This document shows, one piece after another, positions 1 to 45,332 of a stretch of 45,332 nt of DNA. A program made the translations under genes and the position numbers. Positions within the stretch are counted from its first letter, which is position 1. Each line of letters starts with the position of its first letter. Origin of the DNA: Prosthecobacter debontii (GTDB lineage Bacteria > Verrucomicrobiota > Verrucomicrobiia > Chthoniobacterales > Chthoniobacteraceae); NCBI GenBank assembly GCA_945861385.1, contig CAMAUI010000025.1, positions 1 through 45,332 of the forward strand, given 5' to 3'. The notes beneath the pieces were generated by a model that was given only the letters and a program-made list of their open reading frames with translations, did not search any database and was not told the DNA's origin.

Positions 1-108
1 AGTTGCAGATAAAGCTCACCGGGCGATGCTGATGACTGTCCATGCCCACGTGCTTCAGCCCATCCATCGGTGTGATTCACGATGATGGTGAGCGATTCAT
101 GGCCGTGC

Positions 109-318
109 TCAGTCTGCAACAGTGAAGCCGACCTTGATGGTCACCTGCCAGTGATGCACCTTTCCCTTGTCAATGTTGCCGCGCGTTTCGATCACCTGAA
201 ACCAGCACAGGTTCTTTACGGTCTTGTGCGCGCGCTTGATTGCATTGTTGACCGCGTCCTCGATGGAAGTGGTCGAGGTGCCGGTGAGTTCGATGAGTTT
301 ATAGACGTGGTCTTTCAT
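109..318 (-). CDS. dodecin family flavin-binding protein
   Basis: A 69-aa protein that matches the dodecin family along its full length. Dodecins form hollow dodecamers that bind and store riboflavin, FMN or related ligands in the cytosol. Visible family features are the N-terminal [10 protein letters not shown] strand, the helix segment [17 protein letters not shown], the tryptophan in [11 protein letters not shown] that stacks on the flavin, and the closing strand [10 protein letters not shown]. It lies 17 nt downstream of the CsbD gene on the same strand and is probably co-transcribed with it, which suggests a shared stress or stationary-phase role (inference). The ligand cannot be told from sequence. 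Confidence 0.93.
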
Positions 319-335
319 GTTCGGTGCTGAGTGCC

Positions 336-542
336 CTAGTTGCAGCAGGAACCGGCGGATGAATCCTTGATCGCTTTTTCGACCGCTTCACGGGTTTCGC
401 CGGTGCTCTTTTGAATCCGGCCAAGCAGTTCCTCCTGCTTGCCCTCGATGTATTGGAGATCGTCGTCCGTGAGTTTCGCCCACTTTTGTTTCAGTTTGCC
501 CTTGATGATGTTCCAGTCGCCTTTGATTTCGAGTTTAGTCAT
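336..542 (-). CDS. CsbD family stress-response protein
   Basis: A 68-aa protein with the CsbD pattern: [20 protein letters not shown] at the N-terminus, then [19 protein letters not shown] and [13 protein letters not shown]. CsbD-like proteins are small, hydrophilic and induced by general stress in many bacteria; their biochemical role is unknown. The frame is open much further upstream (to 935), but only this segment resembles the family, and the internal ATG at 540-542 gives the usual length. The tail SSAGSCCN, with two adjacent cysteines, is not part of the core and could allow disulfide or metal contact (inference). It is first in a pair with the dodecin gene. Confidence 0.9.
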
Positions 543-1345
543 ATTGGTTGGTGATTTGTGGTTTGTCGTTTGATTACGCTGCTCCCACGAGTGAGTATCG
601 GGGCACGCCACGGATCTGGCCGTCTTTGCCCCAAAAGTTTGGAAAGCCGCTCGATCACGACGCTCGCAACGCTCCGGGTGATCTGCTCGCTCTGCACGCG
701 CACATAAAACGCGGGCGACTTCCACACCGCTCGTGCTGGTTTCGAGAAAGTGCAAGCCGCCTGTAATGGCGAAGCCGGCTCGTCGCAATTCTACCTCTCG
801 CGCCTCAGCGGCCTTGTGCCCCCCAACAGATTGGACGGGCGAGCTTGCGTTGGACGGGAAGCAGGCCGTTTTCGCCGCGAAGCAGACTTTGATATCTATT
901 GTGCCGTTGAGAGTGTAGAAATTTGTGGGAGCCAAAATCTCATCACTTCGTTAAAGCAAGCGAGCAAAGCAATTGATTCGGCAACCATGCGCTGTAACGA
1001 ACATCCGCCCGAGCCGTGTCGGCGGAGGGCGTTGCGAAGCCCGTGGCTGTGCGGTTTGGATTCTCGCAGGAAGCCGAGCCGAATCTTGCGAATGGCGCGG
1101 GGCTGCCTGCGTCGCCGTTTCGGACAGACACATGGTGACCACGGGCGCATCTCAGTTCTTGGCAGGTCGCTCTCTTTCTCCTGCTCTTGCTCTTGCTCAG
1201 AGCCTGTTTGAGCAAGAGCACGAGCACGAGCAAGAGTAAGAATTTCCGCCCCCAGCGGTGCTCAAAAACTGAGATGCGCCCCCTGGTGACCACGGACGAT
1301 GGGCGTGCTTGCCGCGCCGCTTTCATCCAGTACGGTGCCGGCGCG
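543..1345. other. gene-poor stretch
   Basis: About 800 bp without a convincing gene. Several frames are open on both strands, but none of the translations shows a recognisable domain and they are rich in Arg, Ala and Ser, as expected of non-coding frames in GC-rich DNA. The minus-strand piece at roughly 540-727 could be the remains of a small gene, but I cannot identify it. The only clear structure is the nested palindrome at 1134-1291. Confidence 0.5.
1134..1291. repeat. nested palindromic (MITE-like) element
   Basis: An outer perfect inverted repeat, GGGCGCATCTCAGTT at 1143-1157 against its complement at 1267-1281, flanked on both sides by the heptamer GGTGACC (1134-1140 and 1285-1291). 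Inside lies a second stem: GCTCTTGCTCTTGCTC at 1183-1198 faces GAGCAAGAGCACGAGC at 1210-1225 across an 11-nt loop. The whole could fold as one long hairpin. It encodes nothing and lies just upstream of the lipoprotein gene. A small non-autonomous mobile element is the simplest reading (inference). Confidence 0.6.
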
Positions 1346-1741
1346 ATGCCCCGGCTGTTTTCGATCCTGGCGCTGGTACTCACCCTGATTCCTGGAGCTT
1401 GCTCCAAAAATCCGCGGGACGAAGCGCGTGCGCGTCTCGGCGCCGTGAATACGGACGACCTGCGCTACGACGCCGCCCGCATTTACAAGCAGGCCCATGC
1501 GGTGCCAGGGCCGGAGTTTGTGGTGCTCAAGCCCGACCGATGGCCGGAGTCTTTCAAAAAACTGAAGCCGCTTCGTGTCGGCATTTATCGCGATGGCTTC
1601 GCATTCGCTCTCGGAGGCGAGGCGGAGACGGAGTGGGGGATCCACGTGTATCCCACGGGCATGACGCAGGGCAGGGCAGGGAAGGCCGGATTGTTCGAGA
1701 AGCTCGCGGACGGGGTTTTTTGGTACAAGCTCAGTCGCTGA
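1346..1741 (+). CDS. putative small lipoprotein, function unknown
   Basis: A 131-aa protein starting MPRLFSILALVLTLIPGACSK: a basic residue, a hydrophobic stretch and a cysteine at position 19, which looks like a lipoprotein signal peptide with a weak lipobox (PGAC). The frame is open upstream to 1187, but that part crosses the palindromic element, so the ATG at 1346 is preferred. The mature part has a YDAARIYKQAH segment and alternating strands (LRVGIYRDGFAFALGG, WGIHVYPTGM) ending in FWYKLSR. I do not recognise a family. It probably sits at the outer membrane facing the periplasm. Confidence 0.6.
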   Translation: MPRLFSILALVLTLIPGACSKNPRDEARARLGAVNTDDLRYDAARIYKQAHAVPGPEFVVLKPDRWPESFKKLKPLRVGIYRDGFAFALGGEAETEWGIHVYPTGMTQGRAGKAGLFEKLADGVFWYKLSR

Positions 1742-1750
1742 ATTGGCCGC

Positions 1751-1787
1751 AAAAGCAAAACACCCCGCCCGGAAAAGAGCGGGGTGT
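1751..1787 (-). terminator. Rho-independent terminator of rplU-rpmA
   Basis: The stem ACACCCCGC (1760-1768) pairs with GCGGGGTGT (1779-1787) across a 10-nt loop. On the minus strand it is followed by TTTTGCTTTT (1760-1751). It lies 23 nt past the rpmA stop codon. Read on the plus strand it has no T-run, so it chiefly ends the ribosomal-protein transcript, though the stem may also slow transcription arriving from the lipoprotein gene. Confidence 0.8.
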
Positions 1788-1810
1788 CCTGAGAATTGCG
1801 GGATGCCGGC

Positions 1811-2068
1811 TTAGTTCGCCGAGGCTGCGGGAATCACGTTCACGCGTCGCCCGCCGCGGTCGAAGCTGACCTTGCCATCCACGAGCGCAAAAATCGTGTA
1901 GTCGCGTCCGAGGCCGACATTCCTGCCGGGATGAAACTTCGTCCCCCGCTGGCGGATGATGATGTTCCCGGCGACGACGACTTCGCTGCCAAATTTTTTC
2001 ACGCCGAGCCGCTTGCTGACGCTGTCGCGGCCGTTCTTGACGCTTCCCTGTCCTTTTTTGTGAGCCAT
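1811..2068 (-). CDS. rpmA: 50S ribosomal protein L27
   Basis: An 85-aa protein beginning [20 protein letters not shown], the typical bL27 start; the flexible N-terminal tail reaches the peptidyl-transferase centre. The conserved [20 protein letters not shown] and [19 protein letters not shown] blocks are present and the length is normal. There is no N-terminal extension of the kind cleaved by Prp in Firmicutes. It follows rplU by 22 nt in the usual rplU-rpmA order and is followed by a strong terminator. No Shine-Dalgarno sequence is visible before the ATG. Confidence 0.97.
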
Positions 2069-2090
2069 ATTCGGATGTTGTGTTGAGTGA

Positions 2091-2402
2091 TCAGGCGTTG
2101 ATCCCGGTCACTTTGACCTTCGTGAGCTTCTGGCGGTGGCCCACCGTGCGGTGGTAGCCTTTCCGGCGGCGATACTTGTAGGCGATCAGCTTCTCGCCCT
2201 TGGTCTGGGCGACGATTTCCCCCACCACGTTCGCGCCCTTGGTGTCCGCCCCGACGCGGATTTCCGCGCCCTCGCCGACGAGGAGCACATTGTCAAAAGT
2301 CACCTTGTCGCCTGCGTTGCCGGCAAGCTTTTCGACCGTGAGAACATCACCGGTGCCGGCGCGGTATTGTTTCCCGCCTGTTTTGAAAATTGCGTATGAC
2401 AT
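2091..2402 (-). CDS. rplU: 50S ribosomal protein L21
   Basis: A 103-aa bL21 protein: [19 protein letters not shown] at the start, the central [18 protein letters not shown], and the RNA-binding C-terminus [18 protein letters not shown]. It binds 23S rRNA in the large subunit. The frame is open upstream to 2648, but homology begins at the ATG at 2400-2402, giving the family's usual length. It is first in the rplU-rpmA operon. The leader carries a hairpin (TCACC...GGTGA, 2440-2456 on the plus strand) and a pyrimidine-rich 21-nt motif at 2413-2433 that recurs exactly before ilvD. Confidence 0.97.
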
Positions 2403-2412
2403 GGGTGTATTT

Positions 2413-2433
2413 TTGGAAAAGGGGGCGGACGCT
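2413..2433 (-). promoter_or_regulatory. rplU leader motif, shared with ilvD
   Basis: A 21-nt sequence that reads, on the minus strand, AGCGTCCGCCCCC followed by TTTTCCAA. It ends 10 nt before the rplU start codon. The same 21 bases occur at 33605-33625, ending 1 nt before the ilvD start codon. The two genes are unrelated and 31 kb apart. It could be a translation signal used in place of a Shine-Dalgarno sequence, a protein or small-RNA binding site, or part of a promoter-linked leader. The function is inferred only from position. Confidence 0.45.
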
Positions 2434-2610
2434 GCCACATCACCCTCGGCGGTGACAAGGGATATTTTCCATTTTCCGCGCCCCGCCCGCCACATTCTGC
2501 GCACTGGAAACGCAAGCAGGCCGGATCCCATCGCCGCTTGGTGAATATGCCGCGGGGGAAGCGCCAAGTCGGTGCTTGGCTTTGCGGGGGTGGCGGGGCA
2601 TGTGGGGTGG

Positions 2611-3330
2611 ATGCGCTTGATTCTTTCTGTCTTCCTTTCACTCGCCACTTTCGCTTTTTCCGAGGAGGCGCCAAAGCTCCCGGTTCCGCTTTATGAGACG
2701 CGCGCGCAGCACAGTCGCGACGGGATCGGGAAATTTTTCATGGGCCGCGAGATCGCGCATGTGATGGGGCATCAGGCAGCGGGATGGCTGGAGCGACCGG
2801 AGCGCGAGCAGGAGGAGCGGACGGATCTCGCGGTGAAGGCGCTGGACTTGAAGCCGGGTGAGGCAGTCGCGGACATCGGCTGCGGGACCGGGTACTACGT
2901 GAGCCGGATGTCGCGGATCGTGGGGGAAAAGGGCACGATCTTCGGCGTGGAAATCCAGCAGGAGATGCTGGATCTGATGCTGCGGAAGATGAGGCTGATG
3001 AAGATCGAGAACGTGAAGCCGATCCTCGGCGACGTGAAGGATCCGAAGCTGCCGGCGGAAAGCTGCGACCTCATCCTGCTGGTGGATGTGTATCATGAAC
3101 TCGATTTCCCGTACGAGATGACGCGGGCGATGATCGGCGCCTTGAAAAAGGGCGGGAGGCTCGTGCTGATCGAGTTCCGCAAGGAGGATCCGAAGGTGCC
3201 GATCAAGGAGCTGCACAAGATGAGCGAGGAGCAGGTGAAGAAGGAGATGGCGCTGCACGCGGAGCTGGAATGGGCCGCGACGAAGACGGATCTGCCGCAG
3301 CAGCACGTGATCATTTTCAAAAAGAAATAG
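2611..3330 (+). CDS. exported class I SAM-dependent methyltransferase
   Basis: A 239-aa protein. The chosen start (2611) gives a signal peptide, MRLILSVFLSLATFAFSEE; the ORF could begin at 2572, but that would bury the signal. The methyltransferase fold is clear: motif I VADIGCGTGYY, acidic residue at the end of strand 2 in FGVEIQQEM, motif II LGDVKDPKLP, motif IV CDLILLVDVYHEL and a C-terminal GGRLVLIEFRKED. The substrate is unknown; periplasmic members of this group are annotated only generally. Six nucleotides separate it from the prmA-like gene, so the two are probably co-transcribed. Confidence 0.85.
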   Translation: MRLILSVFLSLATFAFSEEAPKLPVPLYETRAQHSRDGIGKFFMGREIAHVMGHQAAGWLERPEREQEERTDLAVKALDLKPGEAVADIGCGTGYYVSRMSRIVGEKGTIFGVEIQQEMLDLMLRKMRLMKIENVKPILGDVKDPKLPAESCDLILLVDVYHELDFPYEMTRAMIGALKKGGRLVLIEFRKEDPKVPIKELHKMSEEQVKKEMALHAELEWAATKTDLPQQHVIIFKKK

Positions 3331-3336
3331 CGGCGC

Positions 3337-4233
3337 ATGAAGCCGGTGCGATTCGTCTGGCGCAAGCTGAGTGCGGCGAAGTGGGAGGATGTGTGGCAGG
3401 AGCGTCTCGGGTGGCTCGGGCAGCGGCTGGTGATTTTCATGTTCGGGACTTTCAAGACGATCCGCATCGAGGCGCACCAGCTCACGCGGGCGGAGGCGGA
3501 TGAACTGACGCGGGAGTTTGGCGGCGAGGTGCTGCGGGCGAAGCCGCTCACGCGGCGCGACCTCGAGCCGGCACCGAGGCCGCCGCTGGTGGTGCGGGGC
3601 AGGCTCGTGGTGGTCGGCTCCCCGGCGGCGCGCAAACGCGAGGCTTGCCGCAATGTGCCGTGCATCGTGATCCCGGCGAGCCTCGCGTTTGGCACCGGCG
3701 AGCACGCGACGACGGCGACATGCCTCCGGATGCTGGCGGATGCCGCGGGCCGGCAGAATGGAGAATGGGAGGCGCTCGATCTCGGGACCGGGAGCGGGAT
3801 TCTCGCATTTGCCGCGCGGCTGCTCGGCGCGCGAAAGGTGGAGGCCGCGGACTTTGACCCGACGGCGGTGCGCGTGGCGAAGGCCAATGCGAAGCTGAAC
3901 GGCGTGGACCGTGTGACGATCAAGCGCGCTGATGTTCTCAAATGGCGCCCTGCGCGGACATGGGAGATGGTGACGGCGAATGTTTACGGCCCGATCCTGA
4001 TCGAAGCGGCCCCGCAGATCGCCGCCGCTGTGGCAAAAGGCGGGACGCTGATCTTGAGCGGCATCCTCGCGGAGCAGGCGGATGACGTGATGAAGGCGTT
4101 TCGCAAACAGGGCATCCGGATCAACCGCGTGGTGCGAAAAGGCAAGTGGGTCACTGCCGGGGGAGCGCGCCAATCGAACAGTCCTTTCATTTGCACTCCG
4201 GGCGGGCAGCGACTAAACCGCCCGCGCGTTTGA
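3337..4233 (+). CDS. prmA: ribosomal protein L11 methyltransferase-like protein (PrmA family)
   Basis: A 298-aa SAM-dependent methyltransferase. PrmA trimethylates lysines and the N-terminus of ribosomal protein L11. The central signature FGTGEHATT, which shapes the substrate and SAM pocket, is intact; it is followed by motif I LDLGTGSGIL and the acidic ADFDP. The usual NI-type motif IV is TANVYGPIL here, a mild deviation. The N-terminal domain (about residues 1-110) is divergent, as is common in this family. The last about 20 residues (RQSNSPFICTPGGQRLN...) seem a low-complexity extension. It follows the exported methyltransferase by 6 nt. Confidence 0.8.
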   Translation: MKPVRFVWRKLSAAKWEDVWQERLGWLGQRLVIFMFGTFKTIRIEAHQLTRAEADELTREFGGEVLRAKPLTRRDLEPAPRPPLVVRGRLVVVGSPAARKREACRNVPCIVIPASLAFGTGEHATTATCLRMLADAAGRQNGEWEALDLGTGSGILAFAARLLGARKVEAADFDPTAVRVAKANAKLNGVDRVTIKRADVLKWRPARTWEMVTANVYGPILIEAAPQIAAAVAKGGTLILSGILAEQADDVMKAFRKQGIRINRVVRKGKWVTAGGARQSNSPFICTPGGQRLNRPRV

Positions 4234-4273
4234 CACCCCCGCGTCTCGCTCCTAGCTTCGCCGACTTTTATTG

Positions 4274-5389
4274 ATGCCCGGCCAATCATTCATTCCGAAA
4301 CAGTCCTTCGGCCGCACGTTCGCCGTTGCGGCCGGGCTGCTTGGCATCGTGGCGGTGATCCAGTTTTCCATGATGGCGTGGGCCTTCTTCAAGCGCCCGC
4401 CTGGCCCGCCGTCGCACATTGACATCACGAAACTGCGCGCGGAGATCCCGCCGCCCGTGGAGCCACAGGAAGCCCTCGCCGCATCCGATCCCCTCGGCTC
4501 GGCGGAGGACGGGGTGGAGATCACGCCTTCCGGTGCGCGCCCTCAGCCGTTGCGGCTTCCCGAGGAGCGCCCGGTGCCGCCGGTGGCGGAGCCGCTGCTG
4601 CCGCGGACGACCGCGCCCTTCATCCAGCCAAAGCCCACGCCGGTGCCGCTGCTCGCATTCACGCGGAAGGTGGACCCGCGCGCATCCGAGCTGATCGAGC
4701 AGGGGAAGTTGCTCCGCGGTTCCGGGGACACGGCGGGCGCGCTGGTGAAATTCCGCGAAGCCTCCGCGATTGATGCCGGGAACCCCGCGAGCATCGCGGA
4801 GATTGCCTACACCTTTGAAAAGATGAGCCTGCCCGACAAGGCTGCGGAACAGTGGAGGCGGATCATCGCGATGGGCGAGGGGGCGGGCGTGCTCTACTCG
4901 GCGGCGCGTGCGAAGCTCGATGCGGCCGTTGCAAACACCGTGCGGCAGACTGCGGTGCCGGGCACCGGCGTGGTGTCCGCGGGGAAGGTGCTGTCCCTCG
5001 GCTCGATCGGGATCGAGGATGGCGCGGAAGCGGGCGCGGGACGGAAGTTCGTTCTGCAAGTGCCCATCCGCGCACAGGGCGGCGCGAGCATCTCCGTGAA
5101 GGATGTGCGCGTGTACGTCCACTTTTTCGAGAAGCTCAACGGCAAGGACATCGTGCGCACCGCGGCCAACGTCACCACCCGGTGGAGTGACCCGCCGGCG
5201 GACTGGCGCGGTGATGGGGCCGAGAGGCTCGATGTCACTTACGAACTGCCACGGAGCACCGGGGGCGAGCCGCGCGAGTACTTCGGCTACATTGTCCGGC
5301 TCATCTACGCCGGGGAAACGCTGGATACCCGCGCCGAACCGGCGGAGCTACTGAAGAAGTTCCCCACGCCCGAAACATCTTCCGAATAA
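4274..5389 (+). CDS. membrane-anchored TPR protein
   Basis: A 371-aa protein with one transmembrane segment near residues 15-38 (FAVAAGLLGIVAVIQFSMMAWAFF) and no cleavage site. A proline-rich linker (to about 130) leads to a short tetratricopeptide region at about 137-205 (LIEQGKLLRGSGDTAGALV, IAEIAYTFEKMSLPDKAAEQ). The C-terminal part (about 235-360) is beta-rich and resembles no family I can name. Most of the protein probably faces the periplasm. It lies 3 nt before the receiver-pseudokinase-FGE gene and heads a three-gene cluster, so it may be a scaffold for that protein (inference). A TTG at 4271 is an alternative start. Confidence 0.75.
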   Translation: MPGQSFIPKQSFGRTFAVAAGLLGIVAVIQFSMMAWAFFKRPPGPPSHIDITKLRAEIPPPVEPQEALAASDPLGSAEDGVEITPSGARPQPLRLPEERPVPPVAEPLLPRTTAPFIQPKPTPVPLLAFTRKVDPRASELIEQGKLLRGSGDTAGALVKFREASAIDAGNPASIAEIAYTFEKMSLPDKAAEQWRRIIAMGEGAGVLYSAARAKLDAAVANTVRQTAVPGTGVVSAGKVLSLGSIGIEDGAEAGAGRKFVLQVPIRAQGGASISVKDVRVYVHFFEKLNGKDIVRTAANVTTRWSDPPADWRGDGAERLDVTYELPRSTGGEPREYFGYIVRLIYAGETLDTRAEPAELLKKFPTPETSSE

Positions 5390-5392
5390 ACA

Positions 5393-7552
5393 ATGAGAAT
5401 TCTTCTGGTTGATGACGACACGGGCGCGCTCCAGGCGCTCATGGCAATTGTGAAAACGATCCCCGGCCACGACGTGCGCTGCGCTGCGACCGCGCAAAAG
5501 GCGGTGGAGCACGCGGCCGCGCTGGGCGGCTGCGACCTGCTCATCACGGATGTGGTGATGGAGCCGACCGACGGCTTCACCCTTCGCGCGGAATTGCAGG
5601 CGCAATGCCCCGCGATGAAGGTGATTTTTGTCAGCGCCTACGACCTGAGTGACTACGCGGAGCAGATCGCTGGAGCCCACGCGCTCAGCAAGCCGCTGGA
5701 TGCCGATGTGCTGCGCAAGCTCATCGTTGCCGCTGCCGCGCCGCCCGTGCCCGTCGCCACCGCTGTGCCGCGTGCCGTCGCGCAAGCCCGGCAGCCCACG
5801 ATCCCGCAGGCCGTGCCCGTCGCAGCCGTCGCGGCGCCACCGGCGGTGGACGATCCGCTCATCGGCGTGCAGCTCGGCGATTACCGCGTTCAACAGCTCA
5901 TCGGGCGGGGCGTGTGGGGATCGGTCTATCTGGCCATCCAGCTCAGCGTGAACCGCCCCGTCGGCCTGAAGGTGCTCGACCCAGAGTACGCGCGGGATGA
6001 AAACGCGCACGCCCAGTTCCTCGCCGACGCGCGCGCCAAGGCGGCCGTGCAGCATCCTTATATCGTGTCGGTGTTCGAGGCGGACGAGCGCAGCGGCCTC
6101 GTGTTTTACACGCACGAATATCAGGAGGGCGCGACGCTCCATGATCTGATCGAGCGCGGGCAGAAGATCAACGAAAAGACCGCCCTCCACGTGATGAAGG
6201 TCGTCAGCGAGGGGCTCAATTACCTGTGGACCCATGATCTTTTCCACGGGCCGCTCGATGCCACGGGCGTGAGGCTCGGCAAGGACGGCATCCCGCGCCT
6301 CGCGAATCTCGCAGCCAGCACGCCCGATGAAACCGTGACGCAAAAAGGGGAGGTTTTCGAGCTCTGCACGATGATCCACCAGCTCATGCCCCCCAATGCG
6401 ATGTCGCCCGGCCTGCGCGCCCTGCTCGGGAGAATGTCGGCCGGGCCGACCGCGATCGCCTCATGGCCGCCGGTCATCCAGGCAGTGAAGGCCCTCGAGC
6501 CGAAAATCGTCCCCCTCGAGGCGGCAAAGATCAAGGCCGCCGACGCCGCCGCGGTGCGCGCGATGAGCGCGGCGAAGCAGGCGCAAAAGCGGGCATTTTA
6601 CATCAGCATCGTCACGCTCACCGTGCTCGCAGTAGTGGTGGCTGGGGTCGCTTATTTCCTGCTCAGCTCGAACAAGCGTGATCTCACCCAGCAAGTGAGC
6701 ATCCCGGCGGGCAGCTACACCGTCGGCCCGCCGGAGAGCCCCGCGAAAATTGACCTCGGTGCGTTCGACATAGACAAGTACGAGGTCACCATCGGCGACT
6801 ACGCGGAGTTCATCCGGTTCCTCAAGGCGAATCCCGGGAGATCCAAGGAATTCGACCACCCGAGGACGCCCGGAATCGCCGGCACCTATCAGCACGTCAC
6901 CGATGCGGTGGAGCGATTGATCCTCAACGCGAATCTGCGCCGCGGCACCGTCTTCCGCCAGCCCGCGAAAAAAGGCGCGCCTGAGGATCCCGGCGCATCG
7001 GTGGACTTGAACTGCCCGATCGTGATGATCACGTGGTGGGACGCCTACGCGTATGCGAAATGGAAGAACCGCGACCTCCCGACCGAGGAGGAATGGGAAG
7101 TGGCGGCGCGCGGCCCCGGCGCCTTCAAGTACCCGTGGGGCGACGGATTGATCCTCAGCAATTTCAACTCGAACGAGGGCTACGTCGCCATGGCACCCGG
7201 CAACACCAAGACGCCGGACGGCTTCAGCTACTGGAACCCCGTTGACAAAATGAAGGGCGACCTGAGCCCCTTCAAAGTTGCCGGCATGGCGGGCAACGTC
7301 TCCGAGTGGGTGTACCGCCGCGAGCAGAGCAAGGAGATCCCGCTGGTCAAAGGCGCCTCGTTCGCAGGGCCCCCGATCCCGATGTATGAGCGCGTGCTGA
7401 CACTCCCGGCCGAGGACTGCCACATCGTCTGGCCCGCGGCCCAAAAACCCCCGGGCGCTCGCATCGCCGGCGAACGCTACTACGTCGGCGACAATATCAA
7501 CCCCGGCACCCGTACACTCTACATCGGCTTCCGAACCGTCCGCCGCAAATGA
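5393..7552 (+). CDS. receiver-pseudokinase-TM-FGE/sulfatase-modifying-factor fusion
   Basis: A 719-aa multidomain protein. Residues 1-115 form a complete CheY-like receiver: acidic D7-D9, phospho-acceptor D53, S81 and K100. An Ala/Pro/Val linker follows. Residues 163-370 have the Ser/Thr kinase fold with a good glycine loop (IGRGVWGSV, 170-178) and lysine K193, but the catalytic loop reads HGPLDATG instead of HRDLKPxN and the DFG site reads NLA, so it should be catalytically dead. A transmembrane helix lies at 403-425. Residues 434-717 are an FGE/SUMF1 domain (IDKYEVTIGDY, LPTEEEWEVAARG, YPWGD, GMAGNVSEWV, GFRTVRR) that would be periplasmic. It probably passes a cytosolic phosphorylation signal across the membrane, or serves as a scaffold (inference). 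Confidence 0.85.
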   Translation: MRILLVDDDTGALQALMAIVKTIPGHDVRCAATAQKAVEHAAALGGCDLLITDVVMEPTDGFTLRAELQAQCPAMKVIFVSAYDLSDYAEQIAGAHALSKPLDADVLRKLIVAAAAPPVPVATAVPRAVAQARQPTIPQAVPVAAVAAPPAVDDPLIGVQLGDYRVQQLIGRGVWGSVYLAIQLSVNRPVGLKVLDPEYARDENAHAQFLADARAKAAVQHPYIVSVFEADERSGLVFYTHEYQEGATLHDLIERGQKINEKTALHVMKVVSEGLNYLWTHDLFHGPLDATGVRLGKDGIPRLANLAASTPDETVTQKGEVFELCTMIHQLMPPNAMSPGLRALLGRMSAGPTAIASWPPVIQAVKALEPKIVPLEAAKIKAADAAAVRAMSAAKQAQKRAFYISIVTLTVLAVVVAGVAYFLLSSNKRDLTQQVSIPAGSYTVGPPESPAKIDLGAFDIDKYEVTIGDYAEFIRFLKANPGRSKEFDHPRTPGIAGTYQHVTDAVERLILNANLRRGTVFRQPAKKGAPEDPGASVDLNCPIVMITWWDAYAYAKWKNRDLPTEEEWEVAARGPGAFKYPWGDGLILSNFNSNEGYVAMAPGNTKTPDGFSYWNPVDKMKGDLSPFKVAGMAGNVSEWVYRREQSKEIPLVKGASFAGPPIPMYERVLTLPAEDCHIVWPAAQKPPGARIAGERYYVGDNINPGTRTLYIGFRTVRRK

Positions 7553-8430
7553 CCATGCACCGCCTCATCCTGATCCTCGCCGCAGTGATGTCCCTGCCGC
7601 TCACCGCTCACGCGCAGCTTGACGTGCAGCTCGAACTCAAGCGCCGCATCTTCCTCCGCGGCGAGCCCATCGAGGCCGCCGTCACCATCCGCAATCTCAC
7701 CGGGCGCGAGGTCACCCTGCGCGACACGCCAGGCAACCCCTGGTTCGGGTTCGAGATTTTCCGCGACGGGGTGCCCGTCCCCCCGAGCGACCCCTCCTAC
7801 CGCAACCAGCCGGTGACCATCCGCACCGGCGATTCCGTCACCCGCACCGTGAACCTTCTCAAGCTCTTCCCCGTGAACGAACTCGCAACCTACAAGGCCC
7901 GCGCAGCGATTTATTTCAGCGAGAGCAAAAAGGACTTCGTCTCCCAGCAGCTCACCCTCGACATCAGCGAGGGCCGCAAAGTCTTCACCCAGACCGTCGG
8001 CGTGCCCGAGTCGCTCGGAGGCTCCCGCGGAGAAAATCGCGTGATGCGCCTGATCACCTTCCAGCAGCCGAAGGAAATCGTCCTCTATGGCCGCGTCGAG
8101 GACGAGGCCACCGGGACCATCCTCGGCACTTATCCGCTGGGCCGCATGATCTCCGGAGCCGTGCCGGCCGCGGAGTTCAGCAACGACAACACGATGTACG
8201 CATTCCACATGACTGGCCCCAGCCTGTATGCCCTCTCGAAGATCGGCGTAAATGGCGAATGGCTCGGCCAGAGCCTCTGGCACGCGCCCAAGGGCCGCGC
8301 CGCCGTGCGCAAGAATCGCGACGGCGACATGGTCGTCGTCGGCGCCTCGCGGGAAAGGGATCCCGCCGCCGGTGGCCCCCCTGTGCCGAAACTGAGCGAC
8401 GCCCCCCCCGTGCCAATCCCCGCCGAATAG
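7549..8430 (+). CDS. secreted protein of unknown function
   Basis: A 293-aa protein with a signal peptide (MHRLILILAAVMSLPLTAHA; cleavage probably after AHA). Its ATG overlaps the stop codon of the preceding fusion gene (ATGA), so translation is probably coupled; a second ATG lies two codons on. The N-terminal half (LDVQLELKRRIFLRGEPIEAAVTIRNLTG) resembles an immunoglobulin-like strand pattern; the middle has LDISEGRKVFTQTVGV, and the tail is Pro/Ala-rich. I cannot assign a family. The context suggests it works with the membrane-bound pseudokinase-FGE protein in the periplasm. Confidence 0.75.
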   Translation: MTMHRLILILAAVMSLPLTAHAQLDVQLELKRRIFLRGEPIEAAVTIRNLTGREVTLRDTPGNPWFGFEIFRDGVPVPPSDPSYRNQPVTIRTGDSVTRTVNLLKLFPVNELATYKARAAIYFSESKKDFVSQQLTLDISEGRKVFTQTVGVPESLGGSRGENRVMRLITFQQPKEIVLYGRVEDEATGTILGTYPLGRMISGAVPAAEFSNDNTMYAFHMTGPSLYALSKIGVNGEWLGQSLWHAPKGRAAVRKNRDGDMVVVGASRERDPAAGGPPVPKLSDAPPVPIPAE

Positions 8431-8439
8431 ACCCTATAG

Positions 8440-8456
8440 CCCGCCTGGCAGGCGGG
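8440..8456. terminator. GC-rich hairpin after the pseudokinase cluster
   Basis: The 17-nt near-perfect palindrome CCCGCCTGGCAGGCGGG begins 9 nt past the stop codon at 8430. It has no T-run on the plus strand, so it may be a weak terminator or an mRNA 3'-end stabiliser. The 260 bp from here to the truncated MmeI-like gene contain nothing I recognise. Confidence 0.4.
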
Positions 8457-8718
8457 AGTTGCGGAGGCTTGGGGTGAACTGGGTAGTGAGAGTAGGGCCA
8501 GGCCGATTCTTCGAGATGCAGTCGTAGCAGGCGAAGTCATGGGCATCGGGGGCTTTCAGCCGGGCCTGGCGCATGAGCGCATTCCAGCGGACCGGGGCCA
8601 GGCTGCCTGGCAAATAACCAGTCCAAATCATCAGTCTGGCTCTACTTCCCGGTTCCTGCTTCCCGCGCCCATGCAATTTTGGCTCGCCCGCCCGCGCGGG
8701 AATCGCCACATCCCCGCG

Positions 8719-9264
8719 ATGCCCCGTCTTTCCTGGCAGGAAGTCCGCGACCGCGCGATCCGCTTCTCCCGCGACCACGCGGGCGACCGCTCCGAGCGCG
8801 CCGAGCGGCAGACGTTCTGGAACGACTTCTTCCAAGTCTTCGGCCTCCGCCGCGCATCCATTGCTTCGTTCGAGGCCAACGTCCGCAATCTCGAAGGCAA
8901 CGTCGCCGCCATTGACCTCCTCTGGCGCGGCAAGCTCCTCGTCGAGCACAAGAGCTTCGGCGAAGACCTCGGCATCGCCGCCACGCAAGCCTTCACCTAC
9001 ATCGAAGACCTCACCCGCGAGCAGCGGTGGGACGAGATCCCCCGATTCGTCCTCGTCTCCGACTTCGCGCGCTTCGTCCTCTACGACCTCGAGCCGGAGG
9101 AGCAACGCGACCTCCCCCTTTTCGCCGGCAGGCACATCGAGCCCCACCACTTCACCCTCGCCGACTTCCCGCGCAACGTCCGCCACTTCGCCTTCATGCT
9201 CGGGCACCGTGATGCCCGCCGTCGCGCTCCGTGTATCTCTCCGGCTGGCCGCCGCCGGGCGTAG
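8719..9264 (+). pseudogene. truncated MmeI-like restriction-modification enzyme (N-terminal domain only)
   Basis: A 181-aa reading frame whose first about 160 residues match the N-terminal domain of large MmeI/type IIG-like DNA methyltransferase-endonucleases: ERAERQTFWNDFFQVFG, the PD-(D/E)XK-like core AIDLLWRGKLLVEHKS (D, E and K visible), DLGIAATQAFTYIEDL, and IPRFVLVSDFARFVLYDL. Full-length relatives have about 900 residues or more and include methyltransferase and target-recognition domains. Here the match ends at FAFMLGH (about 9205), followed by an Arg-rich tail and a stop. No downstream frame continues it. A MITE-like element begins 39 bp later. It is probably a remnant of a lost restriction system; a free-standing nuclease domain is less likely. 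Confidence 0.75.
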
Positions 9265-9302
9265 TGCTCTCGCGCCGGACTCATACGATTGATACGATCA
9301 CA

Positions 9303-9538
9303 CAGCAGGAACGCCGCGCGAAGCGCGGCCCTTTCGGGTGGAGCACCCGACTCGGGTGCAGTTTCCGGCGACTCGCCGGAAACACCTCGGGGCGGATGGC
9401 AGGCTGAAGGCATCCGGTGCCTCTGGGCGCCCTGCGTGAGCCACGCGCACAGGGGCGCTCGCGGCGAGTCGCCGCGAACGGCACCCGAGTCGGGTGCTCC
9501 ACCCGGGAGCGCAGCGATCCGCTTTGCCCTTCCTGCTG
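9303..9538. mobile_element. MITE-like multi-palindrome element
   Basis: About 236 bp bounded by CAGCAGGAA (9303-9311) and its complement TTCCTGCTG (9530-9538). Inside is a perfect 24-nt inverted repeat: 9336-9359 (begins GGGTGGAGCACCCG) against 9481-9504. Between them are two self-complementary blocks, 9361-9383 (GTTTCCGGCG...CGCCGGAAAC) and 9459-9477 (TCGCGGCGAGTCGCCGCGA). There is a further palindrome at 9313-9329. It codes for nothing. Terminal inverted repeats with stacked internal hairpins suit a non-autonomous element moved in trans. Confidence 0.65.
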
Positions 9539-9710
9539 TCTGAGTGTGACAATAGTATAAGCTATGGGTGGAAACGGATGAAATTCCGTGGACTCTGCGG
9601 AATGATTCGAATGGGCGGGGTCTGCCATCTGGATGTGAAAAATGCCAGCCCACGGGTGGAGGCATCAGGGCGGAGAACTCAACCCCCGGCGTCCGTCACT
9701 CGTCGCGGCA

Positions 9711-10160
9711 TCAGCTCGCGTGCTCGCCGAAGACGTATTTGGTGAGTTGGTCAATGGTGGCGTCCTGCGCCGAGATGATCCACTTCACCAGATCCCCGAT
9801 CGAGAGGATGCCGACGAGTTCGCCCTGAACCACCACGGGCAGATGGCGGACGCGTTCCTCGGTCATGAGTTCCATGCACTCCCCGACCGTCTGGTCGGGG
9901 CCGACGGCCACGGGATTTCTGGTCATGATTTCCGCCACCGGGGTGTTCTTCGACGATTTGCCGATGAGCACGACTTTCCGCGTGTAGTCGCGCTCCGAGA
10001 TCATGCCGACCAATCGTCCGCCTTCCACGACGGGCAGCGCGCCGACGTTTCGCTCGGCCATGATTTTGATGGCATCGTAAACCATGGCCGTCGGCGGTAT
10101 GGTGCAAACGTCGGGGTTTTTTTCGCGGAGGAGGAGGATGACGGTGCCTGAGGTTTGCAT
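9711..10160 (-). CDS. CBS-domain pair protein
   Basis: A 149-aa protein made of two CBS motifs: residues about 10-65 (PPTAMVYDAIKIMAERNVGALPVV, LVGMISERDYTRKV) and about 75-135 (IMTRNPVAVGPDQTVGECME, VRHLPVVVQGELVGILSIGDLVKW). CBS pairs form a Bateman module that senses adenine nucleotides or SAM. Stand-alone proteins of this kind are common and their partners are usually unknown. No membrane segment or enzyme domain is attached. It is a single-gene unit, followed by about 170 bp of unassigned sequence and preceded by 277 bp in which I see no gene. Confidence 0.92.
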   Translation of the reverse strand: MQTSGTVILLLREKNPDVCTIPPTAMVYDAIKIMAERNVGALPVVEGGRLVGMISERDYTRKVVLIGKSSKNTPVAEIMTRNPVAVGPDQTVGECMELMTEERVRHLPVVVQGELVGILSIGDLVKWIISAQDATIDQLTKYVFGEHAS

Positions 10161-10437
10161 AAGCGAGGAGTGTTACGTGCATCCTGCGATCTCACGGCAA
10201 TGTTTCAAGCGCCTAATGCACGTCCTGCAAGAGCCGTCAATTGGTTCGCCTTTCAGCGAAGCTCGCGCTGCGGATATCCCGATGTATCGGGACGGCGAGG
10301 GCGCTGGCAACTACGTCGCGCGCTGCCCGCCCGCTCAACTGCATCGTTCTGCCTCAGGTATGACCGAAGACGAGATTCCGGGCGATTTCTCCCGGATGAC
10401 CCGCGATGCCATCAGAATGGTTCAGGTGGCAAGGTCA

Positions 10438-10740
10438 TCAATCTCGAAATCCGAACCACTCGTCAACGAACCACGTGATGGCTCGGATCGTCGCCAGAAT
10501 CCCGACGAATAGCAGCGGATTCCACCACTCCAATCGCGGATACGCGGGCATAAGCAAAGCCATCGCAACGAACATCAGCGCAATGGCAACGGCCTCAAGA
10601 AGCACAACGTACGGCCAGCCGAACTCTCGGTCGGTGCGCTCGCCAATCCAGTCCAGGACTTTGTCGGGATACACTATCACAGCAGCAAGTCCGCCGATGA
10701 TGATGTCATACCAATTCAATCTGCCGCGTCCTAAGCTCAT
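10438..10740 (-). CDS. small integral membrane protein
   Basis: A 100-aa protein with three likely transmembrane helices: about residues 10-26 (YDIIIGGLAAVIVYP), 43-65 (YVVLLEAVAIALMFVAMALLMPA) and 71-90 (WWNPLLFVGILATIRAITWFV). It is rich in tryptophan near the helix ends (LEWWNPLLF, ITWFVDEWFGF), typical of interfacial residues. Codon use and the hydrophobic pattern make it a believable gene. I do not recognise a family. It is separated by 29 nt from the M20 peptidase gene upstream on the same strand and might be co-transcribed with it. Confidence 0.65.
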   Translation of the reverse strand: MSLGRGRLNWYDIIIGGLAAVIVYPDKVLDWIGERTDREFGWPYVVLLEAVAIALMFVAMALLMPAYPRLEWWNPLLFVGILATIRAITWFVDEWFGFRD

Positions 10741-10769
10741 GCGATGGTGCTCATGCCGCCTGGCTTCCG

Positions 10770-12098
10770 CTATTTCGCGAGTTCCTCGAGCAGCGCGGCG
10801 TTCAGGCGCATCCCCGCCTCGAAATTCTCCACCGGGAAATTCTCATCCGGCGCATGTGCCCGGCAGTCCGGCAGCGCGAGGCCGAGCAGCAGCGTCTCCA
10901 CGCCGAGCACTTTCTTGAAAGTGTTCACGATCGGAATGCTCCCGCCCTCGCGGATCAGCGCGAGCGGTTCGCCGGGAAAGGCGCGTTCCAGCGCGCGCTG
11001 CGCGGCCTTTCCAAATGCGGAATGCGGTTCCGTCGAATACGGCTCGCCCGAGTGGCCGTCCGTGATTTCCAGGCGGATGCCGGGCGGGCAGTTCGCCGCG
11101 AGGTGCGCCCGCACCTTCGCCAAAACCTCCGCCGGACGCTGGTCCGGCACGAGGCGGAACGTCAGCTTCGCAAATGCCTCGCGCGGGATCACCGTCTTGC
11201 TCCCCACGCCCTGGAAGCCGCCGCCGATCCCGTTCACCTCCACGGTCGGGCGTGCCCATGTCCGCTCGATGCCCGAGTAGCCGGCTTCGCCGAAAAGCTC
11301 CGTGACCCCCGTCACCGCGCGGATCTCCGCGTCCCCGTACGGCAGCCGCCCCCACGCTTCCCGCTCCCATTCCTGCAGCGCCTTCACGCCATCGTAGAAA
11401 CCGCCGACCGCCACCCGGCCGTCCGCGTGGTGCAAAGTCGCGATCAGCCGGGCGATGGCCGTCGCGGGATTCGCCACCGTGCCGCCGTAGATGCCGCTGT
11501 GCAGATCCGCCGCCGGCCCGTGCGCGCGCACCTCCATCGCCGCGACACCGCGCAGGCCGTAGGTGAAAGTGGGTGTGTCGCGCGCGATCATCCCCGTGTC
11601 GCTGATCGCGATGATGTCACACTTGAGCGCATCGCGCTTCGCGACGAGGAACGCCTCGAGGTGCTCGCTGCCGATCTCCTCCTCGCCCTCGATGAGGAAG
11701 ATCAAATTCACGGGCACATCGCCCTTCTCCCGCAGCGTGCGTCCGACGCCGAGGATGTGCGCGAGGATCTGCCCCTTGTTGTCCGTCGAGCCCCGCGCAA
11801 AGACGACCCCATCCCGCACCACCGGCTCGAAAGGTGGCGACGTCCATTCATTCACCGGATCCACCGGCTGCACATCGTAGTGGCCGTAGATCATCACTGT
11901 CCGCCTCCCCGGCACATGCACATTGCGCGCGACCACGATCGGGTGCCCCGCCGTCGCATGGATCTCCGCCTTCAGCCCGATCCCCGTGAGCCTGCCCGCG
12001 AGCCACTCCGCGCATTTCGCCACATCGCCCTTCCGCTCGGGAAGCGTGGACACGCTGGGAAACCGGAGGAATTCAAACAGATCATCGAGGTGCGACAT
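10770..12098 (-). CDS. M20 family dipeptidase
   Basis: A 442-aa di-zinc metallopeptidase of the M20 family (carnosinase/CNDP-like branch). Metal and catalytic motifs are intact: YGHYDVQPVDP (H73, D75), RGSTDNKGQ (D106), the catalytic glutamate pair in IEGEEEIGSEH (139-141), and the dimerisation-domain block GLRGVAAMEVRAHGPAADLHSG. The C-terminal metal histidine is in LPDCRAHAPDENF. There is no signal peptide, so the enzyme is cytosolic and probably cleaves dipeptides or N-acyl amino acids. Length is normal. It lies divergent from the PVC cytochrome gene, with a 135-bp shared upstream region. Confidence 0.93.
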   Translation of the reverse strand: MSHLDDLFEFLRFPSVSTLPERKGDVAKCAEWLAGRLTGIGLKAEIHATAGHPIVVARNVHVPGRRTVMIYGHYDVQPVDPVNEWTSPPFEPVVRDGVVFARGSTDNKGQILAHILGVGRTLREKGDVPVNLIFLIEGEEEIGSEHLEAFLVAKRDALKCDIIAISDTGMIARDTPTFTYGLRGVAAMEVRAHGPAADLHSGIYGGTVANPATAIARLIATLHHADGRVAVGGFYDGVKALQEWEREAWGRLPYGDAEIRAVTGVTELFGEAGYSGIERTWARPTVEVNGIGGGFQGVGSKTVIPREAFAKLTFRLVPDQRPAEVLAKVRAHLAANCPPGIRLEITDGHSGEPYSTEPHSAFGKAAQRALERAFPGEPLALIREGGSIPIVNTFKKVLGVETLLLGLALPDCRAHAPDENFPVENFEAGMRLNAALLEELAK

Positions 12099-12233
12099 GC
12101 GCGCTTCCTAGCGCAACGACCCGCGCGAGCGCAACAGCGGCAGGGGGGCGCGTGCCGTTTCATGTCTCGGCGGAGAAATACAATAAGAGCGTGAAGGCTT
12201 GGTGGTTATCACTCCCTGCGTAATCAACCACTC

Positions 12234-15197
12234 ATGAAATCATCCATCGCCAGCCTCTCCTTATTTTCCAAAACGCTCGCCCTCTCGCTCGCCGCGATCG
12301 CATCCGGCGCCGCGCCGGGCCACAGCCAGCTCCCGCTCCAGGAAAACGATGTCGTCGCCATCATCGGCAACGCCCTCGGCGACCGGATGCAGCACGACGG
12401 CTGGGTGGAGACGGTCATCCAGAGCAAGATGGCCGGCAAAAAGATGCGCTTCCGCAATCTCGCCATCGCCGGCGATTCGGTCGCGCATCGCCCGCGGCAC
12501 CAGGGTTTCGACAAGCCGGAGAAATCACTCACGAACTGCAAGGCCGACGTGATTTTTGCGTTCTTCGGCTACAACGAATCCTTCGCCGGCGAGGGCGGAC
12601 TGGCGAAGTTCAAGACCGATCTCGGCGGGATGGTGGACAAATACCGCGAACAGCAATTCAACGGCAAATCCGCGCCGCGCATCGTGCTCTTTTCACCCAT
12701 CGCCCACGAAAACCTCAAAAGCCCGAACCTCCCGAACGGCGCGGCGAACAACGTGAACCTGGCACTTTACACCGCTGCGATCAAACAGGTCGCGGAGGAG
12801 AAACAGGTCGCCTTTGTGGATCTCTTCGCGCCCACCCAGGCGCGCTACACGGAGGCGAAGACGCCGCTGACCCTCAACGGCATCCACCTCCTGCCCGAGG
12901 GTAACCGCCAGCTTGGCGAGATCATCGCCAGCGCGCTGACCGGCCAGGCCGTGACCGCGCCGGCCGCCGCTCTCGAACCGCTGCGCCAGGCTGTGCTGGA
13001 CAAGGACTGGCACTGGCACAACCGCTTCCGTGCGACGGATGGCAACGACATCTGGGGCGGGCGCTCGGGGTTGAAATTTGTGGGCGGCCAGACCAACGCC
13101 GTCGTGCTCCAGCACGAGCTGGCGATGCTCGACGTGATGACCGCGAACCGTGATCCGAAAATCTGGGCCGTGGCGACCGGCACGACCCACACTGTCTCCG
13201 ACTCCAACGTGCCGCCGCCTATCGAGGTGATCTCGAACATTGGTGGCAAAAGCCCCAGCTCCAGCGCCCAAAAAGAGGGCAGCTCCGACTACCTGAGCGG
13301 ACAGGATGGCATCGCAAAAATGAAGATCCTCGATGGCTTCGCGGTGAACCTTTTTGCCGACGAGTCGCGCTTTCCCGCGATGGCCAATCCCGTGCAGATG
13401 CAGGTGGACACCAAAGGCCGGCTGTGGGCCGCCTGCTGGGGCACCTACCCGAAATGGGAGCCGCTCAAGCCGATGAACGACAGCCTCCTCATTTTCACCG
13501 ACTCGAACGGCGATGGCGTGGCGGACAAGGCCACGGAGTTTGCCAAGGTCCACAACCCGCTCGGATTCGAGTTCTGGAATGGCGGCGTCATCGTGACCTC
13601 CCAGCCGGACATCTTTTTCCTCAAGGACACCGACGGCGACGACAAGGCGGACGTGCGCATCGTGCTTTTGCAGGGCATTGACTCGGCGGACACGCACCAC
13701 GCCGCGAACAACCTCATCTACGGCCCGGACGGCGCGATCTACTGGCAAGTCGGCATTTTCATGCAAAACGCCCACGAGCATCCGTGGGGTCCGGCGCTGC
13801 ACGCCACGGCGTCCGGGATGTATCGCTTCGACCCGCGGAGCTACACCATCACCTTTCACGCCCGCAACGACCCGAACCCGCACGGCATCGCCTTTGACCG
13901 CTGGGGCTACCACTACGCCACCGACGGCACGGGCGGCAATGCGTTTCAGGTCCGCCCGGATGGCAAGGGCTTCAAAATGCACGGACTGCTAAGAAAGGAA
14001 GTCCGCCCCGTCCCGGCCAGCGAGATCATCTCGAGTGAAAACTTCCCTGAGGACATGCAGCAGGACTTTCTCATCTGCAACACCATCGGCTACCTCGGCA
14101 TCAAGCGCTACAAACTCCACCGCGACGGCTACACCGGGGAAGGCAAAAACATGAAGCTCGGCGAAGTCTGGGGCACGCCGACGCCGGATTTCCTCAAGAG
14201 TGACGACAAAAACTTCCGCCCGACCGACGCCGTGTTTGGCGAAGACGGCGCGCTCTACATCGCCGACTGGCAGAACGTGATCATCGGCCACATGCAGCAC
14301 AACATCCGCGACCCCAAGCGCGATCATAAGCACGGCCGCATCTACCGCCTCGTGAACAAAGGCCGGCCGTTGCAAAAGAAAGTGGCCATTGATGGACAGC
14401 CCATCCCGGCGCTGCTGGAAAATCTCAGGCATCCCGTGGACGGCGTGCGGCATCGCACCCGCGTGGAACTGAGCGAACGCGACTCGACCGAGGTCATCGC
14501 CGCCACGCAGAAGTGGATCAAACAGTTCGACCCGGCCAAGGCGGAACACGCGCATCCTTTGCTCGAAGCCCTCTGGCTCCACCAGCAGCACAACGTCCGC
14601 AACACCGCGCTTCTGGAAGCTGTGCTCAACTCCCCCGAACCGCACGCGAAAATCGCCGCCGCGACCGTCCAACACCACTGGGGCCCCGCCGATCCGACCA
14701 AAGGCAAAATGCCCAGCGTGATCCTGCAGGAGGAAACCAAACTCGTCGTCACTGTCCCCGCGCACCTCACCGGGGCCGCCGCCAAGTCCTATACGCTCGG
14801 CGCGAATATCTTCGCCCGCGACGGCCACTGCGCCACCTGCCACCAGCCCACCGGAGCCGGCCTCGCGCCGTCCTACCCGCCGCTCGACGACAGCCCGTGG
14901 GTCACCGGCAACGAAGAGCGCCTCATCAAGCTCACGCTCCACGGCCTGTATGGCCCGATGGAGGTCAAAGGCGTGACCTACGACCCCGCAAAAGGCGTTC
15001 CGCCGATGACGGCGTTTGGCTCGATCCTCAGCGACGAGGAACTCGCCGGCGTGCTGACCTACGTGCGCAACACCTGGAGCAACAAAGCCGCGCCCGTCCT
15101 GCCCGCGAGCGTCGCGAAAGTCCGCGCCGCCACCAAAGACCGCAGCATTTTCTGGAAGCCCGAGGAACTCCTCAAAGCGCACCCGCTGGAAAAATAA
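12234..15197 (+). CDS. PVC-type heme-binding protein with SGNH-like and dehydrogenase domains
   Basis: A 987-aa secreted protein (signal peptide about 1-32). Residues 38-240 have the SGNH/GDSL-hydrolase outline, but the block I serine site reads IIGNALGDR in place of GDS, so esterase activity is doubtful; the last block keeps histidine (NGIHLLPEGN). Residues about 360-720 are the PVC membrane-bound dehydrogenase domain, a beta-propeller (GYHYATDGTGGNAFQVRPDG, IADWQNVIIGHMQHN). A C-terminal cytochrome c module carries CATCH at about 866-870. This arrangement is typical of Planctomycetes and Verrucomicrobia. It probably oxidises a sugar-derived substrate in the periplasm and passes electrons to heme (inference). 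Confidence 0.88.
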   Translation: MKSSIASLSLFSKTLALSLAAIASGAAPGHSQLPLQENDVVAIIGNALGDRMQHDGWVETVIQSKMAGKKMRFRNLAIAGDSVAHRPRHQGFDKPEKSLTNCKADVIFAFFGYNESFAGEGGLAKFKTDLGGMVDKYREQQFNGKSAPRIVLFSPIAHENLKSPNLPNGAANNVNLALYTAAIKQVAEEKQVAFVDLFAPTQARYTEAKTPLTLNGIHLLPEGNRQLGEIIASALTGQAVTAPAAALEPLRQAVLDKDWHWHNRFRATDGNDIWGGRSGLKFVGGQTNAVVLQHELAMLDVMTANRDPKIWAVATGTTHTVSDSNVPPPIEVISNIGGKSPSSSAQKEGSSDYLSGQDGIAKMKILDGFAVNLFADESRFPAMANPVQMQVDTKGRLWAACWGTYPKWEPLKPMNDSLLIFTDSNGDGVADKATEFAKVHNPLGFEFWNGGVIVTSQPDIFFLKDTDGDDKADVRIVLLQGIDSADTHHAANNLIYGPDGAIYWQVGIFMQNAHEHPWGPALHATASGMYRFDPRSYTITFHARNDPNPHGIAFDRWGYHYATDGTGGNAFQVRPDGKGFKMHGLLRKEVRPVPASEIISSENFPEDMQQDFLICNTIGYLGIKRYKLHRDGYTGEGKNMKLGEVWGTPTPDFLKSDDKNFRPTDAVFGEDGALYIADWQNVIIGHMQHNIRDPKRDHKHGRIYRLVNKGRPLQKKVAIDGQPIPALLENLRHPVDGVRHRTRVELSERDSTEVIAATQKWIKQFDPAKAEHAHPLLEALWLHQQHNVRNTALLEAVLNSPEPHAKIAAATVQHHWGPADPTKGKMPSVILQEETKLVVTVPAHLTGAAAKSYTLGANIFARDGHCATCHQPTGAGLAPSYPPLDDSPWVTGNEERLIKLTLHGLYGPMEVKGVTYDPAKGVPPMTAFGSILSDEELAGVLTYVRNTWSNKAAPVLPASVAKVRAATKDRSIFWKPEELLKAHPLEK

Positions 15198-15201
15198 TAC
15201 C

Positions 15202-15223
15202 CCGGGGGAATATCCCGGTTTTT
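15202..15223 (+). terminator. Rho-independent terminator
   Basis: A short stem, CCGGG (15202-15206) with CCCGG (15214-15218) and a 7-nt loop, followed at once by TTTTT. It begins 5 nt past the stop of the PVC cytochrome gene. The stem is short, but the position and T-run fit a terminator. Confidence 0.6.
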
Positions 15224-15355
15224 CCACGGCAGCCCGGATGGAAGTTCCCGCCAGCGCTCGAATCATGGGGGCGTTGCATGGCTCGCACGCGCCTTGTGGA
15301 ACTGCGGAAATGATGAAAGATGCCCGCGAGCGTCTATTTTGATCCTCAGTGAAAA

Positions 15356-16366
15356 ATGAAACCGCATGGGCTCATCACCATTCTCGCCGCCGTCACGCTT
15401 GGGGTCTCCCCGGTGACGGCCCAGGCGCCGGGCGTGCCGATCGAGCAGGCCGGTCCCGCCGCCCAGGCATCGGTCTTGGAGAAAGCAAAGGCGCTGCGCG
15501 AGGCCGGGAAATTGAAGCTCAACATCGCGGCGGTGAAACAGCAGATCACAACGCCGGTCCCGGGGCCTCTGGTTCTGCCCGCCCCGTCAAAAGTCCCGCT
15601 CGAAGGCCGCGATGTCGCGGTGCGGGCGCACGCCGGGTATCTGCGATTTGGGTGGTACTATTTGTGCCCGCGTTGTGACCACTGGCACGTGAACCTCGCC
15701 GGTTCCTATGCCATCGCCACCGATGCGATCGCCACCTGCCATCATTGCGTGGAGCAGAAACCGGAAATGCGCGAGGGCTATCTCATCGCCGTGGATCACA
15801 CCGGGGCGGTGCTCGCTGTCACCGCGATCCTCGCGAAGAGCGCGACCATGGATGCTGCGATTTTGCGCGTGGACGGGAAACTGAAGGCGCTTGCCCTGAA
15901 TGACAACGTGGCTCCCGGTGACGCCGCCTATTGCTACAGCGCGCCCCTCGGGCAGCAGGGGTATTTCAGCGCCGGAATCGTGAACCGCTTTTACTGGCGC
16001 GGAACACCCGGCGCCGCAGGAACGCCGGACGAATGGAAGATGCTGCGCTTGAATGTGAGCACGGATTGGGCGCCGGGATCCAGTGGCGCGGCGGTCCTCG
16101 ACCGGTGTGGAAATGTGATCGGCCATGTCTCGACCATTTCACCCCTCGGTGAGGGGCCGCGGCGCGCACCCGTCCCGCCCGGGAAGGCTGATGGCAAAAA
16201 TCCCGCCGCAAAGGTGGATCGCTTCGGCGGTGCCACGCTCATCACACTCCACGAGGCGGTGCCCGCGCGGAGCGTTCTGTCGCTTGCAACGACACTGCGC
16301 GATCAGAAACCGGCGGACGGGGCAGCAGCCGGAAGCCCGCCTCCCGCGCCGATTTCCGGCAGGTAA
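15356..16366 (+). CDS. secreted trypsin-like serine protease
   Basis: A 336-aa protein with a signal peptide (MKPHGLITILAAVTLGVSPVTAQA). The central part resembles the trypsin-like fold: a histidine in ATDAIATCHHCV (H130), aspartate in ATMDAAILRV (D166) and serine in WAPGSSGAAVLD (S243), in the right order and spacing. CPRC (104-107) lies just before the histidine block and could form a disulfide or metal site with C128/C131. The tail is Pro/Ala-rich. It lies 4 nt upstream of the PIG-L deacetylase gene. The triad is assigned by pattern and the family is divergent, so protease activity is likely but not certain. Confidence 0.72.
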   Translation: MKPHGLITILAAVTLGVSPVTAQAPGVPIEQAGPAAQASVLEKAKALREAGKLKLNIAAVKQQITTPVPGPLVLPAPSKVPLEGRDVAVRAHAGYLRFGWYYLCPRCDHWHVNLAGSYAIATDAIATCHHCVEQKPEMREGYLIAVDHTGAVLAVTAILAKSATMDAAILRVDGKLKALALNDNVAPGDAAYCYSAPLGQQGYFSAGIVNRFYWRGTPGAAGTPDEWKMLRLNVSTDWAPGSSGAAVLDRCGNVIGHVSTISPLGEGPRRAPVPPGKADGKNPAAKVDRFGGATLITLHEAVPARSVLSLATTLRDQKPADGAAAGSPPPAPISGR

Positions 16367-16370
16367 TTGC

Positions 16371-17141
16371 ATGCCTTCCGCGCTCGCCATTGCAGCCCAT
16401 CCGGATGACATCGAATTTGTCATGGCCGGGACACTCCTGCTGCTCAAGGGAGCCGGGTGGCAGACGCATTACATCAACATCTCGACCGGCAACATGGGCA
16501 GCACGGTCATGAGCGCGCCGCGGACCGCGCGTGTGCGGCGGGAAGAGGCCCGTGCCGCGGCGGGGATGCTCGGCGCGAAATGGTATCCGCCCTTTTGCGA
16601 TGACCTCTCGATTTTCTACACGGAGGAAAATATCCGGAGGCTCTGCGCGATCGTGCGGGTTGCGCGTCCGAGCGTGGTGCTGACGCATCCGCTCGCCGAT
16701 TACATGGAGGATCACATGATCGCCGCGCGGCTCGCCGTGACGGCGACATTTGCCCGCGGGATCCCGAACTACCGTTCGCTCCCGCAGCGCGCCGCCGACC
16801 TCACTCCCTGCACCGTCTATCACGCGATGCCGCACGGCCAATGCACGCCCTTGCGCGAGCCGGTGACGCCGGAGTTGCTCGTGGATACCACGGAGACGCA
16901 CGCGACCAAGCGCGCGGCGCTGGCGTGTCACGCCTCGCAAAAGGAGTGGCTCGACGAATCGCAGGGGCAGGAGAGCTACCTCAAGGTGATGGACGGTTTC
17001 TCGCTCGCGCTCGGGCGCCGGGGAAAAAAGTTCCGGCATGCCGAGGGCTGGACGCGGCACCTGCACTACGGATTCGGCGCGGAGAATGACGACCCGCTTT
17101 CCGAGGTGCTTGGCAAAAGGGTTCTCAAACTCCGCGGATGA
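16371..17141 (+). CDS. PIG-L family deacetylase
   Basis: A 256-aa protein of the PIG-L/LmbE family, zinc enzymes that remove acetyl groups from N-acetylglucosamine-containing substrates. The metal motif AAHPDDIEF (H10, D12, D13) and the second histidine in [10 protein letters not shown] (H115) are present. The frame is open further upstream inside the protease gene, but the ATG at 16371 places the AHPDD motif at the usual distance. It ends in a 4-nt ATGA overlap with the NagB-like gene, so the two are translationally coupled, which suggests successive deacetylation and deamination or isomerisation of an amino sugar (inference). Confidence 0.92.
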
Positions 17142-18076
17142 ACCATCGCACCTCCAGCATCAGCACAGAATGGTGGGACTACACCTGCCTGCCGTCTGAC
17201 ATCGTCGCCGAGGTCGCGCGCCTTACACCGCGTGACCTCGGGAAACTTTCGCGCCCGGGGTTCCGGGTTGTCTTTTACGACACGCTTGAGGATTTCTACC
17301 TCGCCGAGGCGCTTGAATACGTGACTGCATGGAGGCAGAGCACCGATGACAATCCAGTGGGGATCTGCGGGCCGATCGGGCCGACCGAACAGCTCCCGCT
17401 GGTGGCGAGGCTCGTGACGGAGCTTGGGCTGGATGTGCGCAGCGCGCATTTCTGGGGGATGGACGAGTGGTTCGACGCGGAGACCGGCCGCGAGGTCCCG
17501 GTCACGCACCCGCTTTCGTTCGAGAAGGCGGATCGGGAGATGTGCTTCAACCGGATCCTGGCGAGGCAACGCATGCCGGATGCCCACCTGCATTTCCCGA
17601 AGGCCGACACTGCGGCCTACTCGAAGTCCTACGATGCGGGCGTTCGCTGCGCGGTGATGCAGGGCGGGCAGGGGGATGTGAAGCACTGGGCGTTCAACGA
17701 CCCGCTGCCGCGCAGAGGCAAATACAAATCCGCGCCGCCATCGCCGGAGGATTACCGGAAGCTGTCAACGCGCGTGGTGGATCTGCATCCGCTCACGATC
17801 GCGCAGAATGCACGCACGAGCGGCGGTGGGAACATTGCGATGGTGCCGGTGAAGGCGATCACCGTCGGGCCGGTGGAGACGTGGAAGGCGGAGAAAGTGT
17901 CCATCTGGCAGGCGGGAATGCACGACAACCCGTTCGGGCAGCGGCTCACGGCATTCCTCATTTCAAAGCGCCTGCCCACGAGCTGCGTGCCGATGTCGCT
18001 GCTGGCCGATCACCCGGATGTGCAGTTCAACTATTACCGGGGCGGCCTCGGGACTTGCGCTGTGGAAATGCACTGA
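17138..18076 (+). CDS. NagB-like glucosamine-6-phosphate deaminase/isomerase family protein
   Basis: A 312-aa protein with the glucosamine-6-phosphate deaminase/isomerase fold. Recognisable blocks are [18 protein letters not shown] (the sugar-phosphate loop), [12 protein letters not shown] (the catalytic-loop aspartate region), [16 protein letters not shown] (counterpart of GIGxDGHIAFNEP, but with QGD and KHW changes) and [15 protein letters not shown]. Divergence at these points means the substrate need not be glucosamine-6-phosphate. Start overlaps the PIG-L stop. It ends the three-gene protease-deacetylase-isomerase operon and faces a convergent gene 21 nt away. Confidence 0.85.
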
Positions 18077-18097
18077 CCCGGCGTGGGCCGCCGCGCT

Positions 18098-18811
18098 TCA
18101 CTTGCTGCGGCCGACCACCGCTTCATCGCGGTAGAGGTCGCGGTTGCTGCCCTCGAACTCCGCCTTCAACTGGACCCGGAACGACGAGAGATCAATCAAC
18201 TCCCATTTCGTGAAAACGATTCCGCCCGCTGCCTTCTCGTTTTCAAATCCGACGATCAGGTGATGCGCGTCGTCGTTCACCTTGTTCGTCTCGCGCCGCG
18301 GGGTGAAATAAAACGTCCGCAGGCTGCTCGCGCGCGAGCCGCGGGCGTAGAGCTTCGGATCGAGGTAGATGATGCGGCCGGTTTTTTTGTCCACGAGCCG
18401 GAGGTCTGGGTAGCCGCTGCGCTGCTTGTTTCCCGCGGCGGTCTTTGGGAAATCGCAGGCGAATCCGGCGGTGGCGTTCAGCCGTCTTTGCATCGCGGAT
18501 TCAAAGTGCGCGCTCATTTCGTTCACGCGCGTCTCGCGCCGGGCAGGGCTTCCCGGTGCGTTCAACTCGGCGAGCACCGCATCGAGGGCGGTGGAGATCG
18601 CGGCGAGGATGCGCTGCGCCTCCCCGTCGGTTTTCTTCACCGGGATCACCTGCTTGCCGCTCGTGGCCGCCACGACCTCGGCGAACGGGATGTTCTTCAG
18701 CGAATCACTCTCATCGAGCAGCCAGGGGATCAGCCGGCTGGCGGCGCTCTTTTTCTCCTCCGCGCACGCGAGGCTCGCGAATGTGAGGAGCAGTGTGAAA
18801 ATGCGGTGCAT
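18098..18811 (-). CDS. secreted protein with a PD-(D/E)XK-like motif, function unknown
   Basis: A 237-aa protein with a signal peptide (MHRIFTLLLTFASLACAEE); the cysteine at 16 might instead be a lipid anchor. The centre shows RSGYPDLRLVDKKTGRIIYL followed by DPK: P135-D136, then D151-x-K153 after a beta-hairpin, the layout of PD-(D/E)XK nucleases, with E103 as a possible helix acid. The C-terminal half is beta-rich (FYFTPRRE, HHLIVGFENE, FTKWELIDLS). An exported enzyme of this fold would be unusual. No family is recognised with confidence. It follows deoA by 11 nt and may be co-transcribed with it. Confidence 0.7.
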   Translation of the reverse strand: MHRIFTLLLTFASLACAEEKKSAASRLIPWLLDESDSLKNIPFAEVVAATSGKQVIPVKKTDGEAQRILAAISTALDAVLAELNAPGSPARRETRVNEMSAHFESAMQRRLNATAGFACDFPKTAAGNKQRSGYPDLRLVDKKTGRIIYLDPKLYARGSRASSLRTFYFTPRRETNKVNDDAHHLIVGFENEKAAGGIVFTKWELIDLSSFRVQLKAEFEGSNRDLYRDEAVVGRSK

Positions 18812-18822
18812 GGTGGCTGGTG

Positions 18823-20055
18823 TCAGGCGATCTCGATGGCACGGTGGAGAAAAGCGAGGGCCGCGGCGAGTGTCACCTCGTCGCGGGCGTGGATCGTGAG
18901 GAGCGTTTCGCCCGCGGCGACGTGCCTGCCCGTCTTGGCGATGTCTGCGCAGCCTGCGGCGAAATCCACGGCGTCGCTCGTCTTCGCGCGGCCGGCCCCG
19001 AGCGCGACACATGCGCGACCGACCAGTTCCGCATCCATCCGCGTCAGCGTGCCGCTGCGTTCAGCGCGGATCTGCCGGATGACCGGCGCACGGTGGATTT
19101 CCAGAATGCGCTCCGTGTCGGCGGCGCGACCGCCCTGTGCCTCCACGAGTTGCGTCCACTTGCGCCACGCCGTGCCGTCCGCGAGCCACTTGGCGAGCTG
19201 CGCGCGCGGGGTGGGCGAGACCTTCTCCGCGAGATCCAGCGTCAGCGCGACGAGGTCTTCGGGCCCGCGGCCCTGCAGCGTCTCCACCGACTCCCACACC
19301 TCCAGCGCATTGCCCGCCGTGTGGCCGAGCGGCTCGTCCATCGGATTCAGCATCGCAATCGTCTCCACGCCGCACTCCGCGCCGACCGCGCACATCGCAT
19401 CGGCGAGCGCCTGTGCATCGGCGCGTGTTTTCATGAAGGCGCCGCTGCCGAATTTCACATCGAGCACCAGCCGGTCGAGCGATTCCGCGAGTTTCTTCGA
19501 CATGATGCTGGCCACGATGAGAGGGATGCTCGGCACCGTCGCTGTCACATCGCGCAGCGCGTAGAGCTTCTTGTCCGCCGGGCAAAGATCCGTCGTCTGC
19601 CCCATCATCACCACGCCGATGCGCGCGAGCTGCGCCAGCGCCTCCCCCTCCGCCAGCGCGGTGCGAAAGCCCGGGATGCTCTCCAGCTTGTCCAGCGTAC
19701 CGCCGGTGATGCCGAGCCCGCGCCCGCTAATCATCGGCACCCACACTCCCGTGCAGGCGAGGAGCGGTGCAAGGATGAGCGAGACCTTGTCCCCGATGCC
19801 GCCGGTGCTGTGCTTGTCCACTTTCAGCGGCGAACCGGCGGGCCATCGGCACACGCGCCCGCTGTCGCGCATCGCGCGGGTAAGTGCGCCCGTCTCGGTC
19901 GCGGTCATGCCACTGAAAAAAACCGCCATTGCCCAGGCTGCCGCCTGGTAATCGGGAATCTCCCCGCGCGCATAGCCGGCGATGAACTCCGTGATTTCCA
20001 CCGGCGCAAGTTCATGGCCGTCACGCTTGCGTTCGATGAACGATGGGATGTGCAT
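18823..20055 (-). CDS. deoA: thymidine/pyrimidine-nucleoside phosphorylase
   Basis: A 410-aa enzyme that splits thymidine (and perhaps uridine) with phosphate into base and (deoxy)ribose-1-phosphate. The family signature SGRGLGITGGTLDKLESIPG is intact. The phosphate-binding KVDKHSTGGIGDKVSL and the metal/substrate segment LDVKFGSGAFMKT are also present. Length is near the usual 430-440. DeoB, which converts the deoxyribose-1-phosphate product, is encoded 2.7 kb away on the same strand; the accessory island lies between them. This suggests an ancestral deo cluster split by insertion (inference). Confidence 0.94.
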   Translation of the reverse strand: MHIPSFIERKRDGHELAPVEITEFIAGYARGEIPDYQAAAWAMAVFFSGMTATETGALTRAMRDSGRVCRWPAGSPLKVDKHSTGGIGDKVSLILAPLLACTGVWVPMISGRGLGITGGTLDKLESIPGFRTALAEGEALAQLARIGVVMMGQTTDLCPADKKLYALRDVTATVPSIPLIVASIMSKKLAESLDRLVLDVKFGSGAFMKTRADAQALADAMCAVGAECGVETIAMLNPMDEPLGHTAGNALEVWESVETLQGRGPEDLVALTLDLAEKVSPTPRAQLAKWLADGTAWRKWTQLVEAQGGRAADTERILEIHRAPVIRQIRAERSGTLTRMDAELVGRACVALGAGRAKTSDAVDFAAGCADIAKTGRHVAAGETLLTIHARDEVTLAAALAFLHRAIEIA

Positions 20056-20133
20056 CGCGGAAGAATGAGGGATGAAGGATGAGGGATGAAAGGCCGCAGT
20101 TGCGCGGCAGAGCCCGCGCCCCCGCGCGCTGCG

Positions 20134-20379
20134 TCACTCCACCTGCACGCGGTAAAACGCCGCCGCCACGCTCGCCGCGCCGACGATGGTCAGCCTGCTC
20201 ACCGCCCCGCCGCCGCGCGTATCGAGCACGAAAGTCCCCGACCTCGCAAAGCTGCTCAGTCCGTCATTCGCCCGCGTGTCGAAGGCAAACACCGGCGACT
20301 CGCCAAACGTCGCCAGCGCATCCGATGCGCACACGAGTAGCGCAAGGAAAAGGACGGCGTTGCAGCAACGACGTTTCAT
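20134..20379 (-). CDS. small secreted protein, possible fragment of a larger one
   Basis: An 81-aa protein with a signal peptide (MKRRCCNAVLFLALLVCASDALA). The mature part, ATFGESPVFAFDTR and SGTFVLDTRGGG, has two short strand repeats ending in FDTR/LDTR; such repeats occur many times in large secreted PVC proteins, and the end, TIVGAASVAAAFYRVQVE, looks like the last strand of such a protein. It may thus be the two ends of a larger gene joined by deletion, or a small functional protein. The frame opens further upstream to 20454, but the signal peptide supports this start. Confidence 0.5.
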   Translation of the reverse strand: MKRRCCNAVLFLALLVCASDALATFGESPVFAFDTRANDGLSSFARSGTFVLDTRGGGAVSRLTIVGAASVAAAFYRVQVE

Positions 20380-20483
20380 CGGTTGTTTCCGCTGCTGTAG
20401 TTCGAGGATCGCTCGTGTCGTTTCACCGGTTCCGTGCAAACGCAAGGTTGCCACACCAAGCCCGCGCAGCTACTTTCCCCGAC

Positions 20484-20756
20484 ATGCACACGCTCACCGT
20501 CGAACTGCCCGACACGCCCGAAATCCTCGAAGGCGACGAAGTCACCATCCGCGCCCGGATGACGGGGCGCCGGCTTGTCGCCGACGCAGTGAACACGCGC
20601 CATCCGGGAGCAGCCGTGGATCGCGACTTCGCGAAACGGCGCGCGGCCTTCGACGCCTTCGTGCGCGAGTGGAGCGGCGCGGGGAAAAAGCCGATGACCG
20701 ACGCGGAAATCCGTGCCGACTACGTCGCCAGGCAACTCGCCAAGCATTGCAAGTAG
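20484..20756 (+). CDS. putative antitoxin of a PIN-type toxin-antitoxin pair
   Basis: A 90-aa protein starting MHTLTVELPDTPEILEGDEV. It is highly charged, with an N-terminal strand and a helical C-terminus (PMTDAEIRADYVARQLAKHCK), as in many VapB-like antitoxins whose C-terminus wraps the toxin. It ends 3 nt before the PIN-domain gene. I do not see a clear AbrB, RHH or HTH motif, so the DNA-binding class is open. The role comes mainly from gene order. It is transcribed divergently from the small secreted protein gene at 20134. Confidence 0.7.
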   Translation: MHTLTVELPDTPEILEGDEVTIRARMTGRRLVADAVNTRHPGAAVDRDFAKRRAAFDAFVREWSGAGKKPMTDAEIRADYVARQLAKHCK

Positions 20757-20759
20757 GCC

Positions 20760-21179
20760 GTGCAGGTTTTCATTGATACGAACATCGTCACCGACGTGTT
20801 CCTGCACCGTGACGGATGGGAGGCGTCGCAGGCGGCCATCGAGTGGTGCCTGCCGCCGGGCAGATGCGCGTGGCTGAGCTGGCCCACCGTCGCCACGCTC
20901 GCCTACCTGCTCGAATCGCGCGGCTACGGCCCGCGCGACATCGAGGCCAAAATGGAAGTCGTTCTCGGCTGGTGTTCGATTGTCGGCGCGCCGGAAGCAA
21001 CGCTCCGCACGGCGATTGATTTTCACTTCGACGACTTCGAGGACGCCATGCAGGCCGCCTTCGCCGAATCGTGCGGCGCGGAGGCGATCGTCACCCGCAA
21101 TGTCACCGACTTCGCCAGCTCGCCCGTGCCCGCGATGACGCCGGAGGATTTCCTCGCCCGGTTTGCGCGGGAGCTTTAA
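20760..21179 (+). CDS. PIN-domain toxin (VapC-like ribonuclease)
   Basis: A 139-aa PIN-domain protein, starting with GTG at 20760. PIN toxins are Mg-dependent RNases that cut tRNA or rRNA. The first acidic residue is in FIDTNIVTDVF (D6); later ones are in DDFEDAMQAAFAESCGAEAIVTRNVTDF (D95 and D117 are the best candidates). The order strand-D-TN, central helix pair, FEDA, TRN.xDF is typical. It is paired with the upstream antitoxin (3-nt gap). It ends 24 nt before the convergent RAYT gene, inside the accessory island that separates deoA from deoB. Confidence 0.85.
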   Translation: MQVFIDTNIVTDVFLHRDGWEASQAAIEWCLPPGRCAWLSWPTVATLAYLLESRGYGPRDIEAKMEVVLGWCSIVGAPEATLRTAIDFHFDDFEDAMQAAFAESCGAEAIVTRNVTDFASSPVPAMTPEDFLARFAREL

Positions 21180-21202
21180 GCGGCCGGGATTGTCGCGCGT
21201 CT

Positions 21203-22315
21203 TCAAGCTGCCCTTCCTTCGCGCGAAGTCGCGGAGTGTGACACAGCGCGTCCCGGCTGTGCCTCACCGCGGCCAGCAGGAGGCGCTACCGAATCGCTGC
21301 CCGACTGCGATTCGCGCGGCTGATCGTGCGCGCCACCGTCCGCGCAGCCGGGACGGGCTGTGCCACACTCAGCAGCACAGGCCGGAGGCACTGTGTCACT
21401 TTCCCAATGCGTCCACTCGCCTTCGCGCAGCCCGGCTTTCGCTGGGTTCTCCCGGATGTAATTCCGAAAATGCTCCCACTGCGCCTCGCTGCGCACCGTG
21501 TGGTCAAAATTCTCATCCATCCACACGGGCGCCTTCAATCCGTGATGCTTCACGAGCTGATGTGCCGAGTAGGATTTCCACGAGTGCAGGATGGCCGGCA
21601 AAGAATGTGACACAGCCCGTCCCGGCTGTGGCTTGGTGCGGCTAGCAGGATAAGCGTGCGAATCGGAGTCTGCTGCGATTCCGGGAGATCTTTCCTGCGC
21701 GCCACCGTCGGCACAGGCCAGAGGCACTGTGTCACTTTCTGCACAGGCGGGGCGCGCTGTGTCACCTTCTCGCGGCACCACGAGCGCGTGGACGTGATTC
21801 GGCATCACCACGAACGCATCCATCTCATACCGCTCGCCGTCGAAATACCGCAGCGCATTTGCGACGACTTCGCGGAGGGCCGGGTCGCGCAGCGCGCACG
21901 AGCCGTGGCCGGCATCGAGCCACTTTTCTTTCCGCCCCTGAAACTTGCGCCAGTACTCGCGCGCCGTCTCGGGCGTCCACGGGCGGGGATTCAGCGCCAG
22001 CCAGCGGTCGCGCTCCTCGCGCCATTGCTTGAGCAGCGATTGCGGCAGCGAATCCGCCAGCCGGAAGGTGACGAAATACATGCACCCCGCCTGCCGCCAG
22101 TGCGGGAGATTGCGGCGGGTTTTTTCGATGGTGGCGGACTTATCGAGCGGGCGGAAGGAAAGTGACACAGCCCGTCCCGGCTGTGCCTTGGCTCCATCGG
22201 CACGAGGCGTTTTCAAATTATGAGCCAACTCCGAATCGGGACGCGCTGCGTGCGGGCCACCGTCAGCACAGGCCGGAGGCACTGTGTCACTTTCTTGCTC
22301 GCTTGGTTTGCTCAC
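21203..22315 (-). CDS. REP-associated tyrosine transposase (RAYT) with three in-frame palindromic inserts
   Basis: A 370-aa frame; family members usually have about 200-230 residues. The core is a Y1 transposase: RRNLPHWRQAGCMYFVTFRL, the HUH motif in VMPNHVHALVV, LPAILHSWKSYSAHQL, PVWMDENFDHTVRSEAQWEHF and the tyrosine in NYIRENPAKAGL (codon at 21458-21460). The extra length comes from three palindromic inserts (22162-22290, 21607-21735 with a 30-nt addition, 21238-21399), each a multiple of three and read in one frame, giving related peptides SDTVPPACADGG...QPGRAVS. They lie at the N-terminus, in a loop after HUH and after the last conserved block, so catalysis may survive. The start is GTG at 22315, so the N-terminal insert would be translated; an internal start would avoid it. 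RAYTs are believed to move REP/REPIN sequences. Confidence 0.88.
   Translation of the reverse strand: MSKPSEQESDTVPPACADGGPHAARPDSELAHNLKTPRADGAKAQPGRAVSLSFRPLDKSATIEKTRRNLPHWRQAGCMYFVTFRLADSLPQSLLKQWREERDRWLALNPRPWTPETAREYWRKFQGRKEKWLDAGHGSCALRDPALREVVANALRYFDGERYEMDAFVVMPNHVHALVVPREGDTARPACAESDTVPLACADGGAQERSPGIAADSDSHAYPASRTKPQPGRAVSHSLPAILHSWKSYSAHQLVKHHGLKAPVWMDENFDHTVRSEAQWEHFRNYIRENPAKAGLREGEWTHWESDTVPPACAAECGTARPGCADGGAHDQPRESQSGSDSVAPPAGRGEAQPGRAVSHSATSREGRAA
21238..21399 (-). repeat. RAYT insert A (C-terminal copy, 162 bp)
   Basis: Bounded by GTGACACAG (21238-21246) and CTGTGTCAC (21391-21399), with further inverted matches inward (GTCCCGGCTGTG near the left end, CACAGGCCGGAGGCA near the right). 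The interior shares CGCCACCGTC and CGAATCG with the other copies. It also contains a nested inverted end-like segment, CAGCCGGGACGGGCTGTG (21345-21362), which accounts for its extra 33 bp. The length is 54 codons and no stop is read in the RAYT frame. Confidence 0.85.
21607..21735 (-). repeat. RAYT insert B (loop copy, 129 bp) plus solo end
   Basis: Bounded by GTGACACAG (21607-21615) and CTGTGTCAC (21727-21735). Left inner arm CCCGTCCCGGCTGTG, right inner arm GGCACAGGCCAGAGGCA. Exactly 43 codons. It is followed directly by a second right-hand end, GCACAGGCGGGGCGCGCTGT and GTCAC (21741-21765), which adds 30 nt (10 codons) and also keeps the frame. It lies between the HUH block and the LHSWKS helix. 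Confidence 0.87.
22162..22290 (-). repeat. RAYT insert C (N-terminal copy, 129 bp)
   Basis: Bounded by GTGACACAG (22162-22170) and CTGTGTCAC (22282-22290), with the same inner arms CCCGTCCCGGCTGTG and CACAGGCCGGAGGCA. Length equals that of insert B (43 codons), while the middle about 60 bp differ, so these are related but diverged copies, not a recent tandem duplication. It lies 25 nt after the GTG start, before the conserved RRNLPHW block. Confidence 0.87.
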
Positions 22316-22351
22316 GGGTTTGCGGTTGCGGTGGTTGGTCTCGGCGCGGAA

Positions 22352-22729
22352 TCAAAGCCCCCTCGCACACCGGAACCCATAGTAGTCGTTCCTGGACGTT
22401 GGCGTGAAGTCGTTGCGGTCGGCGACGCGGAGGCTGGTGGTGGAGTTGATCCATGAGCCGACGTGGCCGCTGAGCGCCGTGGCCGGGATGGTGTAAGTCA
22501 GCCCGCCGTCGCCGGAGATTTCGACGCCGATGGTCTGCAAATCGCCGTCGGAATCGGAGACGTTGTAGGAGATGTCCACGAGCTTCGTCCCCGGCCGCTG
22601 CGAGGCGGTGACATTCGAGACGACCGGCGCGGCGGCGAAAGTGACATCCCGATTCATCGGGATCCCGGCTGTGATGAGCGCGGCGAGCAGGAGCGAAGTG
22701 CGAAGTGGAGAGAGGGTGTGTGTCTTCAT
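22352..22729 (-). pseudogene. internally deleted FGE/sulfatase-modifying-factor protein
   Basis: A 125-aa frame that joins the two ends of a much larger secreted protein. Residues 1-90 are a signal peptide and the Ig-like start seen in secreted PVC FGE proteins (VSNVTASQRPGTKLVDISYN, DGDLQTIGVEISGDGG). At ALSGHV the sequence passes directly to GSWINSTTSLRVADRND and YYGFRCARGL, the typical last strand of an FGE/SUMF1 domain (GSW...R.A.R......GFRC.R). The 200 or more residues expected between are missing, although the frame is kept. Probably inactive, as metal and active-site residues of the domain core are lost. It lies between the RAYT gene and deoB. Confidence 0.75.
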
Positions 22730-22759
22730 AGGAAGAAGCAGACGGGCGGTGAAAATGGC

Positions 22760-23914
22760 CTACGCATGCGGGGTTGTAAAGGAGGCCACAAATGACGCGC
22801 CGCACGGCCACGGCGGCAGGTCGAAAAATGCCGCCAGCGTCGCCGCCACATCCGCGAACGTCTCACGCGTGCCGAGGGCGTTTGCTTTGCCGCCGTGCAG
22901 GACGAGCAGCGGGACTTCTTCGCGCGTGTGGTCGGTGCCGGTCCAGGTGGGGTCGTTGCCGTGGTCGGCGGTGAGGATCACGAGATCTTGCGGGGTGATC
23001 GCAGGCAGGAAGGACGCGAGCCAGCGGTCGAATTCGGAGAGGGCATTGGCGTAGCCGGCCACATCGCGCCGGTGGCCGTGCAGCATGTCGAAATCCACGA
23101 GGTTCGCGAACATCAGCCCTGTGTGAGCCGACCACAGGCGCTCGATTGCGGCCATGCCCGCGGCGTTGTTCGTGGTCGGGGTGCTCGTGGTGATGCCGCT
23201 GCCGGCAAAAATGTCGCTGATTTTTCCGATGGCATGGACTGCGCGTCCGGAATCCGTGAGTGCGTTGAGCACGGTGCGGGGCGGGAGCATGGCGTAGTCG
23301 TGCCGCCCGCTGGTTCTGCGGAACGCCCCTGGCGCGCCGGTGAATGGGCGGGCGATGACGCGCCCGATTTTCCACGCGTTGCAATGCTTCCGCGCGGTCT
23401 CGCAGATTGAATACAGGCGGGGCAGCGGGAAGATGTCCTCATGCGCGGCGATTTGAAGGACGCTGTCGGCGCTGGTGTAGAGGATCGGCTTGCGGGTGCG
23501 CAGGTGCTCCCTGCCGAGTTGTTCGATGACGGCGGTGCCGCTGCACGGAAAGTTGCCGATGAATTCCACGCCCGCGTCCCGTTCGATCGCGGCAATCAAT
23601 TCGGCGGGGAACTGCACGAACGTGGGGAAGGGTGTCTGGAGCACGACGCCTGCGATTTCCCAGTGCCCGGTCGTGGTGTCCTTTCCCGCGCCTCGCTCGC
23701 GCATTCTGCCCCAGGAGGCGACTGGGGGCGGTCCAGCGGTTCGCCCGCGGATGGAATCGAGGCCGAGGGATTCGAGCGTCGGGAGGCTGCATCCCTGCGT
23801 TCGCTCGTAAATATGGCCGAGCGTATCCGCGCCGGAATCGCCGTAGAGATGGGCGTCGGGCGCCGCGCCGCAGCCGACCGAATCGAGAACGAGCAGCAGT
23901 GCCCTGGGCGGCAT
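22760..23914 (-). CDS. deoB: phosphopentomutase
   Basis: A 384-aa enzyme of the alkaline-phosphatase superfamily that interconverts (deoxy)ribose-1-phosphate and (deoxy)ribose-5-phosphate, the step after DeoA in nucleoside salvage. Motifs: LLLVLDSVGCGAAPDA (first metal Asp), GADTLGHI with the phosphorylated Thr, GKDTTTGHWEIAG, the two-metal site FANLVDFDMLHGHRRD, and LTADHGNDPTWTGTDHTREEVP. Length is normal (380-400). The mapped start MPPRALLLVLDS is immediately before the first strand. Its partner deoA is on the same strand across the accessory island. Confidence 0.96.
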   Translation of the reverse strand: MPPRALLLVLDSVGCGAAPDAHLYGDSGADTLGHIYERTQGCSLPTLESLGLDSIRGRTAGPPPVASWGRMRERGAGKDTTTGHWEIAGVVLQTPFPTFVQFPAELIAAIERDAGVEFIGNFPCSGTAVIEQLGREHLRTRKPILYTSADSVLQIAAHEDIFPLPRLYSICETARKHCNAWKIGRVIARPFTGAPGAFRRTSGRHDYAMLPPRTVLNALTDSGRAVHAIGKISDIFAGSGITTSTPTTNNAAGMAAIERLWSAHTGLMFANLVDFDMLHGHRRDVAGYANALSEFDRWLASFLPAITPQDLVILTADHGNDPTWTGTDHTREEVPLLVLHGGKANALGTRETFADVAATLAAFFDLPPWPCGASFVASFTTPHA

Positions 23915-23924
23915 GGGCGGAGGC

Positions 23925-24488
23925 TTACGACGGCGAAGGTGCGCCCTCGGTGAATTGTGGCGCCGGCGTGGTGCCAGGCTGCAACGCGGTTGCCGATGTG
24001 CCGCCGAGAAGATGGGAGACCTGTGCCTGCACTTCCGCCACTTGGGCGAGCTTCAGTTGCGGATCGGGAACGATGAACACCTCGCCGGTTTTCGCGTGTT
24101 CGTAGATGCGGGTGATGGAGCCGGCGTCGCGTTTCACCTCGACCTCCTTGAGGATGCGCTTTCGTTCGAGCATGACGGCAAGGATGAAGCGGGCGCTGGT
24201 GTGTCCGGTGTCTGTTTCGTCCATGTATTTGCGCAGCAGATCCTCGGCGGTCTGCTTGTTCACGGCCTCGGTTTCCGGCGGCGGGGGTGGGACGTATTTT
24301 GCGCGCCAGTATGAGAAGGGCTCGCGGCTGTCATTGCGTGCCTTGAAGGCATCCTCGCACAGATCCTCGCGGCGGAAGCCTTCCTTCTCGTGGAATAGCA
24401 GCGTGTAAAAGGATTCGCCTTCGGTGAAAGGCCGGCCTGTCGCGGCGCATTGGTGGGAGCGGGTTTGGATCGTCCAGTCGGTGGTCAT
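23925..24488 (-). CDS. conserved-looking cytosolic protein, function unknown
   Basis: A 187-aa protein without signal or membrane segments. The start, MTTDWTIQTRSHQCAATGRP, and FTEGESFYTLLFHEKEGFRREDLCEDAF suggest a small compact domain with a paired cysteine or metal site (C14, C44). A proline run (YVPPPPPE) separates it from a helical middle (AEDLLRKYMDE, ARFILAVMLERKRILKEVEV) and a Pro/Thr-rich tail. I do not recognise a named family. It lies 3 nt after the LptF/G-type gene and 10 nt before deoB, so it belongs to a run lptF/G - this gene - deoB on the minus strand. Confidence 0.75.
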   Translation of the reverse strand: MTTDWTIQTRSHQCAATGRPFTEGESFYTLLFHEKEGFRREDLCEDAFKARNDSREPFSYWRAKYVPPPPPETEAVNKQTAEDLLRKYMDETDTGHTSARFILAVMLERKRILKEVEVKRDAGSITRIYEHAKTGEVFIVPDPQLKLAQVAEVQAQVSHLLGGTSATALQPGTTPAPQFTEGAPSPS

Positions 24489-24491
24489 TGG

Positions 24492-25658
24492 TCAGTTGCG
24501 GGAAAAGAGCCGCGGCATCTCGCGGTTCGTCGAGCGAAGGAAGAGCAGATAGGCGCCGATGATGAAGAGGACGGCGTTTGGCGTCCACGCCGCCACGATG
24601 GGCGGGACGTGTCCGCCTTTTCCGAGGGCGAGGAAGAGGAACATCATGAAAATGTAGCCGAAGAAAATGAACAGGCTGCTCGCCACGGATGCCAGGACCG
24701 CGCGCCGCGAGAAGACGATCCCGAGCGGGGCGGCGATGAAGATGACGGTGAAGCAGGTGAGCGGCAGTGCCCAGCGGTGTTGAAGATAGGTGCGGAATGG
24801 CGCGAGCTGGTGGGTGGAAAAATCGGAGTTGAACTGGATGTAGCGCCGGAGGTCGGGGACGCTGAGCTGCTCGGCTTCCATGGAGGAGCTGGCGAGCCGG
24901 TAGGGCGTCTCGCGCCACGTGTTGAAGCTCCGCGACCCGAGGGCGCCTGTGAATTTTTTCGGATCCGACCAGTCCTCGATGGGGCCGGTGACGTCGCCTT
25001 CCTTGTCCAGGTGGACTTCGCGGCCGAAATTCAGGACCCACTTTTTGTCACGCGGGACAAAGGTTGCGTTCTGCGCATACCAGCGCGTCGCGGGTTCGCC
25101 GTCGGCGTCAAGCTGAGTGATATGAACGTCGTCGAGCTGATTGTCCGCGCTCCTCATGCGGCGGATGAACCAGATGCGTTTGGTCATCCTGTCCCTGCTG
25201 AGATGCGCTGTGAGTTCGTTCCGCGACTCCGCTTTTTTCTCGCCCTTCTTGATGCGCTCGATGTCGGTAGTGCGCAAGGCCTCGGACTGCGGGGCGTGCT
25301 CGTAATTTAGCCAGAGGCACCCGCCGGTCGCCATGATGCCGCAGACAAAAAGCGGGAGCAGCAGACGGATCACGCTGCGGCCCGAGGAGAGCATCGAGAT
25401 GATTTCATTCGAGCGGGACATTTTGCTGAGGCTGTAGAGCAGCGCGAGAAGCAGCCCGAGCGGGAGTGAGAGAAGGGTGAAGTGGGGGAGCTGGTGGAGG
25501 TAGTACACGCCGATCTGCTTCCACTTCGCCTTTGCCTCGATGAAGTCGCCGAGGTTGTCGTTCAGGTCGAAGATGAGCAGGATGCCGAGGAACGCTGCGA
25601 AGCAGAGAAGGAAGGGTTCCAGAAAATTGCGTAGGACGTATCGGTCGAGCAGGCGCAT
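24492..25658 (-). CDS. LptF/LptG family permease (LPS export)
   Basis: A 388-aa inner-membrane protein of the YjgP/YjgQ family. LptF and LptG, with the ATPase LptB, extract lipopolysaccharide from the inner membrane and pass it to LptC/LptA. Three N-terminal transmembrane helices (about 12-33, 55-75, 98-118), the [16 protein letters not shown] coupling-helix segment that contacts LptB, a periplasmic beta-jellyroll region (about 130-285) and three C-terminal helices (about 298-318, 326-350, 357-375) fit the family. F and G cannot be told apart from this alone. Its presence shows a Gram-negative-type outer membrane. Divergent from the Hsp70 gene. Confidence 0.9.
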
Positions 25659-25761
25659 GAGCAGGTTCTCTTTTCTCGCGGATGGAGCGCCTTCGGGAAG
25701 TGCAAAGTCGGCGGATATCGTGTCTTTTCAAAATGCGGGAAGCGGGCAACGTGCGCGGTTC

Positions 25762-27552
25762 ATGTCTGTGATTGTCGGAATTGATCTCGGAACGACGAAC
25801 TCGCTCATCGGTGCGATGGAGGCGGGTTTTCCCGTGCTGATCGCCGATGCCGATGGCGTGCGCCTCACGCCGTCTGTCGTGCATTTTCCAAAGGGCGGCG
25901 GCCCGGTCGTCGGGCGCGCGGCATCGAGAATGCGGGCCGTGGAGCCTGCGGACACGATCTACTCGGTGAAGCGGTTCATCGGGCGCAGGGCGGGGGAGGA
26001 GGCTGGCGCTGTGGATTACCGGCTGGCCGGGGGGCGCGGGGAGCCCGTGCGTGTCGTGGCGCGCGGTCGGACGTTCAGCCCGGAGGAGGTGTCGGCGTTT
26101 GTGCTGCAAAAACTCCGCGCCGACGCCGAGGGTGCGCTGGGTGTGCCGATGACGCGGGCGGTGATCACGGTGCCCGCGTATTTCAACGATGCGCAGCGCA
26201 GCGCGACAAAACGGGCGGGCGAACTGGCGGGGCTGGTGGTGGAGCGGATCGTGAACGAGCCCACGGCGGCGGCGCTCGCCTACGGGCTCGACCGCCTGAA
26301 GGACCGCGCAAGGATCGCGGTGTATGATCTCGGGGGCGGGACGTTCGACATCTCGATCCTCGAGCTGAACAAGGGCGTATTCCAGGTGCTCGCGACAAAC
26401 GGCGACACACGGCTCGGCGGGGATGACATTGACGCGGCAATCGTCGGGCACCTTGCGGAGATCGCTGGCGGGGGGCTGGATGCCGGCGCGATGGCGCGGT
26501 TGCGCGAGGCGGCCATCGCGGCGAAGCACGCGCTGTCAACGGACGGCGAAGCGCGGATTGAACTCCCGTTTTTCACGATGGGGAAAAGCTTCTCGCATGT
26601 CCTCACGCGTGTGGAGCTGGAGACGCTTGCCCGGCCGATTGTAGAGCGCACGCGGGCGCACTGCCGCCGCGTGCTTGCGGATTCGCAGCTCCAGCCACGG
26701 GAGCTGGACGAGGTGATCCTCGTGGGCGGGCAGACCCGCATGCCGCTCGTGCGCGCAATGGTGGCGGAGATCTTCGGGCGCGAGGCGAACACTTCACAAA
26801 ATCCCGATGAGGCGGTGGCGATCGGCGCGACCATCCAGGCGGGCATCCTCAGTGGCGCGGTGCAAAACGTGGTGCTGCTCGACGTGACGCCGCTCTCGCT
26901 GGGCATCGAGACATTCGGCGGGCTGATGAACGTGATCATTCCGCGCAACTCGACGATTCCGCTCAAGCGCGGCGAACTTTTCACCAACGCCGTGACGGGC
27001 CAGCGCTCGATGTTGATCCGCGTGCTGCAGGGCGAGCGCGAGCTGGTGAAGGACAACTGGGACATCGGGCGTTTCGAGCTGGAGTTTGAACCCGCACCAA
27101 AAGGGCAGGCGCGGGTCGGCGTGCAGTTCGAGATTGATGCCAACGGCATCCTGCACGTGCTTGCGCGCGACACGAAGACCGGGGCCGAGAAGGTCGTGAA
27201 GATGGCGAGCGCGGTGGATGTGAGCGACGAGGCGGTGGAGAAGATGCTGGAGGAATCGCTGGAACACGCATTCGAGGACATGAACGAACGCGCCTTTACC
27301 GAGGCAAAACTCAAGGCGGAGGAGATGCTGCCCGCCGTGCGTACGGCATTGGAACAAGCGGGCGCGGACTTGGATGACGACGAGCGCGCAATGATCGCAG
27401 CGCGGGTCGCGGACGTGGAAGCGGCGCTCGGCGAGGGCGGCGCTCCGCGGCTGAAGAAGGCCGTGGCTGCGCTGGACGCCGCGACGCAGCGGCTCGCAGC
27501 GATTCTGGTCGAGAACGCGATGCGGCAGGGACGGGGCCGTGGTGGTTCGTAG
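25762..27552 (+). CDS. Hsp70 family chaperone (DnaK/HscA-like)
   Basis: A 596-aa Hsp70 protein. The ATPase domain has the phosphate loops [13 protein letters not shown] and [45 protein letters not shown] and [14 protein letters not shown]. The substrate domain begins after [19 protein letters not shown] and includes [15 protein letters not shown] and [17 protein letters not shown]. It is shorter than classical DnaK (about 640), nearer to HscA-like or secondary Hsp70s, and lacks the acidic EEVD-like end, finishing instead in GRGRGGS. No DnaJ or GrpE gene is nearby, so a specialised role is likely (inference). Start chosen at the ATG before [10 protein letters not shown]. Confidence 0.92.
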
Positions 27553-27554
27553 CC

Positions 27555-27580
27555 GCGCTCGTGAGAGCGCCTGCGTTTTT
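27555..27580 (+). terminator. likely terminator between Hsp70 and dnaG
   Basis: The stem GCGCTC (27555-27560) and GAGCGC (27565-27570) with a GTGA tetraloop, followed after 5 nt by TTTTT (27576-27580). It lies in the 38-bp convergent gap after the Hsp70 stop. The offset T-run lowers confidence. Confidence 0.5.
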
Positions 27581-27590
27581 ACAAACTCAG

Positions 27591-29423
27591 CTACTCCAGC
27601 GCGCGCGGGTTGCCTGGAGGCGGGATGGCGGCGAGCTGGCGCTGGAGTTCGATGAGGCGGGTGTTGATTTCGGCAAGCTGCTCGATGCCCAATCCCGGTG
27701 AGTGGCTCTGGGCCTTGAGCGCGTCCCGCCGGCGGGCAATGTCGCGGCGCTCCAGATCGTGCCAGCAGTCCTCGGCGAAGGACTTGCAGTCTTCCGGGAG
27801 ACGGCGATCGAGCAAGCTCGAGAGCGTGGCTTCATCGCCGGCATCCAGCGACGAGAGAAACGTGTTCACGGATGCCGGATCATCGGCGCGGAAATCCGAT
27901 TCAAGAATTTTAACAAGCAGCGCGCATCCCGGCGTGCCGTCATCGAGAACGCGGCTCCATGACTGCCCCTGCACCCATGCGCGGGCGACCGGGCTGCGAA
28001 GCAGCAGCAGCGTGAGCCATTGCTGGGTCTGGTCTAGCGCGACGACTTCGACCGCCTGCGCGTCGAGAATTTCATCCTCCTCGCTGCGCGGACGCGATGG
28101 CGGGCGTTTGAGCAGTGTGCGGAGCTGGTCGGGTGCGACCTCGAGGCGTGTGGAGGTGTTGTTCAGCACGGTTTCACGAGCGACGGCATCCGGGATGCGT
28201 GCGATGAACTCCGCCATTTTTCGCGCGACGGCGATCTTGCCGCGCGGGGTGGCGAAGTCCGGCTTTTTTGCGTTTCGCTCGAGCTGGTAATCGAAGAAGT
28301 CGCGCGACTCGGCGATGACCGCTGCGAAGGCCTCGCCGCCGCGGCTGCGGATCATCGAGTCCGGATCCTCGCCCACCGGCATCTCCGCGCAGCGCACGAG
28401 CAGGTTCTGGCTGAGAAGCTGTGGCAGCGAGCGTTCCGCGGCCTTTTCACCGGCGGCGTCGGAGTCGAAGCACAGGACCACCTCGTCCACGTATCGCTTC
28501 AGGATGCGCGCCTGGCGCTCGGTGAAAGCGGTGCCTTGCGGGGCGATCACATTTTGCACGCCGGCCTCGAATGCAGTGATGAGATCCACCTGGCCTTCGC
28601 ACACGATTGCCTGCTTTTTCGCGATGAGCGCGCGCTTGGATTTGTGGAGGCCGAAAAGGACATCGCCCTTTTTGAAAAGCATGGTCTCCGGGGAGTTCAC
28701 GTACTTTGCGGGGCTCTGCTCTGCATTCAGCACGCGGCCGCTGAATGCGATCACTTCGCCGGTGTCGTTGCAGATCGGGAACATCACGCGGCCGCGGAAG
28801 CGGTCGTAGAGGCGGTCGCTCTCCTCCTTCTGCGCGAAGAGCCCGCTGGCGGCGAGTTCGTCGGGCTTGAAGCCGTTGGACTGTGCGTGGGCGAGCAGCG
28901 CGTCCCATGCGTCGGGCGCGAAGCCGATCTTCCAGGCTTTTGCGACTTCCGCGGCGAGACCGCGGCGTTTGAGGTAGTCCCGGGCGGCCTCGCCGGCGGG
29001 GGCCCGCATGAGGCATGTGTGGAAAAATTCGGCGGCCTCGGCGTGGAGCGCGAGCAGCCGCTTGCGGAGGCCGGCGTTCTGGTGGTCCTGTTCGGACATC
29101 TCCGCCTCCGGGATCTGGATGTTCGCTTTTTGTGCCAGTTTGCGGACTGCGGCGATGAAGTCTATGTGCTCGTAATCCATCACGAAGCGGAAGACGGAGC
29201 CGCCCGCGCCGCAGCCGAAGCATTTGAAGATCTGGCGGTGAGGATTGACCGTGAACGAGGGACTCCGCTCGGAGTGAAATGGGCAGAGGGCCTTGTAGGT
29301 GCCGCCCATGCGCTTCAGCGGGAAGTACGAACCGATCACCTCGACGATGTCATTCGCCGCTGCGATTTGTTCGACGATTTCCTCCGGGATTTTCGGCACG
29401 CGTGGAGTGTCGAAAGCCGGCAT
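27591..29423 (-). CDS. dnaG: DNA primase
   Basis: A 610-aa primase that makes RNA primers at replication forks. The N-terminal CHC2 zinc ribbon is intact (C47-PF-H50, then C68-FG-C71). The RNA-polymerase domain follows, with RFRGRVMFPI and the TOPRIM motifs VCEGQVDLITAFEAG and VLCFDSDAAGEKAAER. The C-terminal helicase-binding region (about 460-610) is divergent and helical, as usual. The same frame is open to 29951 through the neighbouring gene, but the ATG at 29421-29423 lies 29 nt after no known signal and gives the expected N-terminus IPEEIVEQIAAANDIVEVIG. It lies 28 nt downstream of the PHP-glycosyltransferase gene. Confidence 0.96.
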   Translation of the reverse strand: MPAFDTPRVPKIPEEIVEQIAAANDIVEVIGSYFPLKRMGGTYKALCPFHSERSPSFTVNPHRQIFKCFGCGAGGSVFRFVMDYEHIDFIAAVRKLAQKANIQIPEAEMSEQDHQNAGLRKRLLALHAEAAEFFHTCLMRAPAGEAARDYLKRRGLAAEVAKAWKIGFAPDAWDALLAHAQSNGFKPDELAASGLFAQKEESDRLYDRFRGRVMFPICNDTGEVIAFSGRVLNAEQSPAKYVNSPETMLFKKGDVLFGLHKSKRALIAKKQAIVCEGQVDLITAFEAGVQNVIAPQGTAFTERQARILKRYVDEVVLCFDSDAAGEKAAERSLPQLLSQNLLVRCAEMPVGEDPDSMIRSRGGEAFAAVIAESRDFFDYQLERNAKKPDFATPRGKIAVARKMAEFIARIPDAVARETVLNNTSTRLEVAPDQLRTLLKRPPSRPRSEEDEILDAQAVEVVALDQTQQWLTLLLLRSPVARAWVQGQSWSRVLDDGTPGCALLVKILESDFRADDPASVNTFLSSLDAGDEATLSSLLDRRLPEDCKSFAEDCWHDLERRDIARRRDALKAQSHSPGLGIEQLAEINTRLIELQRQLAAIPPPGNPRALE

Positions 29424-29451
29424 GCCGCTGTCGAGTGCCGGGCTGGGGGAA

Positions 29452-31833
29452 TTATGCGGTCGCCTCCCACCAGCGGCGGGCGGCATCGCGCCAGTCGCGC
29501 GAAGCCACGGCGGACGCGGCGGCGATGGCCATGCTTGCGCGCAGCGCGGGGTTGGAGGCCAGCGTGGTGATTGCGGTGGTGAAGTGGCCGAGGTCGTTGG
29601 CCCGTGTGACGAGTCCGGTGATGTCGTGGGCGACGAGATCCTTCGGCCCGCCTTCATCAGACACGATGCACGGGAGGCCGCTGGCCTGGGCTTCGAGGAT
29701 GACGTTGCCAAACGTGTCCGTGGTGCTGGGGAAAAGAAAAATGTCGGCGCTGGCAAATGCCGTCGCAAGCTCCTCGCCGCCGAGATAGCCGGTGAAAATC
29801 GCGCGCGGCACGCGTTGCTTGAGTTCGGAAAGGAACGGTCCGTCGCCGACAAACGCAATGGCGAGGCCGGGTGCCGCGACGCGGTCCCATGCATCCGCGA
29901 GAAGCGCGAGGTTTTTTTCCTTTGAGATGCGGCCGACGTAGAGCAGCACAATGCTGCCGGCGGGTGCTCCGCGTTTTTGCCAGTATGCGGCGTCGCGGCG
30001 GCTGGCCCGGAAGAGCGCGGTGTCGAGGCCGCGCGGGAAGAGGCGGAGCTTTTTCTCGCTGAGGCCGCGATTGATCCAGCTCTGGCGGTAGCTCTCGCTG
30101 TTCACCCAGATGGTGTCCATCTGCGCGTAGAATGTCCGCATGAATGTCCATGCCAGCGTTTCCCACGAACGGTCATCGGTGAGGATGCGGACGTACTGGG
30201 GGAAGTCGGTGTGGTAGATGCCCGCCGTCGTCAGGCCAAGGAGGCGCGCGGCGAGGAGTGCGGTGAGGCCGACGGGGCCGGGCGTGGAGATGATGAGTTC
30301 GGTGAAGCCTTCGCGCTGGATGTAATCGAGGATCTTGAGGACAGGCGGAAAGCTGAGTTTCTGAAGTTCGTATTCGGGCAGCTCGAATTCGCCGATGGGC
30401 TTGAAATTCTCGATGGGAATGCCGGTGATCGTGCTGTCCTCGCGGCAGGTGACCACGGTGAGCGCGTTGCCGTTTGCGACAGTTGCCGCGGTCATCCTGC
30501 GGATGGTGGTGGCGACGCCGTTGACGTCCTCGAGTGTGTCGGTGAACCACGCGCGCTTGACGTTTGCGAGGTGCGGGGCGGGCTCGCCGGTGAGCGCGGT
30601 GGAAATTTCGCGCAGCCATGTGCGATCCGGGGCGAGCTGGCGGAAGGCTGCGAAGTAGGGCGCGAGCGCGAGCGCGACGGGAACCATGAGCGAGATGTCC
30701 TGGATGGCGTCAATCGGGTTCCCGGCGCTGACCTTTTTCACGAACGAGGTGAAAAAGCGGTAGAGCAGGCGATCCGCGAAAAGGCATGCGGTGATAAATG
30801 CGCGGCGCTCCGGTTCATTGACGCCGTCGGTCGCGCGGGCGATGAGGGCGTTCAGTTCGCCGTCGCGAAAAGTCCCTGCGAATTGCTTCCAGATGCTTGC
30901 GCGGCGTGGCTTCGCGAGTTCGAAGATCTGCCCGCTGAGAATGGCCTGTGCGAGGAAGCCGAGCTTGTCGGTGAACGAAAACTCGGTGGGATTTTCGCCC
31001 TCCATGAACCGCGAGAACGCCTTGCCGACGAGCCCGCCGCGGTCGAGGCCGGCAAATTTCTCCGACGCAAACTGGAAGAGGCTGCTGTAGAGCCCATGCG
31101 CGTGGGCGAGGGGGCCGCCAGGCGCACCGCCTGGCGCGCAACGACCCGCGCGGATCTCGGCGAGCAATGAGGCGCAGTCCGTCCCTGCCGCCTCCGTCCA
31201 CGCGCATCCGGCGAAGATGCCGCTGCGGTCGTTGCTGCCGCCGACGAACGCCTTTTCCCAGGCGCGATCGTGCGTCGGCGCGATGCCGTGGCGTTCGCTG
31301 AGGGCGGCGATTTTCCCCGGTGTGAGCGTGGTGAGGAGATGAAGCGCGACTTCGCTCGTGAGGGCGTCGCGCGTGCCGTTGAGCACCTCGAAGTGGCGGA
31401 AAAGCAGGAGCAATTTCTCCACGTGCCGCACGCGGAGTGTGTCGTCGAGGCGGTGCAGCGGATGCGCGACGGCGTGGGCGAGGTCGCGGCCGGCGAAGTA
31501 TCGCTGGAGGTCGTAGATGTTGTCGCGGCATCGCTGGATTTCGCGGTGCTCCGGCTCGGTGATCCCCCACACGAGCAGGCGCACGGCGGCGCGATCTTCC
31601 GGGAACCTGGCGGTGACTTCCTCGCTCAGAAAAACGCCCGGTTTCCCTGCAACCGAAAGGCAGCCATCAATCGTATCGCGGTCGGTGAGCGTGAAGCAGC
31701 CCATGCCGCGGGAGCGCGCTTTCTCGTAAAGCGCCGCGGGTTCCGAGTAGCTGCCCGGCATTCCGATCCGGCGGAAGAGCCATTCGGCCGCCGCACCGCT
31801 GTGCTTCGAGTGGAGGTGCAGGTCCGCGCGCAT
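29452..31833 (-). CDS. PHP-domain/GT4 glycosyltransferase fusion
   Basis: A 793-aa protein. Residues 1-215 form a PHP (polymerase-histidinol-phosphatase) metal-dependent hydrolase domain: MRADLHLHSKHSG, FTLTDRDTIDG, AHPLHRLDD. A helical middle region (about 250-400) of unknown kind links it to a C-terminal family-4 glycosyltransferase with GT-B fold (about 415-790): VNGVATTIRRM, IISTPGPVGLTALLAA, YHTDFPQYVR, LLYVGRISKEKNLALLADA and the nucleotide-sugar site FPSTTDTFGNVILEAQASGLP. The GT part resembles the mannosyl- or sulfoquinovosyl-transferase-like branch. No signal or TM segment. The substrate is unknown; a phospholipid or glycolipid head group is possible (inference). Confidence 0.88.
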   Translation of the reverse strand: MRADLHLHSKHSGAAAEWLFRRIGMPGSYSEPAALYEKARSRGMGCFTLTDRDTIDGCLSVAGKPGVFLSEEVTARFPEDRAAVRLLVWGITEPEHREIQRCRDNIYDLQRYFAGRDLAHAVAHPLHRLDDTLRVRHVEKLLLLFRHFEVLNGTRDALTSEVALHLLTTLTPGKIAALSERHGIAPTHDRAWEKAFVGGSNDRSGIFAGCAWTEAAGTDCASLLAEIRAGRCAPGGAPGGPLAHAHGLYSSLFQFASEKFAGLDRGGLVGKAFSRFMEGENPTEFSFTDKLGFLAQAILSGQIFELAKPRRASIWKQFAGTFRDGELNALIARATDGVNEPERRAFITACLFADRLLYRFFTSFVKKVSAGNPIDAIQDISLMVPVALALAPYFAAFRQLAPDRTWLREISTALTGEPAPHLANVKRAWFTDTLEDVNGVATTIRRMTAATVANGNALTVVTCREDSTITGIPIENFKPIGEFELPEYELQKLSFPPVLKILDYIQREGFTELIISTPGPVGLTALLAARLLGLTTAGIYHTDFPQYVRILTDDRSWETLAWTFMRTFYAQMDTIWVNSESYRQSWINRGLSEKKLRLFPRGLDTALFRASRRDAAYWQKRGAPAGSIVLLYVGRISKEKNLALLADAWDRVAAPGLAIAFVGDGPFLSELKQRVPRAIFTGYLGGEELATAFASADIFLFPSTTDTFGNVILEAQASGLPCIVSDEGGPKDLVAHDITGLVTRANDLGHFTTAITTLASNPALRASMAIAAASAVASRDWRDAARRWWEATA

Positions 31834-31845
31834 GGGCGCCGGGTG

Positions 31846-33603
31846 CTAAAATGCGTCCGTGACGGCGCCTTTGCTGGCCGTCTGGACTGTCTTCGCGTAC
31901 TTCGCGAGGACACCGCGCGTGAAGAGGGGTTTCGGCGCCTTCCACTTTTTCAGCCGCGCGTCGAGATCGGTCTTGGTGATGCCGAGGGTGAGCATGCGCT
32001 TGTCGGCATCAATGGTGATGGTGTCGCCGTTTTTCACGACTGCGAGCGGGCCGCCGAGCGCGGCTTCGGGGGTGATGTGGCCGACGACGAAGCCGTGGGA
32101 GCCGCCGCTGAAGCGGCCATCGGTGACGAGTGCGACGTCCTTGCCGAGGCCCTTGCCCATGACGGCGCTGGTGGGCGAAAGCATTTCGCGCATGCCGGGG
32201 CCGCCGACGGGGCCTTCGTGGCGGATGACGATGACGTGGCCCTTTTTCACCGTGCCGTCGAGGATCGCTTTCAGTGCGTCCTGTTCGTTTTCAAAAACGA
32301 TCGCCTTCCCGGAAAAGCTGAGGCCTTCCTTGCCGGAAATCTTGGCGACTGCCCCTTCCGGCGCGAGGTTGCCGTAGAGGACGACGAGATGGCTGTCCTT
32401 TTTGATGGGGTTATTGAATGGGCGGACGATTTCCTGGCCTTTCGGATAGGCCCTCGAGCGCTTGAGGTTTTCTGCCAGCGTCCTGCCGGTGACTGTGAGG
32501 CAACCGCCGTGCAGGAGGCCCTCCTCGAGCATCATTTTCATGAGCGGGGTCTGGCCGCCGATGGCGATGAGTTCGCTCATGAGAAAGCGTCCGCTGGGTT
32601 TCAAATCAGCGAGGACGGGAACCTTGCGGCCGATCTTCGTGAAGTCGTCGAGTTCCAGTTTCACATTCGCCGCGTGGGCCATGGCGAGGAGGTGGAGCAC
32701 GGCATTGGTCGAGCCGCCGAGGGCGATGACGACGCTGATCGCATTCTCGAATGATTCGCGCGTGAGGATGTCGCTGGGACGGATGCCCCGCTTGATGAGT
32801 TCGACCACGGCGGTTCCGGCGGCGCGGGCGTCCATCGCCTTTTCCCTGCTGATAGCGTTTTGAGCGGAGCTGTTTGGCAGGGACATGCCGAGGGCCTCGA
32901 TCGCGCTGGCCATCGTATTCGCCGTGTACATCCCGCCGCACGAACCGGCGCCGGGGATCGCGTGCTCCTCGATCATTGAAAGTTCGCGGTCGTCAATCGT
33001 CCCCGCCGAATGTTTGCCGACAGCCTCGAAGCACGAGACGATGTCGAGGGGTTTGTCCGCGATCTGCGAAGCGCGCTCCTTGCTCAGGCGCTTCTCGGCG
33101 AGGATTCCGTTGATGCAGCCGGGAAGGATGGTGCCGCCATAGACGAAAATGGCGGGCCGGTTCAGGCGAGCCATCGCGATGAGGCAACCCGGCATGTTCT
33201 TGTCGCAGCCGCCGATCGCCACGAGGCCGTCGAACATCTCGCAGCCCATGACGGTTTCGATGCTGTCGGCGATGACTTCGCGCGAGACGAGCGAGTATTT
33301 CATCCCCTCGCTGCCCATCGAGATGCCGTCGGAAATCGTGATCGTCCCGAAGATCACCCCTTTTCCGCCGCCCGCGCCGACGCCGGCCTCGGCTTCGCGC
33401 GCGAGTTTATCAATGTGCATGTTGCATGGCGTGACCATGCTCCAGGTGCTTGCGATCCCGACCTGCGACTTTTTGAAGTCCTCGCGGGCAAACCCCACGG
33501 CATGCAGCATGGCGCGGCTGGCGGAGCGCTCCGGTCCGTCCGTGACAAGACGCGACCATTTGCGGTGAAGACTGCCCGGATGTTTGCTCGGCTCTCTGCT
33601 CAT
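31846..33603 (-). CDS. ilvD: dihydroxy-acid dehydratase
   Basis: A 585-aa iron-sulfur dehydratase for the third step of valine/isoleucine synthesis, forming 2-oxoacids from 2,3-dihydroxyacids. The cluster cysteines lie in MVTPCNMH, VAIGGCDKNMPGC and PGAGSCGGMYTANTM. The C-terminal block GGPGMREMLSPTSAVMGKGLG and TDGRFSGGSHGFVVGHI is also conserved. Length is normal. The frame is open 13 codons further upstream, but that part overlaps the shared leader motif; MSREPSKH is the better start. No Shine-Dalgarno sequence precedes it. No other ilv or leu gene is in the window. Confidence 0.96.
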   Translation of the reverse strand: MSREPSKHPGSLHRKWSRLVTDGPERSASRAMLHAVGFAREDFKKSQVGIASTWSMVTPCNMHIDKLAREAEAGVGAGGGKGVIFGTITISDGISMGSEGMKYSLVSREVIADSIETVMGCEMFDGLVAIGGCDKNMPGCLIAMARLNRPAIFVYGGTILPGCINGILAEKRLSKERASQIADKPLDIVSCFEAVGKHSAGTIDDRELSMIEEHAIPGAGSCGGMYTANTMASAIEALGMSLPNSSAQNAISREKAMDARAAGTAVVELIKRGIRPSDILTRESFENAISVVIALGGSTNAVLHLLAMAHAANVKLELDDFTKIGRKVPVLADLKPSGRFLMSELIAIGGQTPLMKMMLEEGLLHGGCLTVTGRTLAENLKRSRAYPKGQEIVRPFNNPIKKDSHLVVLYGNLAPEGAVAKISGKEGLSFSGKAIVFENEQDALKAILDGTVKKGHVIVIRHEGPVGGPGMREMLSPTSAVMGKGLGKDVALVTDGRFSGGSHGFVVGHITPEAALGGPLAVVKNGDTITIDADKRMLTLGITKTDLDARLKKWKAPKPLFTRGVLAKYAKTVQTASKGAVTDAF

Positions 33604-33604
33604 A

Positions 33605-33637
33605 TTGGAAAAGGGGGCGGACGCTAACGGGCGTCCG
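33605..33637 (-). promoter_or_regulatory. ilvD leader: hairpin plus motif shared with rplU
   Basis: On the minus strand a 7-bp hairpin, CGGACGC-(5 nt)-GCGTCCG (33637-33619), overlaps the start of the 21-nt motif (33625-33605) found also before rplU. The motif's pyrimidine run CCCCCTTTTCC ends almost at the ATG. A hairpin followed by a C/T-rich run looks like an attenuator or a structured ribosome entry site. Which one cannot be decided from sequence. Confidence 0.45.
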
Positions 33638-33673
33638 GGCATCTGGCAAGGACGGCGGGCGCGGTATTCCCGG

Positions 33674-34489
33674 CTATGCGCCGAAGGCTGCGCGCAGGCA
33701 TTCGCGGCTTCTTGTCGCGATGATCTCCGGGCCCTCGTCGAACACGAAGACCTCCACGCTCACAAAGCCGTCGTAGCCGGCTTCGCGAAGGGCGGCGGCG
33801 ATTGGCAGGAAGTCCACATCGCCGAAGCCCGGCCCTTTCAAATTGGTGTCGTTCGCGTGGAAATACGCAAATTGCCCGGCGCTTTCCCGGATGATCTCAG
33901 GGATGGGCTTCGACTCGGACGACATCGCCTTTACATCGAGAATGATGCTCATCGCCGGGCTGTTGAACTGGGCCGCAAAACGCCGGCCTTCCCCGGCGGT
34001 GTTCACAAAATTCGTCTCGTTCGACGCGAGGGGTTCCAGGCAGATGACAACGCCGCAATCCTCCGCGCGCTTCACGGATTCGCGGAACACGCCGGTCGCC
34101 CACGCCCATGCCTGCTCGTGCGAAACACCCGCCATCACATTTCGCTGCTTGGGCGAGCCGACGATGATCCGTGACCCGCCGAGGTCGGCGCAGCAGTCCA
34201 CGAGATCCGCAAAGTAGCGCGATGTCGCCGCGCGAACCGTGGCATCCGGGTGGGTGAGGTGCATTCCCTCGGTCTGCGCGAGCACCCAATGCAGGCCGCT
34301 GATTTCGATCCCGGCTTTGTGCGCGAGATCGCGGATGGCCCCGCGTTCCACCGCGCTGATGTCGTTCACGTTTCTCGCGATGGTGAACGGCGCGATCTCC
34401 ACGGCGTCGTAGCCCGCGCTTTTTGCGTACGAAAAGATCCGGTCGGCCGGCCAGTCACGGAAGATTTCGTTGCAGATCGCGAATTTCAT
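33674..34489 (-). CDS. sugar phosphate isomerase/epimerase family TIM-barrel protein
   Basis: A 271-aa protein of the xylose-isomerase-like TIM-barrel superfamily (AP endonuclease family 2). Typical blocks are MKFAICNEIFRDWPADRI, AGYDAVEIAPFT, GIEISGLHWVL, GSRIIVGSPKQRN, VVICLEPLASNETNFVNT with the metal glutamate, SIILDVKAMSSE with the metal aspartate, YFHANDTNLKGPGFGDVDF and GFVSVEVFVFDEGP. It should bind a divalent metal and isomerise or epimerise a sugar or keto-sugar; the substrate is unknown. It lies 70 nt downstream of ilvD's leader on the opposite side and 44 nt downstream of the gamma-carbonic anhydrase gene on the same strand, so those two may be co-transcribed. Confidence 0.88.
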   Translation of the reverse strand: MKFAICNEIFRDWPADRIFSYAKSAGYDAVEIAPFTIARNVNDISAVERGAIRDLAHKAGIEISGLHWVLAQTEGMHLTHPDATVRAATSRYFADLVDCCADLGGSRIIVGSPKQRNVMAGVSHEQAWAWATGVFRESVKRAEDCGVVICLEPLASNETNFVNTAGEGRRFAAQFNSPAMSIILDVKAMSSESKPIPEIIRESAGQFAYFHANDTNLKGPGFGDVDFLPIAAALREAGYDGFVSVEVFVFDEGPEIIATRSRECLRAAFGA

Positions 34490-34533
34490 CCGGCGCACGG
34501 TGCCGGGCGCGCAGGTGCCGCGGAAGCCAAAAG

Positions 34534-35058
34534 TCAGGCGCGGGAAAGGTACGCGCGCGACAACTGCACGTAGCGCTCGGCCCAGACCTTGATGCCGGCC
34601 TGCTCGTCGAGGCTGAGCTGTTTCACCGCCTTTGCCGGCGAGCCGAGTATCAGCGAGCCGGGTGGAAATTTTCTCCCGCCCGTGACGAGTGCGCCCGCGC
34701 CGATGATGGAGCGCGCGCCGATCTCCGCGCCGTCGAGCACGATGGCGCCCATGCCCACGAGCACTTCGTCGGCGATGGTGCATGCGTGGAGGATCGCCTT
34801 GTGGCCGACGGTTACAAGCTCGCCGACGCGCACGCCGCATTCATCTGCGAGATGCACGACTGCGCCATCCTGGATGTTGGAGCGCGGGCCGATCACGATG
34901 CTGTTGATGTCGGCGCGTACGACGGCCTGGAACCACACGCCCGCCTCGTCGCCGATCACCACGTCGCCGATGACGGTGGCGCCGGGTGCGATGAAGGCGG
35001 AGGGGGAGATTCGCGGGGTCCGGTCGAGGTGCGTGGCGATGCGTTCGTCGAAATTCAT
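34534..35058 (-). CDS. gamma-class carbonic anhydrase-like acyltransferase-fold protein
   Basis: A 174-aa left-handed beta-helix protein with hexapeptide repeats (VIGDVVIGDEAGVWFQAVVR, VIGPRSNIQDGAVVH, EVLVGMGAIVLDGAEIGAR). The three zinc histidines of gamma-carbonic anhydrases are present: H69 (VVHLA), H86 (VGHKA) and H91 (LHACT). Members such as YrdA/PaaY are trimeric and have weak or no carbonic anhydrase activity. Start chosen at MNFDERI (35058); the 14 upstream codons are not family-like. Cytosolic. Divergent from the HU gene. Confidence 0.9.
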   Translation of the reverse strand: MNFDERIATHLDRTPRISPSAFIAPGATVIGDVVIGDEAGVWFQAVVRADINSIVIGPRSNIQDGAVVHLADECGVRVGELVTVGHKAILHACTIADEVLVGMGAIVLDGAEIGARSIIGAGALVTGGRKFPPGSLILGSPAKAVKQLSLDEQAGIKVWAERYVQLSRAYLSRA

Positions 35059-35147
35059 TGCGGTTGCCAGACACAAACGCCGGGCGCTGCAGTCGCGCAA
35101 GCCGCATCAGTGCTGAACGCGCGGGAAAAAAACTTTGTAAATGTCGG

Positions 35148-35203
35148 TTGACATATTTTCGACGCGCTGAGAAACACCGCCCGCTGTCGCTGGCACCCCC
35201 AGC
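35148..35203 (+). promoter_or_regulatory. possible promoter and leader hairpin of the HU gene
   Basis: The AT-rich patch upstream of the HU gene includes TTGACA (35148-35153), a consensus -35 box, and TATTTT (35155-35160), which could be a -10 box for the upstream TTTGTA (35134-35139). No good -10 lies at 17 nt from TTGACA. A leader hairpin GCTGG-CACCC-CCAGC lies at 35189-35203. No Shine-Dalgarno sequence precedes the ATG at 35247. Confidence 0.35.
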
Positions 35204-35246
35204 AACACGAAACAAACTAAATCCAAAACACAAAAACCATCCATCT

Positions 35247-35525
35247 ATGAACAAGGCAGAACTCGTTTCAAACGTCCAAAAAGCACTCGGCAAAGAGGCC
35301 AGCAAGGCCTGCGCCGAAAAAGCAGTCGCCGCTGTGATTGACTCGATCGCAGGCGCGCTGAAAAAAGGCAGTAACGTGCAGCTCATCGGCTTCGGCACCT
35401 TCAAGGTTGTCAGCCGCAAGGCCCGCATCGGGGTGAACCCGAAGACCGGGGAGAAGATCAAAATCAAGGCTTCCAAGGCCGTGAAGTTTGGCGCCGGCAA
35501 GGAACTGAAGAGCAAGCTCAAGTAA
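35247..35525 (+). CDS. HU family nucleoid DNA-binding protein
   Basis: A 92-aa HU/IHF-type protein: MNKAELVSNVQKALG, the helix pair KACAEKAVAAVIDSIAGAL, GSNVQLIGFGTFKVVSRKAR with the GFGTF hinge, and the DNA-intercalating arm RIGVNPKTGEKIKIKASKAVKF. HU dimers bend and compact DNA. The arm proline (NPKTG) is present. Monocistronic, with its own leader and a strong terminator. The ORF is open well upstream, but the ATG at 35247 gives the standard N-terminus. Confidence 0.96.
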   Translation: MNKAELVSNVQKALGKEASKACAEKAVAAVIDSIAGALKKGSNVQLIGFGTFKVVSRKARIGVNPKTGEKIKIKASKAVKFGAGKELKSKLK

Positions 35526-35543
35526 ATTCCTCCTCCTGTGGAG

Positions 35544-35580
35544 ACACCCCGTTGCGCGCTGCGTGACGGGGTGTTTCTTT
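35544..35580 (+). terminator. Rho-independent terminator of the HU gene
   Basis: The stem ACACCCCGT (35544-35552) pairs with ACGGGGTGT (35566-35574), 13-nt loop, followed by TTCTTT. It begins 18 nt past the HU stop codon. The stem closely resembles that of the rpmA terminator (ACACCCCGC). Confidence 0.85.
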
Positions 35581-35664
35581 GTACGGAGCCCGCGTGCCCG
35601 CTGGACTCACGGCGGCCAATAATCACTCGCCGCGGGGCACACCGCCCGCTTAAGACCGCGCTCA

Positions 35665-36306
35665 ATGCTCGACCAGGTCATCCATCTTCTCGAATCGCTC
35701 CAGCACACGCTCAATCATTTCGGCGGCTGGGCGATGCTGGCGTTCGCGGCGGTGTTCGTTGGCGCGCAACTGTTCATGATTCCCGTCGCGCCGCTCGGGC
35801 TTGCCGCGGGATTTTTCTTCGGCTTCGGGCACGGCTGGCTGGCGCTGATGCTCGGGTGCGCGCTCGGGGCTTCCGTGAATTACCTCATCGCGAGCCGCTT
35901 TGCCCGCGCCTATGTGCATCGCAAGCTCAGCGGCAACGACAAGTTCCGCCTGATCGAAACCGCGATTGATCGCGGCGGGTGGAAAATCGTGGCGCTTTTG
36001 CGATTCGTCCCGATTCCGTTCGGGCTGGCCAATTACTGCTACGGCCTCACGCCGATCCGCTACCTGCCATACCTCGTGGCGACGTGCCTTGCGATCACCC
36101 CGGCTAATTCGCTCTTTGTATGGATGGGCGCGACGTCCCAGGGCGAACTCGCCTCCGTGCTCGGCAAAGGCCGGCCGCGTCACCCGATGGAATATGCGCT
36201 GCTGGCGGCAGGGATCATCGCCGCGGCGCTCGTGCTGCGCTACGTCGCGAAGGTGGCGAAGAGCGCGGTGGACAAGGAGAACGCCACACACGCGACGCTG
36301 CCGTAG
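35665..36306 (+). CDS. TVP38/TMEM64 (VTT-domain) family membrane protein
   Basis: A 213-aa inner-membrane protein with about five hydrophobic segments (about 20-40, 44-72, 100-125, 130-152, 178-195). The conserved VTT core shows MIPVAPLGLAAGFFFGFGHGWLALMLGCALGASVNYLIASRF, then IVALLRFVPIPFGLANYCYGLTPIRYLPYLVAT. Related DedA/VTT proteins are lipid scramblases or undecaprenyl-phosphate carriers in other organisms; the exact role here is unknown. It lies 68 nt upstream of the Deg-like protease gene on the same strand. Confidence 0.88.
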   Translation: MLDQVIHLLESLQHTLNHFGGWAMLAFAAVFVGAQLFMIPVAPLGLAAGFFFGFGHGWLALMLGCALGASVNYLIASRFARAYVHRKLSGNDKFRLIETAIDRGGWKIVALLRFVPIPFGLANYCYGLTPIRYLPYLVATCLAITPANSLFVWMGATSQGELASVLGKGRPRHPMEYALLAAGIIAAALVLRYVAKVAKSAVDKENATHATLP

Positions 36307-36374
36307 TCCGCACCCGCGGATTTTTCAACGACATGCTTCCCAAATCGCGCGCCACCGCGCACTTTCCGCAGCCC

Positions 36375-37823
36375 ATGAAGTTCCTTGCCTTCCTGCTCAT
36401 CACTGCCGCGACGCTCTTCGCGCAGCCAAATGAAATCCGCAAATCGCTCTGCCGCGTGAACAACACCGCGCAGGAATTCAATTACCGCGTGCCGTGGCTG
36501 CCCGGCGGAATGGAGGGCGGGAGCGGCACCGGCTGGGTCGTCGGGAAGCGCCGCCTGATGACGAATGCCCATGTCGTCAGCAACGCGCGCCAGCTCACCG
36601 TCGAGAAGGAAAACGACCCGAAGAAGTACGTGGCCGAGGTGGAGTTCATCGGGCACGACTGCGACCTCGCGATCCTCAAGGTCGCGGACGAGGGATTCTG
36701 GAAGGACACCAGGGTGCTCTCCATCGGCGGCGTGCCGGAAATCGAAAGCATGGTGCAGGTCTATGGCTACCCCATCGGCGGCGACCGGCTCAGCGTGACG
36801 CAGGGCGTGGTGTCGCGCATTGATTTCAGCCCCTACGCGCACTCGGCCATGGATTCGCATCTCACCATTCAGATTGATGCCGCGATCAACCCCGGCAATT
36901 CCGGCGGGCCGGTTCTCCAAAAGGGAGCCGTCGTCGGTGTCGCGTTCCAAGGCTTCAGCGGCGATGTCGCGCAAAACGTCGGCTATATGATCCCGACGCC
37001 GGTGGTGCGGCATTTCCTCAAGGACATCGAGGACGGCCACTACGACCGCTACATGGATCTCGCTGTCGGCACATTCCCGCTCCAAAACGCCACGCACCGC
37101 CGTGCGCTCGGGCTGAAGGAGGACGACCGTGGCGTGGTGGTCACGAGCATCGGCGAGGCGAGTGTCTGCCACGGAAAGCTCAAGCTCGGCGACGTGCTCT
37201 TGAGGGTGGACGGCATAGACATCCAGAGCGACGGCATGATCGTGCTCGGCGGCGAGCGCGTGATGATGGCCGAGGTGGGCGAGCGCAAATTCAAGGGCGA
37301 CTCGGTGAAATTCGACATCCTCCGCGATGGCAAAGCGGCGAAGGTGGATGTCACATTCACGAGGGCCTGGCCCTACATCCACCAGGCAAACAGCTACGAT
37401 CCGCCGCGCTACGTCACTTTTGGAGGCCTGCTTTTCCAGCCCCTGAACCGCAACCTCATGGGCGCCTATAAATTCTCCAACCCCCGCCTCGGCTACATGT
37501 ACCAGCACTTCATCGAGGACGAGTTGTATAAAGAGCGCGACGAAATCGTGGTGCTCACCGCGCTGCTGCCGGACACCATCAACACCTTCATGGAGGAATT
37601 CCGCGAAGGCATCGTGGAAAAGCTGAACGGAAAAAAAATCCGCAACCTCAAGGAACTGGCCGACGCCATCGCGGCAAACGGCGACCAGTTCGTGTTTGAA
37701 TTCAACGGCATCGGCCGCCCGCTGGTCCTCGAACGCAAGGACGTCGAGGCCGCGAGTGACCGGATCCGCAAGCGATACAACGTCCTCCGCGAGCAGTTCC
37801 TCGGCGACGACTCGGACAAGTGA
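36375..37823 (+). CDS. Deg/HtrA-like serine protease with PDZ domains
   Basis: A 482-aa secreted protein (signal peptide MKFLAFLLITAATLFAQ; an ATG at 36333 would lengthen it by 14 residues). The trypsin-like domain has an intact triad: H66 in LMTNAHVVSN, D97 in GHDCDLAILK, and S176 in INPGNSGGPVLQ. A PDZ domain follows (about 245-340: GVVVTSIGEASVCHGKLKLGDVLLRVDGID), then a second region with a PDZ-like end (IVEKLNGKKIRNLKELADAI). The layout is that of the HtrA-like (DegP-type) proteases with two PDZ parts. It is followed by the S23 gene and a protease-dead paralogue, probably in one transcript. Confidence 0.92.
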   Translation: MKFLAFLLITAATLFAQPNEIRKSLCRVNNTAQEFNYRVPWLPGGMEGGSGTGWVVGKRRLMTNAHVVSNARQLTVEKENDPKKYVAEVEFIGHDCDLAILKVADEGFWKDTRVLSIGGVPEIESMVQVYGYPIGGDRLSVTQGVVSRIDFSPYAHSAMDSHLTIQIDAAINPGNSGGPVLQKGAVVGVAFQGFSGDVAQNVGYMIPTPVVRHFLKDIEDGHYDRYMDLAVGTFPLQNATHRRALGLKEDDRGVVVTSIGEASVCHGKLKLGDVLLRVDGIDIQSDGMIVLGGERVMMAEVGERKFKGDSVKFDILRDGKAAKVDVTFTRAWPYIHQANSYDPPRYVTFGGLLFQPLNRNLMGAYKFSNPRLGYMYQHFIEDELYKERDEIVVLTALLPDTINTFMEEFREGIVEKLNGKKIRNLKELADAIAANGDQFVFEFNGIGRPLVLERKDVEAASDRIRKRYNVLREQFLGDDSDK

Positions 37824-37862
37824 CGAGGGACGGGTGGCAGGTGGCGTGGCATCTCGTGATAT

Positions 37863-38216
37863 ATGGCGCAAAATGAACTGGAAAACTTCGGAGCCGATCG
37901 AAAAGGCGATTTGTTGTTCGACGCAGTCGTCAACGACATGCTGCCGCTCCGCTCGCAGGCCGAGTGCTGGAAGCTCATCGGCCAGCAAATCGCCGCCGCT
38001 GATTCCATCTGCGCGAATATCGAGGAAGGTTATGGTCGCGAGACCACGCTTCAACTCATCCAGTTCCTCGGCTACGCAAGGGCATCGTGCAGGGAAGTCC
38101 GGGGCCGCTACCACCGCCTTCGCCACTGGCTCCCGGCCGAAATTATCGGCATCCTGACCCGCACCATCCCGCGCCTCCGCCACAAGCAATCATCCACATC
38201 CACATCCTTACCATGA
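37863..38216 (+). CDS. four-helix-bundle S23-like protein
   Basis: A 117-aa protein of the group first found in 23S-rRNA intervening sequences (S23, four-helix bundle). The central signature is clear: [44 protein letters not shown]. Members form pentamers; the molecular role is unknown, and stand-alone copies near restriction or repeat loci are common. It is shorter at the C-terminus, where the frame runs into a Ser/Thr tail ([11 protein letters not shown]) and ends in an ATGA overlap with the next gene. It lies 39 nt after the protease gene; the position between two paralogous protease genes is unusual. Confidence 0.85.
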
Positions 38217-39727
38217 CCACACCATCCATCCGCGTCCGCAAACCCCATCGCGCCACGCCACTCCCCACCCGCCTCCCGGCACTCCTCGCGATCTTCCTCG
38301 CCTTCTCCGCTGCCATCGCCACCGCGGAGGACAAACCCTCCGTCGTCCGCGTCAACGTCACCAACCAGTCGTGGGACTTCACCCGGCCATGGGGGAAACG
38401 CCAGCCATCCACCCGCCGCGCCATCGGCGCAGTCATCGCCGGCCCGCGCGTGCTCGTCGCCGCCGCACTGGTGCAAAATGCGACCTACCTCGAGTTTGAA
38501 GTCCCCGAGGGCGGCAGAAAAGTGCCCGCGCAGATCGAATTTGTGGATTACGAATGCAACCTCGCCATCCTCAAGACCGACGACGCGGACTTCCTCAAGG
38601 ACATCCCCCCGCTCGCCATCGCCGACGCAAAGACCACCGACGAACTCAGCGTCCTCCAGCTCGAGGACAACGGCCGCGTCCTCATCACCAAAGGCCCCCT
38701 CACCACCGCGCAGACAAGCCCGTACCCCGTGGACGGCATCTTTCTCGTCTATCGCATGACCGTGCAGATCCAGACCCGCGACAGCAGCTTCACCCTCCCC
38801 GTCGCCAAGGACGGCAAACTCGCCGGCGTCCTCATGAGCTACAACGCCCAGAACAACGACGCCACACTCATCCCCGCCGAGGTCATCCGCCATTTCCTCA
38901 AGGACGCCGCGGATGGAAAATACGACGGCTTCCCCCGCGCCGGCTACGCCTTCAGTCCCACCCGCGACCCTGCCCTGCGCAACTACGCCAAAATCCCCAA
39001 GGACATCACCGGCGGCATCTACATCACCGAGGTCCGCGCCGGAGGCCCCTCTGCAAAAGCCGGCCTCAAACGGGGCGACGTACTCATCGGCGTGGACGAC
39101 TTCGCAGTGGATCAGGACGGCAACTACACCGACCCCGTCCACGGCAAAATCAGCATCGGCCACCACACCGGCTCCCACAAATTCGCAGGCGAAACGGTGA
39201 AGCTCCACATCCTGCGCGACGGCGCCAAGCAAACCCTCGAGGCCACCCTCGACCACAAGGCCCCCGGCGCATACGTGAGCGACCCTTACATCGTGGATCG
39301 CGCACCGCGCTTCGTCATCCTCGGTGGCCTCATCCTCCAGGAACTCTCCCGCCAATGGCTCCGCGAATACACCGCCGGCGACCAGGGCCGCCGCACACCC
39401 GACCGCCTCGCCTACTACGACCGTTACCAGGACGAACTTTTCGAAAAAGGCCCGAAGAAAATCGTCTTCCTCACCCGCATCCTCCCCACTCCCGAGACCG
39501 TCGGCTACGAAGAGATCAGCAACATCGTCGTCAAAAAAATCAACGGCGTCGAACTCCAGAGCCTCGACGACGTCGCCAAAGCCATCGAAAAACCCGTCAA
39601 CGGATTCCACGAAATAGACTTCGCCGAAGACCCCAACCGAATCTACCTCGACGCCGCCCGCACCGCCGAAATCGAACGCCTCGTCCAAGCCAGATACCGC
39701 ATCCCCACCATGAAGCGCCTCGAATAA
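38213..39727 (+). CDS. protease-dead Deg/HtrA-like paralogue with PDZ domains
   Basis: A 504-aa secreted protein (signal segment 21-38) that aligns along its length with the Deg-like protease two genes upstream: same trypsin-like, PDZ ([26 protein letters not shown]) and C-terminal regions ([20 protein letters not shown]). All three catalytic positions are replaced: NAHVV is AALVQ (His to A85), CDLAIL is CNLAIL (Asp to N116), and GNSGGPV is SSFTLPV (Ser to F193). It should bind peptides without cutting them and may act as a partner or regulator of the active enzyme (inference). Its ATG overlaps the S23 stop, so translation is coupled. The frame is intact, arguing against decay. Confidence 0.88.
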
Positions 39728-39762
39728 GCCGGAACGATGCAGTTCCGGGAGTGCTGCCAAGT

Positions 39763-39884
39763 GGAACACAGGCTTCCAGCCTGTGCGGACAGATGGCTTC
39801 CAGCCCGCTGATCCATGCACCGAATGGTGCGGTCGCCGCAGGCATGATGCCTGCCGGCCGCACAGGCTGGAAGCCTGTGTTCCG
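39763..39884. repeat. palindromic REPIN-like element with 26-nt arms
   Basis: A perfect 26-nt inverted repeat: 39763-39788 (GGAACACAGGCTTCCAGCCT then GTGCGG) against 39859-39884. The 70-bp centre contains a further palindrome, GCAGGCATGATGCCTGC (39838-39854). A smaller hairpin, CCGGAA...TTCCGG (39729-39748), lies between it and the preceding gene. In one minus-strand frame the arm reads AGWKPVF. Two REP-like ends facing one another suit a REPIN, but the ends differ from those inside the RAYT gene. Confidence 0.7.
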
Positions 39885-40066
39885 GACGGCACCCGCCGCG
39901 ATTCCGAAAAATTCCACTTGCCCCCACGTGGGCGGGTCTTATCTCCACCGCGTGATTCCCTGCTCTCCAGCAGCACGACCGTTGGCAGCCGCGCCCCGCG
40001 CCGGTGCGTCCGTGGCTGCGGCACCTTCGTCGCATTTCCCAGGGATCCTCTTCGCACCAGCCGGTC

Positions 40067-40414
40067 ACGCCGATGCTTCGGGGCGTTGGAGCCGAGGAGG
40101 TAGAGGTAGGTGTGTGCGAGGCCAGCTTGGAAGCCGACCGTCTTCGGCATCCCGACGGCATCGAGCAAATCGAGCATGTCCTTCCACGAGTGCATGCCGG
40201 CCCAGCAGATCTCGCCTTCGGCGGCGAGACGCTCGCCGTGTTGCTCGGCGATTTTGCCCGCCTCGCGGAAGGTCTCCGCGATTATCGCGGTGTTCGCCTT
40301 CGGGTTCTCGCGCCAATTGGCCACGCCAAACTCCGCCGAATCAATGCGGATGACGCCGTATTTGCGGACGCCGTATTTGTTGAAAATGCCCGCGATGCGG
40401 CAGGCCATCTTCAC
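40067..40414 (-). pseudogene. fragment of a TIM-barrel sugar phosphate isomerase-like protein
   Basis: About 115 residues of a recognisable internal part: [75 protein letters not shown]. These match the middle of a xylose-isomerase-like protein about 350-400 residues long seen in related bacteria. The N-terminal third and the C-terminal third are missing; on the left the frame passes into the GC-rich repeat patch, on the right into unrelated sequence towards the 26-nt palindrome. No start codon of its own is credible. A dead remnant. Confidence 0.7.
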
Positions 40415-40435
40415 CGCACTCGCGCTCTTTGTCTC

Positions 40436-40565
40436 CGGGGCTGGCACCCCCGTCACCCAGGAGCCCGTGGGCTGGCGCTGCTCTGCCTGGGAGGCGCTCT
40501 GGCGCTCCGGTGGCGGCGCTGGCGGGCGATGTCGCCAGGCTCCGCCGCAGCCGCTGGCGGGCTTG
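40436..40565. repeat. GC-rich palindromic patch separating two gene fragments
   Basis: About 130 bp rich in short inverted and direct repeats, such as GGAGGCGCTCTGGCGCTCC (40489-40507) and two copies of CGCTGGCGGGC (about 40521 and 40552). It has no coding character. It lies exactly between the remains of a TIM-barrel gene and of an aroF-like gene, so it may be an inserted element. Whether it is repeated elsewhere in the genome cannot be seen here. Confidence 0.4.
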
Positions 40566-40570
40566 GAGCA

Positions 40571-40652
40571 TACTGAAACCCCACTCGGCGATCCGCTCGA
40601 TGATGTGGTCGAACTGTTCTTCGGTGGCCTCGGGTCTGGTGACGATGACCAT
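40571..40652 (-). pseudogene. N-terminal fragment of a DAHP synthase (aroF-like)
   Basis: Twenty-seven residues beginning [20 protein letters not shown] then IAEWGFS match the N-terminal ferredoxin-like domain of the type Iβ 3-deoxy-7-phosphoheptulonate synthase (family form M.IV..P.ATEEQ.DH..ERI.E.G). The match stops where the GC-rich patch begins; the catalytic barrel of about 250 residues is absent. Upstream on the minus strand is a hairpin (GCCCTT...AAGGGC) that may be the old leader. Confidence 0.6.
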
Positions 40653-40822
40653 GGGAAAAGGGTGGAAAAAATTGCGGCGAGGCCCTTTTCGGGAAGGGCA
40701 TGTTGGGGTGAATGCGTTGCCCCGACGGGTGCCTGACCGGAGTCCGCCGCCGTCCGTACGCATTGGATTTCTATTTCAAGCAGAAGGTGAGCGGGCGTGT
40801 GCGGGAGAAAGGTCGGACGCGA

Positions 40823-40850
40823 TTGAAAAATCTATGTGAAAATTTATATT
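40823..40850 (+). promoter_or_regulatory. likely promoter of the large Calx-beta/PQQ gene
   Basis: TTGAAA (40823-40828) and TATATT (40845-40850), 16 nt apart, in an AT-rich island within GC-rich surroundings. It lies about 150 nt before the ATG at 41002, leaving a long untranslated leader in which I see no obvious riboswitch. Confidence 0.5.
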
Positions 40851-41001
40851 GCTATCAACTCATCACGAGTAATCATGGCCGAAAATATTGGGTTCCGACG
40901 TAGTGGCGAACCAGAAGTCCGCCCGGGCTCGGGCTCGATTATCGAACTTTAGCCAAGCGCACCTCAGAGCAGCTTCCACCGAATCTCAGCGAAACAACTC
41001 C

Positions 41002-44000
41002 ATGAAATTCACCAACCGTTTTCTTTCCACCCTTTTCCTCAGCTTGCTGGCCATGATGCCCGTGCGCGGCCAGACGGTGGTTTCGCTGCCGAGCAACGAC
41101 ATTGCTTATGACGCAGTCACGCAGTTGATTTACGCGAGCGTGCCGAGCTCCGGTCCTTTGGGCCGGGCAAACACGGTCACCCCGGTGAATCCCGCCACGG
41201 GCGCTCTGGGCACTTCCATCGCGGTGGGCACGAACCCCAACAGCCTCGCGGTCTCCGACGACGGGCAGTTTCTTTACGCCGGCCTTCTCGGGGCCTCCAC
41301 GATCGGCCGCATCACGCTCGCGACCCAGACGGTCGGCTTGCAGATCAGCGTTCCGTCCACGGTTTACGGCACCATGTATGCCGGGGAAATCAAGGTGCTG
41401 CCGGGCAATCCCCGCGCCATCGCGATTACTCGTGGCAGCTATTACGGGGTGGCGATATTTGACGACAATGTCCAGCGGCCAATGTCCATCGACTCAATTT
41501 ACGTGGCATCCTCGATCGCATTCGCGTCCTCCTCATCCAACACGCTCTACGGATATGACAACTACACGTCGGGATTCTCGTTCGGCCGGTTCAATGTCAA
41601 TTCCAGCGGGCTGACCCAAATTGATCAAACCGGGGGGCTGATTTCGGGTTACTACGTCCGCATCTTTGGGGACGGGGGGCTGATCTATGCTTCAAACGGG
41701 GTGGTCGTGAATCCGCAGACCAAGACGGTGGCCGGGACGTTCGCGGCCAGCGGGTCGGTCTGTCCCGAAACTGCGCGCAACCGCGTTTACTTCCTCACCC
41801 AAAGCGGCACCACGGTCACCTTGAGGGCTTTCGATGCCACAACGTATGCCTCGGTTGCTTCCGTCGCGATAAATGGCGTTTCGGGTAACGCGGGAAACCT
41901 GATTCGCTGTGGTGGGAGCCGCCTCGCTTTCCGAACGAGCGGCAACCAAATTTACATTGTCAACAATGCCACGCTGGTTCCGCCCGCGTTTGGCCTTGCC
42001 ATGCCAGCCTCCACGGTGGAAGGGGCGGGAGTTCTCCCTGCGGCGGGCACGGTTTCGATTACCGAAGCCCAGGCGGCGAATGTGGTCGTAAGCCTGAGCT
42101 CGAGTGACACCGCGAAGATTACGGTTCCGGCCACGGTCACCATCCCCGCGGGGCAGCTCTCGGCCACGTTCGATGTTACCGTCGTCAACAACTCTCTGCT
42201 TGAAGGGGCGCGCGACGCCGTAATCTCCGCCACGGCAGCGGGAATTGTTTCGGCGAGCCGAAGCATCCGGGTCAATGATGATGAGCAGGCTGGGCTCACA
42301 GTCAGCCTCCCCGCTAGCACGACCCAGGGAACCAACTCTCAGGGGACGGTTACATTCAGCGCGCCTGCGGTGAATGACGTGGCCGTCACGCTTTCCACCA
42401 ATTCCGGGTTGGTCGAGGTTCCGCCGACCGTAACGATCCTGGCAGGACAAACCTCGGGCACTTTCAGTTTTTCCACGCTGGAATCCGAGCAGGACATCGG
42501 TTTGCAAAATGCGACGATCACGGCCCATGTGGACGGTTGGACCGACGCCAGTGCGTCGCTCAACATCCTCGATCTTCCGCGAACTGAGAACTGGCCGACT
42601 TTCGGAAACAACGTGGGACACACCGGCTTTCAAGCCGTGGCTTTGGGCAACACCCCCTATCAAGCGGGTTGGAGCGCAACTTACCCAACGAGCGCAGGCG
42701 GGTTGAATCAGGTGGCCGTGGGCAACGGCATGGTCTATGTGACACCCTACGTTTATTTTGGCGACACTTTTCTCAGCGCTCTGGATGCCTCCACCGGGAC
42801 GGAAATCTGGCGTCGCCAGTTCGCAAGCGCCAACTCGATCAATCCACCCACCTTCGATTTGGGCAGGGTCTATGTGCAACGGGGCAACCATGGGAGTGAT
42901 TCGCAGCTTTGGTGCCTTGATGCTGCCAACGGAAACACCGTTTGGTCCGCCGCTTTCGGTGCGCAATGGGAGCGCTATGCGGCGCCCACCGTGCTCAATG
43001 GGGGAGCCTGGGTTAATGGGGGCTATTATGGTGGCTTGTACGGCTTTAATACCAATGATGGCAGTCAAAGGTTTTTCAACTCGTCACTTCCCCAGACGGA
43101 CGGATGGACCCCGACTTATTATAACGGAACGCTCTACACTGCTGTCGGGACGTTTCGCGCCCACGATCCAACCACAGGAGTCATCCTCTGGACGTTGAAT
43201 TTGCCCGATGCCTCGGGCAGGATCGCAACAATTGCCCAAAATACCGCGTTTGTTGTCGGGAACACGAATTTCTACGCCGTCAATCTCACGGCCCAGTCGC
43301 TTTTGTGGACTGCCACTGGGTCGTTCAAGGGCATCGCGGCCGTCGCAGGCGGCGTCGCGTATGTCTTGAGCGGTGGCAATGTGCTGGCCTACAACGCAGC
43401 GACCGGCACCTTGGTGGGTACTTACTCCACTGGGAGCAGCAGCATCTCAGGCCAGCCCATCGTGACCAACGACTCACTCATCGTCACGTCGCCCACTTCG
43501 ACCTACATTTTCAACCTCCAAACTTTTGCCCTCAAACAAACCCTGGCCAGCGGAGGCACGGCCAGTCTGGCGAGTGGCGTTATCTTCCTGGCTGGTCCGG
43601 ACGGAGTCCTCCGGACTTTCTACCCAGGTGGCATGACTACGATCACGACCGCCCTGGCCGGGTCGGTCAGCGAAGGCGATGCGGCGATAACCGGCACCGT
43701 CACACTGTCGCGAACACAGCCGACGGACACGGTGCTCAGCCTGACTTCGAGCAACCCGACCCGCATTGGCGTGCCCGCGAGTGTGACGATTCCGGCGAAC
43801 CAAACCAGTGCCACGTTTCAACTTTCAGTGGTGGATGACCCTCTGCGCAACGGCCCGGAAAATGTGACCATCACAGCCAAAGCGCAGAGTTTCGTCCTGC
43901 GCACGGGTTCAAGCGTCATTCGCGTTCTGGACAATGAGGCGGTCACCTTAACCCTGGACGCCCCGGCCACCGCAACCGAAGGGACCAGTTTTCCCGTCAC

Positions 44001-45210
44001 ACTGAGCTTGAGCGGACCACCGACAGGCAACATCTCGGTCAGAATCACCTCAAGTGATCTCACAGAGGCTTTTGCACCGACTACGGTGGTCATCCCAGCA
44101 GGCCAGACAAGCGTCGTCTTCAATGTGCAGGCCGTGGAGGATGGCTTTACCGATGGCACCCAAGTTGCGAGCTTGACCGCTCACGTCGATGGTTGGATGG
44201 ATGGAACTGACGCGCTCAGCGTGCTCGATAGCGGGAGTAATGTTACTGGAGACTGGCCCACTTTTGGGAATGGGCCTGCTCATACCGGATACCAGCCGAT
44301 TACCTTGGGGGCCAACCTGTATCAGGCGGGCTGGAGTGTATCCTATCCGACGAGCAACGGACTCAATCAGGTGGCGGTAGCTGGCGGCAGGATCTTCGTC
44401 ACGCCACTTTCGCGTTTTGGCGACAGCTTTTTGAGCACTCTGGATGCTTCCTCTGGGACCGAACTTTGGCGTCGCCAGTTCGTTTCCTCCAATTCCGTCA
44501 ATCCTCCGACCTTTGACTCCGGGAGAGTTTACGTTCAAAAAGGCAACAGCATTACACCTGGCAACGATTCACAGTTGTGGTGCCTGGATGCCGCCACGGG
44601 CAACACCAATTGGTTTGCACCCTTCGGAGCTCAATGGGAGCGCTATTTCGCGCCTACGGTGTTCAACGGAGGCGTCTGGATCAACGGTGGCACTTTCGGG
44701 GGCCTCTACGGATTCAACGCCAGCAATGGAAGCCAGCGGTTTTTTAATTCCTCGCTGGCTCAATATGATCAGTGGACGCCGGCGTATTACAACGGGATCG
44801 TTTACTCGTGGGTTGCCGGAGTCTTCCGGGCGCATGATCCGAACACCGGAGTGATTTTGTGGTCGTTGACCGCGAGCACCGGCAGTCCCTATTCCGTGAA
44901 CTCAGCACCGGCCATCGACCAAGGGCGTGCCTTTGTGGTGGGTTATACGAATTTTTGCGCCATTGATCTTACGACGCGTGCGATCGCCTGGAGTCCCGGC
45001 GGGAGTTTCAAAGGGAGTGCGGCGGTGGCCAACGGCGTCGTTTATGCCCTCAGCGGCAGCAATGTCCGGGCATACGAGACCCAGACCGGTGCTCTGGTGG
45101 GAACCTATGTGACGGGGGACACCGCGATCGCCGGGCAGCCAATCGTGACCAATAGTGCGCTTATCGTTTCCTCCCCAAACAAGAGGTTCTTCCGGGAATA
45201 TCATGGGTGA
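41002..45210 (+). CDS. giant secreted Calx-beta/PQQ-propeller protein, C-terminus possibly lost
   Basis: A 1402-aa protein with a signal peptide (MKFTNRFLSTLFLSLLAMMP, VRGQ). Modules: a beta-propeller-like N-terminus (about 30-330, LAVSDDGQFLYAGLLG); two Calx-beta-type domains (about 335-525, ITVPATVTIPAGQLSATFDV and VEVPPTVTILAGQTSGTF); a PQQ/quinoprotein-like propeller (about 529-875, WPTFGNNVGHTGFQ, LSALDASTGTEIWRRQF); two more Calx-beta domains (about 880-1078); and a second propeller (1083-1402). The second half repeats the first with a 554-residue offset. Compared with copy 1, copy 2 breaks off after PIVTNSALIVSSP and ends NKRFFREYHG, so about 40-60 residues and any sorting domain appear lost. 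Probably an exported surface or matrix protein (inference). The frame also extends upstream to 40888; the signal peptide fixes the start. Confidence 0.82.
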   Translation: MKFTNRFLSTLFLSLLAMMPVRGQTVVSLPSNDIAYDAVTQLIYASVPSSGPLGRANTVTPVNPATGALGTSIAVGTNPNSLAVSDDGQFLYAGLLGASTIGRITLATQTVGLQISVPSTVYGTMYAGEIKVLPGNPRAIAITRGSYYGVAIFDDNVQRPMSIDSIYVASSIAFASSSSNTLYGYDNYTSGFSFGRFNVNSSGLTQIDQTGGLISGYYVRIFGDGGLIYASNGVVVNPQTKTVAGTFAASGSVCPETARNRVYFLTQSGTTVTLRAFDATTYASVASVAINGVSGNAGNLIRCGGSRLAFRTSGNQIYIVNNATLVPPAFGLAMPASTVEGAGVLPAAGTVSITEAQAANVVVSLSSSDTAKITVPATVTIPAGQLSATFDVTVVNNSLLEGARDAVISATAAGIVSASRSIRVNDDEQAGLTVSLPASTTQGTNSQGTVTFSAPAVNDVAVTLSTNSGLVEVPPTVTILAGQTSGTFSFSTLESEQDIGLQNATITAHVDGWTDASASLNILDLPRTENWPTFGNNVGHTGFQAVALGNTPYQAGWSATYPTSAGGLNQVAVGNGMVYVTPYVYFGDTFLSALDASTGTEIWRRQFASANSINPPTFDLGRVYVQRGNHGSDSQLWCLDAANGNTVWSAAFGAQWERYAAPTVLNGGAWVNGGYYGGLYGFNTNDGSQRFFNSSLPQTDGWTPTYYNGTLYTAVGTFRAHDPTTGVILWTLNLPDASGRIATIAQNTAFVVGNTNFYAVNLTAQSLLWTATGSFKGIAAVAGGVAYVLSGGNVLAYNAATGTLVGTYSTGSSSISGQPIVTNDSLIVTSPTSTYIFNLQTFALKQTLASGGTASLASGVIFLAGPDGVLRTFYPGGMTTITTALAGSVSEGDAAITGTVTLSRTQPTDTVLSLTSSNPTRIGVPASVTIPANQTSATFQLSVVDDPLRNGPENVTITAKAQSFVLRTGSSVIRVLDNEAVTLTLDAPATATEGTSFPVTLSLSGPPTGNISVRITSSDLTEAFAPTTVVIPAGQTSVVFNVQAVEDGFTDGTQVASLTAHVDGWMDGTDALSVLDSGSNVTGDWPTFGNGPAHTGYQPITLGANLYQAGWSVSYPTSNGLNQVAVAGGRIFVTPLSRFGDSFLSTLDASSGTELWRRQFVSSNSVNPPTFDSGRVYVQKGNSITPGNDSQLWCLDAATGNTNWFAPFGAQWERYFAPTVFNGGVWINGGTFGGLYGFNASNGSQRFFNSSLAQYDQWTPAYYNGIVYSWVAGVFRAHDPNTGVILWSLTASTGSPYSVNSAPAIDQGRAFVVGYTNFCAIDLTTRAIAWSPGGSFKGSAAVANGVVYALSGSNVRAYETQTGALVGTYVTGDTAIAGQPIVTNSALIVSSPNKRFFREYHG
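42586..45175 (+). repeat. internal duplication of a PQQ-propeller plus Calx-beta unit
   Basis: The segment starting at 42586 (NWPTFGNNVGHTGFQAVALG) recurs at 44248 (DWPTFGNGPAHTGYQPITLG), an offset of 1662 nt or 554 codons. Matches run through LDAS(T/S)GTE(I/L)WRRQF, NPPTFD.GRVYVQ, LWCLDAA.GNT, FGAQWERY and GSQRFFNSSL. Copies differ at many codons, so the duplication is not recent. Copy 1 continues with YIFNLQTFALKQTL after position 43500; copy 2 lacks this part. Confidence 0.85.
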
Positions 45211-45332
45211 AGGAGGGGGAATCTGAGGGGAACAGCGGCCCCTGGGCCTTCGGCCACCGGGGGTGCCGCACTGAAGGGCGCGGGAGCAAGGCGGCGAAAT
45301 TCTCATCGGGATGTCTGGGGAGCGGGGTTGAG

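Follow-up and report, generated by a model that had tools for sequence, protein, structure and literature searches.

A gene for a REP-associated tyrosine transposase (RAYT) from Prosthecobacter debontii carries three copies of a REPIN in a single reading frame, and whole RAYTs of other groups are nested in frame within housekeeping genes of the same genome and of its relatives. We regard the first gene as probably a REPtron, i.e. a RAYT with copies of its likely cognate REPIN, in which the in-frame pattern reflects survivorship and whose related units are nested in hosts. Weighing against this reading are the GTGA at the hairpin foot in place of the usual GTAG or GTGG, the distance of the window RAYT from its homologues in 57 relatives, the 27 of 32 elements that failed an in-frame flank test, the match of the frame to the NCBIfam RAYT model NF047646 (two stretches, 62.2 bits, under the 80-bit cut-off), the co-occurrence of RAYT and REP in one genome, and the draft state of the assembly. 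The window, by which we mean the whole 45,332-nucleotide stretch of DNA analysed, is the entire contig C25 of the source genome (G000), a 4.29 Mb draft of 174 contigs that is 93.7% complete.

The window RAYT and its REPIN copies

The general features of the gene, and of the nested RAYTs described below, are listed in the table. The protein combines an HUH motif with Tyr286, which we take to be the catalytic tyrosine of the YIxxNP motif, in a Y1-type fold. Foldseek places its AlphaFold2 model closest to 4er8, a RAYT structure that includes a REP hairpin (TM 0.55 by target length, E 1.1e-5). Association with REPs in its own genome is likewise seen, with eight half-sites in the gene and 53 genome-wide.

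Features of the window RAYT and of the RAYTs nested in other genes of the source genome
Feature	Position	Strand	Details
RAYT reading frame	21203..22315	minus	370 aa, GTG start as listed, no stop
HUH motif NHVH	21788..21799	minus	residues 173-176; N173, H174 and H176 invariant in 18 aligned sequences
Codon of Tyr286	21458..21460	minus	Y286 invariant in 18 aligned sequences
N-terminal REPIN	22162..22290		129 nt; half-sites 22162-22185 (+), 22267-22290 (-); coding or 5' untranslated
In-frame GTG from N-terminal REPIN arm	22166..22168	minus	possible alternative start, MSLSFRPLDK...
Middle REPIN and third half-site	21607..21765		159 nt, 129-nt unit; half-sites 21607-21630 (+), 21712-21735 (-), 21742-21765 (-)
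C-terminal REPIN and third half-site	21238..21399		162 nt, 129-nt unit; half-sites 21238-21261 (+), 21343-21366 (-), 21376-21399 (-)
ThrS with nested RAYT	C46 (L048)		570.7 bits, cut-off 383.65
RecG with nested RAYT	C13 (L049)		789.5 bits, cut-off 718
AlaS with nested RAYT	C149 (L050)		769.5 bits, cut-off 457.05
ClpB with nested RAYT	C17 (L054)		1251 bits, cut-off 1232.1

Recomputing the frame confirmed, as the initial annotation had claimed, that the three inserts share one reading phase (minus, offset 2) and contain no stop, giving the peptides DTVPPACADGG...QPGRAVS, DTARPACAESDTVPLACADGG...QPGRAVS and DTVPPACAAECGTARPGCADGG...QPGRAVS. The sizes it gave (129, 129 and 162 nt) hold in that every insert contains a 129-nt unit, but the middle one is longer in all than was supposed and two of the three carry an extra half-site. 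The copies are 72-73% identical in pairwise comparison. An open frame is by itself weak evidence, since the given frame also stays open in 24-40% of composition-matched shuffles of the inserts; two of the three minus-strand frames of the middle copy are open.

The middle copy is certainly internal. It follows the HUH strand and precedes the next helix, in a loop between HUH and Tyr that is predicted to be disordered (pLDDT below 50 for residues 186-228), and residues at this position are missing from all 22 aligned homologues (L053, a duplicate of L088, omitted from the alignment). The C-terminal copy is a C-terminal extension that replaces the usual C-terminus, and as it has no stop before 21203, any translation of the gene would include it. 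Low confidence also extends over nearly all of residues 1-45 and 311-370 (pLDDT below 50 for 311-344 and for most of 345-370), so that modelling, as had been suggested, puts the inserts in predicted disordered stretches outside the core. The positions first assigned to the inserts stand for the loop after the HUH motif and for the C-terminus, but the N-terminal copy may be untranslated, because the GTG that it supplies at 22168-22166 lies where homologous RAYTs start (alignment, by eye). This raises an alternative to which we give about even chances, namely that only the middle insert is coding, the outer two being ordinary REPtron flanks, with GTG 22168 as the start and a C-terminal copy that overran the stop. 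Upstream of the N-terminal copy the best open frame is a different one and the score is non-coding (-0.51), and N-terminal REPs are frequently untranslated, according to a caution in the excerpts consulted of PMC3733652; against this, a further in-frame GTG exists upstream at 22315, and the stop-free C-terminal copy remains part of any product of the gene.

In 57 relatives the search turned up no near homologue of the window RAYT (at best 58% identity, over part of the protein), a distance too great for selection on this gene to be measured. This distance, together with the frequency at which shuffled inserts stay open, would suit a decaying RAYT, an unneeded gene in which REPINs pile up and the frame is open by the luck of GC-rich sequence. 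We think this unlikely, as the HUH motif and Tyr286 are among 16 columns that do not vary across 18 aligned sequences (the window RAYT included), the core is predicted confidently by AlphaFold2 (pLDDT blocks mostly 84-96) and 370 codons run without a stop. The invariant residues and confident core also agree with the initial annotation that the inserts leave the catalytic His and Tyr intact.

The repeat is built from a 24-nt half-site, GTGRCACAGNNYNTCCNGSCTGTG, with the architecture GTGA + CACAGCC-loop-GGCTGTG, that is, an unpaired tetranucleotide GTGA (or GTGG) followed by a 7-bp hairpin; as single-stranded DNA the hairpin of the window REP is GTGACACAG. The half-site folds at -6.9 kcal/mol (z -3.3), and the three 129-nt units as single-stranded DNA fold somewhat better than shuffles (z -1.6 to -3.2). 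Hairpin half-sites in inverted pairs around a spacer (24+81+24 nt in the window units), present in many copies, bear out the earlier suggestion that the elements are REP/REPIN sequences; elsewhere in the genome there are paired copies of 58-134 nt as well as single half-sites. The tetranucleotide at the hairpin foot is GTGA in seven of the eight window half-sites and GTGG in many other genomic copies. The 53 half-sites (up to two mismatches) are spread over 25 contigs and a reversed-pattern control returns none, so the family is not due to chance. At one mismatch or fewer, 49 half-sites are found in the source genome, two in each of four relatives and none in 52 of 57 genomes; the strict pattern occurs in one of 387 sampled genomes of the phylum, the source genome itself, and in none of the 386 others. 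Nor was any half-site found within up to 1.5 kb on either side of 29 homologous RAYT hits (L062-L090). The window RAYT and this repeat family thus co-occur, and do so only in the source genome among those searched; from this co-occurrence in one genome we infer that the RAYT moves or uses this REP.

Several neighbouring frames are noted here. Adjacent plus-strand frames at 20079-20756 and 20760-21179 form a possible toxin-antitoxin pair next to the RAYT; the second starts MQVFIDTNIVTDVFL and is PIN-domain-like by eye. Upstream of the RAYT, a 125-aa frame on the minus strand (22352-22729) has the C-terminal end YYGFRCARGL and, by eye, presumably resembles a gene with a big internal loss.

Copies of the REP family in other genes

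When codon usage was tested on both flanks, five of 32 elements proved to lie in one open coding frame on both sides: the middle copy of the window RAYT and copies on contigs C76, C98, C4 and C115 (at 1201). By Pfam context the C76 copy lies between PSCyt2 and PSD1, that on C98 in an FtsX-like permease, that on C4 in a reading frame that carries HEAT repeats, and the one at C115:1201 between matches to Cas4 and Cas1. A second copy on C115 lies upstream of the Cas4 match and did not pass the flank test. We note that on C115 (L016) half-sites at 1201-1224 and 1966-1989 are inside one 676-aa Cas4-Cas1 frame.

The other 27 of the 32 elements did not pass, among them the N- and C-terminal copies in the window, which fail because their outer flank falls beyond the gene. 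At C13:16426 the best frame is the same on both sides, but there is an internal stop and a weak score on one side. For non-passing copies the best frames differ between the sides, or no class could be assigned. The proposed search of the genome for copies within genes was thus answered in part, with a few in frame and the majority failing the in-frame flank test. Together with the whole RAYTs of other groups in housekeeping genes, these few in-frame copies fit the initial suggestion that the element hides in genes.

The reading phase of the REP varies by gene, giving VTQPVPAV in C76 and C4 and SDTARPACA in C98. Such differences between genes argue against a selected peptide, and a conserved functional peptide was rejected on these grounds.

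RAYTs nested within housekeeping genes

In the source genome four RAYTs are nested in frame in other genes, those for ThrS, RecG, AlaS and ClpB (NCBIfam; table). No second copy of ThrS or AlaS was found in the assembly, nor one of RecG provided that the match on C39 is mfd, as the RecG-model matches at profile positions ~194-607, C39 included, presumably are; ClpB occurs a second time, with a lower score, on C35. The site at which ThrS is interrupted is identical in G000 and in G091, a genome from another family. An additional insert of ~50 aa with REP-like peptides is present in AlaS of G000. The RAYT on C86 (L088) was not counted as nested, having a RecF-like protein downstream in the shared frame and no host gene upstream; a RAYT frame that continues into a RecF-like protein (by eye) is seen in two genomes of the genus (L088, G000:C86; L071, G003:C622).

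Among 117 genomes of the order, at least 17 of the RAYT matches listed are in frames of 700-1600 aa, and in 13 of 15 such loci a housekeeping protein flanks the RAYT on both sides (by eye; NCBIfam for L196). NCBIfam confirms the nesting for chosen loci, the hosts in relatives being CarB, ValS, HsdR, PriA (L084, truncated by a contig end), MetH and LeuS; host names were given by eye for L184-L197 except L196, and for the ClpB relatives L064, L087 and L089. Seven candidates (L183, L188 and L198-L202) were set aside as not lying between two host halves, and some loci are doubled under two identifiers across sets (e.g. L189/L205, L192/L254, L197/L213). The CarB and ValS loci L068 and L074 show, by eye, extra in-frame REP-like peptides beside the nested RAYT. 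Nearly all of the named loci come from metagenome-assembled genomes, and there is little support from isolates: in Ereboglobus sp. PH5-10 (L243) only the downstream AlaS half is present, the upstream half lacking because the contig ends, and no flanking inverted repeat was found.

When species genomes were scanned with a query alignment built from 12 nested RAYTs, 79 loci were kept from the best 80 of 500 candidates. A single host gene lies on both sides of the RAYT in one frame in 58 of these 79, a proportion that is not a population frequency because the query consisted of nested RAYTs and the loci were selected by score from those 500. Within that same set the hosts are RecG (26), AlaS (16), MetH (9, at two sites) and seven others (DUF1156 3, PriA 2, PurH 1, IleS 1); nine loci have one host flank (six of them at contig ends) and 12 have none. 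The host references for DUF1156, PriA, PurH, IleS and MetH were drawn from the nested loci themselves, so that independent support for these hosts consists of NCBIfam matches at one or a few loci each, and for DUF1156 the scores of 168.7 and 146.7 are far under the cut-off of 1000. RAYTs in or adjoining DUF1156 (anti-phage-associated) genes were observed at L270, L275, L276, L277 and L280, in Chloroflexota, Thermodesulfobacteriota, Armatimonadota, Planctomycetota and Tectimicrobiota.

Of 31 nested loci tested, 29 have inverted repeats around the RAYT that outscore every one of 30 host-flank and 186 shuffle controls, the exceptions being L277 and L243; several of these repeats carry GTAG or GTGG at the foot. 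In most nested cases the inverted repeats delimit an element whose outer span is not divisible by three, which speaks for survivorship and not for a frame-keeping design. Empty sites occur as well: by row count, 37 of 57 relatives have an uninterrupted AlaS and 41 an uninterrupted RecG. At the recG site six aligned loci hold a RAYT and two others a short insert; the insert of L146 is similar to the REP flank of L147, that of L148 (13 aa) is not. A count of in-frame elements interrupting AlaS in ~14 relatives was dropped after alignment: among 13 aligned AlaS stretches only those of G000 and G002 hold a RAYT, and in the other inserts no REP was recognised; they look like ordinary length variation, or an antisense frame had been taken (L135, L141).

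We compared nine pairs of nested loci, picked from the tree and from an earlier pairwise run that was mostly saturated; two of the pairs share L210. The dN/dS of the nested RAYTs is 0.04-0.21 in eight pairs, the ninth being saturated (infinite dS), and that of the host parts of the same pairs is 0.05-0.56 where measurable. As far as codon comparison goes, these ratios show the nested RAYTs to be under purifying selection, and the catalytic residues are retained. In most comparisons dN/dS is higher in the REP linkers than in the RAYT, over only 16-45 linker codons and few pairs. Their silent difference is lower than that of the RAYT in all nine pairs downstream and in seven of nine upstream, and the downstream result makes the DNA, not the peptide, look conserved. 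From such alignments the linkers look constrained as DNA and the RAYT as protein.

These linkers bear on a further alternative, that REP-encoded peptides or mRNA hairpins serve the transposase in self-recognition or autoregulation, as the initial annotation had offered. There are three copies in one gene, and the folding of the 129-nt units as single-stranded DNA would be in keeping with it; but the insert peptides are predicted to be disordered, other genes carry the REP in other phases and hence encode other peptides, and the linkers of nested RAYTs combine dN/dS above that of the RAYT with a lower silent difference downstream. We consider it improbable. Least credible of all is an assembly artefact: the assembly is a draft and repeats are liable to collapse or false joins, but the family is spread over many contigs, its three window copies differ from each other, and many independent assemblies show nested RAYTs at identical sites in host genes.

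In a tree of 87 RAYT domains the host label changes at least 19 times, or at least 14 times when standalone rows are left out. The RAYTs in ThrS and AlaS of G000 form a clade with that in ThrS of G091 (support 100/97). Monophyly is rejected for the 31 RecG rows (p-AU 3.2e-5), which makes more than one entry into the same RecG site probable. A model of a RecG-RAYT protein (939 aa, 34 sequences) shows both RecG halves and the RAYT as folded, with linkers at residues 356-418 and 566-608 of pLDDT below 50, and its best Foldseek match is RecG 1gm5. Residues of RecG motifs such as DEQHKFGV and GDVGxGKT are invariant in the modelled sequence, in 25 other nested sequences and in eight uninterrupted ones. 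No Hint or intein domain was found in the nested RecG (L049) or AlaS (L050) at Pfam E <= 1e-4.

Probable survivorship of in-frame insertions and comparison with known systems

The explanation we favour for the REPtron in the window begins with two REPIN copies at the ends of the gene, the usual place of RAYT-flanking elements, that would have been absorbed into the frame, and a third that would have entered the loop separating the HUH strand from the part that bears the Tyr. TnpA_REP cuts and rejoins single-stranded REP DNA in vitro (PMC8266576, in the part consulted). If the HUH transposase here likewise cuts and rejoins REPs as single-stranded DNA, landings may be widespread, and those in proteins would persist only if they keep the frame, bring in no stop and fall in a loop or linker that tolerates them. 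Only tolerated in-frame landings would then survive, which makes the in-frame pattern one of survivorship and not of design, and the inserts in the window RAYT would be neutral. The same tolerance, taken further, would allow whole REP-RAYT-REP units of related groups to enter housekeeping genes and to change hosts repeatedly. With whole units in frame in hosts, the host protein presumably includes the transposase as a folded domain held on disordered linkers that the REPs encode.

We lean, with less confidence than for the REPtron itself, towards a putative class of protein-compatible mobile elements in Verrucomicrobiota and beyond, in which REP-RAYT-REP units live and move in frame with an active, tethered transposase. 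On balance their hosts would include RecG, AlaS, ThrS, MetH, PriA, ClpB, CarB, ValS and LeuS, in an intein-like arrangement without splicing, and a lost frame would rather likely cost the cell the enzyme. The window gene would, by the same leaning, show this tolerance one level lower, with a REPIN inside the transposase.

Inteins are in-frame inserts with a mobility enzyme, found in conserved housekeeping proteins at repeated sites. Nested RAYTs are alike in having an in-frame mobility enzyme, but without a Hint domain in the nested RecG and AlaS no splicing is expected.

REPs that flank and also sit inside tnpA_REP genes have been described for subclass 2.4, with the frame kept and generally between HUH and Y (Quentin et al. 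2018, PMC6006769), and according to the same source, as excerpted, they occupy a peripheral variable region. The window RAYT similarly has REPs flanking and inside the gene, in frame and between HUH and Y, and its NHVH agrees with the NH[IFV]H motif of that subclass, but WQ and YIxNNP are not present, their places being taken by WM (VWMDENFDH) and YIRENP. Lacking these two signatures it is not filed as 2.4 and is said only to behave similarly. In-frame REPs and REP dimers are also reported within many genes in the sections seen of PMC3733652, most intragenic GTAG repeats being those of a verrucomicrobium, Opitutus terrae. REPs within frames, as here, are common to that report, and its excerpts do not describe a whole transposase in a host gene. 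The novelty that the initial annotation saw in a RAYT with in-frame elements was accordingly overstated in view of these two papers (PMC6006769, PMC3733652): in-frame REPs inside a RAYT gene are already known. Whole REP-RAYT-REP units in housekeeping genes were not found described, the search having covered open-licence PMC titles and abstract starts among the matches listed.

As outlined in the portions used of PMC3116915 and PMC8266576, REPINs and REPtrons likewise combine REP pairs with a RAYT, with a GTAG-type guide at the hairpin foot; most window half-sites differ in having GTGA as the guide, and some copies are inside genes. The palindromic elements of Rickettsia (PMC10969869, PMC3733652), compared here by description only from partial texts, are also in frame in unrelated genes. 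In the same extracts of PMC3733652 the Rickettsia repeats are a type not tied to transposase genes, whereas the elements here are tied to RAYTs and some carry one.

The long-term maintenance of RAYTs in genomes is posed as an open question in the part cited of PMC6006769. In-frame nesting in an indispensable gene offers a testable answer for one branch, in that loss of frame costs the host the enzyme, and a transposase domain tolerated within another protein is a route to new multidomain proteins. According to the same portion of PMC6006769, a few unexpectedly long proteins were discarded there, taken for gene fusions or annotation errors; any nested RAYTs in the genomes of that study could be among them, and long 'fusion' RAYTs deserve keeping in surveys and not filtering. 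One further long frame, of 717 aa (L188, G069:C330), holds two seemingly identical RAYTs with REP linkers, through tandem duplication or an assembly effect.
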